From: Lachnospiraceae bacterium
GTDB taxonomy: Bacteria; Bacillota; Clostridia; Lachnospirales; Lachnospiraceae
Direction of reading: 5' to 3'
DNA: 51,118 nt
Assembly (NCBI GenBank): GCA_017523785.1
Contig: JAFWVX010000034.1
Span: forward strand, 1 to 51,118
The position numbers and the translations under genes were made by a program. Of this stretch, positions 1 through 51,118 are shown piece after piece; position 1 is the first letter of the stretch, and each line of letters begins with the position of its first letter. The notes under the pieces are model-generated. The model saw only the letters and a program-made list of their open reading frames with translations. It ran no database searches and was not told the origin of the DNA.

Positions 1-81
1 AATAACAATTAATAAAGGCACAATTGTAAACATACAAACCCAAGAAATATATGGCAAAGAAAGTATTCTTAATTTTTTCAT
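1..81 (-). CDS. potB: PotB-like spermidine/putrescine ABC permease, N-terminal fragment
   Basis: An open frame on the minus strand starts at an ATG (complement of 79-81), one base after the stop of the upstream ATPase gene, and runs off the left edge after 27 codons. The visible N-terminus (MKKLRILSLPYISWVCMF, then a hydrophobic stretch) is a cytoplasmic basic start followed by a first membrane helix. It resembles the start of PotB, the polyamine transporter permease that usually follows potA. The upstream gene has a PotA C-terminus, which supports this. Only 27 residues are visible, so the family call rests on context plus a short match. Confidence 0.6.
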   Translation of the reverse strand, partial: MKKLRILSLPYISWVCMFTIVPLLIVI

Positions 82-82
82 A

Positions 83-1186
83 TTAAATCTCCATTTTTTT
101 CATAATATGAATATCATTTGGGTCAATATCTATCCCAACCAAAGAACCTATATCTTTCGGTAGTGTTGAATGCACAATCCAGCTATACCCCGCTGAATCC
201 ACTTTCATTTCGTAATGCACTCCTTTAAAAATAATACTTTCTACCACTCCCTCTAGTCTTCCATTCCCTACTTCTAAAAGCTTTACATCTTCCGGTCTAA
301 TAACTACATCCACTTCCTCATTACAAGCAAATCCTTTATCTACACAAATAAAATCATGGCCTAAAAATCCTACCATATAATCTTTATACATAATGCCACT
401 AATAATGTTACTCTCGCCAATAAAATCTGCAACAAAGGCATTTTGTGGCTCGTTATATATATCTATCGGCGACCCAATCTGCTGAATTTGCCCGTTATTC
501 ATTACAACCACCACATCAGACATAGTAAGTGCTTCTTCTTGATCATGAGTTACATACACAAATGTAATTTCTAGCTGCTGCTGAATGTTTTTAAGTTCCG
601 TCTGCATCTCTTTCCGCAACTTTAGGTCAAGTGCCCCAAGTGGTTCATCGAGTAGCAAAACTTTAGGGTTGGTCGCTATGGCACGAGCTATCTCAAGCTT
701 TCTCTGTTTGCCGTATGGAAGATTAGCTGATTTCATCATAGCATCATTTTCAAGATTAAATACTTTGAGTAGTGCCATCGCTTCTTCATCCATAAGTGCC
801 TCATAGCGGTGATATCTTGGAAGTCTAAGTATTCCAGAAATAGTAGAATACCTATATTTATTTTGCAGTGCAATTTTTACATTGTCGTGAACTGTAAGTT
901 TGTGAAATAATCTTATGTTTTGGAAAGTTCTTGCTATTCCCATTTTGTTAATTTCAATAGTATTCTTTCCATTGATTTTATTTACACCATTTAACAAAAT
1001 TGTGCCGCTTGTTGGTTTATATACGCCAGTTAGAAGATTGAAGATAGTAGTCTTGCCTGCTCCATTTGGTCCAATTAGTCCATAGAGTTCGTTTTCTCTT
1101 ATTGATAAATTGAAATTTTCAACTGCGTGAAGTCCACCAAATTGTATTGAAAGATTTTTCACAGAGAGCATTATATTTTCTTTCAT
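83..1186 (-). CDS. Chimeric ABC ATPase: LivG N-terminal half fused to PotA C-terminal half
   Basis: This 367-residue ABC ATPase is a hybrid. Residues 1 to about 178 are LivG-type: Walker A GPNGAGKT (39-46), an inserted segment typical of LivG (about 105-150), and the LivG signature variant LPYGKQRKLEIARA (156-169) instead of LSGGQ. From Walker B (LLLDEP, 177-182) onward it is PotA-type: LGALDLKLRKEMQTEL, the switch HDQEEA (214-219), VADFIGESN, and a C-terminal TOBE-like domain (about 280-367). LivG is normally about 255 residues and lacks a TOBE domain; livF should follow livG but is absent, and a potB start follows instead. Start ATG lies just after the livM stop with AGGAGGG inside livM. 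A deletion or recombination at the conserved Walker B sequence, or an assembly artefact, explains this. The protein may still couple with LivHM, since the helical domain is LivG-like; that is inference. Confidence 0.88.
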   Translation of the reverse strand: MKENIMLSVKNLSIQFGGLHAVENFNLSIRENELYGLIGPNGAGKTTIFNLLTGVYKPTSGTILLNGVNKINGKNTIEINKMGIARTFQNIRLFHKLTVHDNVKIALQNKYRYSTISGILRLPRYHRYEALMDEEAMALLKVFNLENDAMMKSANLPYGKQRKLEIARAIATNPKVLLLDEPLGALDLKLRKEMQTELKNIQQQLEITFVYVTHDQEEALTMSDVVVVMNNGQIQQIGSPIDIYNEPQNAFVADFIGESNIISGIMYKDYMVGFLGHDFICVDKGFACNEEVDVVIRPEDVKLLEVGNGRLEGVVESIIFKGVHYEMKVDSAGYSWIVHSTLPKDIGSLVGIDIDPNDIHIMKKMEI

Positions 1187-2290
1187 TTATTTGCCCTCCT
1201 TTTTAACTTTTTTATTTCCCAAAGTTTTTAAAGCATTAAGCACAGGGAATTTATTTTTTAAAACTTCTATATATTGTTTCATTGCTGGTGCTGATGTAAA
1301 TATCATAACAACTATCAATACGATAGAATATATTAGCATTCTGAAATCTTGTAAATTTCTAAGCATCTCAGGTAAGAGAGTAAGAACTACTGCAGCGATT
1401 ATAGAACCTCTGATTCTTCCCATTCCGCCAAGAACTACGAATACGAGGATTGTGATAGACATATTGTAGCCGAAGTTTTTTGGAAGGGCAGTGAGAGTTG
1501 TAAGATTGTGTGCATATAGAACTCCTGCAACACCTGCCATACTACTTGCTATGGTAAATGCGATGAGTTTATACTTTGTAGCACTGATTCCTACAGATTC
1601 TGCTGCGATACGATTGTCACGAAGTGCTTTTATATTTCTACCAGTTCTTGAGTTTACTAAGTTTAAGATAATAGTTACAACGATTATAAGTAATATCACA
1701 CCTGCTGTAAATGAAGAGTAGTGAGGCGTACCTGTGATTCCTTGCGCACCTTTTATAACTACAAATCCATTCTTTGATAAACCAAGTGCCATAGTGTTTT
1801 TTAATGAGATATGGGCGCCGTTCTCGTCAAAGCCCAAATAAATTGCATTTGCAATATTTTTAATAATTTCACCGAAAGCGAGAGTAACGATTGCGAGATA
1901 GTCACCTTTAAGTCTTAAAACTGGAATGCCGATTAGGAGTCCAGCGACACCTGCAGTGATTGCTCCGATAAGTATTGCTATGATAAATAAATATAATCCC
2001 TCAACACCGAGAAATTTCATATACCTTGTAAATACCGCACTGGTAAATGCTCCCACGCACATAAATCCTGCATGACCAAGACTTAGCTCGCCACTTATTC
2101 CGACGACTAAGTTAAGTGAAACTGCAAGAATTGAATATGTGCAAAATGGAACAAGTAAGCCATTTAAGAGTGATGATATTTTTCCTTGAGCAGAAAGAAT
2201 CATGATAATAGCATAGGCAATAATTATCATGAGATAAATGCTTAAGTTGTATCTTGCTTTCTTTTGTCTTTTTAATTTGAAATAATCCAT
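1187..2290 (-). CDS. livM: Branched-chain amino-acid ABC transporter permease LivM
   Basis: A 367-residue integral membrane protein with about eight to ten hydrophobic helices. The conserved LivM segments are visible: NLVVGISGELSLGHAGFM near residue 60, GLLIGIPVLRLKGDYLAIVTLAFGEI near 117, and VFVVLGGMGRIRGS near 283. It forms the transmembrane channel with LivH. The gene sits 1 base after livH and ends immediately before the ATPase gene, so it is part of the livK-H-M-G operon. The C-terminus is lysine-rich, as often seen. High confidence for family; substrate specificity within the hydrophobic amino-acid group cannot be read from sequence. Confidence 0.93.
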   Translation of the reverse strand: MDYFKLKRQKKARYNLSIYLMIIIAYAIIMILSAQGKISSLLNGLLVPFCTYSILAVSLNLVVGISGELSLGHAGFMCVGAFTSAVFTRYMKFLGVEGLYLFIIAILIGAITAGVAGLLIGIPVLRLKGDYLAIVTLAFGEIIKNIANAIYLGFDENGAHISLKNTMALGLSKNGFVVIKGAQGITGTPHYSSFTAGVILLIIVVTIILNLVNSRTGRNIKALRDNRIAAESVGISATKYKLIAFTIASSMAGVAGVLYAHNLTTLTALPKNFGYNMSITILVFVVLGGMGRIRGSIIAAVVLTLLPEMLRNLQDFRMLIYSIVLIVVMIFTSAPAMKQYIEVLKNKFPVLNALKTLGNKKVKKEGK

Positions 2291-2291
2291 A

Positions 2292-3173
2292 CTATACTTT
2301 CTCTATATTTGATTTGCCAAGTATACCTGCTGGTTTTACAAGCAACATTATAATCAAAACTGAAAATACTATTGCATCAGATAACTGGGCTGAAATATAT
2401 GCCTTAGATAAATTTTCAAGGACTCCGAGAATAAGTCCGCCTATAAATGCTCCTGGAATTGATCCGATGCCACCGATAACTGCAGCGACGAAGGCTTTGA
2501 TACCAGGCATAGCACCTGTGGTTGGAGTGAGAGTTGGATAAGCTGAGCAAAGTAGAACTCCAGCGAAGGCTGCTAAGAATGAACCAATCGCAAATGTCAT
2601 TGCTATAGTTCCATTTACATTTATACCCATAAGTGTGCTTGCACTTCTATCTTCAGAAACTGCAAGCATTGCTTGACCCATCTTTGTTTTATTGATAAAT
2701 GTTGTGAGTGCAAGCATTATAACTATACAAAGAGCTATGGTTACTATACTTTCACTAGAAATCATAAGTTGTCCGTTGAAGAGTTTTAGTGGAGGAATAG
2801 TAACAATACTCTTAAAACTTTTTGTATTTGCTCCAAATATAAGTAATGCAATATTTTGCAAAAAATAAGAGACACCTATTGCAGTTATAAGAACTGACAA
2901 TGAGTTTGCCCCTCTTAGTGGTTTGTAAGCAATTCTCTCTATAGTAATTCCTATAAGTGTGCAAGCAATTGCAGCGAGTAATACACTTATAATTGGGTTA
3001 ATGCCCATTTGGCTCATAAATACAAAAGTGATGTATGAACCAATCATTAATACATCACCATGTGCAAAATTAAGCATTTTGGCTATACCATATACCATGG
3101 TATAGCCAAGTGCTATAATTGCATATATTGATCCGAGACTAAGCCCGTTTACAAAATATGTTAAAAAATCCAT
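2292..3173 (-). CDS. livH: Branched-chain amino-acid ABC transporter permease LivH
   Basis: A 293-residue membrane protein of typical LivH length. It shows the family hallmark near the N-terminus, GLSLGSIYAIIALGYTMVYG followed by MLNFAHGDVLMIG, and the later segment KAFVAAVIGGIGSIPGA (about 226-242) that corresponds to the ABC-permease coupling region. It pairs with LivM to form the import channel. It is separated by 2 bases from the substrate-binding protein gene upstream and 1 base from livM downstream, indicating translational coupling within the operon. Confidence 0.94.
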   Translation of the reverse strand: MDFLTYFVNGLSLGSIYAIIALGYTMVYGIAKMLNFAHGDVLMIGSYITFVFMSQMGINPIISVLLAAIACTLIGITIERIAYKPLRGANSLSVLITAIGVSYFLQNIALLIFGANTKSFKSIVTIPPLKLFNGQLMISSESIVTIALCIVIMLALTTFINKTKMGQAMLAVSEDRSASTLMGINVNGTIAMTFAIGSFLAAFAGVLLCSAYPTLTPTTGAMPGIKAFVAAVIGGIGSIPGAFIGGLILGVLENLSKAYISAQLSDAIVFSVLIIMLLVKPAGILGKSNIEKV

Positions 3174-3175
3174 AA

Positions 3176-4357
3176 TTAATTTGCTAATACATAAGCACCA
3201 TCTTTGATTACAACTGCCTTTGGTGTCTTATTAGGCTCTCCGTTTGATTTCCAACTGATGCTGTCACCAGTAAGTCCTTTTTGTGTGATAGAAGTCATAG
3301 CTGACTTAACGCCGTTGCAAATATCTGAAACTGAATTTGCTGGTGTTACATTTGCCTTCTCGATAGCGAGCTTAAGTGCATATGCACAGTCATAAGCGTC
3401 AGCTGCGAATTGGTTAGGAACCTCGCCATGTCTCTTTTGATACTCTTTAACGAAGTTTACAGTTAAATCGTCAGTAGCATCTGCTGAGAATGGAGTAAGA
3501 AGCATAAGTCCTTCAGCGAGAGATTTGTCAAAGTTCTCAAGTGTGAGGATTCCGTCCATACCGTCACATCCGAAGAATGTTGGAGCGTATCCCATTTGCT
3601 TTGCTTGGTTAAGAACAAGTGCAGCTTCTGAATAGTAGAATGGTAAGAATACGAGGTCAGCATTTGCTGCTTTTAATTTTGTAAGTTGAGTAGTGAAATC
3701 AGTTTTAGAATCTGCAGTGAATTGCTCATCAGCAACTACTTCATAACTCTTTCCAGCTGACTCTTGAATGAATTTCTCATAGATGCCAGTAGAATAAACA
3801 TCTGAAGCATCGTAGATAATTCCTACTTTCTTTGCAAGGTTGTGGCTATCAATGTATTGAGCTGATGCTGCACCTTGGTCAGGATCTGAGAAACACATTC
3901 TGAATACATTTGGGTTTGCAGTGCAATCTACTGCTGAACCTGATGGAGTGATTTGGAACATATTGTCTGCATAAGTTTTATCAGCAACACTTATACAAGG
4001 TGATGAAGTAGTAGTTCCGATTAATAATTGCATACCCCAGTCTTTAAGTGAGTTATAAGCATTTACAGATTTCTCTGCATCGTGCTCGTCATCTGCAAAA
4101 CGATATTCAACTTGGTAACCATTATATCCACCATTTGCATTGATTTCGTCTACAGCAATTTGAATGGCGTTCTTAACAGCTTGTCCATAAACAGCTGCAC
4201 CGCCAGTTGTAGGTCCAATTCCGCCTACTTTGAATGTTGTTGCCTCGCTTGCTGCAGCGTTAGCATCTGCAGTAGTGCTTGAAGCTTGCTTTTGTCCACA
4301 TGCGAAAAGTGTAGTAGCAAGTGTTAAAGCAAGAATTACAGATAAAAATTTCTTCAT
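3176..4357 (-). CDS. livK: Branched-chain amino-acid ABC transporter substrate-binding lipoprotein
   Basis: A 393-residue secreted lipoprotein: N-terminal MKKFLSVILALTLATT then the lipobox LFAC (Cys20), giving a lipid-anchored protein outside the cell. After a short Ala/Ser/Thr linker comes a periplasmic-binding-protein type I fold with the family motifs GGIGPTTGGAAVYGQ (about 46-60), AVDEINANGGYNG (about 70-82), and LIGTTTSSP (about 112-120). It captures the amino acid and delivers it to LivHM. First gene of the minus-strand operon; an AGGAGGAG ribosome site (complement of 4367-4374) lies 9 bases before the ATG. Confidence 0.93.
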   Translation of the reverse strand: MKKFLSVILALTLATTLFACGQKQASSTTADANAAASEATTFKVGGIGPTTGGAAVYGQAVKNAIQIAVDEINANGGYNGYQVEYRFADDEHDAEKSVNAYNSLKDWGMQLLIGTTTSSPCISVADKTYADNMFQITPSGSAVDCTANPNVFRMCFSDPDQGAASAQYIDSHNLAKKVGIIYDASDVYSTGIYEKFIQESAGKSYEVVADEQFTADSKTDFTTQLTKLKAANADLVFLPFYYSEAALVLNQAKQMGYAPTFFGCDGMDGILTLENFDKSLAEGLMLLTPFSADATDDLTVNFVKEYQKRHGEVPNQFAADAYDCAYALKLAIEKANVTPANSVSDICNGVKSAMTSITQKGLTGDSISWKSNGEPNKTPKAVVIKDGAYVLAN

Positions 4358-4393
4358 AATAAAAAACTCCTCCTAAAAAGTTGTAGAATAAAT

Positions 4394-4523
4394 ATACTAA
4401 AAATTAGTATAAAATACAATACTTGATATAACTTTTTATTCAAAAGTATCATATAGGTATAACCAAAAGTTATATGACGAAATGCTGATGTGTAGTAATT
4501 GCAAGCGATTATAAAAAGTTATA
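4394..4523. promoter_or_regulatory. Inverted and direct repeats upstream of the liv operon
   Basis: The spacer upstream of livK holds a 17-base palindrome (ATACTAA-AAA-TTAGTAT, 4394-4410), an 11-base inverted repeat ATATAACTTTT (4426-4436) / AAAAGTTATAT (4465-4475), and a further AAAAGTTATA copy at 4514-4523 in direct orientation to the second arm. The arrangement would suit an operator for a dimeric regulator of amino-acid uptake, but no regulator is encoded nearby and the region is AT-rich, so chance matches are possible. No convincing minus-strand promoter could be fixed here. Confidence 0.35.
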
Positions 4524-4567
4524 GGCGGTTAACCTGTAGGCATTTTATTTGGGTGGGGGTTGTTATG

Positions 4568-4596
4568 TTGATAAAAATGGGTACTTTTTGTATAAT
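4568..4596 (+). promoter_or_regulatory. Sigma-A-type promoter for the 75-codon gene
   Basis: TTGATA (4568-4573), a 17-base spacer, and a perfect TATAAT (4591-4596). A start near 4603 would give a leader of about 28 bases with a Shine-Dalgarno AGGAG (4620-4624) before the ATG at 4631. Confidence 0.75.
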
Positions 4597-4630
4597 ATTA
4601 TTGTGTTAGGATAAACAATAGGAGTAACTA

Positions 4631-4858
4631 ATGAAGTTTGAATGGAACCCAGATAAAAATGCTGATATGAATGTTGAAGTAGATTGGAATACCTCTGTTA
4701 GGAATCCTTATATTAATAAATTCACTAGGAAAGAAAAGATTAGAGCAATCTTGGATTGTATGATTGCTGTTGAAAAAGTTAGTAAAGAAAAATTAAAAAA
4801 AAAGATAATGCCATCTTGGCATAAAACAACATTTATAACTACTTTATATAGAGGTTAA
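4631..4858 (+). CDS. Small hypothetical protein, 75 residues
   Basis: A stand-alone small gene with its own strong promoter, AGGAG ribosome site 6-7 bases from the ATG, and an intrinsic terminator that begins inside its last codons. The product has an acidic, tryptophan-containing N-terminal part (FEWNPDKNADMNVEVDW) and a basic helical centre (RKEKIRAILDCMIAVEKV, KEKLKKK); no signal peptide or membrane segment. I do not recognise the family. It sits between the liv operon and the defence island; the complete transcription unit argues that it is a real gene rather than a chance frame. Confidence 0.6.
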   Translation: MKFEWNPDKNADMNVEVDWNTSVRNPYINKFTRKEKIRAILDCMIAVEKVSKEKLKKKIMPSWHKTTFITTLYRG

Positions 4859-4875
4859 AAGCCTCTATTTTTTTG
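4848..4875 (+). terminator. Intrinsic terminator of the 75-codon gene
   Basis: Seven-base stem ATAGAGG (4848-4854) / CCTCTAT (4862-4868) with a TTAAAAG loop and a run of seven T residues. The stop codon of the gene (4856-4858) lies within the loop. Confidence 0.85.
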
Positions 4876-4947
4876 TTTTTAATGTATTTTAACTTTGTGA
4901 TTTGGATTCATCTATTTAAAAAAATTCTTAATAAAGATACTAAAAAA

Positions 4948-4956
4948 TGCTATAAT
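4948..4956 (+). promoter_or_regulatory. Candidate extended -10 promoter for the defence island
   Basis: TGCTATAAT is a perfect extended -10 element, but no good -35 is present at the right distance. It is the best promoter-like sequence between the terminator at 4875 and the first island gene at 5121, and would give a leader of about 155 bases. The rest of this 260-base spacer shows no other clear element. Confidence 0.45.
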
Positions 4957-5120
4957 TATAGATAAAAAGTACAATGAATACTTATGTATTGATGTGAAAT
5001 TTATCGGACATGGTATTTAGTAAAATTGGATAAATTATTAGGTTGTATTTTTAAAATTTTGTTCAAAGTTGGTTATTATTGAGGAAATAAGAATACAAGT
5101 AATTGATATTAGGAGATAAA

Positions 5121-8100
5121 GTGGATTTAAATCAAATAATACAAAATGGGAATATTGTTTTAGTTGGCGAACAAATAGTTAGTTCTTTAACAGCTGTGAT
5201 TATTAGATTTGTTAATTTTGTTAAGAAAACTCAAATTGTTAAAAACTCTATTGATGACTTTGGTTTTGATGCTTACTTAAATGGAATTAGTGACATCAGT
5301 ATAGATGAGAATGAAATAAAATCCTTGTTATATAATTGTGACAAAACAATACAGATAGACGAATTTAAAAATTTGTTAAAAGATTATTTCGTTCAAAAAG
5401 GTGTATCAGACAGTGCTGCTGAAAGTTTGACAAAAATGTTTTTTGCAAGTTATTTTGATAATTTAAATGATGATAATAAAGCTGCTTTGTGTAAAATTAT
5501 TTGTGATATAGATGACATTAAAACATTACTTAAAAGTATTGACAAAAGAATTGAACATATAAAAACTATAGATGACATTGAAAACAAATTAAAAACAGAT
5601 TTAAGAAAAGATGCTGAAATTAAAGATTTTGATTTAAGATACTTTGAAATTGATGATAGTAATTTTATAAGCAGGTTTCGTGGATTTGTAAACAATGAAT
5701 ATGAAAAAGAAATCAATGTTGCTTGTTATTCAATTGAAGAGGGGGTATATTGTATTCTAAATTATTTGAAATATACTGCAAAAATTAGTAATGTCTATGT
5801 AATTGATGACGAGTCGACTTGGAATAGTTTAAATGAAGAGGATATTCAAGGCACAATCCTATTACCAAATTTCCTTGCAAAAAATATATATAAGAAATAT
5901 AAGAATGTTAAACACGTATTTATTTATAATAAAGATAGTAGTTTTATTAGTGGTGAGACGATAGATCTGCGTAAACGAACTATAATAAAATTAACAAGTA
6001 TTTTGCAAGATAAATATAAATTATCTTATGATGCAGCACATAAATTTTGCATTGAAACTAATGGTAATTATTATTTGGTTAAAAATAGACTTTTTAGTGT
6101 TCATGAAGAAAAATTTGCAGACAATAGTGAAAAAAAGGAATTATTCTCTTTATTTTTGATTAATTCTTTTGGAAATAGTTTACAAAGCAAGGAATTTATG
6201 AAAAAATGCTTTGACTTAGAATATGGTGATGTTATAGATGGTATTTTAAGCAAAGAGTGTTATAAAAACTATTTCAAAAAATATGATAGATATGGTGTAA
6301 CTTCTGTAGAATTGCTAGATGCTTTTTCGGTATGGGGGAAGTATGAGTTATATAAAGACATATTTGTTAAAGAAAGAATTAAGGATATCATGGATTATAT
6401 TGTAACAAATATAAAATTGAATAATAGTAATATCTATGTAGGGTTTATAAAATCATTAATAATTTATAAAACATTTAATTTTGCAATGTCTAATGACGAA
6501 TTTGATGAATTTACATGTAAAATTATATCACAGATTGAAACACAAAATGATTGGCTGGATGCCAAAAGTATACTTGATTATTTGATTGAATTGTCACCTG
6601 ATATAATAATCAAAAGAATAATTGATGAATTTAATGAAGATATGAATTCAGGGTTAATGAGTTTTTTTAGAAACAATAAAGAAGATCATTTTTACATTAA
6701 TATTCTATGGATGCTTGAAAAGAGTTTTTATTTAATAAAAGATAAAATATTATCTTTTAAAGCTTTATTCGAAATATATAGTAAGGATTTTGAATATAAG
6801 ATGAATGACCCAAAAGATATTTTGAGAAAGCTAGTATTTCCTGGGATAGATTCTCCTGTAGATTTTAGTGATACAAAGAAAATGTTTGATGAGATGATTG
6901 ATAAATATAAACCCGCTAAAATATGGGATGTCTTTTATGAGAATGTTGAAAGAGGAATAGTTTATTCGTGGTCTAAACCAAAAATATATTATCGTGAGGA
7001 AGGAAACAAAAATAATATACAAGATACATGGTTGTATTGTTTTGAAAAATTAGAGCAATTAGATAAGGATTGTATAAAAACTATAAACTGGATTAAAATC
7101 ATTTTAAATAGTTATCATACATTAAGTAATCATATTGCTATTATCACTAATACTATTAGTGGATTATGTAATAAAGATGATATTAACAAGTTCTATATCA
7201 AATATAATCTTTTACAATTATTATATAATTATAATTTTTTTGATAAAGAAGGAATATGGAACATAGATGAAGATAGCAAAAACTTTATTAAAAAATTAAT
7301 AGATGATATGCAATTTGAAAATAAATATTATGACAGTTTATTACATTTTCAGAATGATAATAATTATAATTTAATTGAGCCTGTTAAAATAAATTCTGAA
7401 AATTATATGGAAGAGAATAGGCGCTTAGCTGCAATAGATAAAAAAAAGTATTTTGATGATAACAGTAAACTGGACATAAAGATAATAGTTGATTTGTATA
7501 AGACAGTTATTCAATCTGGGGAATTTAATCAATATGATTTCCAAATAGGGCAAGATATAGCAGAGTATATCGATAATAAAAAGTTTAACAAAACCACATT
7601 TAAAATTTTAATTAATGAATTTTTGGAACCTGATAATTTTCATAGGGAAATATTTGATTATATCTATACAATTGATTTGGATGTAGAGACAATTGAAAAT
7701 ATAAAGAAAGTATATTTAGATAGGAATTTTAATAACATAAAATTTTATATAAGACTGTTAAATTTTATTTTCAGAATTAATGGAAATATAGTATTTTTAG
7801 AGAACGAAAATAATGAAATAAAAGAAATGTTTTGGAAAGATTTTGATGGTCATATTCAAATGAATGAAAATAATCATCAAGTAGTTATAGATATTTTAGA
7901 AAATTTGTTAGTGCATGAAAATTTCTCAGCTTATATATCCATTATCGATTTTAACAAAAAACTATTTGATTTCAATGAACTGAAAGAATTGATTTTAAAA
8001 TTAAGTAAAAATACAGAACTGGATATTAATAATAGTTATGCTTTATCGGATTTGTTGGAGTATTTGTATAAAAATAAGTTTGAAGACATCAAAAATGATA

Positions 8101-8735
8101 TTGAATATTTAATTCAATTATCACATATTGAATTGGAAATTTTGGAAAAGTATCATAATTGTAATTATAAGTGGACACAATATTTGTTTGAGAATAATCC
8201 AAAGATTTATGGTGAATTTGTCGTAAAGAACGATCCTAGATTGGATGAAAAAAGTAAAGAAAAATTTGTTAATAGGATTTTACGATATAATGGGTTTATA
8301 TATAGATTGAATCTAAATAAGTTAAATGAGGACGAGTTTAGAGAATGGGATAATAGTTTTAAAAATTATTTGTATAAAAATATTGAGGATAGAATTCTGT
8401 GTGAAGAAATTTATTATGAGAATATTGGTAGCATTATCGGTTTGTCAGATGTAGATACTGATGGTGCTTTTCCTAAAATTCATTATAGAAAATACTTGGA
8501 AGATAATTATAATGAGGAATTGTTTAATAGTATTGTTCAAACTAAATATAGCAAGCGAGGAATGTATACACCTAAACAGGGAGAATATAATTATAGCGTT
8601 GCTGAGTTTTTTAACAAATGTATTGAAAAGTGTCATGAGTACAAAAATACTAGTATAGTTTTAATAAGATTACGAAACCAGTTTTTAGATGATGCTGAGC
8701 GAGAAAGGGAGTTGTCTGAAAATGAAGAGTTTTGA
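5121..8735 (+). CDS. Large helical STAND-like protein without P-loop, putative defence effector
   Basis: A 1204-residue, Asn/Lys/Ile-rich protein of unknown family. I place the start at GTG 5121, because AGGAG (5111-5115) is 5 bases upstream; the reading frame is open from 5103. No Walker A motif, signal peptide or clear membrane segment is visible. Residues about 220-325 look like the second half of an NTPase module: a beta strand with VYVIDDES, then GTILLPNF, HVFIYNK, LRKRTIIKLTSILQ, and a small helical bundle ending GNYYLVKNRLF. This order resembles post-Walker B parts of STAND-type defence ATPases, by inference. The remainder is long alpha-helical repeat-like sequence, ending in a charged tail (DDAERERELSENEEF). 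It overlaps the kinase gene by 14 bases, so the two are probably translated together. Confidence 0.6.
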   Translation: MDLNQIIQNGNIVLVGEQIVSSLTAVIIRFVNFVKKTQIVKNSIDDFGFDAYLNGISDISIDENEIKSLLYNCDKTIQIDEFKNLLKDYFVQKGVSDSAAESLTKMFFASYFDNLNDDNKAALCKIICDIDDIKTLLKSIDKRIEHIKTIDDIENKLKTDLRKDAEIKDFDLRYFEIDDSNFISRFRGFVNNEYEKEINVACYSIEEGVYCILNYLKYTAKISNVYVIDDESTWNSLNEEDIQGTILLPNFLAKNIYKKYKNVKHVFIYNKDSSFISGETIDLRKRTIIKLTSILQDKYKLSYDAAHKFCIETNGNYYLVKNRLFSVHEEKFADNSEKKELFSLFLINSFGNSLQSKEFMKKCFDLEYGDVIDGILSKECYKNYFKKYDRYGVTSVELLDAFSVWGKYELYKDIFVKERIKDIMDYIVTNIKLNNSNIYVGFIKSLIIYKTFNFAMSNDEFDEFTCKIISQIETQNDWLDAKSILDYLIELSPDIIIKRIIDEFNEDMNSGLMSFFRNNKEDHFYINILWMLEKSFYLIKDKILSFKALFEIYSKDFEYKMNDPKDILRKLVFPGIDSPVDFSDTKKMFDEMIDKYKPAKIWDVFYENVERGIVYSWSKPKIYYREEGNKNNIQDTWLYCFEKLEQLDKDCIKTINWIKIILNSYHTLSNHIAIITNTISGLCNKDDINKFYIKYNLLQLLYNYNFFDKEGIWNIDEDSKNFIKKLIDDMQFENKYYDSLLHFQNDNNYNLIEPVKINSENYMEENRRLAAIDKKKYFDDNSKLDIKIIVDLYKTVIQSGEFNQYDFQIGQDIAEYIDNKKFNKTTFKILINEFLEPDNFHREIFDYIYTIDLDVETIENIKKVYLDRNFNNIKFYIRLLNFIFRINGNIVFLENENNEIKEMFWKDFDGHIQMNENNHQVVIDILENLLVHENFSAYISIIDFNKKLFDFNELKELILKLSKNTELDINNSYALSDLLEYLYKNKFEDIKNDIEYLIQLSHIELEILEKYHNCNYKWTQYLFENNPKIYGEFVVKNDPRLDEKSKEKFVNRILRYNGFIYRLNLNKLNEDEFREWDNSFKNYLYKNIEDRILCEEIYYENIGSIIGLSDVDTDGAFPKIHYRKYLEDNYNEELFNSIVQTKYSKRGMYTPKQGEYNYSVAEFFNKCIEKCHEYKNTSIVLIRLRNQFLDDAERERELSENEEF

Positions 8736-10203
8736 ATGGATAGAAAGAAAAATAAATGAATATAAAGAACAAAAAAGTAATAATGTATTTATCTCGCATC
8801 AACAAATAGAACTAATTGCTGAAATGTTTGATTCTTCAAAAATATTATCTGAATTTAACATTGAAAATATTATAATTGAAGGAATAGGTGGCAATGGAAT
8901 TGTGTTTAAATATATATCTAATGATGAGATTAAATGCATAAAGTGTTTATACAATAAACGAAAGAGAATTAGTAAAAATGGAAGAGAAATATTTTTAGGA
9001 GAGGAAAGGTTTAAGAACGAAATTAAGGCTATGAATAAGCTATCTAATATTGATGGAGTTATGCCGATAATATTTGATGGGCTAAAAGAAGAAAAATTAC
9101 CTTATTATATAATGCCATTTTATAAATGCTACAAAAATAAATTAGAAGAGTATGGTTTTAAGGAAAGAATATTACAAATGATAAGACTTGCTAATATTAT
9201 AAAATCAATTCATAGTATTAAAGATTTAGATTCCCATAGGGATATAAAATTAGATAATATTTTTGAAGAAAAAGGGAATATCTATTTATCGGATTTTGGA
9301 TTGGTGAAATTTGAAGATGATAAATTCAACTTTACTAAATATGAAAACCATATAGGACCAAATAATATATCACCACCAGAGTTTTATTCAGAAAAGTTAA
9401 GAAAAGAAATGAATTATTCGTATCAAATTTCTGATGTATATTTGTTTTCTAAAGTAGTCTGGCAAGTACTAATGAAAGATCCGCATGGTTTTTGGGGTTC
9501 ATATGTAAATAATAGAGATTGTTTTATTGATGTGGATGTTATTAGGGGTAAGTACCAAATGTTAGAAAATATATTTATTGAACCGATTAATGAGATGATT
9601 GTTAATACAACTAGCGATAATATATCACATAGACAGAAGTATAATATAGATTATTGTATAAGTTGTCTTGAAAGGGAACTAAAGTTAATAGAGGAAATGG
9701 ACAAAATTCAAATATCTTTGTCAGATTATAGAGACAAAATCAATCATTTAATGTTTTTTCAGCGTAGCAATCAAACGGCAATTTCTTTTGATAATGAGCA
9801 AGCTATAGGACTTATAATATCGATAATTAAAAGTAAAGATTCAAAAAAAATAATAGAAAGTTATAAAAAGACTAATAGGAAAACAATAAAAATTGATGAG
9901 GTTGAGTTGCAATATAGTAATGAAATATTTACAATATACTTATATGAAGGTGAAAATATAAAATACGAGTTTTGTGGAAAAATAAATTATTGTTTAGTTG
10001 ATAATGAAAAAAAAGAAATATTAATAAGGTTTGATAATGTTAATAACAAATCTTATGTCTCTACATATAAAGATATGAGTAAATATGGTACTGAAACTAT
10101 TAAAGAAGGATTTTTAGAAGAACAGAATGTAGCACAAAAATATTTGTTAGATAAAGATTGTGAGTTATTGGTTACATTTAATGGTGAATATTTGAATTAT
10201 TAA
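8722..10203 (+). CDS. Serine/threonine protein kinase of the defence island
   Basis: A 493-residue cytoplasmic protein with a complete eukaryotic-type kinase domain: glycine loop GIGGNG (54-59), likely ATP lysine K74 in IKCIKCLY, catalytic HRDIKLDN (172-179), DFG (191-193), and SPPE in the activation segment (217-220). All catalytic residues are present, so activity is expected. The domain ends near 320; the C-terminal 170 residues are unrecognised and beta-rich. There is no transmembrane helix or PASTA repeat, which separates it from the housekeeping PrkC type. Start chosen at ATG 8722, with GGGAG 10 bases upstream; an in-frame ATG at 8689 lies further inside the preceding gene. The 14-base overlap with the giant helical protein suggests that protein is its partner or substrate (inference). 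Confidence 0.85.
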   Translation: MKSFEWIERKINEYKEQKSNNVFISHQQIELIAEMFDSSKILSEFNIENIIIEGIGGNGIVFKYISNDEIKCIKCLYNKRKRISKNGREIFLGEERFKNEIKAMNKLSNIDGVMPIIFDGLKEEKLPYYIMPFYKCYKNKLEEYGFKERILQMIRLANIIKSIHSIKDLDSHRDIKLDNIFEEKGNIYLSDFGLVKFEDDKFNFTKYENHIGPNNISPPEFYSEKLRKEMNYSYQISDVYLFSKVVWQVLMKDPHGFWGSYVNNRDCFIDVDVIRGKYQMLENIFIEPINEMIVNTTSDNISHRQKYNIDYCISCLERELKLIEEMDKIQISLSDYRDKINHLMFFQRSNQTAISFDNEQAIGLIISIIKSKDSKKIIESYKKTNRKTIKIDEVELQYSNEIFTIYLYEGENIKYEFCGKINYCLVDNEKKEILIRFDNVNNKSYVSTYKDMSKYGTETIKEGFLEEQNVAQKYLLDKDCELLVTFNGEYLNY

Positions 10204-10218
10204 TAGGATAGTGTGATA

Positions 10219-13200
10219 ATGAAAAACAATTTTACTAAGAATAAAATATTCAACGAAGACACAAGAGTAAAAATCCCAGCTCTTTGTCATTTTTTGTCTC
10301 TTGGTTACAAATATATTAATATTTGTGATTCAAGTATAGATTATAATACAAATATATTTAAAGATTTGTTTAAAAAATCTATTATAAAAATTAATAATAA
10401 AAATTTTAGTGATAATGAAATAGATGATATAATTATTGATATTAGTAAGACACTTGGAAATAATGATTTAGGCAAAGAGTTTTATAATTGGCTTGTAAAT
10501 CCTAATGATAAAGTTAAATTGATAGATTTTGATAATATATCAAATAATGAGTTTTATGTTGTAGATGAATTGCCATTTTTAATAAATGTTGATAGTGAAA
10601 AAGGATCATTTAGACCTGACATAAATATATTAATAAATGGTATGCCACTCGCTTTTCTTGAAGTTAAAAAACCAAATAATGAAGGTGGAATACAAGAAGA
10701 GTTTAAAAGAATGCTTGATAATAGGTTAAAAAAGGATGAGTATAAAAGATTTTTTAACATGATACAAATTACATCATTTAGTAACAATATGGAATATGAA
10801 GAACTGGATAGTGATGAAGATGTAAAGGCAGGGTCTTTTTACTCCACACCGAATAGTAACAATACATCATTTTCATTTTTTAGAGAAGATGATGAATCAT
10901 ATTTTAATAATTATAAGTATTTACAGCTTTCAGAAGATAATATAAAAGTATTAATAAAAAAGTGTGGGTATGATGAAAAAGAATATGATACACCAGAGTT
11001 TAAACTAAATCTTTCGCATAATACACCTGTAAACAAATTTATAACTTCGTTGTATGATAAAGAAAGAATACTTTATATGCTAAATTATGGAGTTCAGTAT
11101 ATTGATGGCTCTATGTTGGAAAAGCATATTATGAGGTATCCTCAGTTTTTTGCAACAAGAAAAATAATAGAAAGATTAGAGTCAGGTGGGAAAAATGGTA
11201 TTATTTGGCATACGCAAGGATCTGGAAAGACTGCACTTGCATCTTTTGCTACTAAAGTAATTAATCGTTATTATGAGAACAAGGATATTAGTACAAGATT
11301 TTTCTTTATAGTGGATAGACTTGATCTTTTACAACAAGCAAGCGACGAGTTTAAAGCAAGAGGTCTCACTGTAATTAATTGTAAAAACAAAGAAGAATTG
11401 ATGACAGAAATCAAGAAGCCAATATCAAAAAGTAGAGATAAGAATTCAATTGGGGAAATATGTGTAGCTAATGTCCAAAAGTTAGATTCGGAATTAGAAG
11501 AAGTAAGGAATGATTATAATGTAAAAGTGCAACGAATATTTTTTATTGATGAGGCACATAGAAGTTATCAGGCAACTGGTGAATATTTTAAGAATCTAAT
11601 GACTTGTGATGTTGATGCTATTTATATTGCATTAACTGGAACACCACTTTTAACTAAAAAAGAGAGGTCAAGTTTAAAATTTGGCGACTATATTCACAAA
11701 TATTTTTATGATAAATCTATTGCAGATAGATATACATTAAAAATTAAAAAGGAAAACATTGATACAATAGCAAAATCTGAAATATTGAATAATCTAGATT
11801 TAGAAGAAAAGAACATAGATGAAAAAGAGATATTTGAATCGCCTCAATATATAGATAACCTTGGGAGATTTATTGAAAAAGATTTTAAAAATTTCCGTTT
11901 GGAAAATGATGATAATACAATAGGTGGAATGATTGTTTGTAGGACAAATCCACAAGCAAAACTTATATATGAATGGTTTAAGTCTAATTCTAAACTTGAT
12001 GTTGGACTTGTAATTTCAGATACTACTGACCCTACCCAAAATGAAAGAAATAAGAATTACCAAATAGATTTTAAGAAAACTAATAAGCCTGATATATTAG
12101 TTGTGAACTTAATGCTTACGACTGGGTATGATGTGAAAAGACTTAAAAAAATGTATTTGCTTAGAGGACCACATGCACAAGCTTTGCTTCAAACTATATC
12201 AAGGGTTAATAGACCATATAAATCGCCAAACGGTAGAGTCTATAAGTATGGATATATAGTAGACTTTGTAGATATAGAAAAAGAGTACAATGCCACAATT
12301 GATGCCTATATAAAAGAACTTGAAAGAGATTTAAATAGTAGCGGTGATAATGAGGAATCGCTTGCTGGACTTGTTATAGATAAGGAAGATATAAAAAAGA
12401 AATATGATAAATTAGAAGAGGAACTTAAAAATGAGACATTTGGCATAAATATAAATAACTTAGAATTATTTAGCAAGTTTATAGACAATCAAAATAAAGA
12501 TTCTTTATATAAAATTAGAAGAATACTCAAAAATATAAAAGACTGTGAAATAGAGTTTTTGTTGTCAAGAGCCATTGATTATGCAAAATTAATAGACAGT
12601 AGTAGGAATAAAAAATTAAAACAAATTGTCCAATCAAGGATAGATTTTTATAATTTAAAATCAAAGCCTGTTGAGATGATGAACATCATTTCAAATGATG
12701 AAGTAGTTAAAATAATATATCAATTCATTAAAAGAAATATTGTTATAATGGATATGTCTAAATTTGATTTATCAGATGAAAAGGCTGATAGGTTTAAAAC
12801 TGTTATATCTAACATCCAAAATGAGATTAAGAAGAATAAAAACAAAAATGATATTAGGATTGTAAAACTTAACGAGTTATTACAAAAAGTTTTTGACAAA
12901 ATGAATATAACAGATGCTTCGGATTTAGACGACATATCTGAAGAGCTTGCTGAAATCTATAATAGTATTTTAGAAATTAATGAAAGTAACAATCGAATGG
13001 CTGAAAAATATGGTAATAATTTTGCATTCGTAAAGACTTATCAAGATATAACAAGCAAATGCGATATTGAAACAAACGTTTTGGAAAATATGTTAAGAGT
13101 TGTATATGAAGATATAGCGGACATTGTAAATGAAGATTCATTAATTATACAAGGAAATAGAAGCTTTATATCAAGTATTAAAGAACGGATAACGACAAAA

Positions 13201-13290
13201 TTAATTTCAAATGGATTATATTCTAAAATAAGAAAATGTTATGATGAAATATTAAATGATTTATATATAAACTTACAAAGCCATATTTAA
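10219..13290 (+). CDS. hsdR: Type I restriction enzyme, R subunit
   Basis: About 1023 residues; the motor and nuclease subunit of a type I restriction complex. N-terminal PD-(D/E)XK nuclease: PDINILINGMPLAFLEVKKP (about residues 132-151) with the EVK triad. Then a superfamily 2 translocase: Walker A TQGSGKT (about 330-338), FIVDRLDLL, Walker B/DEAH IDEAHRS (about 443), LTGTPL (motif III), and QTISRVNRP (motif VI, about 660). The C-terminus is helical and would bind HsdM. ATG 10219 is preceded by AGGA at 10205; GTG 10213 in the same frame is an alternative. The gene follows the kinase after 15 bases and precedes hsdM, so restriction, modification and kinase genes are probably co-transcribed. 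Confidence 0.95.
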   Translation: MKNNFTKNKIFNEDTRVKIPALCHFLSLGYKYINICDSSIDYNTNIFKDLFKKSIIKINNKNFSDNEIDDIIIDISKTLGNNDLGKEFYNWLVNPNDKVKLIDFDNISNNEFYVVDELPFLINVDSEKGSFRPDINILINGMPLAFLEVKKPNNEGGIQEEFKRMLDNRLKKDEYKRFFNMIQITSFSNNMEYEELDSDEDVKAGSFYSTPNSNNTSFSFFREDDESYFNNYKYLQLSEDNIKVLIKKCGYDEKEYDTPEFKLNLSHNTPVNKFITSLYDKERILYMLNYGVQYIDGSMLEKHIMRYPQFFATRKIIERLESGGKNGIIWHTQGSGKTALASFATKVINRYYENKDISTRFFFIVDRLDLLQQASDEFKARGLTVINCKNKEELMTEIKKPISKSRDKNSIGEICVANVQKLDSELEEVRNDYNVKVQRIFFIDEAHRSYQATGEYFKNLMTCDVDAIYIALTGTPLLTKKERSSLKFGDYIHKYFYDKSIADRYTLKIKKENIDTIAKSEILNNLDLEEKNIDEKEIFESPQYIDNLGRFIEKDFKNFRLENDDNTIGGMIVCRTNPQAKLIYEWFKSNSKLDVGLVISDTTDPTQNERNKNYQIDFKKTNKPDILVVNLMLTTGYDVKRLKKMYLLRGPHAQALLQTISRVNRPYKSPNGRVYKYGYIVDFVDIEKEYNATIDAYIKELERDLNSSGDNEESLAGLVIDKEDIKKKYDKLEEELKNETFGININNLELFSKFIDNQNKDSLYKIRRILKNIKDCEIEFLLSRAIDYAKLIDSSRNKKLKQIVQSRIDFYNLKSKPVEMMNIISNDEVVKIIYQFIKRNIVIMDMSKFDLSDEKADRFKTVISNIQNEIKKNKNKNDIRIVKLNELLQKVFDKMNITDASDLDDISEELAEIYNSILEINESNNRMAEKYGNNFAFVKTYQDITSKCDIETNVLENMLRVVYEDIADIVNEDSLIIQGNRSFISSIKERITTKLISNGLYSKIRKCYDEILNDLYINLQSHI

Positions 13291-13312
13291 TGAATAACAA
13301 AAGGCGGTAATT

Positions 13313-14989
13313 ATGGAAGATATTTTAAGTGTTGAGATTAAAATTAAACAAATAATTGATGAATTAAAAGGCTTGTGCCAAACGAATGGGCTATCTAATC
13401 AAGCATCAGAAGAAGTGGTTATAACTTCTATATTTTTATATAAATTTTTAAATGACAAATTTATGTATAACTTGAAAGAATTTTCAAAAGAGATTAAAAT
13501 GCCTGTTGACAAGATTTTAGAAAATAAGAATTATGAACTTGATGGATTTTATGATACATATTCATCGGATGTAGCATTTACCTATGATGAAACAATAGAA
13601 TGCCTTATTAATAAAATTAACAGTGATACATTTTATAAAACATTTGATGATGCACTTGAGAGAATATCTAATAATACTAGAAATGAAATATTCAGAGTAG
13701 AAACAGCTGAGGGTAAAAAGAATGCATTATTTACCCGTATTACTGAGAATGTTGAAGCTTCAAAGAGAAACAATTTTGCTAAAAATATTTTTGGAATAAT
13801 AGGAGTTGAAAGATTTGATTTCTCTAGTGTTTTTAAGAATAATTTTGACTTTTATAGCACGATTTTTGAATATTTGATCAAAGACTATAATGTAGCAAGT
13901 GGTGTATATGCAGAATATTTTACCCCTCAAGCGATTTCTAAAGTTATAGCCAATATATTAGTTAATATGAGTAATATAGAAGATAAAATATATGATGTAT
14001 ATGATCCATCAGCAGGTTCTGGGTCACTTGTTTTACATCTTGCAAATTCTTTAGGAAAAGGTTCTTTTGGAGATAAAGCAAGAGTTTATACGCAAGATAT
14101 CTCTGGAAAGTCGTCTAGATTTTTGAGAATTAATATGTTGTTAAATGGACTTACAAGTTCTTTACCTAATATTATAGAGGGGGATACGTTAGATACACCA
14201 GCACATTATAATGTTGAGCATAATCAAACATCAGGGATTAAACAATTTGATTTTATTACTTCAAATCCTCCTTTTAAAATGGATTTTTCATCAACGAGAA
14301 ATAGCATAATCCGTAAATGGGATGAATCAGAAGAACATGATGGACTTAGAAGATTTTTTGCTGGAATTCCAGAAGTTCCTAAAAAGAATAAGAAAAAAAT
14401 GCCTATATATTTGTGTTTTATACAACATATATTATGGTCTTTAAAAGATAATGGTAAGGCTGCAATAGTAGTTCCAACAGGCTTTTTAACTGCTCAATCA
14501 AAAATAGAACATAAGATAAGAGAAACAATTATAGAAAGGCATTGGCTAAAAGGTGCTATATCTATGCCGTCTAACATTTTTGCAAATACTGGAACAAATG
14601 TATCAGTTTTGTTTATCGATAAGTCAAATAAGAAAGGTAATATTATTTTAATAGATGCATCAAATCTTGGCAAAAAAGTTAAAGATGGGAATAATCAAAA
14701 AACTGTATTAAATGATGATGAAACAAAAAAGATTGAAGATACTTTTATAAAACAAAAGCAAGTTGATGACTTTTCTGTAAAAGTATCATATGAAGATATA
14801 AAAGAGAAAGATTATAATTTATCAGCGGGGCCTTATTTTGAAATAAGGATAGAACATATTGATATAACAAAGAAGGAATTTGATAAAAAAATGAAAGAGT
14901 ATGAGAATGAGTTAACTGAAATGTTTGATGAGAGTAAAAAAATAGATAAAGAAATATTGAAAAGTTTTAGTAAAATTGGTTTGAAATAA
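13313..14989 (+). CDS. hsdM: Type I restriction-modification DNA methyltransferase, M subunit
   Basis: A 558-residue N6-adenine methyltransferase. An N-terminal helical HsdM_N-like region (about 1-150) precedes the catalytic domain, which carries the S-adenosylmethionine motif DPSAGSGSL (about 231-239) and the catalytic NPPF (about 317-320). It methylates host sites in complex with HsdS and supplies the core for HsdR. A ribosome site AAGGCGGT lies before ATG 13313. Its stop overlaps the hsdS start by one base (TAATG), which ties the levels of the two subunits. Confidence 0.95.
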   Translation: MEDILSVEIKIKQIIDELKGLCQTNGLSNQASEEVVITSIFLYKFLNDKFMYNLKEFSKEIKMPVDKILENKNYELDGFYDTYSSDVAFTYDETIECLINKINSDTFYKTFDDALERISNNTRNEIFRVETAEGKKNALFTRITENVEASKRNNFAKNIFGIIGVERFDFSSVFKNNFDFYSTIFEYLIKDYNVASGVYAEYFTPQAISKVIANILVNMSNIEDKIYDVYDPSAGSGSLVLHLANSLGKGSFGDKARVYTQDISGKSSRFLRINMLLNGLTSSLPNIIEGDTLDTPAHYNVEHNQTSGIKQFDFITSNPPFKMDFSSTRNSIIRKWDESEEHDGLRRFFAGIPEVPKKNKKKMPIYLCFIQHILWSLKDNGKAAIVVPTGFLTAQSKIEHKIRETIIERHWLKGAISMPSNIFANTGTNVSVLFIDKSNKKGNIILIDASNLGKKVKDGNNQKTVLNDDETKKIEDTFIKQKQVDDFSVKVSYEDIKEKDYNLSAGPYFEIRIEHIDITKKEFDKKMKEYENELTEMFDESKKIDKEILKSFSKIGLK

Positions 14990-16194
14990 TGAAGTTAAAT
15001 ATTGGAAAAGATATGTATTTGAAAGGTCGTATAGGTTGGAAAGGACTTAGTAAAAATGAATATCTTGATAAAAGTGAATATAAGATCATCAATGCAACTG
15101 CCTTAAATGACGGATTAGTTGACTATGAAAAATGTGGATATATTTCAAAAGAAAGATTTTTAGAATCAGAAGATATAATTGTAAAGAATAATGATATTCT
15201 TATATCAAAAGATGGAACATTAGGAAAGATAGGATATGTTAAGAATTTAAAGGAAAAATTAACAGTCGCATCAGGTATTTTTATTCTAAGAAATAGTAAA
15301 ATCAAAGAACTTAACATGGATTATTTATATCATATATTAAAAAGTGATATTTTCAAAAATTTTATCAATAAGAAAAAAGCATTAGGAAGTACTATAAATC
15401 ACTTATATCAAAGAGATTTAGAGCAGTTTGAAATTGATATACCAAATTATAAACAACAAACAAGCATTTCTAATATTTTAAATCAAATTGAATTAAAAAT
15501 GGATATTAATAATAGGATTATAATGAAGCTTGAGTCTATGATGAAAGACATCTATGACTATTGGTTTGTGCAATTTGACTTTCCAAATGAAAAGGGTAAG
15601 CCATATAAAAGTAGTGGTGGGAAGATGGTGTATAATGAAAAACTAAAAAGAGAAATACCGGAAATATTTGGATTGAAAACCGTTGAGGATTTTTGTGATA
15701 TTTTTACTGGTAAAAAAGATGTTAATAAATCACTTGATAACGGAAAATATAAGTTCTTTTCGTGTGCTCCAGAATTTAGATATTCTAATGAGTATTTGTA
15801 TGATGGCAAAGCTATTCTTGTATCTGGCAATGGATCATATACTGGAAGAACTATATTTGTAAATGATAAATTTGATTTATACCAAAGGACATATGCGATT
15901 GTAATCAAAGATGATACACAAGATATAATTGAATTTATATATTTATCTTTAAAAACATATTTTGTATTAAAGGTTAAAGGTGGAACTCATGGCTCTGCTA
16001 TTCCTTATATAGTTTATAATGATATTGCAAATGAACCAATATTATATAATAAAGAAATAATTATGAAATTTATAGATATTGTAAAGCAATTGTTGCAAAA
16101 GATTGTAGCAATTAAGAACCAAAACGATAAATTAAAAGAATATAAAAACTTTATTTTACCACTTCTTATGAATGGTCAAGTAGAGGTTGTGTGA
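14989..16194 (+). CDS. hsdS: Type I restriction-modification specificity subunit
   Basis: A 401-residue DNA-recognition subunit with the usual two target-recognition domains. The first covers about residues 1-150 (KGRIGWKGLSK, NNDILISKDGTLGKIG). A central helical spacer follows (QQTSISNILNQIELKMDINN, then DYWFVQFDFP). The second domain, about 220-355, contains YRYSNEYLYDGKAILVSG-like sequence and GGTHGSAIPYI, and a distal helical repeat ends the protein. The two domains differ, so a bipartite asymmetric site is expected; the site itself cannot be read from sequence. Only one intact hsdS is present, with no inverted hsdS fragments that would indicate phase-variable shuffling in this window. 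Confidence 0.93.
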   Translation: MKLNIGKDMYLKGRIGWKGLSKNEYLDKSEYKIINATALNDGLVDYEKCGYISKERFLESEDIIVKNNDILISKDGTLGKIGYVKNLKEKLTVASGIFILRNSKIKELNMDYLYHILKSDIFKNFINKKKALGSTINHLYQRDLEQFEIDIPNYKQQTSISNILNQIELKMDINNRIIMKLESMMKDIYDYWFVQFDFPNEKGKPYKSSGGKMVYNEKLKREIPEIFGLKTVEDFCDIFTGKKDVNKSLDNGKYKFFSCAPEFRYSNEYLYDGKAILVSGNGSYTGRTIFVNDKFDLYQRTYAIVIKDDTQDIIEFIYLSLKTYFVLKVKGGTHGSAIPYIVYNDIANEPILYNKEIIMKFIDIVKQLLQKIVAIKNQNDKLKEYKNFILPLLMNGQVEVV

Positions 16195-16201
16195 TTTTAT
16201 T

Positions 16202-16939
16202 ATGGCTAGAGACAATGAATTTGAATGTTTGAAATATGTTATTGAGGCTTATTCGGGGAAGATTAAAAGTGATATAGTGTTTAGCAATGTAGATAATGAT
16301 GTTAAATTACTAAAATACTTGAATGAAGTAAAACCTAACCCATATTCATCTGAGTTTCCAGATTTTCTTTCTGACGATGCGATAGTTGAGCATTTTTCTA
16401 TAACTTCATCAAAAGAAAATAGAAAGGGCTCAAACTTTAAGAAAGAGCAAAATGTTAATTATATAGAAACAGAAGCTAAAATTAAAGAGTGGCAAGAAAG
16501 TTGTAAAAATATGCCATTTGACAGAAACACTGTTAGATCAACCATTATTGAGAATACATATACTGATTTATCATATAACAATTTCATCGATTCGTTAGAT
16601 AGAAATTTATCGCATCATATAGAATCATTGAAAAAATATGATGTAAAAGATAGAAAAGTTATATTCTTGATAGAACTGCAAGATGCTCCAATGGTTGTAT
16701 ACAGAGATAATACTTTTTATGGGTTTTATGAACTGCATAAGGATAAAAATGCTTTAAGTATTTTAAAACCATATTTGGACTTGCTTGACATTGTTGTTTT
16801 TAGAGCTAGCGACAGGATAGAGATTATTGATATTAAAAAGTTTAAAGAACTTTATGGGCATTCTTATAGTGAAGAAGATATTAGAGGTGGAAGGTTTAGA
16901 AGTATTAATTTATTATCAATAATTGATTTATGTATATAA
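16202..16939 (+). CDS. Uncharacterised protein of the type I R-M locus, possible PD-(D/E)XK-like fold
   Basis: A 245-residue soluble protein of unknown family. I take the start at ATG 16202; the frame is open to a TTG at 16187 inside the end of hsdS but with no ribosome site. The most conserved-looking part is FPDFLSDDAIVEHFSITSS followed by a Lys/Gly-rich stretch (about residues 55-80), whose D...E-x-F pattern could be a degenerate nuclease or nucleic-acid-binding core. A later strand KVIFLIELQDAPM (about 154-166) and DLLDIVVFRASDRIEIID (about 196-213) suggest an alpha/beta fold. It sits 7 bases after hsdS and 22 before the AlbA-domain gene, so it belongs to the island operon. The nuclease idea is weak inference. 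Confidence 0.5.
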   Translation: MARDNEFECLKYVIEAYSGKIKSDIVFSNVDNDVKLLKYLNEVKPNPYSSEFPDFLSDDAIVEHFSITSSKENRKGSNFKKEQNVNYIETEAKIKEWQESCKNMPFDRNTVRSTIIENTYTDLSYNNFIDSLDRNLSHHIESLKKYDVKDRKVIFLIELQDAPMVVYRDNTFYGFYELHKDKNALSILKPYLDLLDIVVFRASDRIEIIDIKKFKELYGHSYSEEDIRGGRFRSINLLSIIDLCI

Positions 16940-16961
16940 TATCTAATATGAGGATACCATT

Positions 16962-18353
16962 ATGAAAAAGTTAGAAAATCAGAATATTGAATACAAACAA
17001 TCTTGGCACGATGAATGTTTGAAGTGGATATGTGGATTTGCCAATAGCGATGGTGGCAAGATTTATATTGGGATGGACGACAAAGGTAATGTAATTGGCA
17101 TTGATAATCCTAAAGATTTACTTGAAATAATACCTAATAAAATTGCTGACACTATGACAATTTTGCCAAAAGTTAATTTGATTAAAAAGAATAGAAAAGA
17201 TGTTATCGAGATTATTGTCGATAGTTATTTTAGTCCAGTTAGTTATAAAGGTAAGTATTATCGTAGAGTTGGTGCTACAAATAGAGAAGTTGATGGCAAC
17301 GAATTAAAGAAGATTTTTGATAAAAAATACAATATCGACTATGTAGATTTTGGCATGGATAATATCAAGTTAAATGATATAGATAGTCGAGTTATAGACA
17401 TTTTCAAAGAGAATGCGATACGAAGCAAGAGAATGAAAAAATCTGACTTGCAATGTAGCAAAAAAGATTTGTTAGAAAAGCTTAACCTAGTAAATGATGA
17501 AGGTAAAATCAAAAGAGCAGCAGTATTGCTATTTAGCAAAGAACCACAAAAATATTTTTTAAATTCGCATATTAAAATTGGATATTTTGACAAAAACGAT
17601 GCTGATTTAAAATTTCAAGATGAAATATATGGTTCTCTAATAACACAAGTTGATGATACTATGGACTTACTATTTATAAAATACTTAAAGGGCTTGATTT
17701 ATTATAAGGGTGTACAAAGAATAGATCAATATCCTATTGATAGAGATGCATTTAGAGAAATTTTAGTAAACGCTATAGTGCATAAAGATTATTCTATTAA
17801 AAATCCAATTCAAATTAGTGTGTATAAAGATAAAATATATATATTTAATGTTGGGCATTTCCCTTCTAAACTTAATACTGAAGTTGCATTATATAAAAAG
17901 CATAGTTCAAAACCATATAACCCAACAATAGCCAATGTATTTTATAAAGCTGGATTTATTGAGGGTTGGGGAAGAGGCTTTGAAAAAATAATGGATGGAG
18001 TGAGAAGGAATCCTGGTAATAGACCTAAATATGATATTGATGATGAGGGAGTAATGGTTCTTTATGAGGCTTGCAAGCAGTACAAAAAGTTGTTAGCTGA
18101 AGATACTACCCAAACAACTACCCAAACTGCTACCCAAACAACTACCCAAACTGTTGCCCAAACAAAAGAAGAATTAAGCAGTAAAATTATAGATATAATA
18201 AAACATAATAAACATGTTACGTTAAAAGAAATTGCTGAAAAATTGAATAAATCTCGTGATGGTATAAAATATCATATTACAAAAATGCAAAAAGCTGGAA
18301 AGATTAGACACATAGGAAAAGTGAATGATGGTTATTGGGATATTATAAATTGA
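16962..18353 (+). CDS. Schlafen/AlbA-domain putative transcriptional regulator with HATPase-like and winged-helix domains
   Basis: A 463-residue protein of the COG2865-type family. The N-terminal AlbA_2 domain (about 1-120) shows NIEYKQSW, GFANSDGGKIYIGMDD, and YYRRVGATNREVD. A central HATPase_c_4-like segment carries REILVNAIVHKDY (about 265-277) and IYIFNVGHFP. A low-complexity linker of five four-residue TTQT-type repeats (382-401) leads to a C-terminal winged helix (about 405-463; VTLKEIAEKLNKSRDGIKYHI). Such proteins often accompany restriction and toxin loci and are thought to bind nucleic acid or regulate the neighbouring genes. It is the last gene of the island; rarA follows with its own promoter. 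Confidence 0.85.
   Translation: MKKLENQNIEYKQSWHDECLKWICGFANSDGGKIYIGMDDKGNVIGIDNPKDLLEIIPNKIADTMTILPKVNLIKKNRKDVIEIIVDSYFSPVSYKGKYYRRVGATNREVDGNELKKIFDKKYNIDYVDFGMDNIKLNDIDSRVIDIFKENAIRSKRMKKSDLQCSKKDLLEKLNLVNDEGKIKRAAVLLFSKEPQKYFLNSHIKIGYFDKNDADLKFQDEIYGSLITQVDDTMDLLFIKYLKGLIYYKGVQRIDQYPIDRDAFREILVNAIVHKDYSIKNPIQISVYKDKIYIFNVGHFPSKLNTEVALYKKHSSKPYNPTIANVFYKAGFIEGWGRGFEKIMDGVRRNPGNRPKYDIDDEGVMVLYEACKQYKKLLAEDTTQTTTQTATQTTTQTVAQTKEELSSKIIDIIKHNKHVTLKEIAEKLNKSRDGIKYHITKMQKAGKIRHIGKVNDGYWDIIN
18105..18164 (+). repeat. Five tandem 12-base repeats encoding TTQT linker
   Basis: Units of the form ACTACCCAAACW (act/acc/caa/aca or act) repeat five times, coding TTQT, TTQT, ATQT, TTQT and VAQT. The near-identical DNA can expand or contract in steps of four residues without a frameshift, changing the length of the linker between the HATPase-like and winged-helix domains. 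Confidence 0.9.
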
Positions 18354-18362
18354 TGAAATATT

Positions 18363-18371
18363 TGCTATAAT
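18363..18371 (+). promoter_or_regulatory. Extended -10 promoter of rarA
   Basis: TGCTATAAT ends 9 bases before the rarA ATG (18381). There is no Shine-Dalgarno between them, so the transcript would have a leader of only 0-3 bases. No good -35 is visible. Confidence 0.6.
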
Positions 18372-18380
18372 AATAAACCT

Positions 18381-19691
18381 ATGAATATATTTGATTATAT
18401 GGAAGAAAAGTGGAAAGAGAACGAAGCACCGATTGCATCTCGTATGAGACCAACCACACTTGAAGAGGTTGTGGGTCAGGAAGAAATAATTGGCGAGGGC
18501 AAGCTCCTTTATCGTGCGATAAAAGCAGATAAGTTAAGTTCTATAATATTGTATGGGCCGCCTGGAGTTGGGAAGACTACACTTGCGAAAGTCATAGCAA
18601 ACACTACGAAGGCAAACTTTTATCAGGTAAATGCTACGACTGCAGGCAAGAAAGATATGGAAGCAGTTGTAGAAGATGCTAAGCAAAATATTGCAACTAA
18701 GGGAAGTAAGTCTATTTTATTTATAGATGAGATACATAGATTTAATAAATCGCAACAAGATTATTTACTTCCTTATGTAGAAGATGGAACGATAATTCTA
18801 ATTGGTGCCACAACAGAGAATCCATATTTTGAAGTTAATAGCGCACTCATTTCTCGCTCGCGAATATTTGAATTAAAGCCACTTAGCAAAGAAAATATTT
18901 TGAAACTCATACATAGAACATTTGAATCTGAGAAAGGCGTGAAGTCATACAATGCAAAAATAACTGACGATGCAGCAGATTTTTTGGCTAGAGTTTCAGA
19001 TGGTGATGCGAGAGCAGCATTAAATGCTATTGAACTCGCAGTTTTGACTACAGATAAAAATAAAGATGGTATTATCAATATAGATTTAAAAGTTGCAGAG
19101 GAGTGCATACAGAAAAAAGCGGTTCGATATGACAAGGATGGTGACAATCACTACGATACTATAAGTGCATTTATAAAATCACTTCGAGGATCAGACCCTG
19201 ATGCTGCGCTTTACTATCTTGCGAAGATGCTTGCTGCTGGAGAAGATATAAAATTTATAGCAAGACGAATGATGATATCAGCATCAGAAGATGTTGGAAA
19301 TGCAAACCCTATGGCAATATGTGTCGCTACATCAGCGGCACAAGCAGTTGAAAGAGTCGGACTTCCTGAGGCTAGAATTATTTTGGCGCAGGCTGCAACT
19401 TATATTGCTTCATCTCCAAAGTCAAATGCATCTTGCATGGGAATTGATAAAGCGGAGGCAATAGTTAATGAGACTGGAAATCTTCCTATACCAAGTTATC
19501 TAAGAGGAACACATAAGGGTGCAGAAAATCTTGGCAGAGGCATTGGATATAAATATGCTCACGACTACCCAAATCACTATGTGGACCAACAGTATTTGCC
19601 TGATGAGATAAAAGATGTGAAATTTTATGAACCTACTGATATAGGCTTTGAACAAAAGATAAGAGAGTATTTTAAAAAGATTGGCAAGTAA
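18381..19691 (+). CDS. rarA: Replication-associated recombination protein A (RarA/MgsA)
   Basis: A 436-residue AAA+ ATPase that acts at stalled replication forks. Near the N-terminus is RPTTLEEVVGQEEIIG, then Walker A GPPGVGKTTLAK (about 60-71), Walker B FIDEIHRFNKSQQD (about 114-127), sensor 1 LIGATTENP, the arginine-finger region LISRSRIFEL, and the C-terminal tetramerisation domain with RRMMISASEDVG. Length and motif order are standard for the family. It marks the return from the AT-rich island to the chromosomal backbone. The stop codon overlaps the ATG of the following ABC-F gene by one base, so the two are co-expressed. Confidence 0.96.
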   Translation: MNIFDYMEEKWKENEAPIASRMRPTTLEEVVGQEEIIGEGKLLYRAIKADKLSSIILYGPPGVGKTTLAKVIANTTKANFYQVNATTAGKKDMEAVVEDAKQNIATKGSKSILFIDEIHRFNKSQQDYLLPYVEDGTIILIGATTENPYFEVNSALISRSRIFELKPLSKENILKLIHRTFESEKGVKSYNAKITDDAADFLARVSDGDARAALNAIELAVLTTDKNKDGIINIDLKVAEECIQKKAVRYDKDGDNHYDTISAFIKSLRGSDPDAALYYLAKMLAAGEDIKFIARRMMISASEDVGNANPMAICVATSAAQAVERVGLPEARIILAQAATYIASSPKSNASCMGIDKAEAIVNETGNLPIPSYLRGTHKGAENLGRGIGYKYAHDYPNHYVDQQYLPDEIKDVKFYEPTDIGFEQKIREYFKKIGK

Positions 19692-21709
19692 TGCTTTATG
19701 AAATAAAAAATGGTACAGTTTCGCTTGGTGGAAATGAGATTTTGTCTCATTTCTATTTTCGTATGGTGGATAATGAGAAGATCGGCATAGTGGGCAGAAA
19801 TGGAGCAGGAAAAACAACTTTGTTAAAACTTATGAATGGTGAAATTGGGCTTGATTATAACGATGATAATACTATGGGGGAGATTGTTAAGTCGAAGGAC
19901 TTTAATCCCGGTTTTTTGAGGCAGCAGTTAGCGGGCTCGTACAACTCGCCCGTACAAGACTCGCCCCTACAAAATGGGATAACAGTTTATAGTTATTTAC
20001 TTGAGGCATTTAATAAACTGATTGAGATGGAGCAGCGAATTGAAAGTATTACAAATGAGATTGCAGAAAATTATGATGAGAAAAAAGTTGTCGAATTAAA
20101 TACACTTATAGATACATATAATTTTGAGGGTGGAAACATTTACATAAAGGAACTCAAGACTGGTTTTAAAAAGTTTGGCTTTGACGAGTCAGATCTTGAA
20201 AGACCTATTAGTGAGTTCTCAGGTGGGCAGAGTACAAAAATTTCTCTCTTAAAGCTGCTTCTTTCAAAACCAGACGTGTTAATGCTTGATGAGCCTACAA
20301 ATCATCTTGACATAGAAGCCATTGAGTGGATGGAAAAATATTTGCAGGGCTATAAAAAAAATATTGTAGTAGTGTCGCACGATAGAATGTTTCTTGATAA
20401 TGTTTGTAATGTCATTTACGATGTGGAAAATAGAGAGACAATTAGGTATGATGGCAACTACACTGACTTTGTTGAGCAAAAAGAAATTAACTATCAATTG
20501 AAACTTGCTGAGTTCAATAAAAATATGAAAGAGATTGAAAGATTAACAGCACTTGCTGATAGATTTAGATATAAGGCGACTAAAGCGAAGATGGTGCAGT
20601 CAAAAGATAAGGTTATAGAAAAACTTGAGGCGAAGACTTTTAAACCAACTGAGGCTGATACAAAAACTTTTCATGTGAAGATAGTGCCAAACAAGGTTGG
20701 TGGGAAGGAAGTTTTGAGATGCACGGATTTAGTCATTGGATATAGTAAAGGTATGACCGGGACGACAGAATGTCGTCCCCTACAAAACGGGCGGATGATA
20801 TCCGCCCCTACGGAGCACGCGATAGCGAAAGTAAATTTGCTTGTGAATAGAGGTGATAGGCTCGCAGTGATAGGTGCGAATGGAACTGGTAAGTCTACAT
20901 TTATAAAAACTATCGTTGGAGTGCTTCCAAAAATTTCTGGTGAATATAGTTTTGGCCATGAAATAGAATTTGAATATTTTGATCAGAGAATAGCTGAAAA
21001 TAATTCTACAAAAACTTTGTTTGATGATTTTTCAGATGAGTTTCCAACATATGATAATACAGAGGTTAGAAATAGACTTGGAAGATTTTTATTTGGTGAA
21101 GAGGATATAAGTAAAAGAGTTTGTGATTTATCGGGTGGAGAAAAAGTTAGGTTGTGTCTTGCTAAAATATTTGAGAGAAAACCAAATCTGCTTATACTTG
21201 ATGAGCCAACTAATCATTTGGATATACTTGGGAAAGAAAGTTTGGAAGAGATAATAAATAGTTTTGAAGGGACAGTTGTGTTTGTGTCACATGATAGATA
21301 TTTTGTAAAAAAAATTTCTACTAAAATTTTGTTATTTGAAGAGCGGGCTCGCGAGGCGAAATTTTTTGAGTTTGGCTATGAGGACTACGAGAAGTATTTG
21401 AGAGAAAAAGATATGTTGGAGAGCCAAAATGATAGTCCGGTAAAAAGTGCAAATGAGCAAGTAACAGAGACAAGCAACAAGCGAAGTTATAATGAAAATA
21501 AGCAGAAAAACCGTGATGAGAAGAAAATTAAGAAGTTAGAAGAAGAAATTACCAAGATAGAGGCCGAGATAAAAGAGATCAGCAAGAAATTGGATAATAG
21601 CCATATTCAGAGTGATTTTGAGGAACTTGCAAAAATACAAAATGAGATAGATGTCAAGAATGAAGAATTGACTGAGAAGTATAATTTATGGAGCGAAATG
21701 CAGCAGTAA
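19691..21709 (+). CDS. ABC-F family ATPase with repeat-derived insertions
   Basis: A 672-residue cytoplasmic protein with two ABC domains and no membrane segments, as in ribosome-associated ABC-F proteins. Domain 1: Walker A GRNGAGKTT (about 35-43), signature FSGGQSTKISLLKLLL, Walker B LMLDEPTNHLD. Domain 2: GANGTGKST (about 395-403), LSGGEKVRLCLAKIF, LILDEPTNHLD. The inter-domain linker is basic, and the C-terminus is a coiled coil (about 610-672, rich in Lys/Glu). Two stretches of a palindromic intergenic repeat lie in frame inside the gene, coding residues about 81-95 and about 355-374; a third, degenerate piece may code RAREA near 551. The ATG overlaps the rarA stop. Which ABC-F subgroup it belongs to (translation factor or antibiotic resistance) cannot be settled here. 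Confidence 0.92.
   Translation: MLYEIKNGTVSLGGNEILSHFYFRMVDNEKIGIVGRNGAGKTTLLKLMNGEIGLDYNDDNTMGEIVKSKDFNPGFLRQQLAGSYNSPVQDSPLQNGITVYSYLLEAFNKLIEMEQRIESITNEIAENYDEKKVVELNTLIDTYNFEGGNIYIKELKTGFKKFGFDESDLERPISEFSGGQSTKISLLKLLLSKPDVLMLDEPTNHLDIEAIEWMEKYLQGYKKNIVVVSHDRMFLDNVCNVIYDVENRETIRYDGNYTDFVEQKEINYQLKLAEFNKNMKEIERLTALADRFRYKATKAKMVQSKDKVIEKLEAKTFKPTEADTKTFHVKIVPNKVGGKEVLRCTDLVIGYSKGMTGTTECRPLQNGRMISAPTEHAIAKVNLLVNRGDRLAVIGANGTGKSTFIKTIVGVLPKISGEYSFGHEIEFEYFDQRIAENNSTKTLFDDFSDEFPTYDNTEVRNRLGRFLFGEEDISKRVCDLSGGEKVRLCLAKIFERKPNLLILDEPTNHLDILGKESLEEIINSFEGTVVFVSHDRYFVKKISTKILLFEERAREAKFFEFGYEDYEKYLREKDMLESQNDSPVKSANEQVTETSNKRSYNENKQKNRDEKKIKKLEEEITKIEAEIKEISKKLDNSHIQSDFEELAKIQNEIDVKNEELTEKYNLWSEMQQ
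19931..19974 (-). repeat. Palindromic GTAGGGGCG repeat, inside the ABC-F gene
   Basis: Read on the minus strand it begins TTTTGTAGGGGCGAGTC and ends GGGCTCGC, with a second partial GGGCGAGTT arm between. It is translated in frame as part of AGSYNSPVQDSPLQN in the ABC-F protein and has no counterpart in usual ABC-F sequences at this position. Confidence 0.8.
20757..20812 (-). repeat. Double palindromic GTAGGGGCGG repeat, inside the ABC-F gene
   Basis: Two adjacent hairpin units: GGGACGACAGAATGTCGTCCCC (first half GGGACGACA, second half TGTCGTCCC) followed by TACAAAAC and GGGCGGATGATATCCGCCC. Both are minus-strand oriented, each ending (plus strand) with CCTAC, the complement of GTAGG. The element lies just before the second ABC domain and is translated in frame. 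Confidence 0.85.
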
Positions 21710-21777
21710 AGAGCCAAAACCGCCAATTATAGTAAGAAAAAAGTCATAAAATTCGTTTTTGAAAAAGCAAAAAATTC

Positions 21778-21805
21778 TTGACAAAATAGGCAAAAATAGT
21801 ATAAT
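21778..21805 (+). promoter_or_regulatory. Promoter of the small secreted protein gene
   Basis: Consensus TTGACA (21778-21783), 16-base spacer, TATAAT (21800-21805). Transcription would start near 21812, giving a 25-base leader with AGGAGG at 21825-21830. Confidence 0.85.
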
Positions 21806-21836
21806 TATTATTAATAATTCATATAGGAGGAATAAT

Positions 21837-22415
21837 ATGAAGAAAAGAATCATAAGCTTAGTGTTAGCTTTGACATTCGTATTTGCATCAGTTCTTTCTA
21901 CTAATGCTGCTTCTTTTTCACAAGGCGCATCTGTTGGTACTGTAACAACTAAGAATCCAACTTCAATGTCTTATAAAGATATTAGTCGTCTTGCAGAACT
22001 TGCTACAACAGTTCGTGGAAAGAAGGCAACTATTGTAAATGCAACTAAATACAATGGTAGCAACACAACTTGGATTGCTAGACTTAACTTTGGTGACGGT
22101 GGTGACCAATGTGCAGCTGATTTTGTTCTTACTGTAGTTCCATATTCTTGGGATTCTAAGACACAAACAGTTACATCATTACCATTTGCTAATGTTGAAG
22201 AGGGAACTGCTAAGTTTGGACCATGCTGGTACTATTTCGGATTATTCGACGATGCTACACATCAATCATGTGGATTTGCAATCGCTGAAAGAATTAAGAG
22301 ATGGCCTAATTGGACAGATATGTCTTTCTCAGGTGTAACATACAGAGGCGTTGGCTATACTGGATCTTATACTGAGGGAAGTGACCAAGCTTTCATTGAG
22401 AAGCACATTCAATAA
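21837..22415 (+). CDS. Small secreted protein of unknown function
   Basis: A 192-residue protein with a clear signal peptide (MKKRIISLVLALTFVFASVL, cleavage after STNA, about residue 25). ATG 21837 is chosen because AGGAGG (21825-21830) precedes it; the frame is open upstream to 21759. The mature part contains Trp- and Cys-bearing segments (GGDQCAADFVL, FGPCWYYFGLFD, HQSCGFAIAERI), so one or more disulphides outside the cell are possible. I do not recognise a family. It has its own promoter and terminator, making a single-gene unit. The strong promoter and ribosome site suggest high expression. Confidence 0.8.
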   Translation: MKKRIISLVLALTFVFASVLSTNAASFSQGASVGTVTTKNPTSMSYKDISRLAELATTVRGKKATIVNATKYNGSNTTWIARLNFGDGGDQCAADFVLTVVPYSWDSKTQTVTSLPFANVEEGTAKFGPCWYYFGLFDDATHQSCGFAIAERIKRWPNWTDMSFSGVTYRGVGYTGSYTEGSDQAFIEKHIQ

Positions 22416-22437
22416 TTAATTATTATGTGAAAAAAAG

Positions 22438-22467
22438 AAAGTCCATGCGTACGCGATGGACTTTTTT
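22438..22467 (+). terminator. Intrinsic terminator after the secreted protein gene
   Basis: Stem AAAGTCCATGCG / CGCGATGGACTTT around a short TAC loop, followed by a T run ending at 22468. It separates the secreted protein gene from the rplM operon. Confidence 0.9.
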
Positions 22468-22483
22468 TGTGCAATAAAATAGG

Positions 22484-22512
22484 TTGACAAAACAAAAATA
22501 TTTTAGTATTAT
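22484..22512 (+). promoter_or_regulatory. Promoter of the rplM-rpsI operon
   Basis: TTGACA (22484-22489), a 17-base spacer, and TATTAT (22507-22512). The predicted start near 22519 gives a leader of about 110 bases before rplM. Confidence 0.85.
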
Positions 22513-22515
22513 TAA

Positions 22516-22606
22516 GGGGCTCTTAACGAGCCCTTTTTTTATCTCGTAAGAGTATCACCGAAAAAGACAGTGCAAGAAACTAAATAAAAGGTAATGGGGC
22601 TTGCAC
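22516..22606 (+). ncRNA. Structured rplM leader, possible ribosomal-protein autoregulatory RNA
   Basis: Two structures precede rplM. First, GGGCTC (22517-22522) / GAGCCC (22528-22533) with a TTAAC loop and seven T residues; it looks like an intrinsic terminator placed at the predicted transcription start. Second, GTGCAAG (22570-22576) / CTTGCAC (22600-22606) enclosing a 23-base loop, just before the AAGGAGG ribosome site. L13 leaders that bind their own product are known in Firmicutes, and this position fits, but I could not confirm the class consensus. Confidence 0.5.
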
Positions 22607-22629
22607 ACCAGAGTAAGGAGGAAAATAAA

Positions 22630-23061
22630 ATGATGACATTCGTGCCTAAAGCAGCGGATGTAGCCACTAAGAAGTGGTTCGTTATCGACTGTGACGGTGT
22701 TGTACTTGGACGTCTCGCTACAAAAGCAGCAGAAGTTTTACAAGGCAAACACAAAGTAACTTATATGCCAAACGTGGATATGGGTGACTATGTAGTAGTA
22801 GTAAATGCAGAAAAGATTAAGGTTACTGGAAAAAAACTTGATCAAAAAGTTTACTTCCATCATACAGGATGGCTCGGAGGAGGAAGATATATTACACTTC
22901 GTGAACTTAAACAAAAATTCCCAGAGAGAGTAGTTGAATATGCTATAAAGGGAATGTTACCAAAGGGACCTCTCGGCAGACAAATGTATAGAAAATTATT
23001 TGTATATGCTGGACCAGATCACAAACATCAGGCACAAAAACCTGAGGCATTAAAGGTATAG
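22630..23061 (+). CDS. rplM: 50S ribosomal protein L13
   Basis: A 143-residue large-subunit protein that binds 23S rRNA early in assembly. Family motifs: WFVIDCDGVVLGRLATKAA near the N-terminus, DMGDYVVVVNAEKIKVTGKK (about 49-68), YFHHTGWLGG (about 76-85), and KGMLPKGPLGRQMYRKL (about 112-128). ATG 22630 follows AAGGAGG (22615-22621) by 8 bases; the reading frame is open to 22594, but that would add a 12-residue non-conserved tail. First gene of the usual rplM-rpsI operon. Confidence 0.98.
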   Translation: MMTFVPKAADVATKKWFVIDCDGVVLGRLATKAAEVLQGKHKVTYMPNVDMGDYVVVVNAEKIKVTGKKLDQKVYFHHTGWLGGGRYITLRELKQKFPERVVEYAIKGMLPKGPLGRQMYRKLFVYAGPDHKHQAQKPEALKV

Positions 23062-23074
23062 GAGGTAAACCCAT

Positions 23075-23473
23075 ATGGCAAAATCAAAAGAAAGATATTA
23101 CGGAACTGGTAGAAGAAAAAAATCTGTTGCAAGAGTTTATCTTATGCCGGGTAAAGGTGAGATAACTATAAATAAGAGACCACTTGATGACTATGTTGGT
23201 CTTGAGTCATTAAAGAAAATTATCAATCAACCATTTGCAGCAACTAAGACTGAAGGCAAATTCAATGTATTAGTAAATGTATATGGTGGTGGAACATCAG
23301 GTCAAGCAGGTGCCATAAGACATGGTATCGCAAGAGCACTCTTAGAGGTAGACCCTGAGTATAGACCACTTCTTAAGAAGGAAGGATTCTTAACTCGTGA
23401 CCCTCGTATGAAAGAGAGAAAGAAATACGGCTTAAAGTCAGCAAGACGTGCTCCACAATTCTCAAAGAGATAA
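23075..23473 (+). CDS. rpsI: 30S ribosomal protein S9
   Basis: A 132-residue small-subunit protein whose C-terminal tail reaches the P-site tRNA. It shows [19 protein letters not shown] near residues 8-26, [20 protein letters not shown] (about 71-90), and the conserved end [22 protein letters not shown] lies 9 bases before the ATG and the gene follows rplM by 13 bases. The operon ends at the terminator at 23484. Confidence 0.98.
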
Positions 23474-23483
23474 TATTTATTTC

Positions 23484-23512
23484 AAAGCCCCCTATCAAAA
23501 GGGGGTTTTTAT
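23484..23512 (+). terminator. Intrinsic terminator of the rplM-rpsI operon
   Basis: CCCCC (23488-23492) / GGGGG (23501-23505) stem with a TATCAAAA loop, extended by AAAG pairing with the T tract that follows. Confidence 0.92.
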
Positions 23513-23588
23513 TTATGACATAATATGGTAATATATTATACACAATTAGGTAGTATAATATTATGAGATAAATATATGAAAGGAGTGA

Positions 23589-23619
23589 GCAATCACTGAG
23601 GACTTAAGTTGGTGATTGC
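23589..23619 (+). promoter_or_regulatory. Hairpin in the leader of the lipoprotein-glmS unit
   Basis: Eight-base inverted repeat GCAATCAC (23589-23596) / GTGATTGC (23612-23619) with a 15-base loop, directly upstream of the lipoprotein start. A GGAG (23582-23585) lies just 5' of the hairpin and could be brought close to the start codon by folding. A -10-like TATAAT is at 23554-23559 without a good -35. Confidence 0.45.
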
Positions 23620-23630
23620 CAATTAGGGAA

Positions 23631-24533
23631 ATGTTATTAATTAAGAAAAAAATATGTGTCATGACAATACTTGTAGCAGCTCTTATGATGGCTTCTTGTG
23701 GAAATAAGGATGGAGGCTCATCACAGGCTAAAGTCGACGCTACATCTGCTACTGCTGATGAAGATGGGAATGTTGATATTAATGTAAACATGAAAAATTC
23801 TTCTTTGCACGGAATTATGTCAAAGAAGTGGCAGAGAGAAGAACCTAGCAACAAGGAAAAGAAAATAATATCAAAGGTTCAAAAAATATTTGATGTCACA
23901 AATCTATCTACTGACAGCAGCCTCTTTGAATGTATCTATGGTGGACTTGATGAGAAGATAAGTGTGTGGAGTCTTATGAGAAGTAATAATGAAGAGTCAC
24001 TTGATTATTATGGAATCATAGTCTACTTCAATGAAAAAGAATATCAATTTGCAAATCTCTGCCATGGAAAAAATCCAGTAGCTGATTACAATGACAAGAC
24101 AAAAGAGTTATATATTGCGTGTGATGTTGTAGAGGGAACAGGTGTTCATTCAGAAGTTTTATATGTTTTTGATTTGAAGAATGATGAGGTAAAGCATATA
24201 GCCACACTTGACCCTTATGATGTTCAACAATATTTTGCAGAAAAAATGTCTTTTGATGTTAAGGAAAATGTTATCACATTTAAGTTTAACAATAAAGTGA
24301 TAGGCAACATGGTAAACTTAGAAGGTGGCGATGGTGCACTTAGAACTATAGTCGTAGGTGAGCAGATTGCTTATGAATTTGATGAAGAGCATAATATAAA
24401 AGTAAATGTAATTCCTGGAATCAAGTTTGGTCCTGGAACAAATATTTATTATGAAGAGTCACCAACACTTGTGGCTGATGTAAAATATAGCAATGAATTT
24501 AAATTAAGTAATATAAGAATAACTGAGGAATAA
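23631..24533 (+). CDS. Hypothetical lipoprotein upstream of glmS
   Basis: A 300-residue predicted lipoprotein: basic start (MLLIKKKIC), hydrophobic stretch, and lipobox MASC, giving a lipid-anchored extracellular protein after Cys22. ATG 23631 is preferred, although its only Shine-Dalgarno-like sequence (AGGGA) is just one base away; the frame is open to a TTG at 23616. The mature part starts with a low-complexity Ala/Thr/Asp linker, followed by a mixed beta-rich region (IIVYFNEKEYQFANL, VLYVFDLKNDEVKHIATL) that may be a beta-propeller or beta-sandwich fragment. No family recognised. glmS starts 2 bases after its stop, so they are co-transcribed, though a functional link is not evident. Confidence 0.7.
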   Translation: MLLIKKKICVMTILVAALMMASCGNKDGGSSQAKVDATSATADEDGNVDINVNMKNSSLHGIMSKKWQREEPSNKEKKIISKVQKIFDVTNLSTDSSLFECIYGGLDEKISVWSLMRSNNEESLDYYGIIVYFNEKEYQFANLCHGKNPVADYNDKTKELYIACDVVEGTGVHSEVLYVFDLKNDEVKHIATLDPYDVQQYFAEKMSFDVKENVITFKFNNKVIGNMVNLEGGDGALRTIVVGEQIAYEFDEEHNIKVNVIPGIKFGPGTNIYYEESPTLVADVKYSNEFKLSNIRITEE

Positions 24534-24535
24534 TT

Positions 24536-26353
24536 ATGTGTGGAATTATAGGTTTCTCTGGAAGCACTGATGCAAAAAATATAATTTTGGATGGCTTGAA
24601 GAGGCTTGAGTATAGAGGCTATGACTCAGCTGGTATTGCATTGCAAAATGGAAATGTCATCAACATGGTTAAGACTTCTGGGAAGGTTGATAATTTAGTT
24701 GCAATGGCTGATGCTGACACTAAACTTGCAGGCAACTGTGGTATAGGTCATACTCGCTGGGCCACTCATGGTGTGCCAAGCGATGTGAATGCCCATCCAC
24801 ATATGTCTGCTGACGGCAAATTTGCTATAGTGCATAATGGAATAATAGAGAACCACGCAGAAATTAAAAATAAACTCATACAAAAGGGCGTTAAGTTTTT
24901 AAGTGAGACTGACACAGAGGTTATAGTGCAGTTACTTGATTATTACTATGATGGCGATATTAAAAAGACACTTGTTAAAACGACTTCTATGCTTGAAGGC
25001 TCTTATGCACTCGGAGTTTTGTGTGTTGATAACCCGGGAACTATCTATGCAGCAAAAGTATCAAGCCCTTTAATAATAGGAATTGGTGCAGGTGAAAATT
25101 ATTTCGCTTCTGATATCACAGCATTTATAAGTCACACTAAAAATGTTATAGACCTTGAGGATGGAGAGTTTGCTGAGATCAGTGCAGATAAGATTACAAT
25201 TTTTGACCACAACTTTAAAGAGATAAAGAAAGAAGAGAGAAAGATTACCTGGGATGTTGCAGCAGCTGAGAAAAGTGGCTATGAGCATTTTATGCTTAAA
25301 GAGATAATGGAGCAGCCTGCAGCACTTAAGGCTACGATTGAACCAAGAATAAAAGACAATAAAGTAAATTTTGATGAGCTAAATATTGATATTAAAAAGT
25401 ATGATAGGATTTTGATGACTGCCTGTGGTTCTGCATATTACGCAGGCTGTGTCGGAAGAGATGTCATAGAAAAGTTGTGCCGCATCCATGTTCACACAGA
25501 AGTTGCGAGTGAACTTAGATATCGTGACCCTATGATTGATGAAAAGACACTAGTGATTGTAATTAGTCAATCTGGCGAGACTGCCGACACTATAGCAGCA
25601 ATTAAAGAAGCAAAAAATAAAGGTGCAGATGTGATGGCAATTGTAAATGTCGTAGGAAGTGCAATTGCAAAACTTGCAGATTTCACCATCTATACTTGGG
25701 CAGGTCCTGAGATAGCAGTAGCAACTACAAAGGGATACACTACTCAGGTTATAGTTTTATATATGTTTGCAGTGTGGGCCGCTTATAAGCTTGGAAGAAT
25801 AGATGAAAAGCAGTTATTGGAACTTACAAAGGATATAAAGAGATTGCCAGAGAGAGCTCAGAGAACTTTAGATTTAAATACTAAAGTAAAAAAACTCGCT
25901 GACAAATATCATGAGAAGCAGTCAATATTTTTTATAGGAAGATATCTTGACTATGCTGTATGTCTTGAGGGCTCGCTTAAGTTAAAAGAAATTTCTTATA
26001 TACATTCAGAGGCATATGCGGCTGGTGAGTTGAAGCACGGAACTATTGCACTTATAGAAGAGGGGAGACTTGTGGTGGCAGTTTGTTGTTATGAGCCACT
26101 GCTTGATAAGATAATTTCAAATGTGCAGCAGGTTAAGGCGAGAGGAGCTCAGGTTTTAGCACTCGCGGTAGAAGGTAATAAAAAGATATTTACAGAAGCG
26201 GATGATGTATTGCTGGTGCCTAAGGCAAATGAGTTGTTTATGGCGGCGGTGGAGATAATTCCGTTGCAGCTTTTTGCTTACTATGTGGCAAAGAACAATA
26301 AGTGCGACATCGATAAACCTAAGAATCTTGCTAAATCTGTAACTGTTGAGTAA
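24536..26353 (+). CDS. glmS: Glutamine-fructose-6-phosphate aminotransferase (isomerising)
   Basis: A 605-residue enzyme making glucosamine-6-phosphate from fructose-6-phosphate and glutamine, the first step toward UDP-GlcNAc for peptidoglycan. Starts MCGIIGF, so Cys2 becomes the N-terminal nucleophile of the glutaminase domain (about 1-220; GHTRWATHG, HNGIIENH). Two SIS sugar-binding domains follow (about 285-415 and 455-595), with TACGSAYYAG, ISQSGETADT, and EGSLKLKEISYIHSEAYAAGELKHG. C-terminus LAKSVTVE is the family ending. There are only 2 bases between the lipoprotein stop and this ATG, leaving no room for an immediately upstream glmS ribozyme. Confidence 0.98.
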   Translation: MCGIIGFSGSTDAKNIILDGLKRLEYRGYDSAGIALQNGNVINMVKTSGKVDNLVAMADADTKLAGNCGIGHTRWATHGVPSDVNAHPHMSADGKFAIVHNGIIENHAEIKNKLIQKGVKFLSETDTEVIVQLLDYYYDGDIKKTLVKTTSMLEGSYALGVLCVDNPGTIYAAKVSSPLIIGIGAGENYFASDITAFISHTKNVIDLEDGEFAEISADKITIFDHNFKEIKKEERKITWDVAAAEKSGYEHFMLKEIMEQPAALKATIEPRIKDNKVNFDELNIDIKKYDRILMTACGSAYYAGCVGRDVIEKLCRIHVHTEVASELRYRDPMIDEKTLVIVISQSGETADTIAAIKEAKNKGADVMAIVNVVGSAIAKLADFTIYTWAGPEIAVATTKGYTTQVIVLYMFAVWAAYKLGRIDEKQLLELTKDIKRLPERAQRTLDLNTKVKKLADKYHEKQSIFFIGRYLDYAVCLEGSLKLKEISYIHSEAYAAGELKHGTIALIEEGRLVVAVCCYEPLLDKIISNVQQVKARGAQVLALAVEGNKKIFTEADDVLLVPKANELFMAAVEIIPLQLFAYYVAKNNKCDIDKPKNLAKSVTVE

Positions 26354-26366
26354 TTATATAGTATGC

Positions 26367-26441
26367 CGCAGCATATAGTCCGAAAATGCCGGTGGGGAAC
26401 CTATGGATAGGACCGAAGCGTTTTCTTAACTATATGCTGTG
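26367..26441 (+). ncRNA. Strongly folded RNA-like element downstream of glmS, class unknown
   Basis: A nested, almost fully paired structure: outer 12-bp stem (26367-26378 with 430-441, core CAGCATATAG / CTATATGCTG); second stem GAAAATGC (26382-26389) / GCGTTTTC (26418-26425); third CGGT (26390-26393) / ACCG (26412-26415); a GGGGAA bulge (26394-26399); and an apical CCTA-TGGA-TAGG hairpin (26400-26411). No T run follows, so it is not a standard terminator. It matches no riboswitch or ribozyme consensus that I know. A 13-base piece of the outer arm (ATATGCTGCGGCA, minus strand) recurs at 36090-36102, so it may instead be a mobile repeat. Confidence 0.6.
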
Positions 26442-26492
26442 ACAATTATATTAATTAATTGGTTACAGATTTAGTAAGATTATAAAATTGAT

Positions 26493-26518
26493 TGTAGGGG
26501 CGAGCATTGCGAGCCCGA
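26493..26518 (+). repeat. GTAGGGGCGAGC..GCGAGCCCG repeat
   Basis: Copy of the palindromic family, subtype with GAGC arms, just upstream of the DUF6273 lipoprotein. Its last bases (CCGAGGG) supply the only Shine-Dalgarno-like sequence for the TTG start at 26529. Confidence 0.85.
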
Positions 26519-26528
26519 GGGTAAAGAG

Positions 26529-29018
26529 TTGGGGAGAAAGAAGCATACTAAATTATTAATATTTTTATCAATGTTATTTACAGTATTATTTGCTTGCAGT
26601 AATAAAAAAGAGGTTGAGAGCGTTGCTGCTGTCGAAACTACAAATGACAGTAAGCAAGATGATATAGATTTAATTAAGTTCGGCAAGTTTGAGCAGGATG
26701 GCAACGAATCAAACGGCAAGGAGAGTATTGAGTGGATAATTCTTGAGGACACCGGAGAGGATAGGCTACTCATAAGTAAAGATGTTCTCTATGCACTGCC
26801 CTTTGACGACAAAGTATTTTCAAAAGAAAATAATCAAGACTGGGAAAAATCTTCACTTAGGAAATGGCTAAATGAAGATTTTTTTGATGTAGCATTTGAT
26901 GATGAAGAAAAGAAATTTGTCATAGATAGTTATGTGAAGAATGGAAAGATATTTGGAATAAATAATAGCGACGAGCCATCTAGTATGGGTGCAGATACCA
27001 ATGACAAAGTGTATATATTGTCGAAAGATGAGATGAGAAAATATTTGAGCTTTGAAAGTGAAGGCGGCTCTGAGAAGTATTTGGCTAAGGCGAGTAACTA
27101 TGCAAGAAAAATTTTAGATGAAGAAAAGAGCAAAGAGAAGATAGCAGTCTGGCATAAGGAGCAGGACTATGATACTAAAGATGATGCATACACTGAGTAT
27201 TGGCTTAGGTCAACTATCGGTTACACTTTGATGAGTGCGAAGGAATATTTTACTGATATCGTAGATAAAAAAGGACACATATCTAATCATGGTTTTCCAT
27301 ACTATGTTTCAAAGACAGATAAGAGTGACAACAGCACCAAGGAGAGATTTTATAATAGAGGAGTTAGACCAGTAATTAGAATTGCAGGCTCATTTAAAGA
27401 AAAGCAGAGCGAAGTTGCAAAGATAGAAGAGAGTCCAAAGATATATGACATAAAAGATATTTACAAGGCTCATACTGTCAAAAGTTATGCACTTCATAAA
27501 AATTATAAAGACTTTGATTCAGTGGTGCTTGGCTCTTATGAGCAGGACGGCGACATAGCAAATGGCAAAGAAGGCATAGAGTGGCTCGTATTGAAAAAAG
27601 AAAATAGCAGAGCGCTTCTAATGAGCAAATACATTTTAGACTATGTAGAATACAGCAATATTCTTGGCAAGTATACAGTTTGGAAGGATAGTAGGCTTAG
27701 AGCTTGGGCAAATCATGAGTTTTATGATAGTTCATTTAATGAGCAGGAAAAAGTTTTGCTTGCATCTACTAAGATAAAAAATTATGACAACCCAGTGTAT
27801 GGAAATACTTCTGGTGCGATGACCATCGACAAAGTGTTTGCACCGGGCTTTGATGAGTTGATAGAGACATTTGAGATTGACTATGATGATTGTATGAGAG
27901 AACCATACTATGATCAAAAAACAATAGATGACTATAGACTCTTGACAGTGTATACAGACTATGCATTAAAAAAATATAGAAAAGAAAAAAGTAATCATAA
28001 AGCTGACCCGCTTGTAGATTTTTGGCTTAGGAATCAAGGAAGAAGTGGCGAGTCAGTAAATAGTAGGACAAGCAATGCAATGATTGCTAGACAGACTATA
28101 GATTTCAAAGGTTCTGCCTACGATGTATTTCAGTATTCAAGCAACTCAGAGAAAACTATCTCATCAAATCCAAAACTTGGATTTAGACCTTGCCTGTGGA
28201 TTGACTTAAATGTCTTAAATGAATTTGATGGAACAAGTTATGATGCAAAGACAGACAAGATATTTTCAGAAGATATGCCTGAGGCAAAAAAATATAGTTT
28301 TGAAAATATTAATGAAGCGAGAGTTGTAAGTTCTTATAACAACAAAGCGACTATTGCAAATTACGACACTGTAACCTTTGGAACTTATGAGCAAGATGGA
28401 GACATAGACAACGGCAAAGAAAATATTGAGTGGCTCGTGCTTGATAAGAATGATGGAGAATATCTATTGCTTAGCAAGTTTGTTTTGGATTACCATCCAT
28501 TCCATAACAATAAGTTGGAAGGTGTATCTATGTCGTGGAATAATTCAGACATAAGGCTTTGGGCAAATAGTGACTTTATAGACGCAGCATTTTCAGAGGA
28601 AGAGAAAAAACAAATATTGCAGAGCAGTGTTGAAAATACAATAAACGACTATTACAATCTGAGGTCAACTGAAGATAAAGTATTTTTACTTAGTATAGAT
28701 GAGATCGCCAAATATTTCGGAAGCAAGAATGAGAACTATGATGGTAGCACTGTAGAAAATTTTGTAAATATAAATACTAGAGCGATAACATTTGCAACAA
28801 ATTTTGCAAAAAGTAGAGGAGTCATAATTGGAGGCGGAAGTAAACTATTTGCAGATGAAAACTTGTATTCTTGCGCATATTATACCAGAAGTATGAGAAA
28901 TTCAATTTATAACCAGGTGATATATATAAAGGAAAATGGTGCTGATAGTTATGCAGGTGCTGCAGATGCTTGGAAAAGATTCGGCTTTAGACCGGCAATC
29001 AGGGTTTCAAGCAAGTAG
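26529..29018 (+). CDS. Lipoprotein with three DUF6273 domains
   Basis: An 829-residue lipoprotein starting at TTG 26529: basic MGRKKHTK, hydrophobic segment, lipobox LFAC (Cys23). A later in-frame ATG would cut away most of the signal. Three homologous domains follow at about residues 50-290, 330-565 and 610-829. Each opens with a FG-x-(F/Y)EQDG-x2-NGKE-x-IEW motif, continues with W..S.(L/I)R.W.N..F...F..EE, and closes with an (F/V)RP motif (RGVRPVIRI, LGFRPCLWI, FGFRPAIRV). This is the DUF6273 pattern, related in style to C-type-lectin-like and FGE-like surface domains. A role in surface binding is inference. No SD other than the one provided by the upstream repeat is seen. Confidence 0.85.
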   Translation: MGRKKHTKLLIFLSMLFTVLFACSNKKEVESVAAVETTNDSKQDDIDLIKFGKFEQDGNESNGKESIEWIILEDTGEDRLLISKDVLYALPFDDKVFSKENNQDWEKSSLRKWLNEDFFDVAFDDEEKKFVIDSYVKNGKIFGINNSDEPSSMGADTNDKVYILSKDEMRKYLSFESEGGSEKYLAKASNYARKILDEEKSKEKIAVWHKEQDYDTKDDAYTEYWLRSTIGYTLMSAKEYFTDIVDKKGHISNHGFPYYVSKTDKSDNSTKERFYNRGVRPVIRIAGSFKEKQSEVAKIEESPKIYDIKDIYKAHTVKSYALHKNYKDFDSVVLGSYEQDGDIANGKEGIEWLVLKKENSRALLMSKYILDYVEYSNILGKYTVWKDSRLRAWANHEFYDSSFNEQEKVLLASTKIKNYDNPVYGNTSGAMTIDKVFAPGFDELIETFEIDYDDCMREPYYDQKTIDDYRLLTVYTDYALKKYRKEKSNHKADPLVDFWLRNQGRSGESVNSRTSNAMIARQTIDFKGSAYDVFQYSSNSEKTISSNPKLGFRPCLWIDLNVLNEFDGTSYDAKTDKIFSEDMPEAKKYSFENINEARVVSSYNNKATIANYDTVTFGTYEQDGDIDNGKENIEWLVLDKNDGEYLLLSKFVLDYHPFHNNKLEGVSMSWNNSDIRLWANSDFIDAAFSEEEKKQILQSSVENTINDYYNLRSTEDKVFLLSIDEIAKYFGSKNENYDGSTVENFVNINTRAITFATNFAKSRGVIIGGGSKLFADENLYSCAYYTRSMRNSIYNQVIYIKENGADSYAGAADAWKRFGFRPAIRVSSK

Positions 29019-29028
29019 AGACTTAGTT

Positions 29029-29057
29029 TTGCATTAATATTGTAAATGATGTATAAT
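29029..29057 (+). promoter_or_regulatory. Promoter of the SGNH hydrolase-greA-glyS unit
   Basis: TTGCAT (29029-29034), 17-base spacer, TATAAT (29052-29057); predicted start near 29064 with AGGGA before the ATG at 29083. A second TATAAT at 29069-29074 lacks a -35. Confidence 0.65.
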
Positions 29058-29082
29058 TAGAAATATTTTATAATAGGGAATT

Positions 29083-29736
29083 ATGGTCAAATTTGGAATA
29101 AAAAAATTAATGCCATTTATACTTATGATTGCTATTTCATTTAACTGTTATGCAGAGACAGATGTCATATTGGATAGTTCAAACTATGATTTTTATGCCG
29201 ACATGGGACCTGGATTTGCAAGTGAGATGGTAGTGGCGGGTGACTCCTATGCTCAACATTTTTATAAAGATGAAAAGGATCGTGATATAAAAATGCATGG
29301 ATTCTTTAATGAAGGTTTCACGCTTGATATGAATAGGGAGACACTTAGGAGAGCATTTAACTCTTTATATAAAATTATTTTTCTATCTATAAGTGTAAAT
29401 GACAGACATAAGAGTACACATCCAAGTGTGTTTGAAAGTGAACTAAGAGAACTCTTTGACATAGCGGCTAAGACAAATAAGATAGTGCTAATTCATTCTT
29501 ATATGTATTATGATTTGGCGAGTGCTCCAGTTTTTCCATTTTCAACTTATGAGTATGACTCGATGGTGAGAAGTTTGATTTTAGAATATAAAAATGTTTA
29601 CTACATAGATATGAGTGACTGCACTGGAGAAAAATATATGTTGCCAGATGGAGTTCACTACAATAAAAAGTTTAATGATGAGATGTATGACAGAATAAAT
29701 TTGATGATAGACTTAATAAGGAATAAAGTAATATGA
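29083..29736 (+). CDS. Secreted SGNH/GDSL-type hydrolase
   Basis: A 217-residue exported protein: signal peptide (MVKFGIKKLMPFILMIAISF, cleavage after CYA, about residue 23), then a small SGNH fold. Block I VVAGDSYAQHF (about 50-60) carries the Ser nucleophile, block III SISVNDRH (about 105-112) the Asn, and block V DGVHYNKKF (about 189-197) the Asp and His. A likely carbohydrate or peptidoglycan esterase acting outside the cell; substrate unknown. The mature N-terminus carries a DMGPGFASE motif like the GGPG motifs of the secreted protein at 34031. The stop overlaps the greA start (ATGA). Confidence 0.8.
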   Translation: MVKFGIKKLMPFILMIAISFNCYAETDVILDSSNYDFYADMGPGFASEMVVAGDSYAQHFYKDEKDRDIKMHGFFNEGFTLDMNRETLRRAFNSLYKIIFLSISVNDRHKSTHPSVFESELRELFDIAAKTNKIVLIHSYMYYDLASAPVFPFSTYEYDSMVRSLILEYKNVYYIDMSDCTGEKYMLPDGVHYNKKFNDEMYDRINLMIDLIRNKVI

Positions 29737-30254
29737 TGAGTGAAAAGTTAACAAAAGATGATGTAAAAAAAATACAAGATGAGATATTGGAGAGAAAGAC
29801 AGTCCTTAGACCAAAGATTTTGGAAGATGTAAAGACAGCAAGGGCACAAGGCGACCTCTCTGAGAATTTTGAATACTATGCGGCAAGAAAGGCAAATAGA
29901 GAAAACAATTCTCGTATAGAATATTTAGAAAAGATGTTGAAGCATGCCACCATTATAGAAGAGAGTGCAAATGGCGGAGTGAGTCTCAACAACACTGTAA
30001 AAGTAAAATTCGTAGAGGAAGGCATAGATGAATCTGCTTGGGAAGTGGATACATATAAGGTAGTCACATCTATAAGAGCTGACTCTATGAAAAATAAGGT
30101 GAGTATTGAGTCGCCACTTGGTAAGGCACTTTTGTCGCATGTGGTGGATGAGATAGTTAAGGTAGAACTTGAAAACGGCACTGGCTACGAGCTCAAGATT
30201 ATTGAGATCGATAGCACAACTGATAGCAGTGACGACGATATAAAAGCATTTTAA
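29733..30254 (+). CDS. greA: Transcription elongation factor GreA
   Basis: A 173-residue factor that enters the RNA polymerase secondary channel and stimulates cleavage of backtracked RNA. The N-terminal coiled coil shows [22 protein letters not shown] (about 36-57) with the conserved acidic tip Asp/Glu residues, and [12 protein letters not shown]. The C-terminal FKBP-like domain includes [15 protein letters not shown] (about 116-130). ATG overlaps the stop of the secreted hydrolase gene by four bases and glyS follows after 13 bases. Confidence 0.95.
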
Positions 30255-30267
30255 TATTGGAGGAAGT

Positions 30268-31665
30268 ATGAGTAAAGAGTTTTATACAATGGAAAAAATT
30301 GTAGCACTTTGTAAGAACAGAGGATTTTTATTTCCAGGTTCAGAGATCTATGGGGGTCTTGCGAATTCTTGGGATTACGGAAATCTTGGAGTTGAATTGA
30401 AAAACAATGTGAAGGATGCTTGGAGAAAGAAGTTTGTGCAGGAGTCAAAGTATAATGTAGGTCTTGATTCAGCTATACTTATGAATCCTCAAACTTGGGT
30501 GGCATCAGGTCACCTCGGTTCATTTTCAGATCCACTTATGGATTGTAAAGAATGTAAACAAAGATTTAGAGCAGATAAATTGATAGAGGACTTTGCGAAG
30601 GAGAATAACATAGAACTTACTTCTTCTATTGATGGCTGGTCTCATGAGGAAATGGAGAAGTGGGTGAATGACCACAATGTTCCATGTCCAGGTTGTGGCA
30701 AGCACAACTTCACAGGTATAAGAGAGTTTAATCTTATGTTTAAGACCTTCCAAGGTGTCACTGAAGATGCAAAGAATGTTGTCTACCTTAGACCAGAGAC
30801 AGCTCAAGGTATCTTTGTCAACTTTAAAAATGTGCAGAGAACAAGTAGAAGAAAAATTCCATTTGGTATAGCTCAAGTTGGTAAGTCATTTAGAAATGAG
30901 ATTACACCAGGAAACTTCATTTTCAGAATAAGAGAATTTGAGCAAATGGAGTTAGAGTTCTTCTGTAAGCCAGGAACAGACCTTGAGTGGTTTGAGTATT
31001 GGAGAAAATATTGCATAGATTGGTTACATAATCTTGGATTAAAAGATGAGCAATTAAGGCTTCGTGACCACGATAAAGAGGAGTTATCTTTCTATAGTAA
31101 GGCAACTACAGACATAGAGTTCTTATTCCCATTTGGTTGGGGAGAGTTGTGGGGAATTGCAGATAGAACAGATTATGATTTGTCACAGCATATGAAGGTG
31201 TCTGGTGAAGATTTGCAGTATTTCGACGATGAGACAAATGAGAAATATACTCCTTATGTTATAGAGCCATCACTTGGTGCAGACAGAGTTACACTTGCAT
31301 TTATCTGTGCTGCATATGATGAAGAGGAAGTTGGCGAGGGAGATGTGAGAACAGTTATGCATTTCCATCCAGCAATCGCTCCTATAAAAGTTGCAGTGCT
31401 TCCACTTTCTAAGAAGTTGTCAGAGCCTGCTATGAAGATTTATGATGAGTTATGCAAATATTATATGTGTGACTTTGATGACAAGGGAACAATCGGAAAG
31501 AGATATAGAAGAGAAGATGAGATAGGAACTCCTTACTGCATCACTTATGACTTTGATTCAGAGAATGATCAACAGGTAACTATAAGAGAGAGAGACAGTA
31601 TGGAACAAGTTAGAATCCCAATAGCAGATTTAAAGAATTATTTTGCAGATAAATTTGTGTTCTAA
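30268..31665 (+). CDS. glyS: Glycyl-tRNA synthetase, single-chain type
   Basis: A 465-residue class II aminoacyl-tRNA synthetase of the alpha2 type, charging tRNA-Gly. Motif 1 region [20 protein letters not shown] (about 14-33); a Cys-rich insertion CKECKQRF and CPGCGKHNF that could bind zinc; motif 2 [20 protein letters not shown]; the glycine motif [14 protein letters not shown]; motif 3 [12 protein letters not shown]. The C-terminal anticodon-binding domain begins near 360 ([10 protein letters not shown]). GGAGG lies 5 bases before the ATG. Also called glyQS in species where this single chain replaces the two-subunit enzyme. Confidence 0.97.
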
Positions 31666-31670
31666 AATAA

Positions 31671-33197
31671 ATGAAGGTCTTTATTGAAAAACTTAAAGAG
31701 TCGGCAACATCAATTCTGCCAATAGTTGTAATAGTTTTTCTTATTTCACTTACTAAGTATTTTACACTGTCGAAAAATGAGTTAGTTGTATTCTTTATAT
31801 CGGCAATACTACTTATAATTGGAATGACACTTTTCAACATAGGTGCGAAACTTTCTATGACACCGATGGGCGACTATGCCGGTACAGGACTTATAAAAAC
31901 TAAAAAAATTACACTTATCTTGATAGTGGCATTGCTTATGGGAATACTGGTTACTATTGCAGAGCCAGATTTACTAGTATTGAGTAATCAGGTACAGGAT
32001 GTGATAGACAGTTCGCGTTTCGTAATAAATGTTGGACTCGGCGTTGGTATATTTTTAGTAATAGCTCTATTGAAGGTAATATTCAATAAGCAGTTGTCAG
32101 TCTTGCTATTATTATTTTACCTGTTGTTATTTGCATTGACTGCACTTATGTGTGAGGTTGGTAAAAATAGTTTTGTGCCACTTGCATATGATTCAGGTGG
32201 TGTGACTACAGGACCCATTACTGTGCCATTTGTAATGTCATTTGGTGTTGGAATCGCAGCAACCATAGGTGGAAAGAATAGCAGTGAGAACTCTTTTGGT
32301 TTTGTGGCACTTTGCTCTATAGGACCGATACTAGTTGTTATTATGTCGCTAATATTGTCAAAAGGTGATTTGGCATACACATTGCCTGACTATAGTATGT
32401 CTGCAGTTCTTGCAGAGGGTGTGCTAAATAAACTTGTGCGCGAGTCATTAAATATTATTAAGGCACTTAGTTTCATTTTCATTTTCTTTTTGATTTTGAA
32501 TTTTATGGTAATGAAACTCCCAATGAAAAAATTAATTCAGATAGTAGTTGGAATATTAATTACCTTAGTAGGACTTGTAATTTTCTTGACAACAGCATCA
32601 ATTGGATTTCTCCCAATAGGTTTTAGTCTTGGAAGTCAGTTGGTGAAGGCAAAAGAGGGGGTCCTCGTATTTATATGTTTTATAATAGGCAACACTGTAG
32701 TGCTTGCTGAGCCAGCGATACATGTATTGACTAGCCAGGTTGAAGAAGTGACTGGTGGAAATGTCTCTAGAAAGTCAATGCTCATAGCACTTTCTATCGG
32801 AGTGGGATTTGCAATCGCACTTTCAATATTTAGAATCTTACATGGATTTTCACTTTTATATTATTTGATACCAGGATATTTTATCTCGCTTGCTCTTTCA
32901 CTTTTTGTGCCACCACTATATACATCTATAGCATTTGACTCAGGTGGAGTTGCGAGCGGACCTTTGACATCAACTTTTATACTGCCATTTATGATAGGTG
33001 CCTGTGCAGAGTTTTCAGGTGAAAGCAATGTAATGAGTTTAGCATTTGGTGTTGTATCACTTGTTGCGATGATCCCGCTTATATCAATACAGTTATTAGG
33101 CTTTAGAGCTATAATGGCGAAAGTGGTTAGAGATAGAATTTCTATGAATAGAATACTTAGAGCAGATGATAATCAGATAATTTATTTTGAGAATTAA
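31671..33197 (+). CDS. DUF1538 membrane protein, duplicated
   Basis: A 508-residue polytopic membrane protein made of two related halves (about 1-240 and 255-508). Each half contains a TxAEPxxxVLxxQV motif (TIAEPDLLVLSNQVQ near 95; VLAEPAIHVLTSQVE near 345) and an AFDSGGVxxGPxT-like motif (AYDSGGVTTGPITVPF near 172; AFDSGGVASGPLTSTF near 422). These repeated polar motifs inside the membrane probably line a transport path. It fits DUF1538, whose genes commonly sit beside P-II-like genes, as here. The gene starts 5 bases after glyS without a clear ribosome site, so it may rely on coupling. Substrate unknown. Confidence 0.88.
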   Translation: MKVFIEKLKESATSILPIVVIVFLISLTKYFTLSKNELVVFFISAILLIIGMTLFNIGAKLSMTPMGDYAGTGLIKTKKITLILIVALLMGILVTIAEPDLLVLSNQVQDVIDSSRFVINVGLGVGIFLVIALLKVIFNKQLSVLLLLFYLLLFALTALMCEVGKNSFVPLAYDSGGVTTGPITVPFVMSFGVGIAATIGGKNSSENSFGFVALCSIGPILVVIMSLILSKGDLAYTLPDYSMSAVLAEGVLNKLVRESLNIIKALSFIFIFFLILNFMVMKLPMKKLIQIVVGILITLVGLVIFLTTASIGFLPIGFSLGSQLVKAKEGVLVFICFIIGNTVVLAEPAIHVLTSQVEEVTGGNVSRKSMLIALSIGVGFAIALSIFRILHGFSLLYYLIPGYFISLALSLFVPPLYTSIAFDSGGVASGPLTSTFILPFMIGACAEFSGESNVMSLAFGVVSLVAMIPLISIQLLGFRAIMAKVVRDRISMNRILRADDNQIIYFEN

Positions 33198-33211
33198 TTT
33201 TAAGGAAATAT

Positions 33212-33577
33212 ATGGCAAAAGATAATAAAGGAAAACTTACATCGACAAGAAAATTGAATTTGCTTTTCACTGTGGTTAGAAGGTCAAAGGCAGATTATTA
33301 TATTGACTTGCTTCAAGAGTTTCAAGTGAATGCGCAGATGGTCTTAGTTGGAAATGGAACAACTAAGTCAGCGATATTTTCAGAAGAGATTGGTTCAAAG
33401 GCAATCATCTTGAGCGTCATAACCGATGTAAACCTGCCAAGAGCACTCAAAACTTTAGAAGAAAAGTTTCATGAGCTAAGAGACGGAAAAGGTGTGGCAT
33501 GGACTGTTCCATTTGACAGTGTGATGGGTGTGACATTTTTCAATTTTTTAAGTAACAATAAAAGTAGTATCATATAG
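33212..33577 (+). CDS. P-II-like protein 1
   Basis: A 121-residue protein with a ferredoxin-like P-II core (LLFTVVRRSKADYYIDLLQEF, FHELRDGKGVAWTVPFDSVMG). The uridylylation tyrosine and ordinary T-loop of GlnB are not present; the T-loop zone reads LVGNGTTKSAIFSEE. It therefore belongs to the P-II-like group rather than canonical nitrogen P-II. GlnB-like trimers usually dock on membrane transporters and sense nucleotides. Its position 14 bases after the DUF1538 gene suggests that it regulates that protein (inference). Confidence 0.8.
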   Translation: MAKDNKGKLTSTRKLNLLFTVVRRSKADYYIDLLQEFQVNAQMVLVGNGTTKSAIFSEEIGSKAIILSVITDVNLPRALKTLEEKFHELRDGKGVAWTVPFDSVMGVTFFNFLSNNKSSII

Positions 33578-33585
33578 GGGCGAGT

Positions 33586-33897
33586 ATGAATAACAATGAT
33601 TATAAATTAATAATATGTATTGTAAATGCAGGATTCTCTGGTGAAGTTATGGACATAGCGAGAAGAGAGGGTGCGACAGGTGGAACGATAATTCACGCGA
33701 GAGGAACTGCCAATCCGAATGCAGAGAAAGAATTTCAGATTGCCATAAATCCTGAAAAGGATATGATACTGCTTACTGTGAAAGATGAGATTAAAGATAA
33801 TATACTTAAGGCTATTTACGATGAGGCTGGCTTTGGCACAGATGCAAATGGCGTGGCATTTTCATTGCCTGTCACAAATGTGGTTGGAATCAAATAA
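33586..33897 (+). CDS. P-II-like protein 2
   Basis: A 103-residue P-II fold protein: KLIICIVNAGFSGEVMDIARREGATGGTIIHARGT is the diagnostic beta-alpha-beta start with GATGGTI and HARG, followed by FQIAINPEKDMILLTV and a C-terminal AFSLPVTNVVGI. It differs from its neighbour in the T-loop, so the two may form a heteromeric or alternating pair with the DUF1538 transporter. Starts 8 bases after the first P-II gene. A GGGGCGAG (33578-33585) precedes the start and partly resembles the repeat family, but it also serves as the ribosome site. Confidence 0.85.
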   Translation: MNNNDYKLIICIVNAGFSGEVMDIARREGATGGTIIHARGTANPNAEKEFQIAINPEKDMILLTVKDEIKDNILKAIYDEAGFGTDANGVAFSLPVTNVVGIK

Positions 33898-33903
33898 TAT
33901 TTA

Positions 33904-33968
33904 CCACAATTCTGCCACTAATTGACTAAATCCTACCACTTAACATTTTTGAGATTTGATTTTATAAT
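33904..33968 (+). promoter_or_regulatory. Promoter with phased CCAC boxes upstream of the GGPG protein
   Basis: TTAACA (33940-33945), 17-base spacer, TATAAT (33963-33968). Upstream are three direct CCAC boxes (33904-33907, 33915-33918, 33936-33939) in the contexts TACCACAA, TGCCACTA and TACCACTT, spaced 11 and 21 bases, that is one and two helical turns. The layout suits an activator that binds direct repeats, but that is inference. Confidence 0.5.
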
Positions 33969-34030
33969 GACACCATAAGATTAAAAAATATTTGAGCGAA
34001 ATTCTCAAAACAAAATAGAGAGGTGTCAAA

Positions 34031-34654
34031 ATGAAAAGAAAAAATAATGTAAATGTAATATCAAATTCAACAGTAGCAACAGTTGTATTATCAGCATTAG
34101 CAATGACTTTATTATCAATACTTCTTATGGCAGGTGCAAGTTTTGCTAAGTCAGTAGAGATTGGTGATGAGTTCGGTGGTCCTGGAATAGGAATGGCAGA
34201 TTCTACTTGGGACGGTTCTATCACAAATAGAATTTATGGTTACGGCAACATAAATGGTATCGTAGGTAACGAAGTTGTAGAGTCAAATGCATTATGGTCA
34301 AATGGACCTACAAGTTACACAGAGTATACTGATGACAACCCTATCGACCACTATTTGATAGATATGGGTCCACAGAGTGCAAGTAATGCAGCCTACAGTC
34401 TCCATTTTATAAATGACGGCGGTCCTGGAATGAATGTTCAGTCAAATGCCTTAGGAAGTCCAATGGTTTATAATGATGGCGGTCCTGGATTCACAGTTTC
34501 TGGCCTCAGCGGAACAGAGAATGTATATGTAGATTATGGGCCAAAAGCAGTTGATTCAAGCGTAAATCCAAGCGATTATGTGAAATTATTGACTATGAAG
34601 CCTGGTGATTTCACATTTGCAGGTGGCTCAAAGGTTGATAAGTTAGGTAAATAG
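34031..34654 (+). CDS. Secreted protein with repeated GGPG-type motifs
   Basis: A 207-residue exported protein: long signal peptide with basic start (MKRKNNVNVISNS), hydrophobic core (VVLSALAMTLLSILLMAG), and cleavage near SFA (about residue 39). The mature chain contains no cysteine and repeats a D/F-x-GP motif: EFGGPGIGM, IDMGPQSA, NDGGPGMNV, NDGGPGFTV, VDYGPKAV. I do not recognise a family. The related DMGPG motif occurs at the mature N-terminus of the SGNH hydrolase at 29083, so the two could share a processing or modification step. It has its own promoter; GAGAGG lies before the ATG. Confidence 0.8.
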   Translation: MKRKNNVNVISNSTVATVVLSALAMTLLSILLMAGASFAKSVEIGDEFGGPGIGMADSTWDGSITNRIYGYGNINGIVGNEVVESNALWSNGPTSYTEYTDDNPIDHYLIDMGPQSASNAAYSLHFINDGGPGMNVQSNALGSPMVYNDGGPGFTVSGLSGTENVYVDYGPKAVDSSVNPSDYVKLLTMKPGDFTFAGGSKVDKLGK

Positions 34655-34700
34655 CGAAGAGGCGAGCACTAATAAAATATAGCAAAAATTATAGAATTTA

Positions 34701-34709
34701 TGATATAAT
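34701..34709 (+). promoter_or_regulatory. Extended -10 promoter candidate for tig
   Basis: TGATATAAT, perfect extended -10, with no clear -35. Its predicted start falls inside the hairpin at 34708-34728. Confidence 0.4.
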
Positions 34710-34730
34710 AGAACGGTATTGCCGTTCTAT
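34708..34730 (+). terminator. Hairpin between the GGPG gene and tig
   Basis: ATAGAACGG / CCGTTCTAT perfect stem with a TATTG loop, followed by a weak T tract (TATTTTG). Probably the terminator of the GGPG protein gene, overlapping the tig promoter. Confidence 0.6.
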
Positions 34731-34799
34731 TATTTTGCCATATAGAAAGACCTGCGAACGGATAGTTTTAATTGTCTAATATAATTAAGGAGATAATAC

Positions 34800-36086
34800 A
34801 TGAGTTGTAAAGTAGAAAAGATAGGAACTAATAAGGCGAAGTTCACTATTGAAGTTGACAATGCTGAGTTTTTGAAAGCTGAGGACAAGGCATTTAACAA
34901 AGAGAAGGGAAAACTTTCTGCACCTGGATTTAGAAAAGGAAAAGTAACTAAGGAGATGGCATTTAAGGTATATGGAAGAAATGCTTTTCTTGAGGAAGCA
35001 GTTAACCAATGCATAAACGACACTTATTACGATGAGGTAAAAAATAGTGGCGAGAAAGTTTTAGCTCCGCCAAAGATAAATGTCATTCAGGCAGATATTG
35101 AAAAGAATTTAATATACGAAGCAGAGGTTGCAATAGTTCCTGAAATCAAACTTGGAAAATATAAAGGTCTTACTCTCAAGAAGACTGAAGTTAAAGTTAG
35201 TGATGCAGATGTAGATAAAAAACTTGAAGAGGAGCAGGTTAAGAATGCTCGTCTTGTAGTTGTTGATAAGAAATCAGAAAATGGTGACACACTTTGCATA
35301 GACTTTGACGGATATGTTGATGGAAAACAATTCAAAGGTGGCAAGGCAGAAAATTATGATTTAGTTCTTGGAAGTAAATCATTTATAGATAATTTTGAAG
35401 ACCAACTCATAGGAAAGTCTGCAGGTGATGAAGTAGATGTAAATGTCACTTTCCCAGACAACTATGGTGAGAAATCACTTGCTGGAAAGCCAGCACTCTT
35501 CAAAGTAAAAGTTCACGAAGTAAAAGAGAGACAACTTCCAGAGATAAATGATGAGTTCGTATCTGAGATTTCAGAGTTTGAAACTTTGAAAGAGTATAAA
35601 GAAGATGTGAAGAAGAAACTCGCAGAGCTTAAAGAGAAGCAGGCAAAAGAAACTGACAAGGGAAAGCTTCTCGACGAAGTAGTAAAGAATACTCAAATTG
35701 ATTTGGCTGATGAAGCTATAGAGGCTCAAATAGATGAGATGCTCTATAATTATAATAACCGTCTCAGATACCAAGGAATTGACTTAGAGAAATATCTTGA
35801 GATGATGAATAAGACTAAGGAAGACTTTAGAAAAGAGCAAAGACCAGGTGCTGAGAGAAGTTTGAAAAACAGCCTAGTTCTTGAGAAGATTGCTGAGGAC
35901 GAGAAGATAGAGGCCACCGATGAGATGGTTGACGAGGAGCTCACTGCTATGGCAAGATCTTACGGTATGGACCCGGAGCAATTTAAAAAGTCATATGCTA
36001 ACCCAGAGGATACCAGAAGACTCAAAGACGACCTACTATTCCCAGCCGTAATGGAATTTTTATACAATAACGCAAAAATATCGTAG
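34800..36086 (+). CDS. tig: Trigger factor, ribosome-associated chaperone and prolyl isomerase
   Basis: A 428-residue cytosolic chaperone that binds L23 at the ribosome exit. The N-terminal ribosome-binding domain contains APGFRKGKVTKEMAFKVYG (about 40-58), matching the GFRxGK signature. A central FKBP domain (about 150-245) shows GDTLCIDFDGYVDGKQF and a flap region FPDNYGEKSLAGKPALF. The helical C-terminal arms complete the protein. AAGGAG lies 9 bases before the ATG. Followed by clpP and clpX, the usual tig-clpP-clpX order that links folding with proteolysis. Confidence 0.97.
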   Translation: MSCKVEKIGTNKAKFTIEVDNAEFLKAEDKAFNKEKGKLSAPGFRKGKVTKEMAFKVYGRNAFLEEAVNQCINDTYYDEVKNSGEKVLAPPKINVIQADIEKNLIYEAEVAIVPEIKLGKYKGLTLKKTEVKVSDADVDKKLEEEQVKNARLVVVDKKSENGDTLCIDFDGYVDGKQFKGGKAENYDLVLGSKSFIDNFEDQLIGKSAGDEVDVNVTFPDNYGEKSLAGKPALFKVKVHEVKERQLPEINDEFVSEISEFETLKEYKEDVKKKLAELKEKQAKETDKGKLLDEVVKNTQIDLADEAIEAQIDEMLYNYNNRLRYQGIDLEKYLEMMNKTKEDFRKEQRPGAERSLKNSLVLEKIAEDEKIEATDEMVDEELTAMARSYGMDPEQFKKSYANPEDTRRLKDDLLFPAVMEFLYNNAKIS

Positions 36087-36148
36087 TCATATGCTGCGGC
36101 AGGACAAGATGATAAAATGTTAAAGAAACAAAAAGGAGATATTAGATT

Positions 36149-36745
36149 ATGAGAGAGAAAAATTACATTCCAATGCCTTATGTAATTAAGCAGACAAGTA
36201 AGGGCGACCGTCAGTACGACATTTTTTCAAGACTTCTTGAAGAGAGAATTATCTTTTTGGCTGATGAGGTAACTGATGATTTGGCATCTATAGTTATGGC
36301 TCAGCTTTTACTTCTTGAGTCAGAGGACCCAAAGAAAGATATTATGCTTTATATCAATAGTCCAGGTGGTTCAATATCAGCTGGAATGGCAATTTATGAT
36401 ACTATGCAGTATATAAAGTGTGATGTCCAGACTATTTGTATGGGTATGGCAGCAAGTATGGGAGCATTTTTACTTGCTGGTGGAACTAAGGGAAAGAGAT
36501 TTGCACTTCCTCACTCAGAGATTTTGATTCATCAACCACTTGGTGGTGCTCAAGGTCAGGCTACTGAGATTGAGATTGCTGCAAATCATATCATAAAGAT
36601 TAAAAAGCAAATGAATGAGATGCTTGCAAGCTTCACTGGTCAAGATTATGAGACTGTTGCAAAGGCAACTGACAGAGACAACTGGATGACACCAGATGAG
36701 GCATTGAAGTTTGGTCTTATAGATAAGGTTATAGATAAACACTAA
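36149..36745 (+). CDS. clpP: ATP-dependent Clp protease proteolytic subunit
   Basis: A 198-residue serine protease forming the tetradecameric barrel used by ClpX. Catalytic Ser sits in [14 protein letters not shown] (about 94-107), His in [14 protein letters not shown] (about 119-132; His123), and Asp in the DRDNWM segment (about 173-178). [17 protein letters not shown] is the substrate-channel signature. AAGGAG before the ATG; clpX follows after 18 bases. The 62-base spacer after tig holds a 13-base match to the folded element near 26.4 kb. Confidence 0.98.
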
Positions 36746-36763
36746 TAGGAGTTAAGACTCACT

Positions 36764-38059
36764 ATGGAAGATAAGATTCCTTTTTGCTCGTTCTGTGGAA
36801 AGACAGCGAGTCAAGTAAAAAAATTAATTGCTGCTACTAAAGAGGATACATTCATCTGTGATGAGTGTGTCGCTTGGTGTACTGATTTACTTGAGGAAGA
36901 AAGAGCGAGTGAATTAAAAACAAATAACACTGCAAATGAGATTCAATCTATACTTGATAAGATTGACATGCTTAAACCTGCGATGATTAAAAATTATCTC
37001 GACCAATATATTATTGGACAAGATGATGCAAAGAAGAGTATAGCAGTTGCAGTTTATAATCATTACAAGAGAATAAAAAATAAAGATCACGATGTAGATA
37101 TTCAAAAATCAAACTTACTTTTCATAGGTCCTACAGGAAGTGGAAAAACTTATATGGCTGAGACTCTTGCAAGATTTTTGGGTGTGCCATTTGCTATTGC
37201 AGATGCTACGACACTTACTGAGGCTGGTTATGTCGGAGAGGACGTTGAAAATGTAGTTCTAAAACTCTTGTCAGCAGCCAATGGGGATGTGGCTAGAACT
37301 GAAATAGGAATAATTTACATAGATGAGATAGACAAAATCACCAAAAAGGGCGAAAATGTAAGCATTACCCGCGATGTATCGGGCGAAGGTGTGCAGCAGG
37401 CCCTCCTCAAGATTATAGAGGGAACTGAGGCAAATGTCCCACCATCAGGTGGCAGAAAACACCCACAACAGGAGTATATTCAAGTAAATACTAAGAATAT
37501 TTTATTCATCTGCGGTGGTGCCTTTGATGGACTTGAGAATATAATTGAGAGTAGAATCAATACATCTACAGTTGGCTTCAACACAAAGCTCGTTGATAAA
37601 AAAGATATAAAATATGATGAGTACATAAAGAAGTGCGAGACTAAGGATTTGATTAAGTATGGTCTCATACCTGAACTCGTAGGTCGTCTACCAATAGTTG
37701 CGACACTTGAGTCACTTGATGAGGACGCACTTATAAAAATTTTGACAGAGCCTAAGAATGCACTTATAAAACAATATCAAAAACTTCTTAAGTTTGATGA
37801 TGTGGAATTAGTATTTACTGAAGAAGCATTGAAACTTGTCGCAAAGAAAGCAATGGAGAGAAATCTTGGTGCGAGAGGACTTCGTGGAATCATAGAAGAG
37901 ATAATGAGAGATGTGATGTATGAAGTTCCAGATGAGGAAAATGTCAAAGAGGTAATAGTTACCGAGAAATGTATAACTGAAGGTGCTAAACCCGAATATG
38001 TATACGATGCTACTAGACCAAGAAAAGAAAATAAGAGAGTTATAAAGAAGTCAGCATAA
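36764..38059 (+). CDS. clpX: ATP-dependent Clp protease ATP-binding subunit ClpX
   Basis: A 431-residue AAA+ unfoldase. The N-terminal zinc-binding domain has CSFCG and CDEC (four Cys). Walker [13 protein letters not shown] (about 123-134), Walker [11 protein letters not shown] (about 183-192), the pore-loop-2 region, and sensor motifs are present; the IGF-type ClpP-docking loop reads VGFNTK-like around 270. It unfolds tagged substrates and feeds them to ClpP. The gene ends at base 38059, exactly abutting the stop codon of the convergent NusG-II gene, so no terminator fits between them. Confidence 0.98.
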
Positions 38060-38452
38060 TTATTGATATTGGATAAGTAATTTATGTGGTGCACAGACAA
38101 TTATGTCATTATCGATATCTGGATTTAAATAACCGTGAGAGACACATATTTTATCAGGGCAGTTTGCATCAATGCATCTGACTCTGTGGTCATTGATTTC
38201 TATGACATTGTATTCAGTGTTTGGATCGCCGATGGTGTAGGTACCTGGTAGATTTAAATCAAGTTTGTTACCATTGACTTCAGTAATTTGAACACCATTA
38301 ACAAAGACAGATATATTTCTTCTGTCTTTTTTTATCAAAAAAGTAGAAATTAAATATGAGATAAGAGCAAATACAATGAGAGCTAGGGTTGCAAATGTTT
38401 CAAGTTTTTTATTTTGCGACCCTGATAGTTTTTCTTTTTTATTAGTTGGCAT
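38060..38452 (-). CDS. NusG domain II (NusG_II) family membrane-anchored protein
   Basis: A 130-residue protein with a cytoplasmic basic N-terminus, one membrane helix (about 19-40, FATLALIVFALISYLISTFL), and a small extracellular beta domain. It ends with RCIDANCPDKICVSHGYL and IVCAPHKLLI, the Cys-bearing NusG_II signature. Such proteins often sit beside ECF-type or redox-related membrane proteins; here an ECF S component is divergent. The promoter puts TATAAT only 6 bases before the ATG, so the mRNA is predicted to be leaderless. Confidence 0.88.
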   Translation of the reverse strand: MPTNKKEKLSGSQNKKLETFATLALIVFALISYLISTFLIKKDRRNISVFVNGVQITEVNGNKLDLNLPGTYTIGDPNTEYNVIEINDHRVRCIDANCPDKICVSHGYLNPDIDNDIIVCAPHKLLIQYQ

Positions 38453-38458
38453 ATACTA

Positions 38459-38487
38459 ATTATAACCTTACAAATATTTATTTGCAA
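38459..38487 (-). promoter_or_regulatory. Promoter of the NusG-II gene
   Basis: On the minus strand: TTGCAA (complement of 38482-38487), 17-base spacer, TATAAT (complement of 38459-38464), then only six bases (TAGTAT) before the ATG. No Shine-Dalgarno can be transcribed. Confidence 0.75.
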
Positions 38488-38515
38488 TATTTACTATAGA
38501 TGTACTATAATGATA

Positions 38516-38598
38516 TCGGGCTCGTAGTGCTTGCCCCTACGATGTGAGGGTTCGCGAAACTCGCCCGTATGTAGGGGCAGACATCCTGTCCGCCCGAT
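38516..38598. repeat. Cluster of two to three GTAGGGGC palindromic repeats
   Basis: A minus-oriented copy (38516-38541, TCGGGCTCG ... GCCCCTACGA) is followed by a degenerate unit (GAGGGTTCGCGAAACTCGCCCG, halves GGGTTCGCG and CTCGCCCG, 38547-38568) and a plus-oriented copy (38570-38597, GTAGGGGCAGACATCC then TGTCCGCCCGA). The cluster fills the divergent spacer and accounts for a spurious N-terminal extension of the next gene. Confidence 0.85.
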
Positions 38599-38635
38599 GG
38601 ATGACACAATGTTGTCAACTACGAATAAGCTAATT

Positions 38636-39145
38636 ATGATAGATAAGAAAGTTAAAAATTTGACACTCATGGCTCTCTTCACAGCACTTGTTGTGATAGG
38701 CTCAAGAATCTATGTGGGAACGCATGACACTTTCCGTTTTCATCTCGGAAACTCTATGTGCATTCTCGCTGCATTTTTGATGCCACCACTCCATGCTGGG
38801 CTTGCTTCAGGAGTGGGCTCAATGTTATTTGATATATTGTTTTATACCTCAGGACCTGCCTGCCTCATCACCTTTGCCACTAAGTTTGTGATGGGCTATG
38901 TGGCTGGGCTTGTGTTTGAAAAGAGCAAAAATGTGATACTCGCAGGCACTTTAGGGGAGATTGCCTATATAATCTTATATGCACTTAAGACCTATGTTGA
39001 GAGAAGATTTGTGATGTCTATGGCTATAGAGGCAGTGCTTCCGCTTCTTGCCGCAAAAGTAGGGGCAAGTGTGGTAAATGCCATTGCCGCAATAGTGGTA
39101 TCAACAATATTATACAACATGTTAAAAAATATCAAATTATCCTAA
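38636..39145 (+). CDS. ECF transporter S component (substrate-binding membrane protein)
   Basis: A 169-residue, five-to-six-helix membrane protein. LTLMALFTALVVIGSRIYVG begins the first helix; FRFHLGNSMCILAAFLMPPLHAG and GVGSMLFDIL are typical of vitamin-binding S components of energy-coupling-factor transporters. The substrate is not predictable. The frame is open to 38531, but its first 30 codons are translated repeat DNA, so I place the start at ATG 38636; 38597 and 38609 remain possible. None has a good ribosome site. Confidence 0.75.
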   Translation: MIDKKVKNLTLMALFTALVVIGSRIYVGTHDTFRFHLGNSMCILAAFLMPPLHAGLASGVGSMLFDILFYTSGPACLITFATKFVMGYVAGLVFEKSKNVILAGTLGEIAYIILYALKTYVERRFVMSMAIEAVLPLLAAKVGASVVNAIAAIVVSTILYNMLKNIKLS

Positions 39146-39163
39146 AATTTTGCAAATGTCATA

Positions 39164-39192
39164 TTGAAAAGAGAGCCTATTTTTGATAAAAT
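39164..39192 (+). promoter_or_regulatory. Promoter of the atp operon
   Basis: TTGAAA (39164-39169), 17-base spacer, TAAAAT (39187-39192). Transcription from about 39199 would include the 42-codon ORF, the atpI-like gene and all structural atp genes. Confidence 0.7.
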
Positions 39193-39223
39193 AGAAAGGC
39201 ACGTTTGAAATAAAGAGGTAGAT

Positions 39224-39352
39224 ATGGACGGATTTTTGTTTTGGTTCTTCTTTGCCATAGTTATACTTTGTTGTGTAATTGCAGTAGTGGCAGTTACTCA
39301 GGTTGCGCAGATTGCTAACATTATCGGCAAAGATGGGAATGAAGAAGAATAA
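39224..39352 (+). CDS. Small membrane protein at the head of the atp operon
   Basis: A 42-codon gene with AGAGG (39214-39218) 5 bases before ATG 39224. The product is a single membrane helix: FLFWFFFAIVILCCVIAVVA, then QVAQIANIIGKDGNEEE. Its stop overlaps the start of the atpI-like gene by one base. The position corresponds to that of AtpZ-type small accessory proteins in other operons, but it is shorter and has only one helix, so homology is not claimed. The ribosome site, coupling and promoter make it likely to be translated. Confidence 0.7.
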   Translation: MDGFLFWFFFAIVILCCVIAVVAVTQVAQIANIIGKDGNEEE

Positions 39353-39789
39353 TGTTTGATAGTAAAGTCAAGAGAACTTTAAAATGTATGATGATAGGTT
39401 CTTTGATTTATAATATTTTTTTGATTATAGTGTCGGCAATAGTATTTATACTTATTTCAAAAAATAAAAATTTTAATAACAACGAAACTTTAATATATAT
39501 ATTTAAAAATGAAATTAGTGTTCTTATAGGTTTTGTATGTAGCATTATAGGATTATACTCTATGGCAGCATCTCTTTCAAAAGCAATTTCATCAAATGAT
39601 GAAAAGTATGCGAAGAATCATATCGCACTTATGAGAACGATAAGACTTATAGTATTTTGTGTATTGTTGATTGTAATTATAAATGAAAATGTATTTGGAA
39701 TTAGTGGCGGCATAATGTTTGCACTTGCAGTGCTTGGCATAAAAGCCGGGGCTTACCTAGTTCCAATAGTTGAAAAACATTTATTATAG
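39352..39789 (+). CDS. atpI: AtpI-like ATP synthase accessory membrane protein
   Basis: A 145-residue protein with four predicted membrane helices (about 14-34, 52-75, 95-113, 118-138). Low sequence conservation is normal for ATP synthase subunit I, which helps assemble the c ring. The call depends on its place before atpB and on the closing helix (GIMFALAVLGIKAGAYLVPIV), typical of the family. Preceded by the 42-codon ORF with a one-base overlap. Confidence 0.7.
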   Translation: MFDSKVKRTLKCMMIGSLIYNIFLIIVSAIVFILISKNKNFNNNETLIYIFKNEISVLIGFVCSIIGLYSMAASLSKAISSNDEKYAKNHIALMRTIRLIVFCVLLIVIINENVFGISGGIMFALAVLGIKAGAYLVPIVEKHLL

Positions 39790-39791
39790 AA

Positions 39792-39818
39792 TGTAGGGGC
39801 GAGCACTGCGAGCCCGAG
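39792..39818 (+). repeat. GTAGGGGCGAGC..GCGAGCCCGA repeat before atpB
   Basis: TGTAGGGGCGAGCACTGCGAGCCCGAG fills the spacer between the atpI-like gene stop and the atpB ribosome site (AAGGAGAG). Confidence 0.88.
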
Positions 39819-39833
39819 TAGTTAAGGAGAGAT

Positions 39834-40547
39834 ATGGGATTTTTTCTAGCAGGAAATGAATTAGCAGAATCATTTATGATAAGAGGAGTTTATAAACTTC
39901 CTTTTCAATTTTTAGGTAGTGATATTTGGATTACTACAACTGCTATTTCATCTTGGATAATAACTCTTATGATATTGATATTTGGAATCGTTGCAGGAAA
40001 TAAATTTGCAAATGCAAAAGAAATTCCAACAGGATTTCAAAACTTTATAGAGATGGTAATAGAAGCATTAAATGGGATGGCTGATAGTATTTTGGGATCT
40101 AATAGAAATAGATTCATAAATTACATTGGCACCCTTTTTATTTTCATTTTAACTTGCAACCTATCTGGATTTTTGGGAATGAGAGCACCTACAGCAGATT
40201 ACGGAGTTACATTCTGTCTCGGTGTTTTCACATTTGCGATAGTTCAATTTCAAGGAATTAAAAACCATGGAGTGGGACATTTTACAGGACTTTTTCAGCC
40301 ACTTCCTGTGCTTTTCCCAATAAATGTTATAGGAGAGTTTGCAAACCCAATTTCAATCTCACTTCGTCTATTTGCAAACCTCTTATCAGGTGTTATAATG
40401 CTCGGACTTTGGTATGGAATGGTACCTATACTTGGAAGAATTGCAGTGCCATCATTCCTACATGCTTATCTAGATTTATTTAGTGGATGTATACAGACAT
40501 ATGTGTTCTGTATGCTGACAATGGTATATGTAAACGACAAACTGTAG
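39834..40547 (+). CDS. atpB: ATP synthase F0 subunit a
   Basis: A 237-residue membrane stator subunit carrying the ion half-channels. The essential arginine lies in ISLRLFANLLSGVIM (about 178-192), and FINYIGTLFIFILTCNLSGFL and PLPVLFPINVIGEFANP are the other conserved segments. It ends VNDKL, and the TAG stop (40545-40547) is contributed by the TGTAGGGG start of the next repeat. That makes it possible that the original C-terminus was longer or different. Confidence 0.96.
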   Translation: MGFFLAGNELAESFMIRGVYKLPFQFLGSDIWITTTAISSWIITLMILIFGIVAGNKFANAKEIPTGFQNFIEMVIEALNGMADSILGSNRNRFINYIGTLFIFILTCNLSGFLGMRAPTADYGVTFCLGVFTFAIVQFQGIKNHGVGHFTGLFQPLPVLFPINVIGEFANPISISLRLFANLLSGVIMLGLWYGMVPILGRIAVPSFLHAYLDLFSGCIQTYVFCMLTMVYVNDKL

Positions 40548-40597
40548 GGGCGGACATTTTGTCCGCTCAGGGACGACAAAATGTCCGCCCCCTACGG
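40543..40597 (+). repeat. Double palindromic repeat between atpB and atpE
   Basis: Two converging copies: TGTAGGGGCGGACATTTTG then TCCGCTC, followed by GGACGACAAAATGTCCGCCC then CCTACGG. Each half forms a hairpin (GGCGGACA/TGTCCGC), and the whole can fold as one long inverted repeat. It also supplies the atpB stop codon. Confidence 0.9.
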
Positions 40598-40627
40598 AGA
40601 GTTTATAATAAATAAAATAATCAATAA

Positions 40628-40909
<282 letters not shown>

Positions 40910-40912
40910 ACG

Positions 40913-40997
40913 AGTGAACTGATGGGGCGCGAGCAAAGCTTGCTTTGCATAGCGACACAGCAGTGAACGAAACACACCGAGCGTAGAGAGGTGTGAT
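40913..40997 (+). repeat. Second type of palindromic repeat after atpE
   Basis: After atpE come GAGCAAAGCTTGCTTTGC (40930-40947; AGCAAAGC / GCTTTGC arms) and CACACC-GAGCGTAGAGA-GGTGTG (40974-40995), joined by GACACAGCAGTGAACGAAA. It differs from the GTAGGGGCG family but, like it, is hairpin-forming and intercistronic. Confidence 0.65.
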
Positions 40998-41004
40998 TAT
41001 AAAC

Positions 41005-41029
41005 TGTAGGGGCGGATATTATCCGCCCA
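41005..41029 (+). repeat. GTAGGGGCGGATATTATCCGCCC repeat before atpF
   Basis: TGTAGGGGCGGATATTATCC then GCCCA: an almost perfect palindrome (GGGCGGATA / TATCCGCCC), ending 2 bases before the atpF ribosome site GAGGAGG. Confidence 0.92.
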
Positions 41030-41044
41030 CACAGAGGAGGAAAA

Positions 41045-41581
41045 ATGTTTTTAGCCGGAGATAGTTTATTTAGAATCATTGGTTTTGATGGTCAATTGAT
41101 TTTTGATTCTATAATAACAGGTATAAACGTATTTATACTTTTCTTTGCGCTGTCATATTTTCTTTTTAATCCAGTTCAAAAGGTATTAAAGAACAGAAGT
41201 GATAAAATCAAAAGTGAACTTGAAAATGCTAAAAAGTTGGAGTCAGATGCTACAGCATTCAGAGCACAGTATGAAAAGAAACTTGCAGATACTAAGATTG
41301 AAGTAGAAAAGATAATTGAGGATGCAAGAAAAAATGCTAAGAAGATGAGTGAAGAAATTGTAGCAGAGGCAAGAACTGAGGCACAGAACATCATCAACCG
41401 TGGCAACAAAGAGATAGAGCAGGAGAAAGCAAAGGCGGTAGATGAGTTAAAGAGTCAAGTTATAAACATTTCTACTTTAAATGCATCAAAGATTATAAAA
41501 GAAACTGTAAACGCAAAGAGCGAAGATAAATTATTTGAAGAAGCACTCAGTGAGATAGGAGCAAATTCATGGCAAGGCTAG
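41045..41581 (+). CDS. atpF: ATP synthase F0 subunit b
   Basis: A 178-residue peripheral-stalk subunit: one N-terminal membrane helix (about 20-42, FDSIITGINVFILFFALSYF) followed by a long charged coiled coil (about 50-160, with KLESDATAFRAQYEKKLADT and IIEDARKNAKKMSEEI). It dimerises and connects subunit a to delta. GAGGAGG lies 4-5 bases before the ATG. The 3' end overlaps atpH by 13 bases. Confidence 0.95.
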   Translation: MFLAGDSLFRIIGFDGQLIFDSIITGINVFILFFALSYFLFNPVQKVLKNRSDKIKSELENAKKLESDATAFRAQYEKKLADTKIEVEKIIEDARKNAKKMSEEIVAEARTEAQNIINRGNKEIEQEKAKAVDELKSQVINISTLNASKIIKETVNAKSEDKLFEEALSEIGANSWQG

Positions 41582-42174
41582 TATCTAAAATTTACGGTGA
41601 GGCATTGTTTGACTTTGCAAAGGAGAACAAGCAACTCGAGAAGATGTATGAGGAAACGCAGGATATCATCTTGGTGTGGGAGAGTTCTCCTGAATTAAAT
41701 GATTTCTTGGCAAATCCAAAAGTTACTACAGATGAGAAAGTAAAATTTGTCAACGAACTTTTTTTGAATAAAATCTGGTCAGGCTCTGCTGGAAATGAAT
41801 TTAGATTATTTAAAATTGATGGCAAGAAGGGCGACGACCCAAAGGTACTTGATTTTATTTCAATAGTTATTAAAAAAGGTAGAACAAAAGAAATCGCAAG
41901 CATACTAAGACATTTCTCGCATCTCACACTTAGAAGCAAAAATATCGGTGAGGCAGAAGTTACTGTTGCTCATGAGTTGAGTGATGATAAGAAAAAAGCA
42001 CTTGAGGAAAAACTTGTATCATCTACAAACTTCGACAAGTTTTTAGTCAATTATAAAATTGATGAGAGTTTGATAGCAGGTATCAAAGTAAAGATAGATG
42101 ATAAAGTGTTAGATATGACATACAAAACAAAAATGTTTGATTTAACTAAGAGTCTAAGGGGTTTAAAACTATGA
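41569..42174 (+). CDS. atpH: ATP synthase F1 subunit delta
   Basis: A 201-residue stalk subunit linking F1 to the b dimer. The N-terminal helical domain ([42 protein letters not shown]) and the C-terminal OSCP-like domain ([36 protein letters not shown]) are both visible. It overlaps atpF by 13 bases and atpA by 4 (ATGA). An extra charged segment [10 protein letters not shown] (about 84-93) lengthens it slightly compared with the usual 175-185 residues. Confidence 0.93.
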
Positions 42175-43688
42175 TTAATTTAAAACCAGAAGAGATTAGT
42201 TCTATAATTAAAGAACAAATTGGAAAGTACCATGAAACTGCTAGCATAGAGGAAGAGGGTGTAGTAATCCAAGTTGCAGATGGTATTGCTCGTATCCACG
42301 GACTTAAGGATGCAATGCAAGGGGAACTTCTCGAATTCCCAAATGAAGTTTATGGTATGATTCTTAACCTTGAGGAAGACAACATTGGTTGTGTTCTTCT
42401 CGGAAATGCAGATGACATTAAAGAAGGTGATGCTGTTAAGAGAACAAAGAGAATCATGTCAGTTCCTGTTGGCGATGCTATGATTGGTAGAGTTGTAAAT
42501 GCAATTGGTCAACCAATAGATAACAAGGGACCAATCAAGACAAGTGGAACTCGTCCAATTGAAAGAATTGCACATGGTGTAATTGATAGAAAGTCAGTTA
42601 AGCAACCACTCCAAACAGGTATCAAGGCTATTGATGCCATGATTCCTATTGGTCGTGGACAAAGAGAGTTAATAATTGGTGATCGTCAGACTGGAAAGAC
42701 TGCAATCGCCATTGATACTATAATAAATCAAAAAGGGCAAGGAGTTAAATGTATCTATGTTGCCATAGGTCAAAAGGCATCTACAGTTGCAAACATTGTT
42801 AAGGTGCTTGAAGACTTTGGTGCTATGGACTACACAACAGTAGTTGCAGCCACTGCATCTGACCTCGCACCACTTCAATATATCGCTCCATATAGTGGAT
42901 GCGCTATCGGTGAAGAGTGGATGGAGAAAGGCGAGGACGTGCTCATCGTTTACGATGACTTAACTAAGCACGCAGCTGCATATAGAACACTTTCACTTCT
43001 TCTTAAGAGACCACCAGGAAGAGAGGCATATCCTGGAGATGTATTCTATTTACATAGTAGATTACTTGAGAGAGCTTCAAAGTTAAATGATAAATTGGGA
43101 GGTGGATCATTAACAGCACTTCCTATCATAGAGACTCAAGCAGGTGATGTATCTGCATACATTCCTACAAATGTTATATCAATAACTGATGGACAGATTT
43201 ATCTTGAGACAGATATGTTTAATGCTGGGTTTAGACCAGCTATAAATGCTGGACTTTCAGTTAGCCGTGTTGGTGGTTCAGCACAGATTAAGGCTATGAA
43301 AAAAATTGCTGCACCTATAAGAGTTGAGCTTGCTCAATTTAGAGAGCTTGCATCATTTGCACAATTTGGTTCAGACCTTGATAAGTCAACTAAGGAACAA
43401 CTTGCTCAAGGTGAGAGAGTTCGTGAGATATTGAAGCAACCTCAATATAAACCATTACCAGTTGAGAAACAAATCGTTATAATATTTGCAGCAGAGAAAA
43501 AATATTTACTTGATGTACCAGTAGATAAGATAATGGATTTTGAATCAGAGTTATTTGCATATATTGAGCACGGTGCTCCAAATGTATTTAGAGATATAAG
43601 AGATAAAAAAGAATTGACACCTGAGATAGAGGCAGTGTTAGGAAAGGCAATTTCAGACTTTAAGAAATCAAAGGGCTACGAGGGATAA
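42171..43688 (+). CDS. atpA: ATP synthase F1 subunit alpha
   Basis: A 505-residue nucleotide-binding subunit of the catalytic hexamer. Walker [12 protein letters not shown] (about 169-179), the signature [17 protein letters not shown] (about 361-377), and the arginine finger in the latter are present. [11 protein letters not shown] and [12 protein letters not shown] are typical. It overlaps atpH by four bases and is followed 6 bases later by atpG. Confidence 0.98.
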
Positions 43689-43694
43689 TAGATT

Positions 43695-44615
43695 ATGGCT
43701 TCAATGAAGCAAATTAAAAAAAGAAAACGTTCGGTTGAGTCCACTGGAAAGATTACAAAGGCAATGAAACTTGTTGCAACTGTAAAACTACAGAAGACAA
43801 AACAGATTGCGACAGATGCTGTTCCGTTTTTTGATGCTATGTATGAAAAGATTTCAAATGTTATAAAGAAATCTCAAGTTGTAACTCACAAGTATCTAAA
43901 AGGAAAAGCAGGTGGAAAGAAAGCAATCGTTGTCTTCTCATCAAACAAAGGTCTAGCAGGTGGATACAACTCAAGTATAGTTAAAAAACTTATTGGCGAA
44001 GAGGCCACGATAAAGTTTACACCACAGGATACTCTTGTATACGCAATAGGTTCTAAGGTTAGAGATGAACTCAAGAGTAAAGGATTTACCATAGAGAAAG
44101 ACTTCTCAGAAAAGATGGAAGACATGGAATATGGACTTTACATAATGATTGCTAACATATTGCTTGATGACTTTGTAGCTGGAAAAATAAATGAGATTTA
44201 TCTCGTATATACTTATTTCAAAAACACTATAGTTCACATACCAAGAGTTTTGAGACTTTTACCATTTGAAAATGTTGAAAAGAACACTAGTGATGACACA
44301 GAACTTCTTGGCAAGAAAACATTTGAGGTAGCGAAGTCAAAGTATGAAGACGACCCAGCGATGCCGATGAACTATGAGATGGATGATGAGGAAATGTTAA
44401 ACAAAATGATTCCTCAATATATATCAACTCTTTTATACGGTGCACTTACAGCATCTATTGCATCTGAAAATGGTGCGAGAATGACAGCGATGGACAACGC
44501 AACTAAGAATGCAAAAGAGTTAAGCGAGAAACTTGGTGTTATGTATAACAGAGCAAGACAGGGTGCAATTACTCAAGAACTCACAGAAATTGTAGCAGGG
44601 GCTAACGCTATATAG
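43695..44615 (+). CDS. atpG: ATP synthase F1 subunit gamma
   Basis: A 306-residue central shaft. The N-terminal helix MASMKQIKKRKRSVESTGKI and the C-terminal helix with ENGARMTAMDNATKNA and YNRARQGAITQELTEIVAGA form the coiled coil that rotates within the alpha-beta hexamer; between them is the Rossmann-like domain (VFSSNKGLAGGYNSSIVKKL). The usual length is about 285-295; an insert near residues 195-225 (NTSDDTELLGKKTFEVAKSK) adds a little. Its stop is followed by a spacer holding three repeats. Confidence 0.96.
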   Translation: MASMKQIKKRKRSVESTGKITKAMKLVATVKLQKTKQIATDAVPFFDAMYEKISNVIKKSQVVTHKYLKGKAGGKKAIVVFSSNKGLAGGYNSSIVKKLIGEEATIKFTPQDTLVYAIGSKVRDELKSKGFTIEKDFSEKMEDMEYGLYIMIANILLDDFVAGKINEIYLVYTYFKNTIVHIPRVLRLLPFENVEKNTSDDTELLGKKTFEVAKSKYEDDPAMPMNYEMDDEEMLNKMIPQYISTLLYGALTASIASENGARMTAMDNATKNAKELSEKLGVMYNRARQGAITQELTEIVAGANAI

Positions 44616-44633
44616 TAGGGACAAATCCCAAAC

Positions 44634-46116
<1,483 letters not shown>

Positions 46117-46117
<1 letters not shown>

Positions 46118-46524
46118 TGAATAAAGTTAGATTACAAGTTATATCGCCAGAGAAAGTGGTGTATGATGGTGAATGCACAATGATTGAATATAACACCACT
46201 GAAGGTTTTGTTGGAATACTTCCTGGACATGTTGCGATGACACAGATTATAGCACCTGGTAAACTTACCATCTATGAAGAGGGAAAAGAAAAACCGATGT
46301 ATGCTGCAGTGATGTCAGGTGTTGCAACTATAATGCCAGATAATATTACTTTGCTGACAGAGATTATAGAACTTCCAAAAGATATAAATATAGAGAGAGC
46401 AAAGGAATCTAAGGCGAGGGCTGAGCAGAGAATTGCAGAGAAGATGGAAGGACTAAATATTGAGAGAGCAGAGCAGGCTATAAAAAGAGCGAATGTACGT
46501 CTTGAGGTTGCGGAACTTAAATAA
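46117..46524 (+). CDS. atpC: ATP synthase F1 subunit epsilon
   Basis: A 135-residue rotor subunit that can inhibit ATP hydrolysis. The N-terminal beta sandwich shows VISPEKVVYDGECTMIEY and GFVGILPGHVAM; the C-terminal two helices (RAKESKARAEQRIAEKMEG; RAEQAIKRANVRLEVAEL) form the regulatory arm. It is the last gene of the operon, ending just before the terminator. Confidence 0.95.
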
Positions 46525-46544
46525 ACGGGGCGACCCGTTTTTTT
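46523..46544 (+). terminator. Terminator of the atp operon
   Basis: AAACGGG (46523-46529) / CCCGTTT (46534-46540) with a GCGA tetraloop and continuing T residues. The atpC stop (46522-46524) partly lies in its base. Confidence 0.93.
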
Positions 46545-46557
46545 AATTCTATAAATA

Positions 46558-46566
46558 TGTTATAAT
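46558..46566 (+). promoter_or_regulatory. Extended -10 promoter of maf
   Basis: TGTTATAAT ends six bases (GAAATT) before the ATG at 46573. There is no Shine-Dalgarno, and transcription should start at or within a base of the ATG. Confidence 0.65.
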
Positions 46567-46572
46567 GAAATT

Positions 46573-47127
46573 ATGTATAAGAGTGAGAAAATAATTCTCG
46601 CCTCTGCCTCGCCTCGTAGGAAGGAAATTCTTGAGAGGAATGGTGTTAAATTTGAGATTTTTGTACCTAAGGGCGAGGAGAAAAACATAGTGGGCGAGAA
46701 ATATAGTGAAACTTTAGTAAATGATTGTGCGGTGGAAAAGGCGAAATCCGTAGGTGCGAACGCAACAATTGTAAGCTGCGACACTGTAGTAGTGAACGAT
46801 GGTATAATTATTGGCAAACCAAAGGATAGAGAAGATGCAATTAGTATACTTAGGTCACTATCTGGCAAGACTCATATAGTTGCATCATCAGTTTGTGTGA
46901 TGAAAGGCGAAGAAATAAAAGTTGCTCATGAGATTACTAAAGTAACATTTAGAGAGTTGAGAGAAAAAGAAATTGAAGATTATATAGACCGCTGTAATCC
47001 ACTTGATAAGGCAGGAAGTTATGGAATACAGGATGAGGGATTTAATTTTGCTGTGAAGGTGGATGGAAATCTTGATAATGTGATAGGATTTCCGATGAAT
47101 TCATTTAAGAAAATTATTAAAATATAA
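46573..47127 (+). CDS. maf: Maf-family nucleoside triphosphate pyrophosphatase
   Basis: A 184-residue house-cleaning enzyme that hydrolyses non-canonical or modified nucleotides. It begins IILASASPRRKEIL (SxSPRR motif, residues about 9-18), and shows VSCDTVV (about 74-80) with the catalytic Asp, GKPKDREDA, and the C-terminal DKAGSYGIQD and GNLDNVIGFPMN signatures. The mRNA appears leaderless. The following MATE gene begins 16 bases after the stop, so the two may be co-transcribed. Confidence 0.96.
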   Translation: MYKSEKIILASASPRRKEILERNGVKFEIFVPKGEEKNIVGEKYSETLVNDCAVEKAKSVGANATIVSCDTVVVNDGIIIGKPKDREDAISILRSLSGKTHIVASSVCVMKGEEIKVAHEITKVTFRELREKEIEDYIDRCNPLDKAGSYGIQDEGFNFAVKVDGNLDNVIGFPMNSFKKIIKI

Positions 47128-47143
47128 AGGTAGGTTATAAGAA

Positions 47144-49156
47144 ATGAATGAAAGTACTTATTTAGGAACAGAAAAAACTGGAAAGTTATTACTTAAATTT
47201 GCATTGCCAGCAATATTTGGTTTGATAATTCAAAGTTTATACAATATCGTTGACCAAATATTTGTTGGACAAGGTATAGGATATCTTGGAAATGCGGCGA
47301 CGGGAATTATTTTCCCACTCACCATGATAGGACTCGGTTTTGGTGTATTCTTTGGAGACGGAGTCTCATCAACTATGAGTATGGCACTTGGTAGAGGGGA
47401 GGGAAGAAATGTAGATAAAGCAGTTGGCACTAGTATTACTGTATCACTACTCGTTGGAATAGTTTATACTATAATTTATTATATACTTGGAGATAAATTA
47501 CTTTATCTTGTAGGTGCAACAGATGCAAATCTTGAGATGACAAGACAGTATGGCTTTGTAATATTTTTAATGATGCCACTTTTTATTGCACAGACAACTA
47601 TGTCAGGAGCTATAAGGTCTGACGGAAGTCCAAATTATGCGATGGTTGGTATGCTTGCTGGTGCAGTATTTAATATAATTGGAGACCCAATTGCTATTTT
47701 TGTTTTAAAACTTGGAATAGCTGGTGCTGCATATGCTACTATACTTGGTCAATTTTTAAGTTTCATTATATATGCATTTTATTTTTTGAAATCAAAAAAC
47801 TTTACTTTAAGTGCTAAGAGTTTTATTCCAAAGTTTAGTGTGCTAAGAAGAATAATGGCACTTGGGTCATCAAGTCTACTTACTCAGATAGCCGTCGTAA
47901 TTGTAACAGTTGTAAATAATATTTTGCTTGTGAAGTATGGTGCATTATCAGCATATGGTTCTGATGTATCACTTGCTGCATTTGTAGTTATAATGAAACT
48001 TTATCAAATTGTATTATGTATAGCAATAGGTATAGCAGCAGGCGGACAGCCAATAGTAGGATATAACTTTGGTGCAAATAAGTATGATAGAGTCGCCGAC
48101 CTTTTGAAAAAGATGTTGATTTGGACACTTGTGTCATGTGGAATTTGTTGGGCACTCTTTCAAATATTCCCAACATTCTTTGTAGAATTATTTGGCTCTG
48201 ACAATGCAAACTATATACTATTTGCGACACAGTGCTTAAGAATTTATTTGCTACTTCTTGTGCCTGCGTGTCTTGTAAAAGTATGTGCTATATTTTTACA
48301 ATCAATCGGAGCTGCAAAACTTGCAGCGCCATTATCTGTATTTAGAGATATCTTGCTTATAGTTTTATCAGTTTCACTTGCAAATGCTTCTGGCATAGAA
48401 GGAATATTTTTCGCAGCACCAATTACTGACATTATAACCACAGCAGTTACTGCCGTAGTGATGATAGGTGTTATAAAATCATTTGAGAAGAGTAAAATTG
48501 CTGAGGTTGCTACAGTTACAGCAAATATTTCTGAGGAAGAAAAAGAAAAATTACTTGAAGGAATTATTAAAAAATCTATTGATGGAGTTGTTATCGCAAT
48601 TTCTCGTGAGCACGGAACTGCTGGTAAAAGAGTTGGTGAGGCAATTGCTAAAAAACTCAATATACCATTTTATTGCACTGAGATTATGGAAGTTGCAAGT
48701 ATACAAAGTGGTATGTCACATCAATTTATAAAAGACATAAATACTAATGACAATACTGCATTTGGAGGATACTATAGTGCTTCTGCCGTTCAATATGCTA
48801 TGACAGCTCAAGCAAAAGCAATAAATAAAATTGCAGATGCAGGATCGTGCGTAATGGTGGGTAGAGCATGCGACTATGTTCTTAAGGAAAGAAAAAATGT
48901 TGTAAAAGTATTTATTCATGCTCCTTTTGAATATAAAGTAAATAAAGTAATGGAAATGTATCACGATGATAAAGAAAAGGCAGAGACATTTGTAAAGAGG
49001 TCAGATAGTGCAAGAGCAAATTACTATAGGAGTGTCTCAGGACATGAATGGGGAAATTCAGATATGTATGACCTATCTATAAATTCAAGTATAGGAATTG
49101 ATGAAGCGGCGAATGTAATTATAAGTTATATAAATAGTGTGAAAAAAACTGCTTAG
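47144..49156 (+). CDS. MATE-family transporter fused to a cytidylate-kinase-like domain
   Basis: A 670-residue fusion. Residues 1-455 are a MATE multidrug/Na+ antiporter with twelve helices (GKLLLKFALPAIFGLIIQSL; YNIVDQIFVGQG; GQPIVGYNFGANK). From about 470 to 665 there is a soluble domain of the Cytidylate_kin2 type: P-loop-like ISREHGTAGKRVGEAIAKKL (about 486-505), VMVGRACDYVL (about 573-583), VFIHAPFEYKV, and SDSARANYYRSV. It would sit on the cytoplasmic face. Whether it still phosphorylates nucleotides is uncertain, as the loop reads GTAGKR. No frameshift is present; the two parts lie in one uninterrupted frame. Confidence 0.9.
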   Translation: MNESTYLGTEKTGKLLLKFALPAIFGLIIQSLYNIVDQIFVGQGIGYLGNAATGIIFPLTMIGLGFGVFFGDGVSSTMSMALGRGEGRNVDKAVGTSITVSLLVGIVYTIIYYILGDKLLYLVGATDANLEMTRQYGFVIFLMMPLFIAQTTMSGAIRSDGSPNYAMVGMLAGAVFNIIGDPIAIFVLKLGIAGAAYATILGQFLSFIIYAFYFLKSKNFTLSAKSFIPKFSVLRRIMALGSSSLLTQIAVVIVTVVNNILLVKYGALSAYGSDVSLAAFVVIMKLYQIVLCIAIGIAAGGQPIVGYNFGANKYDRVADLLKKMLIWTLVSCGICWALFQIFPTFFVELFGSDNANYILFATQCLRIYLLLLVPACLVKVCAIFLQSIGAAKLAAPLSVFRDILLIVLSVSLANASGIEGIFFAAPITDIITTAVTAVVMIGVIKSFEKSKIAEVATVTANISEEEKEKLLEGIIKKSIDGVVIAISREHGTAGKRVGEAIAKKLNIPFYCTEIMEVASIQSGMSHQFIKDINTNDNTAFGGYYSASAVQYAMTAQAKAINKIADAGSCVMVGRACDYVLKERKNVVKVFIHAPFEYKVNKVMEMYHDDKEKAETFVKRSDSARANYYRSVSGHEWGNSDMYDLSINSSIGIDEAANVIISYINSVKKTA

Positions 49157-49166
49157 TGAGGTTAAT

Positions 49167-50330
49167 ATGAAAAATGATAAAGTAGTCATACTCGGCTCCA
49201 CTGGCAGCATTGGGACACAGGCAATAGATGTCATAAAAACTGTCGGTGATAAAAAAATAGTTGCTCTAGCATGTAAGAGTGATGTTAAAAAATTGTATGA
49301 GCAAGTGAAACAGACAAAAGTTAAACTTGTTGCTATTTATGATGAAGATGCTGCGACTGAATTTAAAAACATTTGCAGAGAAAAAAAAATAGATGTCAAA
49401 GTTTTAGTTGGAATGGATGGACTTATAAAACTTGCGACGCTTAAAAGTGCTGACATAGTTTTGATTTCTGTAGTTGGTATGATAGGTATAAGACCGACTA
49501 TAGAAGCTGTGAAAGCAAAAAAAATTATTTGTCTTGCAAATAAAGAATCGCTTGTGTGTGCAGGCGATATTATTATGCCACTTGCTAAAAAAAATAAAGT
49601 TGAGATAAGGCCTGTAGATTCTGAACATTCTGCTATTTGGCAGTGTTTGCAGGGTGAAAATAAAAAATCAGTAAAGAAAATTGTTGTCACTGCATCTGGT
49701 GGGCCATTTTATGGAAAAAAATTATCTGAACTTAAAAATATCAAAGTTGAAGACGCTTTAAACCACCCAAATTGGGCTATGGGAAGAAAAATTACTATAG
49801 ATAGTTCTACTCTCGTAAATAAGGGCCTTGAGATTATGGAGGCACACCACTTATTTGATATGCCATATGATAAAATCGATGTGGTTGTTCAAAGAGAGTC
49901 GCTTGTTCATGGTATGGTTGAGTTCGTAGATGGGGCTATAAAGGCCCAAATAGGGGTGCCATCTATGAGAATCCCAATAGAATATTCGCTTTATGCAGAA
50001 AATAGAAAATTTATACAAGAAAAAGAGGTAAATTGGTCAAAAATCGCCAAAATCAGTATAGGAATGCCAGATTTGAAGACTTTTAAGGGACTAGCACTTG
50101 CCTATAAGGCCATAAAAATAGGCGGTCTTATGCCATCTGTCTATAATGCCTTAAATGAGGTGGCTGTTTCGCTCTTTTTGGAGCGAAAAATTAAGTATTT
50201 AGACATAGCAAATTCTATCGAAAAAGGGATGAAAAAGTTCGAAAAAGAGGGCTTAAATAAGCTAAAATTCACCGTTAATGACATAGAAAGGACTATGGAT
50301 TTCGCAAAAAAAGTATTAAGAATTTATTAA
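49167..50330 (+). CDS. dxr: 1-deoxy-D-xylulose 5-phosphate reductoisomerase
   Basis: A 387-residue enzyme of the non-mevalonate isoprenoid pathway, converting DXP to MEP with NADPH. The NADPH-binding start is VVILGSTGSIGTQAIDVI. The metal and substrate motifs are RPVDSEHSAIWQCLQG (about 150-165), VTASGGPFYG, HPNWAMGRKITIDSSTLVNKGLEIMEAH (about 198-225), and LVHGMVEF. It follows the MATE fusion by 10 bases. High confidence. Confidence 0.97.
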   Translation: MKNDKVVILGSTGSIGTQAIDVIKTVGDKKIVALACKSDVKKLYEQVKQTKVKLVAIYDEDAATEFKNICREKKIDVKVLVGMDGLIKLATLKSADIVLISVVGMIGIRPTIEAVKAKKIICLANKESLVCAGDIIMPLAKKNKVEIRPVDSEHSAIWQCLQGENKKSVKKIVVTASGGPFYGKKLSELKNIKVEDALNHPNWAMGRKITIDSSTLVNKGLEIMEAHHLFDMPYDKIDVVVQRESLVHGMVEFVDGAIKAQIGVPSMRIPIEYSLYAENRKFIQEKEVNWSKIAKISIGMPDLKTFKGLALAYKAIKIGGLMPSVYNALNEVAVSLFLERKIKYLDIANSIEKGMKKFEKEGLNKLKFTVNDIERTMDFAKKVLRIY

Positions 50331-50514
50331 GATAATAGAAAATATCAATATTTTTTGCTAATATTAATGTATATATATGGAGGGGAATGTGCGTTATGAA
50401 CACTATTCCGTTGTTTGTGTATGAAAAATAGAAGTAGTACGCTTTGTTTTTGTATTTATAATATAATATTAGGTTTTAATGTTTCCATTATTTAAATTAT
50501 ATGGAGGTGTTGTG
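50331..50514 (+). other. Intergenic leader with a possible short peptide
   Basis: This AT-rich spacer holds GGAGGGG (50379-50385) followed by two overlapping mini-frames (GTG 50389 and ATG 50397, 11 codons each), then TATAAT-like sequence at 50461-50466. A leader peptide is possible but nothing else supports it. Confidence 0.2.
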
Positions 50515-51118
50515 ATGTGTTTTGATGTAAAGAAAAGAAAGATGATTGCACTAGTATTAATTGTATCACAGTTAATTGTAAATGCTGGGATGCAAACTTT
50601 TGCTGTGTCATTTAGCAAGATAGTAGATAATACTTTGGATGCGATGCAACAACCTGAAAACATATCAACAAAATATTATGAAGAGTTTTATTATGAATCA
50701 AAAACATATCTTTTTAATGATGGAAACGAAGATAATGAAGATGAAACAAATTTTGATACAGCAAATCAAAATGATGAGATAGAAAATAATAATGACGATA
50801 AAGAAAATGATGGTGTAGGTGCGAGCGAAACAACTGTAGGGGCGAAGCTTGGCGAGTCCGAAGAAGATACAGGGGCGAGCACTGAGAGCCCTGACGAAGA
50901 TGATGAAGATGAGGCAGACACACAAGAATACGAAGAAGAGCCAGAAGAAGATACAGTAGAATACGAAGAAGAACCAGAAGAAGATGAGACAGACGATGTT
51001 CCAATTGATGGTGACTACGAAGATGTGCCAGAAGAAATTTTAGATGATGAGACGACTGTTGATGAAACCGAAGAAGATGTAGAGACTACAGAAGAAAGTG
51101 GGACTAGTGAAACTCGCC
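50515..51118 (+). CDS. Acidic secreted protein, C-terminus beyond the window
   Basis: An open frame of 201 codons runs from ATG 50515 to the right edge. GGAGGT (50503-50508) precedes the start. The N-terminus is a signal peptide (KKRKMIALVLIVSQLIVNAG, cleavage after TFA, about residue 30). Beyond residue 60 the chain is extremely acidic and low-complexity: short EEPEEDT/EYEEEPEED-type repeats and Asp/Glu/Thr runs, a spacer typical of wall- or surface-attached proteins. Three copies of the GTAGGGGCG repeat are read in frame as GVGASETTVGAKLGE and TGASTESPD. No domain is visible before the edge. Confidence 0.8.
   Translation, partial: MCFDVKKRKMIALVLIVSQLIVNAGMQTFAVSFSKIVDNTLDAMQQPENISTKYYEEFYYESKTYLFNDGNEDNEDETNFDTANQNDEIENNNDDKENDGVGASETTVGAKLGESEEDTGASTESPDEDDEDEADTQEYEEEPEEDTVEYEEEPEEDETDDVPIDGDYEDVPEEILDDETTVDETEEDVETTEESGTSETR
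50814..50893 (+). repeat. Three degenerate GTAGGGGCG repeats inside the acidic-protein gene
   Basis: Copies at 50814-50827 (TGTAGGTGCGAGCG), 50835-50860 (TGTAGGGGCGAAGC then TTGGCGAGTCCG) and 50869-50893 (ACAGGGGCGAGCACTGAGAG then CCCTG). All read in the same orientation and stay in frame, coding variants of VGAS/TESP. Confidence 0.75.

Follow-up and report, generated by a model that had tools for sequence, protein, structure and literature searches.

The window, which is the whole stretch of DNA analysed here (51,118 bases), is an entire contig of a draft genome (G000:C12:1-51118), its final base being the final base of the contig. The draft comprises 48 contigs with 1.216 Mb at an estimated completeness of 55.97% and contamination of 1.14%. 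A single open frame of 367 amino acids occupies window positions 83-1186 on the minus strand. Its front part, as far as DEP (residue 182), is LivG, the ATPase of a branched-chain amino acid ABC transporter; the rest is PotA, the ATPase of a polyamine ABC transporter, and the join is at 642/643. The genes upstream are livM, livH and a livK-like gene, in that order, named partly from reading their translations and partly from congener counterparts. The features are as follows:

1..81, minus strand: first codons of a potB-like gene, truncated at base 1 by the contig end (start read by eye; the gene after potA in relative L086 is potB-like)
83..642, minus strand: 3' part of a potA distinct from that of the genus (from LGALDLKLRKEMQ on, carrying TOBE_2; from the domain match, identity comparisons and tree)
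641..667, minus strand: join region, codons for PKVLLLDEP, encoded by congener LivG and many PotA genes (congeners PKVLLLDEPAAGMNE; PotA relatives often PKVLLLDEPLGALD)
643..1186, minus strand: 5' part of the native livG, residues 1-181 and base 1 of codon 182, running from Walker A to Walker B (residues 1-176 with 99.4 and 98.9% amino acid identity to livG of G003 and G011; 89% DNA identity to both across the liv cluster, stopping at the join)
1187..2290, minus strand: livM, native (open reading frame; 367-aa counterpart at the same position in G003)
2292..3173, minus strand: livH, native (open reading frame; 293-aa counterpart at the same position in G003)
3176..4357, minus strand: livK-like substrate-binding lipoprotein gene, native (open reading frame; named from reading the translation; DNA conserved in congeners)

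The frame carries a LivG-type ATPase front half through Walker B and a PotA-type C-terminal half. Residues 1-176 scored best against congener LivG, while residues 183-367 scored best against PotA of other Clostridia. Pfam identified ABC_tran and a C-terminal TOBE_2 domain. Among the 25 listed of 186 matching NCBIfam models, PotA-type and LivG models matched the frame, each below its own cut-off; the LivG model NF008449 reached 229 bits against a cut-off of 362. The stop codon lies at 85-83 and is followed by the potB-like ATG at 81-79, of which only the truncated start is present in the contig. An earlier note, made from the sequence, had described one intact frame reading as LivG and then PotA, a TOBE-like C-terminus and a potB start directly after it, and all three descriptions hold; it had named no strand.

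Elsewhere in the window, a type I restriction-modification set on the plus strand lies within 5103-16194, a stretch that is possibly a composite defence locus, with HsdR at 10213-13290, HsdM at 13313-14989, and HsdS, which additionally matches mad5, at 14989-16194. It is preceded by a 1210-aa protein, for which neither Pfam nor PADLOC gave a match at E 0.001, and by a kinase-like protein of 504 aa with a weak match to PD-T4-6 and mad6. GC content was 0.22-0.26 at 4801-6000. Beyond the restriction genes comes a frame of 250 aa that matched nothing, and then a plus-strand gene at 16962-18353 for a Schlafen/AlbA_2 protein, whose C-terminal domain is of RecG type and which also has a winged helix.

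Ancestry of the LivG half

The two halves were aligned separately, as the earlier note had proposed, and they differ in ancestry with a sharp switch between them. Residues 1-176 were 99.4% identical to the LivG of G003, 98.9% to that of G011, 95% to that of G004, and 90-91% to those of G001, G002, and G006. Judged by these identities, the LivG half is native to the genome. It resembles LivG throughout its front half to Walker B and in its livK-livH-livM surroundings, but it lacks the DEPAAGMN continuation, the length of about 256 aa and the downstream livF of that gene.

The first 5000 bases of the window were compared with 11 other members of the genus. The liv cluster occurred in nine of them, and in all nine the DNA similarity ended at query position 4359-4360, which is 641-642 of the window (the match in G010 falling into separate pieces). 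G005 and G007 gave matches only to other liv and pot genes, and no DNA match across the join was found in any of the 11. In blastn comparisons with five congener stretches, similarity ended at 641-645 in four (G003, G011, G001, and G006) and at 659 in G002. The earlier note had named the IAR...PKVLLLDEP stretch as a natural crossover point, and this is the place where the congener similarity ends.

Five of six congener livG genes (G001, G002, G003, G006, and G011) carry LLLDEPAAGMNENE, with LLLDEP followed by AAGMNENE and the frame open to its own stop. This AAGMNENE continuation is missing from the hybrid, as is the livF that follows livG in G003. The sixth gene (G004) reads DEPAA, as in LivG, to the end of its contig C15, which lies 9 bases beyond the join point. 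Bases 1-9 of locus L056 (G004:C15:1-6000) are thus all that this contig keeps beyond that Walker B position in livG. A second genome's assembly likewise broke at the Walker B motif; this is one case and is suggestive, no more.

Ancestry of the PotA half

Residues 1-176 were only 26-30% identical to genus PotA, and the PotA-type front half is missing from the frame. The likeness to PotA consists of LGALDLKLRKEMQ, HDQEEA, TOBE_2, and the potB-like start after it, whereas the front half is that of LivG. Residues 183-367 were 55-60% identical to the best PotA of all 12 genus genomes, the own genome included. Against 19 family loci, taken from the best DNA matches in the 126 of 200 genomes that gave a match, identities were 56-66%. 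With other Clostridia they reached 72% among the matches listed (80 of 592 relatives).

The own potA of the genome is intact on contig C19, followed by two intact permease genes, and is 56% identical to the hybrid over the PotA half. The idea that liv and pot operons belonging to a single genome were joined is therefore not supported, and a fusion of the genome's own operons was rejected since the own potA is both intact and divergent. The livF, the end of livG and the front half of potA had been described as missing. They are indeed absent at the hybrid locus, and the livF of the liv cluster was not found in the draft, where its best match was 55% on contig C25; a whole potA, however, is present on C19. 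Besides the hybrid, the best match in the draft to the livG of the cluster was 51%, also on C25, where a second livG-livF-like pair is located. The lost livG end and livF were not on C4 (first 3000 of 7443 bases) or C14 (whole), which by reading carry other ABC systems. The missing livF could stem from the 56% completeness of the draft and says little alone.

A real internal deletion that fused the genome's own liv and pot operons could draw on both gene types in the draft, namely the liv cluster, the C25 pair, and the pot genes on C19. Against it stand the intact and divergent C19 potA and the position of the PotA half outside the clade that holds genus PotA (below), and such a deletion is the most improbable of the readings considered.

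In a tree of 105 of 112 candidate rows (L037, L085, L120, L139, L144, L154, and L156 were dropped for having no motif with a long enough frame), 11 of the 12 best genus PotA matches were included and all 11 formed one clade (100/99). A clade of 22 rows (100/99) united these 11 with 11 of 18 family rows, and the hybrid PotA half fell outside it, placed without support anywhere in the tree. The other-Clostridia rows, 27 of 75 of which were labelled Oscillospiraceae in their record titles, had been picked by likeness to the PotA half, which biases its placement toward them. Since seven of the 18 family rows lay outside the 22-row clade, the family has several PotA lineages. In an AU test on a quick tree of 60 hand-picked rows of the tree set, forcing the PotA half into the genus cost 46 log-likelihood units (p = 0.0385), a modest rejection of that grouping. 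Judged by these comparisons, the PotA half looks foreign at the level of the genus, though not demonstrably at that of the family. A GC-skew step at the join was considered as further evidence and rejected, as the potA genes of congeners have similar skew.

The occurrence of several PotA lineages in the family would also suit a mis-join within one genome, to an additional pot operon of divergent sequence that a 56% complete draft could miss; this would still be an artefact. The single clade of genus PotA that excludes the hybrid half speaks against such an operon. The potB of a PotA relative matched the draft at 41 and 25% on C19 and at 24% on C25, so no second close potB is present in the draft, and this origin is very unlikely.

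Origin of the hybrid frame

PKVLLLDEP is encoded at the join by congener LivG and by many PotA genes alike, and because the two share their codon phase, a switch from one to the other automatically leaves the frame open. The longest exact run of bases abutting the join was 14 among the loci compared, which is shorter than the word lengths that assemblers commonly use. This comparison, like that of half identities, also took in portions of C31 and the opposite end of C12. No close DNA source of the PotA half was found among 200 family genomes, where the best-scoring match was 72% over 467 bases, or among 391 class genomes, where it was 73% over 413 bases. A further 28 and 4 genomes gave no match at E 1e-68, a threshold that was unreached even by the genomes on which these sets were centred. 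A closer donor may exist, since the 200 and 391 genomes were drawn evenly from larger groups and the relatives listed were 80 of 592.

The hybrid frame is very probably an assembly artefact, formed by a mis-join with the potA of another organism. This reading rests on the join lying near a contig end, the native LivG half, the PotA half unlike the genus's own, the end of similarity at a single position in all congeners that carry the cluster, and the intact potA elsewhere. While extending the contig of the native livK-livH-livM-livG-livF operon, the assembler would have come to the conserved Walker B codons of livG (PKVLLLDEP), crossed to the matching stretch of a potA, run 642 bases further and stopped. 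The source of this potA would most likely be a different Clostridia-type organism in the sample, and its gene would share enough bases with livG at the join to allow the crossing during assembly. A missing livG end and livF would be the outcome given by a contig that leaves the operon at livG. The perfectly open frame counts against an artefact, though it is predicted by the shared codon phase, and the low estimated contamination counts against a chimera with another organism.

Chimeric contigs are a known kind of metagenome assembly error. Like them, the hybrid has its join within conserved sequence and close to where a contig of a draft assembly ends, the PotA side being the terminal 642 bases, and its two sides differ in ancestry. 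In contrast to chimeras demonstrated from reads and donor sequence, this one is inferred.

A real fusion is unlikely; in it, a pot operon gained by horizontal transfer would have recombined with livG at the shared Walker B stretch to give a hybrid importer ATPase. It would account for the intact frame at a plausible homologous site, for the divergence of the PotA half from that of the genus, which transfer would produce, and for the potB-like start right behind the frame, as in a real operon. The location at the contig end argues against it, as does the lack of a DNA match over the join in any of the 11 congeners. Moreover, both congeners with a 99% identical LivG half continue as LivG to the stop, and the draft holds no second close potB, though it is incomplete. 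Among the papers listed by a literature search, none was evidently on a LivG-PotA fusion. The earlier note had left the choice between a real deletion and a mis-join of two operons; the mis-join is much better supported, and a deletion of the genome's own operons is strongly disfavoured.

If the fusion were real, contact with LivHM might persist through the LivG-like helical domain and Q-loop, and the hybrid would perhaps drive LivHM under a PotA-type regulatory C-terminus; it would then probe the extent to which importer ATPases can swap halves. For the preferred assembly artefact, the lesson is one of care: in abundant families, for instance the ABC ATPases, conserved motifs can yield in-frame, annotatable hybrids at the contig ends of drafts, and an open frame is no safeguard against an artefact because the motif fixes the phase.
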